Virus record (IMG/VR): IMGVR_UViG_3300037502_001006
Span: 1-27,631 of that record
Source of the DNA: a virus
Strand: one strand, 5' to 3'
DNA length: 27,631 bases
Below are positions 1 through 27,631 of this stretch, piece by piece. The notes under the pieces were generated by a model that was not told the DNA's origin, did no database searches, and saw only the letters and a program-made list of their open reading frames with translations. Position numbers and translations under genes: made by a program. The first letter of the stretch is position 1. Each line of letters begins with the position of its first letter.

Positions 1-50
1 GGCCAGCGACGCTTGAACCACTCCACATCAAACTGCCAGCCGCGCCTCAT
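1..50 (-). CDS. Partial gene at window edge, unknown
   Basis: The first 16 codons of a leftward gene, cut off by the window edge. The start ATG (positions 50-48) overlaps the stop of the upstream ribbon-helix-helix gene as ATGA, the same coupling seen throughout this operon, which supports it as a real start. The visible peptide is basic and aromatic (MRRGWQFDVEWFKRRW). Too little is present to assign a family. Confidence 0.5.
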   Translation of the reverse strand, partial: MRRGWQFDVEWFKRRW

Positions 51-199
51 GACTTCACCTTGTCCAGCTCCAGCCGGATGTAGTGCAGCACTTGGGCGGA
101 TAGGCTGCGCGTGTTGCGCTCGGCCTCAGCCTTGAGCTTGGCCATGATCTCGTCCGACAGGCGGACGGTCACATATTGCGTCTTGTTCTTGGTGGTCAT
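47..199 (-). CDS. Small ribbon-helix-helix (Arc/CopG-like) DNA-binding protein
   Basis: A 50-aa protein read from ATG at 199 to TGA at 47. The N-terminus has a short beta-strand pattern (QYVTVRLSDEI, residues 8-18) followed by two helices (about 14-29 and 33-45), the architecture of Arc/MetJ/CopG ribbon-helix-helix repressors, which dimerise and insert the paired strand into the DNA major groove. Its length is typical of Arc-type phage regulators. It is coupled by ATGA overlaps to both neighbours. It is probably a transcriptional regulator made with the leftward early operon, possibly of that operon itself; the target is not visible. The fold call is by pattern only. Confidence 0.7.
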   Translation of the reverse strand: MTTKNKTQYVTVRLSDEIMAKLKAEAERNTRSLSAQVLHYIRLELDKVKS

Positions 200-417
200 G
201 CTTTGGCCTCCTCGAACATGTCAGCCGTCGCAGGCCCACCGGCCAGCTCGATGGGGATGCCACCAGTCAGCAGGCTGACCAGATCGTCCTGGCCATCCAC
301 CTCAATGTCGAAGCGCGTCTGCGCTGCGTGTTGGATTGCCTGTGCCTGGTTGCCTGCGCGAATCAGGCGGTGCTTGTTGGTCTCCACGTCGGTGACCAGG
401 TAGATGCGTGTGCTCAT
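196..417 (-). CDS. Conserved phage hypothetical protein
   Basis: A 73-aa protein in the leftward early operon, overlapping the next gene by ATGA and starting 9 bases after the SSB stop, with a GGAGCAACC ribosome site just before the ATG. It begins with a strand-like segment (TRIYLVTD), then a helix rich in Gln/Ala/His (NQAQAIQHAAQTRF) and an acidic segment (VDGQDDLVSLL). It resembles small proteins often seen beside phage SSB and RHH genes, but I know no function for them. There is no signal peptide, membrane segment or metal motif. Confidence 0.75.
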   Translation of the reverse strand: MSTRIYLVTDVETNKHRLIRAGNQAQAIQHAAQTRFDIEVDGQDDLVSLLTGGIPIELAGGPATADMFEEAKA

Positions 418-426
418 GGTTGCTCC

Positions 427-825
427 TCAAAATTCAATGTCTGCCAGGTCGTCAAAGTCAGACGCTGGCGCTGCCTGTGGCTTCGGCTTTGGCTGGCTCT
501 CTGCTTGCTCACCACCGGCCACAAACTCCAGGTCTGCAATGCGTGCAGCCATCTTGCTGGCCTGCGTGCCATCGCCTTTGGTGTATGTCTGGATGTGCAC
601 GTCCTCCAGGTAGGCCACGATCTGCTTGCCTTTGGTCAGGTACGGCGCGAGCGATTCCACACGCTGACCCCACAGAGATGCGTCAACCCACTGCGTTGGC
701 CGCTTGCCATCGTCGCCTTTCTTGCCGTATGTAAACGCCAGGGAGACGTTGGCCACCGCTGCCCCGCCTGGTGTAAATCGCACCTCGGCGTCTTTGCCGA
801 TGCGTGCCAGTCCGTTTGCTTTCAT
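427..825 (-). CDS. ssb: Single-stranded DNA-binding protein (SSB)
   Basis: A 132-aa SSB. The OB-fold part (residues 1 to about 100) has the usual features: NGLARIGKDAEVRFTPGG near the start, VANVSLAF, the WVDASLWGQRVESLAPYLTKG segment and VHIQTYTKGDG. A Gln/Pro/Lys/Ala-rich linker leads to the acidic tip DFDDLADIEF, which corresponds to the DDDIPF-type tail that docks partner proteins on bacterial SSB. I chose the ATG at 825 over the upstream start at 852 because it follows AGGAG at a 5-base spacing and matches the usual SSB N-terminus. It protects single strands during phage replication and works with the exonuclease and Erf-type annealing protein of the same operon. Confidence 0.93.
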   Translation of the reverse strand: MKANGLARIGKDAEVRFTPGGAAVANVSLAFTYGKKGDDGKRPTQWVDASLWGQRVESLAPYLTKGKQIVAYLEDVHIQTYTKGDGTQASKMAARIADLEFVAGGEQAESQPKPKPQAAPASDFDDLADIEF

Positions 826-1316
826 GCTTGCTCCTTTAAAAATGCAACCCAATGTGTTTTTTGCTGTTTTCCAGAACGATGTCCGAACAGCGGCTTTTCT
901 GGCGTTAATGCCAGAATTTTTGAAAGTGGAATCTCGTCTTCACACCACTTGAATATCAAAGTTCCTTCTGGTCGCAGTACTCGAAAGCACTCGGCAAAAC
1001 CAGCCTTAAGCATTTCCTGCCAGTCGCCTTTCAGCGTGCCGTATTTCAAACCAACCCATCCCGTCGCACCATTACGCTCGAAATGGGGTGGGTCAAAAAC
1101 AACCAAAGCAAACGTGTTGTCTTGAAATGGCAGATCGGTGAAATCAGCCAAGTGGTCAGGATCAATCACCAGTTCTCGGCTTCCGCCTTTGCTGGAAATG
1201 TCAGGCAATATGTGTCGCTCTCTGCGCTTATCAACAAAAACGGCGCGTTTGTCTTTTCGGTCAAACCAAAACATCCGAGACCCGCAACATGCGTCAAGTA
1301 CTGGCGGCATGCTCAT
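822..1316 (-). CDS. SAM-dependent DNA methyltransferase, DPPH type
   Basis: A 164-aa protein that looks like a class I Rossmann methyltransferase. The N-terminus carries a motif-I-like VLDACCGSRMFWFD, then an acidic strand end (AVFVDKR) and the catalytic-type motif VVFDPPHF (residues about 94-101), followed by GWVGLKYGTL and a C-terminal strand set (VLRPEGTLIFKW). DPPH replaces the usual DPPY/NPPY. I chose ATG 1316 rather than 1382 because AAGGAG lies just upstream and it overlaps the previous stop as ATGA. The family is frequent in phages and is thought to methylate DNA, perhaps to evade restriction; target base and site are unknown. No paired restriction enzyme is present. Confidence 0.8.
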   Translation of the reverse strand: MSMPPVLDACCGSRMFWFDRKDKRAVFVDKRRERHILPDISSKGGSRELVIDPDHLADFTDLPFQDNTFALVVFDPPHFERNGATGWVGLKYGTLKGDWQEMLKAGFAECFRVLRPEGTLIFKWCEDEIPLSKILALTPEKPLFGHRSGKQQKTHWVAFLKEQA

Positions 1317-1600
1317 ATCTGCTCCTTCAGTTTGTAGACCCGAACGACCCGAGCGTGGGCTGATGGGTGGGTTGCTTGACAAAATCCGATCGGCTCGAAG
1401 GCGTCACCCCTCAGAACTGCGCCCCAAGTGTTGGGGTGGTAGTCGTCCGGCAGCTCGATGAACTTCCGAACATCGTTGATGGTCACCTGGCCTGCTCGCT
1501 GCGCGATTGCCACCGCTGTGCTGCGTGCCTTGGCGATCCATTCCTCTCGGCCAATGGACACGCGAGCGATGCCTGCGTCTCGAAGGTCGCGGCCGTTCAT
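1313..1600 (-). CDS. Phage protein with winged-helix-like layout, unknown function
   Basis: A 95-aa protein with ATGA overlaps at both ends. The order of predicted elements is a helix (ARSTAVAIAQRAG), a helix beginning with a T-I-N-D cap (VTINDVRKFIEL), a conserved-looking HPNTWGAVLRGDAFEPIG segment, and two strands ending in ARVVRVYKLK. This layout suggests a winged helix-turn-helix. Similar short proteins occur in phage early operons next to recombination genes, but I cannot name a function. It could be a regulator or a replication/recombination accessory protein; the fold call is inference. Confidence 0.7.
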   Translation of the reverse strand: MNGRDLRDAGIARVSIGREEWIAKARSTAVAIAQRAGQVTINDVRKFIELPDDYHPNTWGAVLRGDAFEPIGFCQATHPSAHARVVRVYKLKEQI

Positions 1601-1797
1601 GCTTCCCTCGCTTTCAGCATGGCATCTGCATATTTGTAGGCGCGATCTGGCAGCTTTTCATCGTAGGCGTAACGAGTCATTAGCGCCTGCATCGCCTTGG
1701 CCGCAAAGTAGTCGCGCAGGGTCATGCCTTCGTGCGCCACTTCGCCCATGCTGCCGTGGCTGGGAAACGCTGGCCCACCTGTGTTTTTGGTGATCAT
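1597..1797 (-). CDS. Small conserved phage protein, GMTLRDYFAAKAMQA family
   Basis: A 66-aa protein with the well-known phage signature GGPAFPS near the N-terminus and GMTLRDYFAAKAMQALM in the middle, followed by a short helix with Tyr/Ala (DRAYKYADAMLKARE). Members of this family occur in very many phages and prophages, usually in early operons near exonuclease or SSB genes. No function is established. It shares ATGA overlaps with the exonuclease gene upstream and the winged-helix-like gene downstream, so it is translated with them. Confidence 0.85.
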   Translation of the reverse strand: MITKNTGGPAFPSHGSMGEVAHEGMTLRDYFAAKAMQALMTRYAYDEKLPDRAYKYADAMLKAREA

Positions 1798-2420
1798 GCT
1801 TGATCCTTGTAAGACTGGATGAACTCGACCTCGCGCTCGATGTCTTCCAGGAATTTCACCACCTCGGCCTCCAGCTCCTTGATGGCCTTGTCGTCACGCA
1901 CGACCCGGCGAATGACCATCTGCGCGTTTTCTGGAAAGTCTGGGTTGTAAGACACGAAGTCGCACCACTCGCGCTCTGCAATCCACAGCTGGCCTTGCAC
2001 CTGCCAGCGGTAGGCTGTCGGGCACTTGCCTGCCTCCAGGCGCAAATACTCCAGGTGGGTCTTTGGCATCGGGCACTTGTATTCGGTCATGCCGTTTTTG
2101 CCGACCAGACCGTCTGGGCTGACCCCGACCTGCAGCGTGTCGTGCATGCAGAATCCGATTTCCTCCACCAGCTGGCCTGTGCTGGCTTCATACGCCAGCC
2201 TGGCCAAAGGCTCGCGCTCTGTGCCCTGCTCCATTGCAAACGTGGTCTTGAACTCGTCACGCACCCCTGTGATGCGCTCCAAGGCCAATGCCGTCAGGTA
2301 GGTGGCGCGAGTTGCCCCACCACCCTTGGCCATGATGTCGCTGAACTTGGAGCCGGACGGCACGCCAACACGCGCCTGCTTCCATTCCTCTGTCCCTTGG
2401 TCGGCTGTGATGATTCTCAT
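1794..2420 (-). CDS. YqaJ/lambda-Exo-type recombination exonuclease
   Basis: A 208-aa nuclease of the PD-(D/E)xK superfamily, YqaJ/lambda Red-alpha type. Visible motifs are the N-terminal EEWKQARVGVPSGSKF, MEQGTERE (Glu68), VGVSPDGL with the metal-binding Asp103, the catalytic pair Glu113-Tyr-Lys115 in TEYKCP, and the downstream Gln-rich helix YRWQVQGQLW (140-144). The family digests one strand of linear duplex DNA 5' to 3', leaving 3' single strands. The gene directly follows the Erf-type annealing gene (ATGA overlap), giving the classic two-component phage recombinase. Length is near the 226 aa of lambda Exo. All expected active-site residues are in place. Confidence 0.93.
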   Translation of the reverse strand: MRIITADQGTEEWKQARVGVPSGSKFSDIMAKGGGATRATYLTALALERITGVRDEFKTTFAMEQGTEREPLARLAYEASTGQLVEEIGFCMHDTLQVGVSPDGLVGKNGMTEYKCPMPKTHLEYLRLEAGKCPTAYRWQVQGQLWIAEREWCDFVSYNPDFPENAQMVIRRVVRDDKAIKELEAEVVKFLEDIEREVEFIQSYKDQA

Positions 2421-2995
2421 GCTGCCTCCTGCTCGTCAGCGGCTTTGGCTGCCTTCTTGAGGGCTGGGCCTTGGGCTTGCCAGAATGCGGCCTTGTGCGC
2501 CGACTTTGGCAGGGCCTGGAATGCTGAGACAAGTGCCTCGTTGCCTTGCAATGCAGCCTCACGCATGGCTGGCAGCGTCTCTGCTTCGTATTCTGGATAT
2601 CCGTCCAGCTGCTTGGGTGTTTTCTTGCTGGTGGCTTGACCGTCGTCGTCCTCTGGCGCGATACCGCAGGCGGCCATCAGGCTGTAGCGGCGTGCATAGG
2701 TCAAGGCGCTGCCGTAGCCCTGGGCGTCGTGCTTGACCGCAGGCACGTGCAGTTTGCCTGCTGAAAACACCTCGCCAGATTCGTGAATGAAAATCGTCTC
2801 CACCAGGATTCCAGATTCACATTCGTGGGTTTGCTGCATCAAGGCGATGCCGTTATTGTTCAGCCCGTCGATGACAGCCTCGATGCAGTCACCCAGGTCT
2901 GCATACTTGGCCTTCAGGTGTGGGTTGGTCTTTGTCTTGAGCGCAGGCCCAAATGCTCGCTGGGCCTTGACCAATGCTGCTGCGATCTCTTTCAT
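2417..2995 (-). CDS. Erf-type single-strand annealing recombinase
   Basis: A 192-aa protein of the ERF superfamily (P22 Erf). The N-terminus MKEIAAALVKAQRAFGPALK, the KYADLGDCIEAVIDGLNNNGIALMQ segment, and YGSALTYARRYSLMAACGIAPEDDDGQ are typical of the family core; an Ala/Lys-rich C-terminal helix follows. ERF proteins form rings that anneal complementary single strands, using 3' tails made by the partner exonuclease encoded next. I chose ATG 2995 because CAGGAG lies 8 bases upstream and it overlaps the stop of the preceding small gene; a longer reading from 3211 would run through that gene in another frame and lacks family similarity. Confidence 0.92.
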   Translation of the reverse strand: MKEIAAALVKAQRAFGPALKTKTNPHLKAKYADLGDCIEAVIDGLNNNGIALMQQTHECESGILVETIFIHESGEVFSAGKLHVPAVKHDAQGYGSALTYARRYSLMAACGIAPEDDDGQATSKKTPKQLDGYPEYEAETLPAMREAALQGNEALVSAFQALPKSAHKAAFWQAQGPALKKAAKAADEQEAA

Positions 2996-3120
2996 TGCTG
3001 TGTCTCCTGTTGGGATTGGACTTCGTGCTCGAAACGATCCTGGTCGTTTTCCAGGTCTTCTTGTGGGGGTGGTGCGAAGCCGCGCAGGGCCTCTTGCATG
3101 ACTGGGTGAAGGTAATCCAT
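2992..3120 (-). CDS. 42-aa protein, first gene of the leftward operon
   Basis: The first gene after the leftward promoter: ATG at 3120, AAAGG about 9 bases upstream, stop overlapping the Erf start as ATGA. The peptide starts MDYLHPVMQEALRGFAPPP and ends in a very acidic, Gln-rich tail (EDLENDQDRFEHEVQSQQETQQ). It occupies the place where lambdoid phages carry repressor or N-type genes, but it has no helix-turn-helix and no arginine-rich motif, so it is neither a CI nor an N-like protein by sequence. It may be a coupled leader peptide for Erf translation. Function unknown. Confidence 0.65.
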   Translation of the reverse strand: MDYLHPVMQEALRGFAPPPQEDLENDQDRFEHEVQSQQETQQ

Positions 3121-3150
3121 CGTGTTCGCCTTTCGTGGTTGGTTGTTGGT

Positions 3151-3166
3151 GAAACGAATCATAGCA
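3151..3166 (-). promoter_or_regulatory. Candidate leftward early promoter (extended -10)
   Basis: On the minus strand, positions 3166-3158 read TGCTATGAT, a good extended -10 (TG-n-TATGAT). Transcription would begin near 3151, giving a leader of about 30 bases before the ATG at 3120. The -35 position (about 3186-3181, CACAAA) matches poorly, which extended -10 promoters tolerate. It lies just left of the inverted repeats, fitting control by the Cro-like protein. Predicted by eye. Confidence 0.5.
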
Positions 3167-3192
3167 TAGTGCAAGAGGATTTTGTGCGGGTG

Positions 3193-3224
3193 GCAAAAAA
3201 TATTTTTGCACGAATCATGCAAAA
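3193..3224. promoter_or_regulatory. Overlapping inverted repeats, candidate operator
   Basis: Two perfect inverted repeats share an arm. GCAAAAA-ATA-TTTTTGC spans 3193-3209, and TTTTGCA-CGAATCA-TGCAAAA spans 3204-3224. They lie between the divergent early genes and just upstream of the Cro-like gene, in an AT-rich stretch unlike the surrounding DNA. The 21-bp repeat has the length and dyad form of a lambdoid operator. An 8-bp direct repeat, CGAATCAT, occurs at 3211-3218 and at 3155-3162 beside the leftward -10. The likely binder is the Cro-like protein, which is inference. Confidence 0.6.
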
Positions 3225-3227
3225 TCG

Positions 3228-3236
3228 TGGTAAAGT
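3228..3236 (+). promoter_or_regulatory. Candidate rightward early promoter (extended -10)
   Basis: TGGTAAAGT at 3228-3236 fits an extended -10 (TG-n-TAAAGT). A TTGCAC at 3206-3211 could serve as a -35, although the 19-base spacing is long. Initiation about 7 bases downstream would fall at 3243-3244, directly on the ATG of the Cro-like gene, so the transcript could be leaderless or nearly so. The operator repeats overlap the -35 region. Confidence 0.35.
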
Positions 3237-3243
3237 TTGAGGC

Positions 3244-3456
3244 ATGAAGAAAGACGACCAATATTTCGCACAGGTGCTGGCCTTTGCCCGTGAGAGCCTC
3301 GGCTCTTACAAGGCAGTGGCGCAGGCCTTGGGAGCCACCAGTGGCCAGGCCGTGGAGGCTTGGACGCGCAATGGCGTGGCGCACAAATGGCGGCCGGTGC
3401 TGGACAAGAAGTTCGGCCCTGGCTTCAGAAAATCCTTGAATGGCCTGTTGGTCTGA
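3244..3456 (+). CDS. Cro-like helix-turn-helix regulator
   Basis: A 70-aa basic protein, the first rightward gene next to the control region. The middle has a helix-turn-helix pattern (YKAVAQALGATSGQAVEAWTRNG, residues about 20-42), where the second helix is the likely recognition helix, followed by VAHKWRPVLDKKFG, as in Cro/YdaS-type small regulators of Gram-negative phages. It would bind the operator repeats just upstream and shut off early transcription. A GAGG lies only 1 base from the ATG, poorly spaced, in line with a possibly leaderless message. Position and size fit Cro; no CI partner is adjacent. Confidence 0.75.
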   Translation: MKKDDQYFAQVLAFARESLGSYKAVAQALGATSGQAVEAWTRNGVAHKWRPVLDKKFGPGFRKSLNGLLV

Positions 3457-3481
3457 GATAAAGTGATGCAAGACCCGGCTA

Positions 3482-3547
3482 GGGTGGGAGTAGCTACCCA
3501 CCCGAAAAGCGAACCTCCCGCCTGCCGTCAGTCTTCTTTCAGGAGGG
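3482..3547 (+). other. Structured leader between the Cro-like and replication genes
   Basis: The 107-base gap after the Cro-like gene holds two inverted repeats. GGGTGGG (3482-3488) and CCCACCC (3497-3503) form a perfect 7-bp stem with an 8-base loop. Further on, AACCTCC (from about 3510) can pair with GGAGGGTT (3542-3549) with one bulged G, covering the AGGAGG ahead of the next gene. Neither is followed by a T-run, so neither is a standard terminator. They sit where lambda has its nutR-tR1 region and could act in attenuation, antitermination or translational control; this is inference. Confidence 0.45.
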
Positions 3548-3563
3548 TTTGCGAGGAAGTGCA

Positions 3564-4253
3564 ATGCACTATTACAAAAGAAACCTAGGCGACTACGCCA
3601 AAAAATGCGGACGGCTGTCCATGTTGCAGCACGGTGCGTACACGCTTCTGATCGATTCGTGCTACGACCGTGAGAAGTTCCCCACGCTTGAAGAGGCCAT
3701 CGAGTGGACTTGGGCCAGCACCGAGGCAGAGATTGAGGCGGTCAAATTCGTGCTGAGCCGGTTTTTCAGGCTCGACGAGGATGGCCAGTACGTGCAGGAG
3801 CGCATCCTGGCCGAGCTGCTGGACTACCACGCCAAGGCCGACAAGAACAAAAAGATCGCCTTGGATCGTGAAACGAAGCGTAGAGAAAAAAGCACGAAGC
3901 GTGCACCAGTCGTAGACGAAGCGCCACCTAACCAAGAACCAATAACCATAAACCAAGAACCAGTAAAGAAGATGCAGCGCGGCACGCGCTTGCCAGCAGA
4001 CTGCATCCTTCCTGTCGACTGGTCTGAGTTTTGCAAACAGGAACGGCCAGACCTTGTGCCCCGGCAGGTGTTCGACGAGTTCAGGGACTACTGGATCGCA
4101 CAGCCTGGCCAGAAGGGCGTCAAGACCGACTGGGATGCAACCTGGCGAAACTGGGTGAGAAGGCAGAACCAGGCCCGGACGGCTGGCCGCACTGAGCACA
4201 AGCACGCTGCAGCTGCTCGGGCGATCTTTGATGGGGTGTTCGACGATGAATAA
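3564..4253 (+). CDS. DUF1376/YdaU-like replication protein
   Basis: A 229-aa protein whose first 80 residues (MHYYKRNLGDYAKKCGRLSM, HGAYTLLIDSCYDREKFP, then a long helix pair ending VKFVLSRFF) match the DUF1376 (YdaU) domain seen in phage replication initiation proteins. A charged linker rich in Lys/Arg and Pro-Gln-Glu repeats (NQEPITINQEPV) leads to a C-terminal part with FDEFRDYWIAQPGQKGVKTDWDATWRNWVRR, the segment common in DnaT-like and replisome-organiser proteins. It is followed by a lambda-P-like gene, so the pair occupies the O-P position. The ATG at 3564 has GAGGAA 5 bases upstream; an in-frame TTG at 3549 has a worse spacing. Confidence 0.85.
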   Translation: MHYYKRNLGDYAKKCGRLSMLQHGAYTLLIDSCYDREKFPTLEEAIEWTWASTEAEIEAVKFVLSRFFRLDEDGQYVQERILAELLDYHAKADKNKKIALDRETKRREKSTKRAPVVDEAPPNQEPITINQEPVKKMQRGTRLPADCILPVDWSEFCKQERPDLVPRQVFDEFRDYWIAQPGQKGVKTDWDATWRNWVRRQNQARTAGRTEHKHAAAARAIFDGVFDDE

Positions 4254-4776
4254 CCTCGCCACCCTTGCACAGCAAGCCATCCAGCATGCTGGCCAACAAC
4301 CCGCGCCCAAAGGCGACAACCCGACGATCCGCAAGCTGTTTTTGATCTTGCACGGGTCTTACGGCAGTTTGTTCACCACCAAGTTTTCCACAGGCGAGCG
4401 CGACGCCAACGGCAAGGACAAGGGCATCCGGGCTGCGATGCTGGTCTGGGAATCTGCCCTGGCCAAGTATTCACCGGACACGATCGAAACGGCTGCCAAG
4501 CGCCTGGCCGACGAGTGCCCGGACTTCCCGCCAAACCTGCCGCAGTTCGAGGCGATCTGCCGGGCTGTGATGCCGCGCAAGACATTCACCGACGACCAGC
4601 CGCGCAGACTGCCACCGCCAGAAGCCAAGCCGATCGGCCCGATCGAGTTTCAGGCCATGAACGACGGCAAGGACTGGGCACGCAAGCTGCTGGCCAGACA
4701 GGCCGCTGGCGACCGTGTGAGCCTGGGCAGCATCGAGTGCGCACGCAAGGCGCTCAGAATCCAGGAGGGCGAATGA
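4246..4776 (+). CDS. Replication protein P-like (helicase loader)
   Basis: A 176-aa protein starting inside the end of the replication gene (8-base overlap). The central part, IRKLFLILHGSYGSLFTTKF followed by RAAMLVWESALAKYSPDTIETAAKRL and DFPPNLPQFEAICRAV, is characteristic of phage replication protein P homologues, which bring the host DnaB helicase to the origin. The C-terminus is Pro-rich then helical (DWARKLLARQAAGDRVS). It is shorter than lambda P (233 aa). The start at 4246 was preferred to 4228 because it matches the usual MNN-type beginning and a coupled stop-start arrangement. Family call by pattern; helicase partner is inference. Confidence 0.8.
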   Translation: MNNLATLAQQAIQHAGQQPAPKGDNPTIRKLFLILHGSYGSLFTTKFSTGERDANGKDKGIRAAMLVWESALAKYSPDTIETAAKRLADECPDFPPNLPQFEAICRAVMPRKTFTDDQPRRLPPPEAKPIGPIEFQAMNDGKDWARKLLARQAAGDRVSLGSIECARKALRIQEGE

Positions 4777-5027
4777 CATGCACAGCCTGCCAAGCCCACG
4801 CACAGAACCCGCTGTCCGGCCAGTATCACTTTGGGTGCCTGGAGTGCTGCACCCGGCTGGTGCTGAGCACCCGGCCGAACAAACAGGCGGCAGCCGGGAT
4901 GCTGGCGGCCATCGAGAGGTTTCCGCAGAACCCTGGCCGGGAGCGCATCTTGGAATCCGTCCGCCAGGCATTGACGAAACACCCCTCAGCCTCGACGAGT
5001 GCTGGATCGCAGTCCGGGAGTGCCTGA
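4773..5027 (+). CDS. Small zinc-ribbon-like protein
   Basis: An 84-aa protein with CTAC (residues 3-6) and GCLECC (about 22-27), two Cys pairs spaced like a zinc ribbon or knuckle, then a helix (KQAAAGMLAAIERFP) and a Ser-rich tail. The ATG overlaps the previous stop as ATGA and has AGGAG 5 bases upstream, which decides this frame over a competing reading frame at 4778-5032. Such short cysteine proteins are common between phage P and NinB genes. Function unknown; metal binding is inferred from the spacing. Confidence 0.7.
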   Translation: MTCTACQAHAQNPLSGQYHFGCLECCTRLVLSTRPNKQAAAGMLAAIERFPQNPGRERILESVRQALTKHPSASTSAGSQSGSA

Positions 5028-5028
5028 C

Positions 5029-5466
5029 ATGACCGAACGCCAACGATTCACCCTCTGGGAGCCGGTGCAGGCCCACAAAGTCCTGACGCAACAGATCTGG
5101 CCGCTGCTCAAGTCCCTGCTGATGGCTGGCCACCGCATGGTGGTTGAGATCAAGCCCGAAACCCGCACGCTCGCACAAAATGCGCGTTTGTGGGCGATGT
5201 TGACCGATGTGGCCAAGCAGGTCGACTGGTACGGCCGCAAACTGAGCGCCGAGGAATGGAAGCACGTGATGACCGCCTCGATGGCCAAGCAGGATGTCGT
5301 GCCTGGCATCGATGGCGGCTTTGTGGTGCTCGGCAAGTCCACCAGCAAGATGACCAAGCCAGAAATGAGCGAGCTGCAAGACTTGATCGAGGCCTTCGGT
5401 GCGCAGCAGGGTGTGCGCTTCACCGCGCCTGAGTACGTTGACCCAGAGACTGGAGAGATCACATGA
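5029..5466 (+). CDS. ninB: NinB/Orf-type recombination mediator
   Basis: A 145-aa protein matching the NinB family (lambda Orf). Recognisable parts are MVVEIKPETRTLAQNARLWAML, the DWYGRKLSAEEWKHVMTA segment, VVPGIDGGFVVLG, and the end MTKPEMSELQDLIEAFGAQQGV with a PEYVDPETGE-like tail. Length agrees with lambda Orf (146 aa). In lambda, Orf binds SSB and single-stranded DNA and substitutes for RecFOR in loading the strand-exchange protein. ATG 5029 follows GGGAG and lies 1 base after the previous stop. Confidence 0.92.
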   Translation: MTERQRFTLWEPVQAHKVLTQQIWPLLKSLLMAGHRMVVEIKPETRTLAQNARLWAMLTDVAKQVDWYGRKLSAEEWKHVMTASMAKQDVVPGIDGGFVVLGKSTSKMTKPEMSELQDLIEAFGAQQGVRFTAPEYVDPETGEIT

Positions 5467-5708
5467 ACCGAGAAGACATCATCCGCATGGCGCGGGAGGC
5501 TGGGTTTGAAATTGGCTCAGTTACAAATGCAATCTACGCGCCAACCTCATGCGAAACAGAACTTGAACGCTTCGCCGTTATTGTGGCCGCAGCAGAGCGC
5601 GAGGCGTGTGCAAAGACTGTTGAAGATGATGGTTTGGCTTACTCATTTTCTTCCATCACATATGGCAGATACTTGGCTGAACAAATCCGAGCAAGGGGCA
5701 ACGCATGA
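5463..5708 (+). CDS. Conserved phage hypothetical, MNREDIIRMAREAGF family
   Basis: An 81-aa protein overlapping NinB by ATGA. It begins MNREDIIRMAREAGFE and includes ELERFAVIVAAAEREACAK, a signature of a very widespread small phage protein found in nin-type regions. Family members often carry repeats of this Ala/Glu helix. The second half (DDGLAYSFSSITYGRYLAEQIRARG) is typical too. There is no known function; the domain looks alpha-helical. Confidence 0.85.
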   Translation: MNREDIIRMAREAGFEIGSVTNAIYAPTSCETELERFAVIVAAAEREACAKTVEDDGLAYSFSSITYGRYLAEQIRARGNA

Positions 5709-5926
5709 CCTACCGACCGACCATGTTTGAAGTCGCAAACGGCGACGCCATTGCCTTGGACATCAGCCTTGACCCTGAAAGCAAGATCGGCCACACGCTG
5801 TTTTTCAAGATCGAGCAGGATGGCCACGAGATCGTGGTCTCGCTTGAGACACTGGAAAACCTACACGAAGCGGCCAAAGAGCTGCTGCGTGGCTACCGTG
5901 AAGTGAGAATGAATCATGACCTTTGA
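5705..5926 (+). CDS. Hypothetical protein
   Basis: A 73-aa protein with ATGA overlap to the previous gene. The sequence alternates strands (MFEVANGDAIALDISL, HTLFFKIEQDGHEIVVSL) and one C-terminal helix (LENLHEAAKELLRGYREV). I do not recognise a family. The coupled position and the ordinary codon usage make it a real gene. It contains no cysteines or membrane segment. Confidence 0.75.
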   Translation: MTYRPTMFEVANGDAIALDISLDPESKIGHTLFFKIEQDGHEIVVSLETLENLHEAAKELLRGYREVRMNHDL

Positions 5927-6107
5927 CGAGTGGTTCCGAACCTACCCGCTGCCTGCCGAGATCGACGGCATGGACGAGACCGACCGCCAGCAGTGGACGT
6001 GGGCCTTGCGCTCGGCTTACAAGACCGGGATGCAAGCTGGCCTGAACAGTTGCCCACCTTGCAATGGCGACTGCAACCAGGGCAGAGACTGCCCCGCACG
6101 CAAATGA
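5916..6107 (+). CDS. Small cysteine-rich phage protein
   Basis: A 63-aa protein overlapping the previous gene by 11 bases. The N-terminal part, MTFDEWFRTYP followed by a Trp-containing helix (QQWTWALRSAYKTGMQAG), and the C-terminal CPPCNGDCNQGRDCPARK with four cysteines are typical of a small phage family seen near RusA and NinB genes. The Cys spacing (C-x2-C-x3-C-x5-C) could bind zinc. Function unknown. It overlaps the following nuclease gene by ATGA. Confidence 0.8.
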   Translation: MTFDEWFRTYPLPAEIDGMDETDRQQWTWALRSAYKTGMQAGLNSCPPCNGDCNQGRDCPARK

Positions 6108-6385
6108 CCACAATCGCAGAACGCAAGCACATGAGCCGCGTGGCCGAGCTTGGTTGCGCTGTGTGCCACCGCCTCGGCTACGGCGCAACCCCGGCCGAGC
6201 TGCACCACCCCAGGCACGGCACCGGCATGGGCCAGCGTGCCAAGCACATGGACGTCATCCCTCTGTGCCCGGAACACCACCGAGGCAACACCGGCGTGCA
6301 TGGCCTTGGCACCAAGGGCTTTGCCAAGCACTACGGATTCACCGAGGCCGACCTGCTGGCCGAAACACTGGAGCGACTGAAATGA
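6104..6385 (+). CDS. Ref-like HNH nuclease (recombination enhancement type)
   Basis: A 93-aa protein with the core of phage P1 Ref: CAVC (Cys18, Cys21), a His pair AELHHPRHGTG (34-35), VIPLCPEHHRGNTGVHG (Cys55, His58, His59, His66) and a closing FAKHYGFTEADLL. P1 Ref is a RecA-dependent HNH nuclease that cuts within D-loops; this protein is about half the length of P1 Ref (186 aa) and keeps only the nuclease domain. It lies among NinB, RusA and other nin-type genes. Zinc ligands and the catalytic His appear complete. RecA dependence is inferred from the family. Confidence 0.85.
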   Translation: MTTIAERKHMSRVAELGCAVCHRLGYGATPAELHHPRHGTGMGQRAKHMDVIPLCPEHHRGNTGVHGLGTKGFAKHYGFTEADLLAETLERLK

Positions 6386-6663
6386 CCGACATCAACGCAA
6401 CGCTGGCCGAGCGCGGCAGCAGATATGGCGCCTTTGATGGCCACGCTGAAATCTCGCAGACCTTCAAGCACGCCCTGTGGAAGTTCGCGGCAAAACGCGA
6501 GGCAAAGCTGGCTCCTGACCAAGCCGAGGCCCTGGAAATGATTATGCACAAGGTGGCCAGAATCCTGAATGGCGACCCGAACTATGCCGACAACTGGATC
6601 GACATCGCAGGCTACGCCACCCTGGTGGCCGACCGGCTGGAAGGCAACAATGGAGCAGCTTGA
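6382..6663 (+). CDS. DUF6378-type phage protein
   Basis: A 93-aa all-helical protein starting MTDINATLAERGSRYGAFDGHA, with QAEALEMIMHKVARILNGDP and a closing DNWIDIAGYATLVADRL. This is the DUF6378 pattern, widespread in phages of Proteobacteria. The RxxRYG start and the Asp/Trp/Asp-Ile-Ala-Gly motif recall the helical MazG-like layout, but a nucleotide-hydrolase role is only a guess. ATGA overlap with the Ref-like gene. Confidence 0.82.
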   Translation: MTDINATLAERGSRYGAFDGHAEISQTFKHALWKFAAKREAKLAPDQAEALEMIMHKVARILNGDPNYADNWIDIAGYATLVADRLEGNNGAA

Positions 6664-6766
6664 AACTCTGTGGCCCGTTCTGCTGACCATTGCACTTGTT
6701 GCACTTGGCCAGTGGTGGGCTGTCCTGGCGCTGTACGCTTGGCTGATCTGGACGAGGTGGAAATGA
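6650..6766 (+). CDS. 38-aa single-span membrane peptide
   Basis: A 38-aa reading frame that begins within the end of the DUF6378 gene and overlaps the RusA start by ATGA. It contains one hydrophobic stretch (LWPVLLTIALVALGQ, WWAVLALYAWLIW) ending in a basic TRWK, which predicts one or two tight membrane spans. Five tryptophans are notable. It is too short for a normal holin. It could be a small membrane effector or simply a coupling peptide for RusA. Both couplings support that it is translated. Confidence 0.55.
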   Translation: MEQLETLWPVLLTIALVALGQWWAVLALYAWLIWTRWK

Positions 6767-7110
6767 TCATCAAGCTGCCATGGCCACCCACCGGCCTGTC
6801 CCCGAACGCCAGAAACCACTGGGCCAAGACCGCTAAGCTCAAAAAGCAATACCGCGAGGCCTGTTTCTGGCAGGCCATGGAGCAAGGCGCACGCCCAATC
6901 CAGTCCGCCAGCCTGCACCTGACCCTGACGTTCTACCCGCCAACCCGCAGGCAGTACGACCTGGACAACGCCCTGGCACGCATGAAAGCCGGTCTTGATG
7001 GCCTGGCCGACGTGCTCAAGGTAGACGACAAACACTGGACGCTGACCATCCGCAAGGGCGAGACGGTCGGCGGATTCGTAGAAGTTCACATCGAAAGGCC
7101 CACAGAATGA
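6763..7110 (+). CDS. rusA: RusA-type Holliday junction resolvase
   Basis: A 115-aa protein of the RusA family. The start IIKLPWPPTGLSPNARNHWA is typical, and the catalytic acids are present: RRQYDLDNALARMKAGLDGL contains Asp66 and Asp68 with Lys75, and VLKVDDKHW supplies Asp88/Asp89. E. coli RusA (120 aa) uses three aspartates and one lysine in this arrangement to cut four-way junctions symmetrically. In phages it resolves recombination and branched replication intermediates before packaging. It lies immediately before the methyltransferase and terminase genes, a common place for RusA. Confidence 0.93.
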   Translation: MIIKLPWPPTGLSPNARNHWAKTAKLKKQYREACFWQAMEQGARPIQSASLHLTLTFYPPTRRQYDLDNALARMKAGLDGLADVLKVDDKHWTLTIRKGETVGGFVEVHIERPTE

Positions 7111-8270
7111 CCCCGCTTACCTTTGAAACATGGCCGATCGAACGGCTGACCGAGTACGCACGCAACCCGCGCAAGAACGACCATGCTGTGGACAAGATCG
7201 CGGCAGCCATCAAGGAGTTCGGATTCCGTGTTCCTGTGGTGGCCAAGTCGGACGGCCTGGTGGTCGATGGCCACCTGAGACTGAAGGCAGCCAAAAAGCT
7301 CGGCATGGCCGAAGTGCCGGTGATTCTGGCCGATGACATGACAGAAGCGCAAATCAAGGCGTTTCGCATCAGTGTCAACCGCATGGCTGAGTTTGCCGAA
7401 TGGGACAATGACCTGCTGGCGCTGGAGTTCGCAGAGCTGACCGACATGGGCTTTGATCTGGACTTGACCGGATTCACGGCAGACGAGATCGACGCACTGA
7501 CGCCTGTGCAGGTTGAGGAAGGCCTGACCGATGAGGATGCCGTGCCTGATGTGCCTGTTGATCCGGTGACACGTGTTGGTGATGTCTGGATTCTTGGGCA
7601 GCATCGTTTGATGTGCGGGAACAGCACCATGCTGCATGACGTTGAAATACTCATGAATGGCACGACACCTGATTGCATCCACACAGATCCACCTTACGGC
7701 ATGAATGCTGTAAGCAAGTCGTCAGTTTTGAAAAAGAACTACAAGCAGGACATCTTGGGCGATGACACGCCAGACGTTGCCAAGGACGCATTTCGATTGA
7801 TCTACGGGATGTGGCCAGATGCCAAGCAAATCTGGTGGGGTGCGAACTATTACTCCTCCGTGTTGCCCGACAGCGAATGCTGGCTGGTCTGGGACAAGGA
7901 CAATGGACAAAGCGACCAGACCGACTGCGAATTGGCCTGGGCAAATTTCCGCAGCGTCGTGCGCCAATTCACCATGGCATCGGAAAAGAAGAACCGCGTC
8001 CACCCGACCCAGAAACCCGTGGCGCTGATGGAGTGGATTATTCGCCGATTTAAGTTGTCTGTGAAAACCATCGCGGACTTCTTTGGTGGGTCTGGATCAA
8101 CCCTGATTGCAGCCGAAAAGCATGGCGTCCAGGCCTTCATCATGGAATTCGATCCGAGGTTTTGCGATGTGATTGTGAAGCGTTGGCAGGATTTCACAGG
8201 CAAAATAGCAACTCACGCAGAAACTGGCGAACCTTTCGCGGAGGTTACAAATGGCAAAGCAAACAGCTGA
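7107..8270 (+). CDS. ParB-domain/DNA methyltransferase fusion
   Basis: A 387-aa two-domain protein. Residues 1 to about 95 form a ParB/Srx-like domain (YARNPRKND near 17-25 and VVDGHLRLKAAKKLG with Gly55-His-Leu-Arg58). After an acidic linker come the methylase motifs: WILGQHRLMCGNS, then TDPPYGM (DPPY at 194-197), HPTQKPVALMEWII, and the SAM-binding FGGSGST (from residue 326). DPPY before FxGxG is the beta-type order of N6-adenine/N4-cytosine methylases. It probably methylates phage DNA; the ParB part may aid DNA binding. It overlaps the small terminase gene by 20 bases. Target site unknown. Confidence 0.9.
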   Translation: MTPLTFETWPIERLTEYARNPRKNDHAVDKIAAAIKEFGFRVPVVAKSDGLVVDGHLRLKAAKKLGMAEVPVILADDMTEAQIKAFRISVNRMAEFAEWDNDLLALEFAELTDMGFDLDLTGFTADEIDALTPVQVEEGLTDEDAVPDVPVDPVTRVGDVWILGQHRLMCGNSTMLHDVEILMNGTTPDCIHTDPPYGMNAVSKSSVLKKNYKQDILGDDTPDVAKDAFRLIYGMWPDAKQIWWGANYYSSVLPDSECWLVWDKDNGQSDQTDCELAWANFRSVVRQFTMASEKKNRVHPTQKPVALMEWIIRRFKLSVKTIADFFGGSGSTLIAAEKHGVQAFIMEFDPRFCDVIVKRWQDFTGKIATHAETGEPFAEVTNGKANS

Positions 8271-8733
8271 AAAATCGACCCGACTGCCTAAAAAAGAGGC
8301 AGTTGAACCCAAAAAGAACGGCGGCGCACGTCCTGGCGCTGGCCGCAAACCCTTTGAACCGACTGATGCCGAGCGCAAGCAAGTGGAGGCGCTGTCCGGT
8401 TACGGCGTGCCGTTTGAGCAGATCGCGGCGCTTGTCCGGGACGGCATTCACGTGGACACGCTCCGGGAAAAGTTCTCGACCGAGCTGGTGAACGGCAAGG
8501 CCAAGGCCAACGCCCAGGTCGGCAAGGGCATCTTCCAGAAAGCCATGGCTGGCGACACGACCGCGCAAATCTGGTGGTCAAAGTGCCAGATGGGATGGAA
8601 GGATGTGCAGCGCCACGAGGTGACCGGCAAGGACGGCGCACCGATTGCCGTGGCCACCCTGGACGTTTCCAAGCTGGGCACCGATGTGCTGGCGCAGATC
8701 ATGGCCGCAAAAGATGCAACTGACGGAAGCTGA
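8251..8733 (+). CDS. Terminase small subunit
   Basis: A 160-aa basic protein directly before the large terminase, the size of P22 gp3 (162 aa). The N-terminus is Lys-rich with GGARPGAGRKPFEPT, a motif common at the start of phage small terminases. A helix-turn-helix-like part follows (AERKQVEALSGYGVPFEQIAALVRDGI, VDTLREKF), then LVNGKAKANAQVGKGIFQKAMAGDTTAQIWWSKCQMGWKD. It should recognise phage DNA and deliver it to the motor. GGAGG lies 8 bases before the ATG. Assignment rests on motif and position. Confidence 0.85.
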   Translation: MAKQTAEKSTRLPKKEAVEPKKNGGARPGAGRKPFEPTDAERKQVEALSGYGVPFEQIAALVRDGIHVDTLREKFSTELVNGKAKANAQVGKGIFQKAMAGDTTAQIWWSKCQMGWKDVQRHEVTGKDGAPIAVATLDVSKLGTDVLAQIMAAKDATDGS

Positions 8734-10180
8734 CCTGCTGGCCGTCGAGCGCGAGCTGTGCAAGCGCAGTCTGGCTGAGTTTGCCAAGCGTGCCTGGCGC
8801 GTGCTCGAACCGGCTGCCGAGCTGAAGTGGGGTTGGGCGCTCGACGCCATCTGCCTGCACCTGGAGGCCGTGACCGAAGGTCGGATACCGCGACTTTTGA
8901 TGAACGTGCCACCCGGCTCCATGAAGTCCCTGCTGACCGGCGTGATCTGGCCAGCATGGGAGTGGGGGCCAATGAACATGCCCGAGATGCGCTTTGTTGG
9001 CACAGCCCACGAAGAGCAGCTAGCCATCCGAGACAGCCGACGATGCCGAGACCTGATCAAGTCCGACTGGTATCAGAAGCTCTGGCCGATCGAGCTGCTG
9101 GCAGACCTGGACGGCAAGCGCGAGTTCGGGAATACCCGCAAAGGCGTGCGCCAGGCCCGTGCCTTCACGTCCATGACAGGCGTGCGTGGCGACCGCGTTA
9201 TCCTGGACGACCCGATCAGCGCCGACAACGCCAACAGCCAGGCTAAGCTGGAGGCGGCCAAGATCGCCTTCACCGAGACCCTGCCGACCCGCGTCAACTC
9301 CGACAAGTCGGCCATCGTTGTCATCATGCAGCGCCTGAATGAGAAGGACATCTCCGGCGTCATCAAGGACATGGGCCTGCCTTACGTGCACCTGTGCATC
9401 CCGATGCGCTTTGAGCCTGAGCACCGCTGCACCACCAGCATCGGCTGGACTGACCCTCGCACCAAGGAAGGCGAGCTCATGTTCCCCGAGCGCTTTGGTG
9501 AAGCCCAGGTGTCCGAGCTGGAGAAAACCCTCGGCCCCTACGGCACGGCTGGCCAGCTCCAGCAACGGCCTGCGCCCCGTGGCGGCGGCATCATCAACAC
9601 CGAGTGGTTCAAGTATTGGGCCAGCGTCCCGCAGCTCGAGTTCCGCTTCATTACCGTGGACACGGCCCAAAAGACCGCCGACCACAACGACTGGTCGGTG
9701 CTGCAGTGCTGGGCGCGGTCGACCGTTGGCCAGGCGGTCAAACTCGACCAGGTGCGCGGCAAGTGGGAGGCTCCAGAGCTGCTGATCAACGCCAGGGCCT
9801 TCTGGCTCAAGCACCTGAACGACATGCGCCCGGTGGCTCAAGGCTCTGCCCTGCGCGGCATGTACGTGGAAGACAAGGTGTCCGGCACCGGCCTGATTCA
9901 GACCTTGCGGCGCGAGGGCATCCCTGTGGTGGCCGTGCAACGCAGCAAGGACAAGATCAGCCGAGGCTACGACGCGGCCCCGTTCATCGCCTCGGGCAAC
10001 GTGGTGCTGCCGCAGGACGCGCCATGGCTTTCGGACTTCCTGAGCGAGGTTGCAGCTTTTCCGGCTGGCGCTCATGATGACCAGCTCGACCCGATGTTCG
10101 ACGCCATCAACCTGGTGCAGCGTCTCCCGGCCAATCGAGCGGCAACGGTCAAACCATTGCCGAACGTGTCGAAATGGTGA
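8714..10180 (+). CDS. Terminase large subunit (packaging ATPase and nuclease)
   Basis: A 488-aa large terminase, close to P22 gp2 (499 aa). The ATPase domain has an adenine-side LHLEAV, a Walker A variant NVPPGSMKS (residues 64-72), and Walker B RVILDDP (161-167). The C-terminal RNase H-like nuclease has FITVDTAQK (Asp316), YVEDKVSGTGLIQ and AHDDQLDPM (Asp455, Asp456). It cuts concatemers and pumps DNA through the portal. I chose ATG 8714 over 8645 because the upstream 23 residues (MPWPPWTFPSW...) are an out-of-frame reading of the small subunit end. It overlaps the small subunit by 20 bases. Confidence 0.95.
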   Translation: MQLTEADLLAVERELCKRSLAEFAKRAWRVLEPAAELKWGWALDAICLHLEAVTEGRIPRLLMNVPPGSMKSLLTGVIWPAWEWGPMNMPEMRFVGTAHEEQLAIRDSRRCRDLIKSDWYQKLWPIELLADLDGKREFGNTRKGVRQARAFTSMTGVRGDRVILDDPISADNANSQAKLEAAKIAFTETLPTRVNSDKSAIVVIMQRLNEKDISGVIKDMGLPYVHLCIPMRFEPEHRCTTSIGWTDPRTKEGELMFPERFGEAQVSELEKTLGPYGTAGQLQQRPAPRGGGIINTEWFKYWASVPQLEFRFITVDTAQKTADHNDWSVLQCWARSTVGQAVKLDQVRGKWEAPELLINARAFWLKHLNDMRPVAQGSALRGMYVEDKVSGTGLIQTLRREGIPVVAVQRSKDKISRGYDAAPFIASGNVVLPQDAPWLSDFLSEVAAFPAGAHDDQLDPMFDAINLVQRLPANRAATVKPLPNVSKW

Positions 10181-10207
10181 GAAAATACTTGAAACGAGGG
10201 CAAAAAT

Positions 10208-12274
10208 ATGGCACGCATTTCCAAAGAGCAGCGACTGGCTAATCTCCACGCAGAAGCGCTCTCACAGTTTGACAACGTCCAAACGGCGCTGCGTGACGAG
10301 CGCCTTCAGTGCTTGCAAGATCGGCGCTTCTATTCGCTGGCCGGTGCTCAATGGGAAGGCCCACTTTGGGACATCTACGAGAACAAGCCCAAGTTCGAGG
10401 TGAACAAGATCGCCCTGGCGGTCATGCGCATCATCTCGGAATACCGCAACAACCGAATCACCGTGGACTTTGTGTCCAAGGACGGCGCGGAAAACGACAA
10501 GCTGGCCGACACCTGCGATGGCCTGTACCGTGCCGACGAGCACGACAGCGTGGCCAACGAGGCTTACGACAACGCCTTTGAGGAAGCTGTGGGCGGTGGC
10601 TTTGGTGCCTGGCGTCTGCGCACTACCTATGAGGACGACGAGGACGAGGACAACGAGCGCCAGCGCATCCAGATCGAGCCGATCTTTGATGCCGACAGCT
10701 CCGTGTTCTTTGACCTGAACGCCAAGCGCCAGGACAAGGCCGACGCCCGTTTCTGTTACGTCATCTACTCGATGACCTACGAGTCCTACAAGGAAGAGTG
10801 GAACGACGACCCGACCGACTGGCCGAAGATCATCCACCAGTACGAGTTCGATTGGTGCACGCCAGATGTGGTCTACATCGCGGAATACTACAAGGTCGAG
10901 GACGTCACCGAGACAATCCGTATCTTCCGCGCCATCGATGGCACCGAGGAGCGTTACAAGTCCAGCGATTTCAGCGAAGACCCGAATCTGGAAGAGACCT
11001 TGGCCGCCATTGGCAGCGTCGAGGTTCGCCAGCGCAAGATCAAGTCGCGCAAGGTGCACAAATACATCATGTCCGGCGGCCGCATCCTTGAGGACGCTGG
11101 CTATATCGCAGGTAAGTGCATCCCCATCGTGCCGGTCTACGGCAAGCGCTGGTTCGTGGATAACGTCGAGCGCTGCATGGGCCATGTGCGCCTGGCCAAG
11201 GACGCGCAGCGCCTCAAGAACATGCAGCTGTCCAAGCTGGGCGAGATCAGCGCCCTGTCCAGCGTCGAAAAGCCAATCCTCACGCCTGAGCAGATCGCTG
11301 GCCACCAGCTCATGTGGGCAGAGGACAACCTCAAGGATTACCCTTACCTGCTGATCAACCCGATCACCAATGCAGACGGCAGCCAGACGATCAGCGGCCC
11401 TGTGGCTTACACCCGCAGCCCGGCAATCCCTCCGGCTATGGCAGCCCTGCTGCAGGTGACCGAGCAGGACATGCAGGACATTCTGGGCAACCCTCAGGCA
11501 GGCGAAAAAGTCGTCAGCAATGTGTCAGGCAAGGCCGTGGAGATGATCCAGCAGCGCCTGGACATGCAGACGTTCATCTACATGAGCAACTTTGCCAAGG
11601 CCATGAAGCGCTGCGGCGAAATCTGGTTGAGCATGGCCAAGGACGTCTACATCGAGGAAGGCCGCCAGATGAAGGTGATCACCGACAACGGCGACACCGA
11701 TTCAGTGACCTTGATGCAGCCGACAATCGACCAGGAGACCGGCGAGGTCAAGATGGCCAACGACCTGGGCGCTGCCAAGTTCGATGTGGATGTGGACGTC
11801 GGCCCATCCTCCAGTTCAAAGCGTGCGGCCACAGTTCGCGCCCTGACCGGCATGATGCAGATCACCCAAGACCCAGAAACCTTGCAAGTGCTCGGTGCCA
11901 TGGCCATGATGAACATGGAAGGCGAGGGCGTTGGCGACGTGCAGGACTACTTCCGCAAGCGCCTGATTCGCATGGGTGTTGTCAAACCGACCGACGCAGA
12001 AGCCGAAGCACTCATGGCTGAGATGCAAGCCGCTGGCCAACAGCAAGACCCGAACGCCATCTTCTTGCAGGCCGCGGCCGAAGAAGCGGTGGCCAAGGCT
12101 GCCAGGGCACGTGCCGACACAGTGGAAACCATCGCAAGCGCAGAACTCAAACGCGCCCAGACGGCCGAGACCATTGCCAAGGCCAGCGAGATTGATCAGA
12201 ACATCGCATTGACCACAATCGAGGCGCTGGAACAAGCAGCAGTTGGCGAACAAGTGCAGCCTGTTGTCAGATGA
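10208..12274 (+). CDS. Portal protein, P22 gp1-like
   Basis: A 688-aa portal protein, like P22 gp1 in size (725 aa) and position. Recognisable parts are RFYSLAGAQWEG, a clip-like stretch with FEVNKIALAVMRIISEYRNNRITV, the DADSSVFFDLNAKRQDKADARFCYVIYSM segment, and a long C-terminal Ala/Glu-rich helical region (about residues 600-685, AVAKAARARADTVETIASAELKRAQTAETIAKAS) that corresponds to the helical barrel of P22 portal. Twelve copies form the DNA channel and the packaging gauge. GAGGG precedes the ATG. Family assigned from length, order and sequence pattern. Confidence 0.92.
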   Translation: MARISKEQRLANLHAEALSQFDNVQTALRDERLQCLQDRRFYSLAGAQWEGPLWDIYENKPKFEVNKIALAVMRIISEYRNNRITVDFVSKDGAENDKLADTCDGLYRADEHDSVANEAYDNAFEEAVGGGFGAWRLRTTYEDDEDEDNERQRIQIEPIFDADSSVFFDLNAKRQDKADARFCYVIYSMTYESYKEEWNDDPTDWPKIIHQYEFDWCTPDVVYIAEYYKVEDVTETIRIFRAIDGTEERYKSSDFSEDPNLEETLAAIGSVEVRQRKIKSRKVHKYIMSGGRILEDAGYIAGKCIPIVPVYGKRWFVDNVERCMGHVRLAKDAQRLKNMQLSKLGEISALSSVEKPILTPEQIAGHQLMWAEDNLKDYPYLLINPITNADGSQTISGPVAYTRSPAIPPAMAALLQVTEQDMQDILGNPQAGEKVVSNVSGKAVEMIQQRLDMQTFIYMSNFAKAMKRCGEIWLSMAKDVYIEEGRQMKVITDNGDTDSVTLMQPTIDQETGEVKMANDLGAAKFDVDVDVGPSSSSKRAATVRALTGMMQITQDPETLQVLGAMAMMNMEGEGVGDVQDYFRKRLIRMGVVKPTDAEAEALMAEMQAAGQQQDPNAIFLQAAAEEAVAKAARARADTVETIASAELKRAQTAETIAKASEIDQNIALTTIEALEQAAVGEQVQPVVR

Positions 12275-12351
12275 CATCGATATGGTGGAGAATGTGGGTA
12301 CACGGTATCCATCCAGCCGTTTGAAGTGGATGAGTTAAATGGGGTATTTGA
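12275..12351. other. 77-base gap between portal and scaffold genes with inverted repeats
   Basis: A short gap holding two weak dyads: GGGTAC-ACG-GTATCC (12296-12310, one G-T pair) and CATCCA-11-TGGATG (12310-12315 and 12327-12332). No T-run follows, so it is not a terminator. No convincing promoter boxes were seen. It is one of the longest gaps in the virion operon and might hold a late control or RNA-processing site. Confidence 0.3.
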
Positions 12352-13245
12352 ATGAACAAAAAGGCAGCAACAGGAGATGAAAACTTCGACGACGACACCT
12401 TGGTGATCGATGATCAGGAAAGCCAGGACGATTCTGAGAACGTGGGTGACGAGCAAAATTCCGGCACCGACCAGGACGACCAGCAATCCGGCGATGATCA
12501 AGAAGGCGACGACAACGAAGTGATCGTTTCCATTGGTGAGGACGCGCCACCTCCTGATGAGCAAGCTCATGCACCTGGTTGGGTGAAAGAGCTGCGTAAA
12601 GCAAACCGCGAAAAGGAAAAGCGCATTCGAGAACTCGAAGCGAAGCTGACCCAGACGACTGAGAAAAAGCCGGTCGCACTTGGGGCAAAGCCAAAGCTGG
12701 AAGATTTCGACTATGACGCTGACAAGTTTGAATCTGCCCTGGCAGACTGGTTCGAGCGCAAACGCCAAGCCGACACTGAAGCCCAAAAGCTGCAGCAGGC
12801 CGAGCAAGCGCAAAAACAAGCCTGGCAGGAAAAGCTCGACGGCTACGGCAAAGCGAAAGCTGAGCTGAAGGTGCGAGATTTTGAGGATGCCGAGGCAGTC
12901 GCCCAGGAACTCTTCAACATCACGCAACAAGGCGTCGTGCTGCAAGGTGCAGACAATCCTGCTTTGGTGATTTACGCACTCGGCAAGAACCCGAAGAAGG
13001 CGGCAGAGCTGGCAAAAATTGAAGACCCCGTAAAGTTTGCCTTTGCGGTAGCGAAACTGGAGAAGGAATTGAAAGTTACGAACCGGAAGGCGGCCCCTGC
13101 ACCCGAACGCATGATCAGCTCAACTGGTCGAGTGTCTGGCGCGGTGGACTCAACCCTCGAACGGCTGCGCGAAGAAGCTGCCCGTACTGGCAACATGACC
13201 AAGGTCATCCAGTACAAGGCGCAGAAGCGTGCAGCTTCAAAATGA
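12352..13245 (+). CDS. Scaffolding protein, P22 gp8-like position
   Basis: A 297-aa protein between portal and coat, very near the 303 aa of P22 scaffold. The first 60 residues are extremely acidic (runs of Asp, Glu, Gln). A charged coiled coil follows (VKELRKANREKEKRIRELEAKL, about 79-101), another helix-rich middle (WFERKRQADTEAQKLQQAEQ), and the C-terminus is basic (LREEAARTGNMTKVIQYKAQ KRAASK). P22 scaffold binds coat through a basic C-terminal helix-turn-helix, which this tail could mimic. It should guide procapsid assembly and leave before packaging. Sequence alone would not prove the role; position and shape do most of the work. Confidence 0.8.
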   Translation: MNKKAATGDENFDDDTLVIDDQESQDDSENVGDEQNSGTDQDDQQSGDDQEGDDNEVIVSIGEDAPPPDEQAHAPGWVKELRKANREKEKRIRELEAKLTQTTEKKPVALGAKPKLEDFDYDADKFESALADWFERKRQADTEAQKLQQAEQAQKQAWQEKLDGYGKAKAELKVRDFEDAEAVAQELFNITQQGVVLQGADNPALVIYALGKNPKKAAELAKIEDPVKFAFAVAKLEKELKVTNRKAAPAPERMISSTGRVSGAVDSTLERLREEAARTGNMTKVIQYKAQKRAASK

Positions 13246-13265
13246 CCATTTTTTAAGGAAAAATC

Positions 13266-14549
13266 ATGTCCAATAGTTTCTCGAAAGAAGAACGCGTCGC
13301 GTTTGAAGACCTCCTCGAAGGCTTCCAAGACGCTCTCGTGCTGTCCCGCAACGTCTCGGTCTACAACACAGACCAGACAATGATGGAACGCGCCAACAAC
13401 ACCATCTGGCGTCCACAGCCCTACATCGCTCAGTCGATCAACAGCACTCCTGGCACGCCAATCCCCGGCTACCAGGGCATGACTCAGTTGGCCGTCCCTG
13501 CGACTTTGGGCTTCAGCAAGACCGTGCCTTGGGAAATGACCTCCCTCGAACTGCGCGACGCTTTGCAAGAAGGCCGCCTGGGCGAGTCCGCCAAGCAAAA
13601 GCTGGCCAGCGACATCAACATCGCCATCATGAACTCGGCCGCTGGCTTGGGTTCTTTGGTTGTGCCAATCGCAGCCGCTGCTGGTGACTATGACGACGTG
13701 GCCCTGTGCGACGCCATCATGAACGAGCAAGGCGTGCCTGACTACGATCGCTTCATGGCCCTGTCCAGCCGCGACTACAACGGCTTGGCCGGTAACCTGG
13801 TTGGCACTGCTCGCAGCTTCGGCAACCAGAAGTCGGACAAAGCCTACGAGCGCAGCTACGTGGGCATGGTCGCAGGCTTTGACACCTACAAGATGGACTA
13901 CGCCAACCGCCTGCTGGCTGCTGGTGGTGGCGCATCTTTGACCATCGACACCAACGGCTCCAACAGCCAAGCGAACTACACGCCTCAGGCCACTTCGACT
14001 TCCGTCGGCGGCCAGATCAACGTGGACAACCGCTTCCAGACCGTCACCGTGTCTGCCACCACCAACGTTCGTGCAGGCGACGCCTTCACAATCGCTGAGG
14101 TCTACGCTGTGCACCACATCACCAAGCAAAGCACTGGTCAACTCAAGACCTTCCGCGTTGTCTCGGTTGACTCCGGCACCACTATGACCATCACTCCTCC
14201 GATCATCGGTGCTCAGGGCGTTGCCCCCACCGACGCTCAGTTGCAGTACAAGAACGTGGAAGTGGCCATCGCTGCTGACGCTGCCGCCATCACCTTCCTG
14301 AACGTGAATGCCGCATCGGTAAACGTGTTCTGGCAGCGTGACTCGCTGGAAATTTTGCCCGGCCGTTATGCCGTGCCTGCCGATGCTGGCGTCGCAGTGA
14401 TGCGTGCCACCACCGACCAAGGCATCGAGCTGGTCATGCAGAAGTTCTACGACATTGACAGCATGACCATCAAGTACCGTATGGACACGCTGTTCGGTGT
14501 GGTGAACAAGAACCCCGAGATGTCCGGCATCTTGTTGTTCAACCAGTAA
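13266..14549 (+). CDS. Major capsid (coat) protein, P22 gp5-like
   Basis: A 427-aa coat protein (P22 gp5 is 430 aa). The N-terminal helix region (SKEERVAFEDLLEGFQDALVLSRNV), the TIWRPQPYIAQSINSTPGTPI segment, VPATLGFSKTVPWEMTSLELRDALQEGRL, and the DRFMALSSRDYNGLAGNLV part are typical of the P22 coat family. The middle (about 245-310, VNVDNRF-type strands with TVTVSATTNVRAGDAFTIAEV) corresponds to the inserted beta-domain of that family. The C-terminus ends YDIDSMTIKYRMDTLFGVVNKNPEMSGILLFNQ. AAGGA precedes the ATG, and a strong terminator-like hairpin follows the gene. Confidence 0.94.
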   Translation: MSNSFSKEERVAFEDLLEGFQDALVLSRNVSVYNTDQTMMERANNTIWRPQPYIAQSINSTPGTPIPGYQGMTQLAVPATLGFSKTVPWEMTSLELRDALQEGRLGESAKQKLASDINIAIMNSAAGLGSLVVPIAAAAGDYDDVALCDAIMNEQGVPDYDRFMALSSRDYNGLAGNLVGTARSFGNQKSDKAYERSYVGMVAGFDTYKMDYANRLLAAGGGASLTIDTNGSNSQANYTPQATSTSVGGQINVDNRFQTVTVSATTNVRAGDAFTIAEVYAVHHITKQSTGQLKTFRVVSVDSGTTMTITPPIIGAQGVAPTDAQLQYKNVEVAIAADAAAITFLNVNAASVNVFWQRDSLEILPGRYAVPADAGVAVMRATTDQGIELVMQKFYDIDSMTIKYRMDTLFGVVNKNPEMSGILLFNQ

Positions 14550-14563
14550 TCTGGCAAAAGACT

Positions 14564-14585
14564 GGGGGGCCTCGGCCCCCCTTTC
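14564..14585 (+). terminator. Intrinsic terminator after the coat gene
   Basis: GGGGGGCC (14564-14571), a TC centre, and GGCCCCCC (14574-14581) form a near-perfect GC hairpin, followed by TTTCT. It sits 15 bases after the coat stop. It probably lets only part of the transcription through, raising the ratio of portal-scaffold-coat message over the downstream genes; the genes downstream have no obvious promoter of their own. The T-run is short, so termination may be partial. Confidence 0.75.
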
Positions 14586-14601
14586 TGCATAGGAGACCCA
14601 A

Positions 14602-14772
14602 ATGCCACTGACAAAAGGTTACTCAAGCAAGTCCATCGGCAAGAACATCTCCAAGGAGATGAAGTCTGGCATGCCTCAAAAGCAAGCTGTGGCCGTTGCA
14701 CTCAACGTCGCTCGCAAGGCGGCAAAAGCTGCTGGCAAGCCAAACAAAGCACCCAAGAAGGCCAAGAAATGA
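14602..14772 (+). CDS. 56-aa lysine-rich phage protein
   Basis: A 56-aa protein starting MPLTKGYSSKSIGKNISKEM and continuing PQKQAVAVALNVARKAAK, with a very basic end (KPNKAPKKAKK). This exact style (MPLxKGxSxKxIxxNI, QAVAIAL) marks a small protein found behind the coat gene in many podoviruses. AGGAGA lies 8 bases upstream. No function is known; the basic character suggests DNA binding, possibly inside the head. It overlaps the next gene by ATGA. Confidence 0.8.
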   Translation: MPLTKGYSSKSIGKNISKEMKSGMPQKQAVAVALNVARKAAKAAGKPNKAPKKAKK

Positions 14773-14945
14773 AGGCCGGTCTGTACGCCAACATTCACGC
14801 CAAGCGTGAGCGCATCGAAAAGCAGAAAGCTGCAGGCAAGACGCCTGAGCTCATGCGCAAGCCTGGAACTAAGGGCGCACCGACCTCTGCAGCATTCAGA
14901 GCCGCGGCGAAAACAGCAAAGCCCATGAAAAGGAAGGCCAAGTGA
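14769..14945 (+). CDS. 58-aa basic phage protein, GLYANIHAKRERI family
   Basis: A 58-aa basic protein beginning MKAGLYANIHAKRERIEKQK, with MRKPGTKGAPTSAAFRAAAKTAK near the end. The pattern GLYANIxAKRxRI ... MRKPGxKGAPT occurs widely as a small open reading frame beside the lysine-rich protein in phage head regions. Function unknown. Both ends are coupled: ATGA at the start and TGATG at the stop. Its conserved linkage with its partner suggests a joint role in the virion or in assembly. Confidence 0.8.
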   Translation: MKAGLYANIHAKRERIEKQKAAGKTPELMRKPGTKGAPTSAAFRAAAKTAKPMKRKAK

Positions 14946-15238
14946 TGCAAGACAACATCCTCATGCCAAAGTACCGCAAGAACAAAAAGCCCGTCAAGGT
15001 ACGCAAGCCATCCCGGCCAATCGACGGCATCAATCACCGACTGCTGCGCGAGCAGGCAGCCGCGGCAGAAGCTCAACCGCAAGTTGTGGAAACAAGCGTG
15101 CCTGACGACAGCGAAGCTCCAACCCGCATTGAGTTGGTCGAGAAGGCCAAAGAACTCGGCCTGACATTCACCAAGCGCACCAGCGATGAAAAGCTGCTGG
15201 CCATGATCACCGAAGCACTCAGCAAGCAGGAGGCATGA
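14945..15238 (+). CDS. Phage protein with C-terminal HeH/LEM-like domain
   Basis: A 97-aa protein. The N-terminal half is basic (PKYRKNKKPVKVRKPSRP) and likely disordered; the C-terminal PTRIELVEKAKELGLTFTKRTSDEKLLAMITEAL looks like a helix-extended-helix (HeH/LEM-like) fold, seen in small proteins near phage head genes. ATG 14945 overlaps the previous stop as TGATG; a GTG at 14942 is possible. An AAGGA lies upstream. It may bind DNA or a head component; no function is known. Confidence 0.75.
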   Translation: MQDNILMPKYRKNKKPVKVRKPSRPIDGINHRLLREQAAAAEAQPQVVETSVPDDSEAPTRIELVEKAKELGLTFTKRTSDEKLLAMITEALSKQEA

Positions 15239-15239
15239 T

Positions 15240-15722
15240 ATGGGTTACAGCAAGCGCCAATTCGTTGCGGCAGCCTTTGAAGAGATCGGCCTTGCGTCCT
15301 ATGTCTTCGACCTGCAACCGGAGCAACTCCAATCCGCCATGCGTCGCATAGATGCCATGATGGCCGACTGGAACGGCAAAGGCATCCGCCTGGGCTACCC
15401 ACTGCCAGGAAGCCCACAAGACAGCGATCTGGACGAGCCGACGCTGGTGCCTGACTGGGCGAATGAGGCGATCATCACGAATGGCGCTGTTCGCATTGCA
15501 CCTGGCTATGGCAAGGTGGTGATGCCTGAAACCAAGGCCGTGGCCAAGGACAGTTACAACACACTGCTGCAGCGTGCCGCCATGCCTCCAGAGCAACAAC
15601 TCCCGGCCACCATGCCTGCTGGCGCTGGCAACAAGCCATGGCGCGTCTACGACAACCCGTTCATCCGTCCACCCGTCAACCCTGTCGACGTTGGCCCAGA
15701 CGGCCCCCTCCAATTCAACTAA
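15240..15722 (+). CDS. P22 gp4-like head completion / tail accessory factor
   Basis: A 160-aa protein, near P22 gp4 (166 aa) in length. The family pattern is clear: SKRQFVAAAFEEIGLASYVFDL, QLQSAMRRIDAMMADWNGKGIRLGYPLP, and DEPTLVPDWANEAIITNGAVRIAPGYGK. P22 gp4 attaches beneath the portal after packaging and makes the platform for gp10. An AGGAGG with 6-base spacing gives a strong start. Order relative to the gp10-like gene is as in P22, apart from two inserted genes. Confidence 0.92.
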   Translation: MGYSKRQFVAAAFEEIGLASYVFDLQPEQLQSAMRRIDAMMADWNGKGIRLGYPLPGSPQDSDLDEPTLVPDWANEAIITNGAVRIAPGYGKVVMPETKAVAKDSYNTLLQRAAMPPEQQLPATMPAGAGNKPWRVYDNPFIRPPVNPVDVGPDGPLQFN

Positions 15723-15731
15723 GGATTCACC

Positions 15732-16187
15732 ATGGCTTACATCAACCAACTGCCGCTGCTTGCATTCCCGTCACCAGGCGACCAGATTCCCGTCTACACC
15801 CCGAACAACGGAGACGCACGACGCCTGCCCATTGGTGCGCTGCTGCAGTATTTCCAGCAAACCTTTGCAGCCCCATCGCTGGCCACCAGCATCGCAACGC
15901 CTGGCACCGGCTTCAACATTACCGTGCCCACTCCGGTAAGCCAGCAGCAGTGGATGCTTCTCCAGCCTGCCGGAACTTTGGCCACTGGCACGATCACACT
16001 GCCGCTAAACACCCAGACGCCTGACGGCACCGAGGTGCTCATTACCACTACACAGCAGATCACCAGCTTCACGCTGGCGCTGAACGGCGCATCTGCAGCC
16101 TATGGCGATCCAGCCACACTGGCCGCTGAAGACTTCTTCCGCATGCGCTTTGTGCAGTCGCTCAACAGCTGGTACAGAATCGCGTAA
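15732..16187 (+). CDS. Probable virion protein, unknown role
   Basis: A 151-aa protein starting MAYINQLPLLAFPSPGDQIPVYTPNNGDARRLPIGALLQYFQ, then a beta-rich part (TGTITLPLNTQTPDGTEVLITTTQQITSFTLALNGA) and an aromatic end (FRMRFVQSLNSWYRIA). The repeated strand patterns and the short final Trp-Tyr segment resemble small decoration or tail-associated proteins that occur between gp4- and gp10-like genes in non-enteric podoviruses. AAGGA lies upstream. I know no assigned function. Confidence 0.7.
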   Translation: MAYINQLPLLAFPSPGDQIPVYTPNNGDARRLPIGALLQYFQQTFAAPSLATSIATPGTGFNITVPTPVSQQQWMLLQPAGTLATGTITLPLNTQTPDGTEVLITTTQQITSFTLALNGASAAYGDPATLAAEDFFRMRFVQSLNSWYRIA

Positions 16188-16189
16188 CC

Positions 16190-16477
16190 ATGGCCACCAA
16201 AGACTCAAGACTGGCACGCGCAGGCGTTGATGGCTACAACAAGCCCAAGCGCACGCCTTCGCACCCAACCAAGTCCCACGTCGTTGTGGCCAAGTCTGGC
16301 GACCAGGTCAAAACGATCCGGTTTGGCCAGCAGGGCGTGTCTGGGTCACCAAAGCGCGAAGGCGAGTCCAAAGCGGACAAGACCCGGCGCGAATCATTCA
16401 AGGCCAGGCACGCAGAGAACATTGCCAAGGGCAAAATGAGCGCAGCGTATTGGGCAGATCGCGTTAAGTGGAAATAA
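16190..16477 (+). CDS. Basic phage protein, IRFGQQGVSGSP family
   Basis: A 95-aa very basic protein with VKTIRFGQQGVSGSP and RESFKARHAENIAKGKMSAA followed by YWADRVKW. This signature is shared by small proteins in many podoviruses and cyanophages, encoded close to head-tail genes. Lys, Arg and His make up a large share, so nucleic-acid binding is likely. There is no known function. It starts 2 bases after the preceding stop and ends 3 bases before the gp10-like gene. Confidence 0.8.
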   Translation: MATKDSRLARAGVDGYNKPKRTPSHPTKSHVVVAKSGDQVKTIRFGQQGVSGSPKREGESKADKTRRESFKARHAENIAKGKMSAAYWADRVKWK

Positions 16478-16480
16478 GCC

Positions 16481-17890
16481 ATGCAAATTCAAATCCTCAA
16501 CGGCATCTACACCGACAACGGCCCAGACCTGCGCACGAGCTACCCGGTGAACATGGTGCCAGTGCCAAAGCAGTCCGGCATCAGTGCCGGTTTTCTGCGT
16601 CCTGGTGACGGCATCGTTGGCAACGGCACCGGCCCAGGCATCGACCGTGGCGGCATCAACTGGAACGGCGTCTGCTACCGCGTCATGGGCACCAAGCTGG
16701 TGACCGTGGCCATCAATGGCGCTGTGACCGTGCTTGGCGACGTTGGCGGCCCCGTCAATACCATGGTGACGCTCGACTACAGCTTTGACCGCTTAGCCAT
16801 TGCGTCTGGCGGCCGCTTGTACTACTGGAACAGCGCACTTGGCCTGGTGCAAGTCACCGACCCTGATCTTGGCATTGTTCTGGATGTGGTGTGGGTGGAT
16901 GGCTACTTCATGACCACAGACGGCACCAGCCTGGTGGTGACCGAGCTGTCCGACCCTACCCAGGTCAACCCGCTGAAGTATGGCTCCAGCGAAGTTGATC
17001 CCGACCCCGTGGTGGCGCTGCTCAAGCTGCGCAACGAGGTTTATGCACTGAACCGCAACACCATCGAGGTGTTCGACAACGTTGGCGGCGAGTTTTTCCC
17101 ATTTCAGCGCATCGATGGCGCACAGGTCACCAAGGGCGTCGTTGGCACGTTTGCCTGCTGCGTTTACGTGGACACCATTGCCTTTTTGGGCAGCGGCCGC
17201 AACGAGGCCCCAGGCATCTACATCGGAGCAAATGCAACTGCTCAAAAAATCAGCACGCAGGAAATCGACGATCTGCTTCTGGAATATACCGAGACGCAAC
17301 TTGCCCAGGTAAAGCTGGAGGCACGCAACGACAAAGCACATGAGCACCTGTATGTGCACCTGCCGGACAAAACGCTGGTCTATGACGCAGCCGCATCGCA
17401 GGAGCTTCAGACTCAGGTCTGGTTCACATTGACAACTTCGACCGTTGGATTCAGCCAGTACCGAGCACGAAACCTTGTCTGGGCCTACGACAAGTGGCTG
17501 ATTGGAGACCCACAGTCCAGCGCCATTGGCTACCTGGTGGACAACATCGGAACGCACTGGGGCCAGATTGTTCGCTGGGAGTTCGGCACCATCATTGTTT
17601 ACAACGAAGGCAATGGCGCAATCTTCAACAAGCTGGAGCTGGTAAGCCTCACAGGCCGCGTGGCCTTGGGTGTTGACCCGATCATCACGACGAGTTATTC
17701 GGTTGACGGAATGGCATGGAGCCAAGACCGCGGTGTGCGAGTTGGCACGACCGGCAACACCACGAAGCGCCTGGCCTGGTTCCAGCAGGGCCACATGCGC
17801 AACTGGCGCATCCAAAGATTTCGTGGTGACAGCCAAGCGCATTTGTCGTTTGCCCGTCTTGAGGCACAACTTGAGCCGCTGGCCTACTGA
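16481..17890 (+). CDS. P22 gp10-like packaged DNA stabilisation protein
   Basis: A 469-aa protein, almost the length of P22 gp10 (472 aa). The N-terminus (GIYTDNGPDLRTSYPVNMVPVPKQSGISAGFLRPGDGI), VLDVVWVDGYFMTTDGTSLVVTELSDPTQVNPLKYGSSEVDPDPVV, and NRNTIEVFDNVGG match the Phage_stabilise family. In P22, six copies form the tail hub that closes the gp4 ring and holds the DNA and the tailspikes. The protein is beta-rich, as expected. Weak ribosome site; start chosen by family N-terminus and a 3-base gap to the previous stop. Confidence 0.93.
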   Translation: MQIQILNGIYTDNGPDLRTSYPVNMVPVPKQSGISAGFLRPGDGIVGNGTGPGIDRGGINWNGVCYRVMGTKLVTVAINGAVTVLGDVGGPVNTMVTLDYSFDRLAIASGGRLYYWNSALGLVQVTDPDLGIVLDVVWVDGYFMTTDGTSLVVTELSDPTQVNPLKYGSSEVDPDPVVALLKLRNEVYALNRNTIEVFDNVGGEFFPFQRIDGAQVTKGVVGTFACCVYVDTIAFLGSGRNEAPGIYIGANATAQKISTQEIDDLLLEYTETQLAQVKLEARNDKAHEHLYVHLPDKTLVYDAAASQELQTQVWFTLTTSTVGFSQYRARNLVWAYDKWLIGDPQSSAIGYLVDNIGTHWGQIVRWEFGTIIVYNEGNGAIFNKLELVSLTGRVALGVDPIITTSYSVDGMAWSQDRGVRVGTTGNTTKRLAWFQQGHMRNWRIQRFRGDSQAHLSFARLEAQLEPLAY

Positions 17891-17892
17891 CC

Positions 17893-18903
17893 ATGGCCAC
17901 GCAAAAACTCAACCTCACCCGCGACCAGCTCGCCACGTTCCTCAAGAACCACGAGCAGATCAGGCAGTTCGAGCGCCTGTTTCAGATCGCTGACGAAGTA
18001 GCGCCTTCCAGCGACACGCAAGGCATCAGCATCGAGGCAAACAATGCAGGCGCAGCAGCAAATGAGGCACTGGCTCAGATCGTAAGCCTGGCCAGAGATG
18101 TGGCCATCAACGCAGGAAACGCAGACCAGAAGGCCGTGCAGGCACTGGACACGCTTGGCCGAATTGCTAATGCTCTGGAGATGCTGTCCACTGCGCCCGT
18201 GATCCAAAACAACAACTCTGTGGTGACGGATTACATCGACTTGCCAGAGATTGGCCCTCATGTGTCGCAAGCTCGACGTGTGCAGTGGAACCAAGACGAC
18301 GGCACGATGGATGTTGGCCTGTACGGCGGCAGCGTGCTGCAGGTCGGCCAGGAGCTGATGTACTACGCCAAGAACACCAGTGGCGCCCCGATTGCCAATG
18401 GTACGCCAGTGATGTTCACCGGCACAGTCGGCGCTTCTGGCAAGCTGACATTTGGCCCGGCCGTGGCTGATGGCTCCGTGCTTGCTGACTACATGATGGG
18501 CGTGGCCACGCAGGACATCGCAGACAACGCCTTCGGCTACGTGACCAGCTTTGGCTTGGTGCGAGGCTTCAACACCACAGGCGCACCGTATGGCGAGGTT
18601 TGGGTAGATGGCGACCTGCTGTATTTCGATCCGGCAACGCCTGGCACATGGACAAACGTCGCACCGCAGGCCCCGAACATCGATGTGCCTGTGGCCGTGG
18701 TAATCAACGCTGGAGGTGGTGGCTCTGGCTCGATCTTTGTGCGCATGACTGTTGCCGAGTCGCTCGCAAGGCTTCAGGACGTCTACATCAACGGCACCGG
18801 AACCCCCAACGACTTTGATGTGCTGCTCTACGATGCCACGCAGTCCCGCTGGGAAAACAAACCCGCATCTGCTGTGCAGGTGCTTGAATGGATGAGCATG
18901 TAA
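17893..18903 (+). CDS. Virion protein in the needle-gene position
   Basis: A 336-aa protein. Residues about 1-105 are helical with a heptad-like Ala-rich stretch (NNAGAAANEALAQIVSLARDVAINAGNADQKAVQALDTL). From about 145 the protein is beta-rich: LMYYAKNTSGAPIANGTPVMFTG, MMGVATQDIADNAFGYVTSFGLVRGFNT and WVDGDLLYFDP, a pattern shared with phage fibre and DUF2190-like decoration proteins. It ends FDVLLYDATQSRWENKPA, common at fibre ends. P22 has needle gp26 at this spot. A helix-then-beta layout resembles a needle or small fibre, but no direct similarity to gp26 is visible. Confidence 0.75.
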   Translation: MATQKLNLTRDQLATFLKNHEQIRQFERLFQIADEVAPSSDTQGISIEANNAGAAANEALAQIVSLARDVAINAGNADQKAVQALDTLGRIANALEMLSTAPVIQNNNSVVTDYIDLPEIGPHVSQARRVQWNQDDGTMDVGLYGGSVLQVGQELMYYAKNTSGAPIANGTPVMFTGTVGASGKLTFGPAVADGSVLADYMMGVATQDIADNAFGYVTSFGLVRGFNTTGAPYGEVWVDGDLLYFDPATPGTWTNVAPQAPNIDVPVAVVINAGGGGSGSIFVRMTVAESLARLQDVYINGTGTPNDFDVLLYDATQSRWENKPASAVQVLEWMSM

Positions 18904-19238
18904 TGGCCTTTCAGAACATCACCCCAACAAAGCTCGGCCAGGCCGCCATCACCACTGGCGTGACCACGCTCTACACTGTACCGGCCAGCACTCGCACGCT
19001 CCTCAAGGAGTTCAGTATCGCCAACACCACAGGCGCAGCCATCAACGTGCGCGTTTTTCTGGTGCCTTCAGCTGGTGCTGCTGGCACTGGTAACGCTTTC
19101 CTGTATGACGTGTCCGTCCCGGCAAACAACGCCCTGCAGTACAACGGCGTGCAAGTCATGAACGCAGGCGAAACAATCCAGGTGCAGGCAGCGTCCGCAG
19201 GCCTGACAATCACAGCAAGCGGCGCAGAGGCCGTCTAA
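18903..19238 (+). CDS. Small beta-rich virion protein, copy 1 of a tandem pair
   Basis: A 111-aa protein starting at the ATG of a TAATG stop-start overlap. The sequence is built of short strands (TLYTVPASTRTLLKEFSIANTTG, INVRVFLVPSAG, FLYDVSVPANNALQY, ETIQVQAASAGLTITASG), suggesting an immunoglobulin- or jelly-roll-like fold. It aligns with the next gene at TT-x-YT, F-S/T-x-x-NT-T/S and the final LTI-T/R-ASG-A/R-E. Similar small proteins decorate phage heads or tail fibres. Role inferred from position. Confidence 0.75.
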   Translation: MAFQNITPTKLGQAAITTGVTTLYTVPASTRTLLKEFSIANTTGAAINVRVFLVPSAGAAGTGNAFLYDVSVPANNALQYNGVQVMNAGETIQVQAASAGLTITASGAEAV

Positions 19239-19247
19239 GGAGAAACC

Positions 19248-19580
19248 ATGGCAGTCACAGCAAAACCCCTCATTGGCTCCAAACAGATGGAGGCGGCGCA
19301 GACCACGCAATACACCGCCACCAACTGCACGGCCATCATCGACAAATTCACAGCCACCAACACCAGTGCGGCCAACGCTGTGATCAGCGTCAACCTGGTG
19401 AGCAGCGGCGGCAGCGCAGGAGCGACCAATTTGATCGTGGACAGCCGCGCAATCGCACCGGACGAGACCTACACCTTCCCCGAGCTGGTTGGCCAAGTGC
19501 TGGCCGCTGGTGGGTTCATCTCGACTACCGGCACGGCGACTGCCCTGACCATCCGCGCCTCTGGCCGTGAAATCACTTAA
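19248..19580 (+). CDS. Small beta-rich virion protein, copy 2 of a tandem pair
   Basis: A 110-aa protein with AAGGAGA 5 bases upstream. It is a diverged paralogue of the preceding gene: TTQYTATNCTAIIDKFTATNTSAA, VISVNLVSSGG, DETYTFPELVG and LTIRASGREI line up with it. The same strand-rich layout is expected. The pair probably arose by tandem duplication inside the block that replaces the P22 needle genes. The two could form hetero-oligomers or occupy different symmetry sites. Confidence 0.75.
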   Translation: MAVTAKPLIGSKQMEAAQTTQYTATNCTAIIDKFTATNTSAANAVISVNLVSSGGSAGATNLIVDSRAIAPDETYTFPELVGQVLAAGGFISTTGTATALTIRASGREIT

Positions 19581-19590
19581 GGAGAACACC

Positions 19591-19989
19591 ATGGAAATGC
19601 CAAAGATCATGATGGCCGGATTCACTGGCCTGCCCGAATCCATGCCGTTTATCACCACGGCCGAGAACAAAAAAAACACCCAGACCGTCATCGACGACTG
19701 GATGCTTGGCCCTGAAAACCCAAGCAACGAGCCAACGGCCAACAAGGTCTACTGGGTTGCACTTGGCAAGGCTATGCAGGTAGATGAGAAAGAGGCCCGT
19801 CGTCGTCGCTGCTCAAACTGCGAGTATTACGACAACAGCACCATGATGCAGGCCAAGATGGAGCGCATCCCGCGCAACGATTGGGACACCGACGCTGGTT
19901 TCCGAGGTTACTGCCGCAAGTTTGACTTCATCTGTCACGACCTTCGTTCTTGCCAAGCGTGGGAAGAGCGCGACTTTGAGATGGATTGA
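19591..19989 (+). CDS. Cysteine-cluster protein, probable metal binding
   Basis: A 132-aa protein. The N-terminal part (MAGFTGLPESMPFITTAENKKNTQTVI, then VYWVALGKAMQVDEKEARRR) leads to CSNCEYY (Cys74, Cys77) and RGYCRKFDFICHDLRSCQAWE (Cys108, Cys115, His116, Cys121). Five Cys and one His in this order suggest a zinc or iron-sulphur site. The CxxCEYF ... GYCxxxxFxCHxxRSCxxW pattern occurs in small proteins encoded in late regions of several environmental podoviruses. AAGGAGA precedes the ATG at 19591. Function unknown; it may be a virion component. Confidence 0.75.
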   Translation: MEMPKIMMAGFTGLPESMPFITTAENKKNTQTVIDDWMLGPENPSNEPTANKVYWVALGKAMQVDEKEARRRRCSNCEYYDNSTMMQAKMERIPRNDWDTDAGFRGYCRKFDFICHDLRSCQAWEERDFEMD

Positions 19990-20067
19990 CAGGCCATGCA
20001 AATGTGGGACAATAACGGCACTGAGCTGTCCGAGCTGCCAGTGGCTCACCCTTCACAGGAGTGCCCC

Positions 20068-20526
20068 ATGAGCAATGCTGCGGTTCAGGAAATTGAGAAG
20101 CAAGTGCCATCAGAGCACCTGCCGATCTATCGCCTGGAGGCCGAACTGCTCAAGTTGCCCCAGGTTGAGATGCCAGTCGATCACGACTTCTGCAATGGCC
20201 TCTACGCTCGCACCATGCACATCCCGGCTGGCACAGTCCTGACCGGCGCAGTGCACAAGGACGAGTCCTTCTTTGTTGTTCGCAAAGGCCACCTTATCGT
20301 CACCACCGACGACGGCTCGGCCAATGTCGGCCCCGGCTTCATGAGCGTCACCAAACCCCACACCAAGCGTGCTGGCGTTGCGCTGACTGACGTTGAAGTG
20401 ACCACGTTCCACGCAAACCCAACAAACGAGACTGACCCGAAGACCATCTGGGACATGTACACCGTTCCGGCACCGGCTTTGGCTTTGGAGGCCGTCCAAC
20501 ACCCGCACCTGGAGGGCGCAAAATGA
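20068..20526 (+). CDS. Cupin-fold protein in the virion operon
   Basis: A 152-aa protein with a single cupin domain. Residues 45-120 show the double-stranded beta-helix pattern: LYARTMHIPAGTVLTGAVH (His63, Glu66 nearby), FFVVRKGHLIVTTDDG, VGPGFMSVTKPHTKRAG (His98) and VEVTTFHANP. His63, Glu66 and His98 could hold a metal. I chose ATG 20068 (CAGGAG, 7-base spacing) over 19996, whose extra 24 residues lack cupin features. It lies just before the gp7-like gene. Cupins include sugar isomerases and dioxygenases but also structural proteins; no reaction can be deduced. Confidence 0.8.
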   Translation: MSNAAVQEIEKQVPSEHLPIYRLEAELLKLPQVEMPVDHDFCNGLYARTMHIPAGTVLTGAVHKDESFFVVRKGHLIVTTDDGSANVGPGFMSVTKPHTKRAGVALTDVEVTTFHANPTNETDPKTIWDMYTVPAPALALEAVQHPHLEGAK

Positions 20527-21170
20527 CTTTTGGATTATCTGGAGCCGCACTGGCTGGCGTTGCCGTTGGCGGCGCGACGCTGGTTTCTGGCTACATGCAA
20601 GGCGAGGCGGCCAAAGACGCAGCCGCGACACAGGCTGGCGCATCACAAGCCGGTATTGAAGAGCAGCGTCGCCAGTTTGACGTTGTGCAAAAACTGCTCG
20701 AGCCGTATGTCACCGGAGGCACTGAGGCATTCAAGCAGCAGCAAGCCCTTGTCGGCGTGCAAGGCCCAGAGGCACAGCGAGCCGCGATCTCGGCCATCGA
20801 GCAAGGCCCGGCATTTCAGGCTTTGACCGAACAAGGCGAAAACGCTCTGCTGCAACGCGCATCTGCCACTGGCGGCCTGCGTGGTGGCAACGTGCAGGCA
20901 GCCCTGGCTCAATTCCGGCCGCAAATTCTCAGCCAACTGATCGAGCAGCAATATGGCCAGCTCGGCGGCCTGGCCAAGTTTGGCCAAGCATCGGCAGCAG
21001 GAACCGGCGCTGCGGCGCAAGAGACTGGCAGCAACATTGCGTCACTTCTTGCAGCGCAGGGCGCGGCAACGGCTGGCGGCCAGATGGCTGCAGGTAAGGC
21101 CTTTGCATCGATCCCGTCTGCCATCTCTGGCGGCCTGGGCATCTTCTCTGGCCTTGGAGGTAAATTCTGA
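20523..21170 (+). CDS. DNA ejection protein, P22 gp7-like
   Basis: A 215-aa protein (P22 gp7 has 229). It begins with a Gly/Ala-rich hydrophobic segment (GLSGAALAGVAVGGATLVSGYMQG), then an Ala/Gln-rich helix (AAKDAAATQAGASQAGIEEQRRQF), and contains PYVTGGTEAFKQQQALVG and FQALTEQGENALLQRASATGGLRGGN, typical of proteins annotated as phage DNA transfer proteins. It ends in another Gly/Ala-rich tail (GGLGIFSGLGGKF). In P22, gp7, gp20 and gp16 leave the particle with the DNA and help it cross the cell envelope. Overlaps the cupin gene by ATGA. Confidence 0.85.
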   Translation: MTFGLSGAALAGVAVGGATLVSGYMQGEAAKDAAATQAGASQAGIEEQRRQFDVVQKLLEPYVTGGTEAFKQQQALVGVQGPEAQRAAISAIEQGPAFQALTEQGENALLQRASATGGLRGGNVQAALAQFRPQILSQLIEQQYGQLGGLAKFGQASAAGTGAAAQETGSNIASLLAAQGAATAGGQMAAGKAFASIPSAISGGLGIFSGLGGKF

Positions 21171-22531
21171 TGGCACTTCAACTACCAATGGCCCCAATCA
21201 ACTACGGCATTGACGTGCCAGATCCGTCGCAGACATTCCTGCAGGCTTTCAAGACTGGCACAGCCATTACTGAAACACGCATGGCGCAGGAGCAGGCTCA
21301 GCGCCAAGCTGAACAGCAAAAGACCGTCATGCAGGCCTTTGAGCGTTTGCGCCAGCCTGGTGCAACGGCCAAGGACTACGCCGACCTGGCCATGATGCTG
21401 CCCGAGACGCAGGCCAAGGCCGTGCGCGAGAGCTTCAGCCTAATCAACGCTGACCAGCAGCAAAACGCCCTGCAGCGCTCTGGCCAGGTGTTCTCGGCCT
21501 TCAAGTCCGGCAAGCCTGACATTGCTGTGAACCTGCTCGACCAGCAGATCACGGCGCGACGCAACGGCGGCGACGAGGAAGGCGCAAAGTTCCTGGAGAC
21601 ATGGCGCGACGTGGCCAAGGAAAACCCAAAGGCAGCTGAGGATTACTTCGGCTTCACCATCTCGCAGATGCCAGGCGGTGACAAGGTCATCGAAAGCGCT
21701 GTCAAGCTGGAAGAAGACCGTCGCAAGCAGGAGCTGCAACCATTCACGCTTCGCAAAGCTACATCCGAGGCCATCATCAAAGAGGCTGAGGCCAAGTTTG
21801 CGCCCGACAAGTTTGGTGCAGAGCTGGGCCTTACACAGGCTCAAATCGATGCCTCCAAGGCTGCCCGTCGTGCTTCTGATGCCGCGGCCGCAAAGTCCGG
21901 TGCAGATGCAAGACGCGCCCAGGCAGAAGCCGATCAGATCAGCTCCGGCATCATTCCTGCCGACAAGCGCCCAGAAGCTGAAACAAAGTTCCGCAGGGAA
22001 TACAGCGACCAGACCAAAGGCTACCAAGAGGTCAAGTCTGCCTATGGCCGCGTGCTTTCCTCTGAGGACAACGCGGTGGGTGATCTGTCGCTGATCTTTG
22101 GCTACATGAAAATGCTCGACCCCGGTTCTGTTGTGCGCGAGGGCGAATTCGCCACAGCTCAAAACGCGGCCGGTGTTCCTGAGCGCATTCAAAACGTCTA
22201 CAACAAGGTCATCAGCGGCGAGCGTCTTTCCGCATCACAGCGCAACGCCTTCAAAGGCCAAGCTGGCAAGCTGTACACGACAGCGCAGCAACAAGAAGCC
22301 CAGGTTCGCCAGGGCATCGAGCGCATCGCCAAGGGCTACGGCTTGAAGACAGAAAACATCTTCTACACGCCAACCGAGACGGCACCGACTGCGCCTGGCG
22401 CTCCACCTCCGGCCGCACCTGGTGCACCAGCTCCTGCCCCTGTGAGCGTTACAGCTCCAAATGGCCAAGTGCTCACATTTCCAAATCAGCAGGCGGCTGA
22501 CGCCTTCAAGAAAGCAGCAGGGATTCGCTGA
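21170..22531 (+). CDS. DNA ejection protein, P22 gp20-like position
   Basis: A 453-aa, mostly helical, Gln/Ala/Lys-rich protein in the gp20 slot (P22 gp20 has 471 aa). Long helices with little hydrophobic patterning (QEQAQRQAEQQKTVMQAFERLRQPG, KAARRASDAAAAKSGADARRAQAEADQ) suggest a flexible coiled-coil rod. The region EFATAQNAAGVPERIQNVYNKVISGERLSASQRNAFKGQAGKLY is shared by large phage internal proteins. A Pro/Ala linker and a short C-terminal motif (NGQVLTFPNQQAADAFKKAAGI) end the protein. TGATG couples it to the gp7-like gene. Role by position and shape. Confidence 0.8.
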   Translation: MALQLPMAPINYGIDVPDPSQTFLQAFKTGTAITETRMAQEQAQRQAEQQKTVMQAFERLRQPGATAKDYADLAMMLPETQAKAVRESFSLINADQQQNALQRSGQVFSAFKSGKPDIAVNLLDQQITARRNGGDEEGAKFLETWRDVAKENPKAAEDYFGFTISQMPGGDKVIESAVKLEEDRRKQELQPFTLRKATSEAIIKEAEAKFAPDKFGAELGLTQAQIDASKAARRASDAAAAKSGADARRAQAEADQISSGIIPADKRPEAETKFRREYSDQTKGYQEVKSAYGRVLSSEDNAVGDLSLIFGYMKMLDPGSVVREGEFATAQNAAGVPERIQNVYNKVISGERLSASQRNAFKGQAGKLYTTAQQQEAQVRQGIERIAKGYGLKTENIFYTPTETAPTAPGAPPPAAPGAPAPAPVSVTAPNGQVLTFPNQQAADAFKKAAGIR

Positions 22532-24936
22532 TGGCAACCGATTACGCAGCACTCGCACGACAGTTCGGTGGCACGGCCACAAGCCCGGCTGCGCCTGCTC
22601 CGGCTGCCGCACCTGCCGCGGCTCCGGCCGTCGACTATGCGGCTATGGCCAAGCAGTTCGGCGGCCAAGCTGAGCCTCAGAAAATGGGCTTCTTCGAGTC
22701 CGTTGGCGAGATGGTCACTGGCGCACGACGCGCAACGCCTGAAACCCAGGCGCTGCCTGAGTGGACTGGCATGCCAGAGCTGAACCAGTTGAGTGTGGCT
22801 TCTTTGAAGTCTGCCTTGGGCACCTTGGTTTCAAACCCACAGGAGACCGTGCAGATTTTGAAGGCCAACTTCCCAGGCATCGAGACACGCCAAGACGCCA
22901 AAGGCAACTTCATCCTACGCTCGTCTGTCGACCAAAAAGAGTACGCCATCCCACCCGGTTTTTCGGTTGGTGACATCCCGCGTGCTTTGGGTGGCTTGCT
23001 GGCCTTCACTCCTGCCGGACGCGCCACTACGCTTCCTGGTGCTGTGGCCGCTGGCGCAGGCACCCAAGCCGTGATCGAGGCAACGCAAGCTGGCACTGGC
23101 GGACGCTTTGACACTGGCGAAGTCGTCACCGCTGGCGCTGCCGGTGGTGCTGGCCAAGTCGTGCAACGTGCCGTGCAGGCGGCTGCACCTGCCGTAAAAC
23201 GCACCGTCCAGCGTGCCACCGGCCGTCCTGTGACGCCAGCTCCTGTAGCGCCAGCTGCGGCCCCAGCGGCAGCCCCTGCTGCGCGAATTGAGCCAACGCT
23301 TGAGCCAATGCCTGCACCAGCTGCACCGACGGCCACTGCTGGCGCACCGATGGGAACAGCCATGGCACCCGAAGCTGCGCCTGTGGCTCAAGTGGCCACC
23401 GAAGCCTTCGAGGAAGTTGGAGACTTGGTGCGCAAGGCCTCCGGCAGCGGCCCAGGCTCTGCTGCAGCCAAGGCCAAGCTGGCCGACGTTGCCCAGGTAA
23501 ACCCTGAGGCCCGTTCCGCAGCCGAGCGCCTTGGCATGGACTTGCCGTTCGACGTTTTCAGCGACAACCCACAGGTGCGTGCGGCCGTTGGCCTGACCCG
23601 GTCTGTTGCTGGTGGTGAGGCCGAGGCTGCCTGGGTGAACACCGTGCGCACAGCCATCGGTAAGGCTGACGACGTCGTGCAACAGTTCGACGCTGCCTTC
23701 ATTGAGGGCCGTCCAGCTCCTGGCGCAACATCTCAGCGCATCCTGGACAGCTTGAATTCGACACGCACTCAGCTGTTCAACGATGCCGATGTGATCTACA
23801 AACGCGTGGACGCCACGATTCCAAAGACAGCAACCGTCCAGTTTCCTCGCCTGACGCAAACGCTCGACGATGTGCTTGCTGAGGTCGGTGAAAAAGGCTT
23901 GTCTGCACAGGAAAAGAAACTCTACGAGCTGGCAACCGACCCTGACGTGACCTACGGCCGTCTGCTGCGTGAGAAGAACCTGATCGGCCAAGCGATGGCT
24001 GGCAAGGAGTCCCCATACGGCAACATGGCCGCTGGTGACCTCAAACGCCTTTATGGTGCTTTGGCCGAAGACCAGCTGACCAACGTTGGCCAGATTGGTG
24101 GCGATGCACTGCGCCAAGAACTCCGCGCAGCCAACCTGTTGACAGCCAAGCGCAAGGCCTTGGAAAACCGCATCGTCGGTGCTTTTGGCAAGGAAAGCGA
24201 CGGCAGTGTGGCAACTCTCATGCAGTCCGCCATCAAGTCGGCAGCCAAGGGCGACGCGGCTCAGTTCAACAAGCTGATCAAGGTCGTGCCTCCTGAGTTG
24301 CGCAAGGAAACCATCGCCACGGCGCTGGCATCCGTCGCAAGCTCTGGCCGTGCTGCCCAAGAAGGCGCTTTCGGTTTTGCCGAGTTCGCCAAGACCTACC
24401 GCGGCTTGAGAGCCAATCCACCTGTCTACAAGCAGGTGATCGAGGTGCTTGGCAAAGATGCAGACCCAGTGCTGCGCGACCTGTTTGAGATTTCTCGCAG
24501 GATTACCGACGCACGCGCCCAAGTGCTCACCACCGGCAAGGCCAACCAGGCACTGGTAGAAGCTATGAAGGCCGAAGGCTTGATCGGAAAGGTCATGCAA
24601 AGCACGACAGCTCAACGCGTCGTCACAGGTGCAGCAAGTGCAATCCCTGGCGGCGGCTTCGTGGCACCTGACATCGTGCAGTTCATGTCCAAAGGCAACG
24701 CAGATGCAGTGAAAGCTGCTGGAAAGCTGTTCGCCAGCGACGACTTCCAGAAGCTCGCCATCGAGGCCGCGACCAAGACTGAGCCAAGCCAGGCCGCTAT
24801 CCGTCGCACTGCTGCAAGCAAGGCATTTGCCGATTTCGCAAACGCAGCAAAGCTGCCACAATCCCTGGACGCGAGAGTGCAGTGGCTGCAATCCGCTGTC
24901 CAGACAGGACGTCAATTTGATCAGGAGAACCAGTAA
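22531..24936 (+). CDS. DNA ejection protein, P22 gp16-like position
   Basis: An 801-aa protein, larger than P22 gp16 (609 aa), coupled by a 1-base overlap. It opens with a repeat, TDYAALARQFGG (residues 3-14) and VDYAAMAKQFGG (34-45), separated by a Pro/Ala linker. Residues about 90-150 hold LSVASLKSALGTLVSNPQ and a beta strand pair; about 150-230 a Gly/Ala-rich possible membrane-active region (LPGAVAAGAGTQAVIEATQ); about 232-290 a second Pro/Ala linker; then a long helical domain to the end. No lysozyme or transglycosylase motif was found. It probably enters the cell with the DNA. Confidence 0.82.
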   Translation: MATDYAALARQFGGTATSPAAPAPAAAPAAAPAVDYAAMAKQFGGQAEPQKMGFFESVGEMVTGARRATPETQALPEWTGMPELNQLSVASLKSALGTLVSNPQETVQILKANFPGIETRQDAKGNFILRSSVDQKEYAIPPGFSVGDIPRALGGLLAFTPAGRATTLPGAVAAGAGTQAVIEATQAGTGGRFDTGEVVTAGAAGGAGQVVQRAVQAAAPAVKRTVQRATGRPVTPAPVAPAAAPAAAPAARIEPTLEPMPAPAAPTATAGAPMGTAMAPEAAPVAQVATEAFEEVGDLVRKASGSGPGSAAAKAKLADVAQVNPEARSAAERLGMDLPFDVFSDNPQVRAAVGLTRSVAGGEAEAAWVNTVRTAIGKADDVVQQFDAAFIEGRPAPGATSQRILDSLNSTRTQLFNDADVIYKRVDATIPKTATVQFPRLTQTLDDVLAEVGEKGLSAQEKKLYELATDPDVTYGRLLREKNLIGQAMAGKESPYGNMAAGDLKRLYGALAEDQLTNVGQIGGDALRQELRAANLLTAKRKALENRIVGAFGKESDGSVATLMQSAIKSAAKGDAAQFNKLIKVVPPELRKETIATALASVASSGRAAQEGAFGFAEFAKTYRGLRANPPVYKQVIEVLGKDADPVLRDLFEISRRITDARAQVLTTGKANQALVEAMKAEGLIGKVMQSTTAQRVVTGAASAIPGGGFVAPDIVQFMSKGNADAVKAAGKLFASDDFQKLAIEAATKTEPSQAAIRRTAASKAFADFANAAKLPQSLDARVQWLQSAVQTGRQFDQENQ

Positions 24937-26711
24937 TGTCCGCACTTTCGATTCAACCTACATATCCGATCTTCACGGACATCGATGGCCAGCCTCTTGA
25001 GGCAGGTTATGTCTGGATTGGCCAGGCAAACCTTGACCCGCAGGTCAACCCGATCAATGTCTATTGGGACGCAGCGCTGACAATCTCAGCACCTCAACCA
25101 ATCCGCACGCTAGGTGGTTATCCATCTCGCAACGGTACGCCTGCTCGCCTGTACGTGAACAGCGACTACAGCATCAGAGTGCAGAACCGCAACGGCAGTA
25201 TCGTGTATAGCGCACCTGTTGCCACTGAACGATACAGCGCCGAATTGATTGGTTTTACAGGTTTCAAAGGTCAATCAGGAACGATTGAAGACTTGGCTGG
25301 AAACGATGGTGCTGATTGGATTGGTTTTGAAGCAGACAGCGCATCTGCTGTACCACGATCCATGCAGGACAAGGCAAGAGATGTGGTCAGTGCGTTTGAT
25401 TTCATTCCTGCCGCACAAATTGCGTTTATTGAGGCGCATAACTCGGGGGCACAAGATGCGTCAGTTGTCACCGCGGCGCTTCAGGCTGCACTTGAAACTG
25501 GCAAAGTGGTATTCATGCCTGTTGGCACATACCGAACGAATGCGCCACTGATCATCAGCAAGTCATGCCGAGGAATTCTTGGTGAGATTTTTGGCGACGG
25601 TAATGGCACTCGTATTGACTATCACGGCAACGATGCAGCCATCAAATTGTATGACGGCACCAGCGGAACTCGGCGCGTGACGCAAGCACGGGTTGAGAAC
25701 ATTGCCATCCGAGTGCAGAACGCAGGCGTCAATGGCATTGACTTCACCGACGCCAGCTATTGCACATTCCGTGACTTGTTTATCCGCCTGTTGAACTCCA
25801 ACCAAGCTGGTATCTACGGTAAAGGAAACGGACTTGGGTCTTCTCCCTACTACAACATTTTTGACGGAGTAAAAATCTTTGGTAACGCTGACAACGTAAC
25901 CAACCCAGGTCAGCGCGGCTACTACTTCCAAGGTGAACTGGCGGGTGGGTTTGGATCAAATGGCCCCAACGCAAACATGATTTCCAATGGCGGCCAGATT
26001 GGTGGCGTCAGTCACGGCGTTCACATGGAATCTGGAACAGGAAACGTGTTTTCCAACATGATTATGGAAAGCATCGCGGAATACGCTTATCGAATCGGCA
26101 ATGCGTTGTCTGCTACACCTGGCCGCGCCGATCAAAACAGCGTTGTCAATCATTGGATGGAAGGTACGTCCACTTGTGTGTTTGCACGCTTCGAGGGTGA
26201 TGCAGCAAGCAATTCGCTGACGAACTACAGCATCAACTCGGTCAGCCCCATTGCGTTTGACAACCAGTCATCTTCGGAAAACAACTACTGCAAGCCCGGT
26301 GGAAATTTCTATGTCGTTTCTTTCTACGGACAGAACATTCCAGCCAGTGCAACAACGCCACTTGCCCCAACAAACGCGTCATACCCTGCTGGTGGTGGTG
26401 TGATTCCTCCATTCTTGGGGATGGTTCCTTACTTGATGAAAGTCTCCGTGCACAACTTTGCATCCGGTGGATTGGGTAGCGGTGTTGTACAGGCGTACCG
26501 AAGCGGCACACCAAATCCAAACTTGGCTTTTACTGTCAACAATGCAAACAGGTTTGGAGGAACGGCAATTCAACGAACTCCAAACACATCGCTTGCTTAC
26601 AACACATTTGACGGAACCATCAACAGTCAAATTGAAGTCGCTGTCACAACAGATGGCTCTTGGAACCAGACGACAAGCGATATTGAAGTTCAAGTCATCT
26701 TCTTCGGGTAA
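24936..26711 (+). CDS. Tailspike with P22 head-binding domain
   Basis: A 591-aa tailspike. Residues 1 to about 105 form the P22 tailspike head-binding domain (PTYPIFTDIDGQPLEAGYVWIG, NPINVYWDAALTISAPQPIRT, ARLYVNSDYSIRVQNRNG). A short linker then leads to a right-handed beta-helix typical of pectate-lyase-like spikes: AALETGKVVFMPVGTYRTNAPL, GEIFGDGNGTRIDYHG, FRDLFIRLLNSNQAGIYG. The end is strand-rich. P22 tailspikes bind and cut O-antigen; the receptor here is unknown and I cannot name catalytic residues. The DNA becomes more AT-rich after about 25240, which marks an exchangeable receptor-binding module. Confidence 0.9.
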   Translation: MSALSIQPTYPIFTDIDGQPLEAGYVWIGQANLDPQVNPINVYWDAALTISAPQPIRTLGGYPSRNGTPARLYVNSDYSIRVQNRNGSIVYSAPVATERYSAELIGFTGFKGQSGTIEDLAGNDGADWIGFEADSASAVPRSMQDKARDVVSAFDFIPAAQIAFIEAHNSGAQDASVVTAALQAALETGKVVFMPVGTYRTNAPLIISKSCRGILGEIFGDGNGTRIDYHGNDAAIKLYDGTSGTRRVTQARVENIAIRVQNAGVNGIDFTDASYCTFRDLFIRLLNSNQAGIYGKGNGLGSSPYYNIFDGVKIFGNADNVTNPGQRGYYFQGELAGGFGSNGPNANMISNGGQIGGVSHGVHMESGTGNVFSNMIMESIAEYAYRIGNALSATPGRADQNSVVNHWMEGTSTCVFARFEGDAASNSLTNYSINSVSPIAFDNQSSSENNYCKPGGNFYVVSFYGQNIPASATTPLAPTNASYPAGGGVIPPFLGMVPYLMKVSVHNFASGGLGSGVVQAYRSGTPNPNLAFTVNNANRFGGTAIQRTPNTSLAYNTFDGTINSQIEVAVTTDGSWNQTTSDIEVQVIFFG

Positions 26712-26728
26712 ACAGAAAGGAAATCCAA

Positions 26729-26995
26729 ATGGCACTCAAGCAAACAATCACGCTGCGCGACTCATTTGATGAGATGCGTGAAATTCCAAACGCATACATC
26801 AAGGTTCACGCTGTCAGTGGCGGCAAAGAGCAGATGGTTGCTGACGTTATCTTTTTCAGAGATTCTGCAGATGGGAAACGCCTTAAAAATGCAGGCTATG
26901 TTTTTAAGCCATCGCTTGATGGTGACAACTTCATCAAGCAAGCATATAACCACTTGAAAACTCTTCCTGAGTTTTCCGGCGCACAGGATTGCTGA
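26729..26995 (+). CDS. Small phage protein after the tailspike
   Basis: An 88-aa protein with AAAGGAAAT upstream. The first half is strand-rich (KQTITLRDSFDEMREIPNAYIKVHAVSGGKEQMVADVIFF) and the second is ADGKRLKNAGYVFKPSLDGDNFIKQAYNHLKTLPEF. Similar short proteins occur next to tail-fibre genes, often as possible chaperones or fibre partners, but no function is known. Codon usage is AT-richer than in the terminase-to-gp16 region, like the tailspike. Confidence 0.7.
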   Translation: MALKQTITLRDSFDEMREIPNAYIKVHAVSGGKEQMVADVIFFRDSADGKRLKNAGYVFKPSLDGDNFIKQAYNHLKTLPEFSGAQDC

Positions 26996-26997
26996 TC

Positions 26998-27570
26998 ATG
27001 CTGAAAACAGTCGGAAATCCATCTACAAGATACGGCGACCAGACCATTATTGATGGCAATCTGGTCATTGGTACTGCAGGCAAAGGCATCGATTTCTCTG
27101 CTACGCCTGGCACAGGCACAAGCGAATTGCTTGATGACTATGAAGAGGGAACTTGGTCTCCTACACTTCACGCAAACGGCACCGACTTCACAAGCGTGAC
27201 CTATGCTGCTGGCCGAGGAGGTAAGTACACAAAGGTCGGCAATGTGGTGCATATTCAAGGCATCATGGTCACGGATGCTGTGACATTGGCTGGCGCTGCT
27301 GGAACCGTACAAATCGGGAGTCTTCCATTTGCAGTCGCTGCTGACACTGGTGCAACCGACGATGGCCTTGTTTCATTCTCTGTTGGAATCAGTCTTTTCT
27401 GGGCAGCAAGCAGGCCCTCCAGAGCACTTGGAATCAGTGGGACTGACAGAATAAATCTGTACTATTCATTGAGTGCAGCATCAGACACAACTGGTCTTGC
27501 TGTGGCTGATGTTGCTGCAGGGGCTGGAGCTAACATTTTGACATTTGCTGGCACCTACGTTGCCGCATAA
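26998..27570 (+). CDS. Second adhesin / tail-fibre-like protein
   Basis: A 190-aa protein starting MLKTVGNPSTRYGDQTIIDGNLVIGTAGKGIDF and carrying the motif SELLDDYEEGTWSPTL followed by YAAGRGGKYTKVGNVVHIQG. That DDYEEGTW-P ... G-x-YTKVGN-x-V block recurs in phage tail-fibre and receptor-binding proteins. The end is strand-rich (GGSLPFAV-type, LTFAGTYVAA). ATG 26998 was chosen over a TTG at 26989, using the AGGA about 9 bases upstream. It could be a fibre tip or a tail-associated cap. Composition matches the tailspike rather than the upstream virion genes. Confidence 0.8.
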   Translation: MLKTVGNPSTRYGDQTIIDGNLVIGTAGKGIDFSATPGTGTSELLDDYEEGTWSPTLHANGTDFTSVTYAAGRGGKYTKVGNVVHIQGIMVTDAVTLAGAAGTVQIGSLPFAVAADTGATDDGLVSFSVGISLFWAASRPSRALGISGTDRINLYYSLSAASDTTGLAVADVAAGAGANILTFAGTYVAA

Positions 27571-27582
27571 CAGGAGAAAAAA

Positions 27583-27631
27583 ATGCCAATCGAAAAACAT
27601 TCGTCTGTTGACAAAATTGAGTCTCTTCCAA
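27583..27631 (+). CDS. Start of a further gene, cut by the window
   Basis: The first 16 codons of a rightward gene, beginning at ATG 27583 after AGGAG with an 8-base spacing. The peptide starts MPIEKHSSVDKIESLP. It is too short to identify. The good ribosome site, 10-base gap and same direction show the operon continues to the right. Confidence 0.6.
   Translation, partial: MPIEKHSSVDKIESLP

Follow-up and report, generated by a model that had tools for sequence, protein, structure and literature searches.

Which protein closes the tail of a P22-type phage when the needle gene gp26 is missing from its usual place behind the gene of the gp10 nozzle? This question is raised by the window, by which we mean the whole stretch of DNA analysed here, a complete IMG/VR record of 27,631 bases that is possibly a partial genome. 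A preliminary description had proposed that a block of five genes replaces the P22 needle genes at this place. Here we argue that the replacement is narrower, and that the first of the five, P1, is probably the needle-equivalent of the lineage, its helical N-domain closing the gp10 nozzle in the place of gp26 and the product of the following gene, P2, serving as its tip in trans.

A P22-type backbone with five genes between gp10 and gp7

The structural cluster of the window is P22-type and comprises the terminase, portal, scaffold, coat, gp4, gp10, gp7, gp20-like and gp16-like genes and a gene-9-type tailspike. The flanks of the block, earlier read as those of P22, hold by Pfam match for the portal (PF16510, E 2e-159), the coat (PF11651, E 1e-87), gp4 (PF11650, E 2e-14), gp10 and gp7; scaffold, gp20 and gp16 are assigned by position only. 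The window gp10, which is presumably the docking site of P1, furthermore matches the solved structures of Sf6 gp8 and P22 gp10. The coordinates of the five ORFs between gp10 and gp7, named P1 to P5 here, were confirmed, and the features discussed below are as follows.

16481-17890, + strand: gp10-type nozzle / head closure protein Hc3 (phrog_578 E 8e-94; PF11134 E 2e-35)
17893-18903, + strand: P1, 336 aa, the ORF directly after gp10
17893-18243, + strand: P1 residues 1-117, constant N-domain, predicted helical (LTRDQLATFLKNHEQIRQFERLF...), with 13 invariant residues
18244-18762, + strand: P1 residues 118-290, beta shaft module with a predicted capsid-decoration (gpD/SHP) fold
18763-18903, + strand: P1 residues 291-336, linker and C-terminal peptide VQVLEWMSM, an end type limited to P2-bearing loci
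18903-19238, + strand: P2, 111 aa, predicted single jelly roll, its start overlapping the P1 stop
19248-19580, + strand: P3, 110 aa, P2 paralogue
19567-19989, + strand: P4, 140 aa, five-cysteine protein (CX2C...CX6CX5CX2W)
19996-20526, + strand: P5, 176 aa, cupin (PF07883 E 1e-4; phrog_12032 E 2e-30)
20523-21170, + strand: gp7-type DNA ejection protein (PF25688 E 8e-9; phrog_598 E 3e-34)
24936-26711, + strand: gene-9-type tailspike/fibre, head-binding N-domain of P22-like type (hhalign against P22 gp9, E 7e-5)

Elsewhere in the window, three ORFs of 98, 151 and 95 aa that have no P22 counterpart lie between coat and gp10 (14942-16477). The 151-aa ORF has a weak match to phrog_11518 (tail fibre), is present in nearly all relatives that cover the coat-gp10 region and reaches 414 aa in some of them, while the 95-aa ORF is phrog_7595. 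The two halves of a further ORF at 7107-8270 match ParB-like and DNA methyltransferase families (phrog_498 E 2e-106).

Gene order in the needle slot

The gene order of the window block recurs in about 120 metagenomic loci, a number obtained from two scans of viral contigs in which some contigs are counted twice. P22, Sf6, IME_EC2, Lumpael and the Shewanella phage ZP9 have gp26 directly behind gp10, then a single gene and gp7, the needles of the last three phages being matched by a gp26 profile with 97-99% probability. In the window and its relatives it is P1 that directly follows gp10 and lies before gp7, a position that it shares with the gp26 family. In ZP9, gp26 is genuine and bears a knob of the Sf6 type (phrog_1030 E 5e-80), and what separates it from gp7 is a P5-family cupin (phrog_12032 E 8e-30; hhalign against P5 99%). 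In the Vibrio phages 234P9, 1.183.O and 1.061.O, gp10 is followed by the gene of a coil-like protein of medium size, a cupin gene and gp7, and MW202475 has nothing but a divergent P1 between gp10 and gp7. Together, these gene orders indicate that P1 occupies the needle slot and P5 the slot of gp14, and that P2 to P4 have been added. Beyond the enterobacteria, the needle slot of P22-type phages evidently varies. As a separate observation, other P22-type phages carry a second class of N-domain (PPRV..DP.TG..SR.WY.FF) in their needle slot, at 5919-6239 of locus L239, 5422-5763 of L237, 4564-6447 of L055 and 5194-5898 of L238.

As such, the proposal that all five genes replace the needle genes stands for P1, and for P2 when P1 is short, as the exchanged appendage, and finds no support for P3, P4 and P5. 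Both P3 and P4 are retained with every P1 type, P5 is found beside a genuine gp26 in ZP9, and MW202475 demonstrates that P1 can separate gp10 from gp7 without P2 to P5. The characterization of these smaller proteins, on the other hand, was accurate. The small beta protein is indeed duplicated, P2 and P3 being paralogues (hhalign probability 96.8, E 2e-10), and the cysteine-cluster protein and the cupin were recovered as P4 and P5. In P4, with its frame read from 19585, cysteines 76, 79, 110, 117 and 123 and a tryptophan are invariant in 68/68 relatives. It has the four-cysteine cluster motif of HiPIP-like Fe-S proteins, and its counterpart in MW202867 is annotated as HiPIP-like; judged by these residues, P4 appears to be like a HiPIP-type iron-sulphur protein, located inside a virion gene cluster. 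The P5 cupin precedes the ejection gene in the Vibrio and Shewanella phages as well, and the start of gp7 overlaps the end of P5, with a 4-nt overlap in 31/33 cupin-bearing loci. The paper on Shewanella phage X14 holds no virion data for the cupin. Neither P4 and P5 nor other small ORFs proved related to gp14 by hhalign.

Absence of gp26

The preliminary description had named a gp26 homologue elsewhere in the genome as a finding that would speak against replacement. Because the window may be a partial genome, the absence of gp26 rests on its relatives, for which we used 21 metagenomic sequences of 30-39 kb and the circular complete genome MW202867. A profile of the P22 and Sf6 needles and eight further ones found no gp26 homologue in these 22 long relatives, and in the same search it recovered the controls P22 (E 4e-139) and Sf6 (E 1e-98). 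The P22 needle gene is thus gone, as had been claimed, and a differently built protein stands in its place. P1 has no match in the PHROG needle family (phrog_1219/phrog_1030), and comparison of its N-domain with gp26 and with the SU10 needle yielded an hhalign probability of about 0.1%. P2, P3 and two of the three small ORFs before gp10 were likewise compared with gp26 by hhalign profile comparison, and none is related to it.

A constant N-terminal domain with exchanged ends

P1 consists of a constant N-domain followed by an exchangeable C-terminal tip. Over about 100 aa, the 13 invariant residues of the N-domain are kept across every P1 length type; its start lies -3 to +3 nt from the end of gp10 in 81/84 loci, and it is single-copy in the 4/4 P1-bearing records tested. 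AF2 predicts helices at residues 10-14, 20-35, 43-72 and 77-100, at low confidence throughout the helical part (pLDDT about 40-70), and the model is good in the beta module only. Within the helices 43-72 and 77-100, which are predicted at that low confidence, some registers are strongly hydrophobic and consist mostly of Ala. The N-domain is presumably a trimeric anchor and plug that binds the virion. The helical part itself also varies, with a deletion of 25 residues in locus L047 and extra helical repeats in L082. In locus L055, the same beta module is joined to a different N-domain and gp10 is only 27% identical, a pairing that is to be expected if the N-domain is the part that fits gp10. 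We obtained no convincing fold match for the N-domain; since the fold lists were taken up by the beta module, this does not constitute evidence of a new fold. Searches by sequence for relatives of solved structure returned chance matches only for P1, its N-domain and the C1q-type domain, for P2 and P3, and for P5 and the N-terminal part of the tailspike. Among sequenced bacterial genomes, the N-domain was found on one short contig of a Rhodobacteraceae MAG, which is too little to name a host.

Behind this domain, the length of P1 depends on what has been attached. The shortest types, of 123-137 aa, are almost N-domain alone and miss the shaft module; those of 332-338 aa carry the beta module, and those of 353-382 aa small extensions. 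In about 30 relatives, P1 reaches about 430 aa and bears a C1q/BclA-like knob fused to the shaft, the knob in locus L073 matching BclA_C with E 4.5e-5; the BclA_C matches of these C1q-type relatives lie below the Pfam cut-off. Finally, types of 626-939 aa are long fibres, some of which have an S74 chaperone; a Peptidase_S74 domain is absent from the window P1, which ends at residue 336. In locus L147, P1 is split into two ORFs, probably by a frameshift or assembly error.

The long types raise the question of whether P1 could be a second receptor-binding tail fibre on gp10, in six copies or one, and not a plug, the nozzle then closing itself as in T7-like phages or being closed by another small protein. 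The long P1 variants that have S74 chaperones are tail fibres of a typical kind, the Foldseek BFVD matches of P1 are tail-fibre proteins, and the nozzle of SU10 bears short tail fibres as well as a needle (PMC9509320). However, a 137-aa P1 that is nearly N-domain alone persists in the lineage, which fits a plug and hardly a receptor fibre in the absence of P2. Moreover, the slot of P1 is that of the needle in each gp26-bearing P22-type phage that we read, and MW202475 has no other needle candidate between gp10 and gp7. A tailspike is, in addition, always encoded separately: its N-domain is present in 25/25 relatives regardless of P1 type, while its C-terminus is exchanged between them. With its P22-like head-binding domain, this tailspike accounts for the peripheral appendage, which makes P1 a second, different appendage. 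We therefore regard a receptor fibre without plugging function as unlikely, although the tail may yet close in another way, the second option of the preliminary description. Some relatives have an open frame of less than 200 aa at the tailspike position, in parallel to P1.

The fold of the shaft, as predicted, allows for another explanation, in which P1 forms a head fibre or decorates the capsid, with P2 and P3 as additional decoration proteins. From about residue 150 to 291, the model matches the decoration proteins of HFTV1 (VIA Z 11.2) and Pam3 (10.4), followed by phi29 gp12 (7.8) and the phi29 head fibre gp8.5 (6.9), and the module has a weak Phage_cement_2 match under the Pfam cut-off. 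The best matches of residues 152-291 are thus capsid decoration proteins and the base of the phi29 head fibre, and P2 resembles the trimeric cement protein of KHP40. Conversely, phi29 gp8.5, Phage_cement_2 and gpD/SHP share their fold with P1 residues 150-291 only. Where phi29 gp8.5 and the decoration proteins bind the capsid, the module in P1 is inserted behind an unrelated N-domain and may be absent. It is dispensable and itself swapped, the helical N-domain being the constant part, which argues against binding of P1 to a capsid lattice. The same module is common to many phage tail fibres and a fibritin, and the P1 gene sits in the tail cluster, after gp10. A role in capsid decoration is, as such, highly improbable.

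Linkage of P2 to the end of P1

P2 most likely starts at the ATG at 18903 that overlaps the P1 stop, rather than at 18888 (116 aa). Its AF2 model is a single jelly roll (pLDDT 86.5), with fold matches to the KHP40 trimeric cement protein (Z 9.9), the HFTV1 turret (9.4) and the C1q head (7.7); this predicted fold puts P2 in one class with these three and with nucleoplasmin. P2 accompanies a W[LM]SM end of P1 in 47/47 distinct loci and is present in 0/39 other loci. On a tree of 73 gp10 sequences, which was used to map switches of P1 end and P2, the end type of P1 changes 22 times, and P2 switches together with it in 15/15 independent supported pairs (p 6e-5). This exchange takes place between close relatives. 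Locus L073 is 87% identical in DNA to the window over gp10 and 88-96% over P5 to gp16, yet it has a C1q-type P1 and no P2, a natural exchange within one backbone. Similarly, L028 and L035, which are 86-97% identical to the window over coat, gp4 and gp10, carry a long-fibre P1 without P2. The shaft module can also be swapped on its own: in L063 and L069 it is replaced by another beta module, and P2 is still 90% identical. In locus L140, P2 is split into two ORFs, probably by a frameshift or assembly error.

The jelly roll of P2 and its linkage to the P1 end suggest that a tip that is not fused to P1 is encoded beside it as a jelly-roll protein, and P2 is presumed to be this separate tip, or knob. 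We must however take into account that P1 and P2 adjoin, so that their joint exchange could partly be a matter of mechanical linkage, and that the WMSM codons may also serve as a translation signal for P2. Fibre genes are often followed by a chaperone gene. P2 could thus be an assembly chaperone of the short P1, or merely a linked neighbour: it overlaps the P1 stop codon, and the two genes are exchanged as neighbours. That P2 is missing exactly where P1 bears another end speaks against this, as do the independent retention of its paralogue P3 and a predicted jelly roll of the kind that serves in knobs, cements and turrets. On balance we consider such a role for P2 somewhat unlikely, although less so than the alternatives for P1 itself.

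A model for the tail tip

The needle role of P1 is argued from its position and from the logic of an anchor with exchangeable tips, which is familiar from P22-type needles: in these, the end that binds the virion is conserved and the tips are unrelated to one another, that of Sf6 being a TNF-like knob (PMC3741392). P22 gp26 is, like P1, encoded directly after gp10, with a constant, virion-proximal N-terminal part and a type-specific tip (PMC3741392). It differs in that no sequence relation to P1 is detectable, and in its shaft, which has 11-16 heptads as opposed to the short helical N-domain and the decoration-fold beta module of P1. The TNF-like knob of the Sf6/HS1 needle resembles the probable C1q/TNF-class jelly-roll tip fused to P1 in about 30 relatives, although their sequences show no recognisable homology; in the window, the separate gene P2 would supply the knob if our inference holds. 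MW202867, a phage from Manatee Spring, has gp10, a C1q-type P1, P3, the cysteine protein, a P5-like gene and gp7, a shared order that differs from the window in the lack of P2 and in a P1 that is 36% identical. Outside this group, the gp18 needle gene of the Kuravirus SU10 follows the nozzle gene, as P1 does, and encodes a coiled coil with an unrelated C-terminal beta tip (PMC9509320). Its sequence is unrelated to P1, its tip is a beta-prism, and the passages of the SU10 report consulted describe no separate tip gene. The best reading is that the needle of this lineage follows the same logic as gp26, an N-terminal anchor with an interchangeable tip, without sequence relation. In an incomplete search of the open-access literature, we found no description of this needle-slot family.

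If P1 is the needle-equivalent, it would be a central tail-tip fibre, probably trimeric, that takes over from P22 gp26: its helical N-domain would sit in the gp10 nozzle and shut the channel. Its outer part would act as a cassette that holds nothing, a decoration-fold shaft, a C1q/TNF-class knob on a shaft, or an S74-type long fibre. In the window, the shaft would end in the W-M-S-M peptide, and the knob would most likely be supplied in trans by binding of P2, translated from the next gene that overlaps P1. Once the tip touches the cell surface, P1 would be released and the channel opened, as has been proposed for gp26. P3 and P4 would be accessory, and P5 would be the protein of the gp14 slot, tied to the ejection genes. 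More specifically, and tentatively, it is quite possible that the window encodes a two-gene needle, with P1 as plug and shaft and P2 as a receptor-contacting knob docked via the conserved C-terminal peptide of P1, without recognisable relation to gp26.

Significance

The role of the needle tip is unsettled even in P22 and Sf6, and the reason for the differing tip types is unknown (PMC3741392). This lineage provides a natural experiment, in which closely related virion backbones carry bare, knobbed, long-fibre or apparently split tips, and with such backbones the question of tip function would become directly testable. If the needle is indeed made by two genes, a tip could be swapped as a domain fused to P1 or as a subunit of its own, and this arrangement would have arisen in a large, mostly aquatic P22-type lineage. 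P1 and P2 are candidates for host-range determinants in these uncultured and mostly aquatic phages, which form a widespread group.
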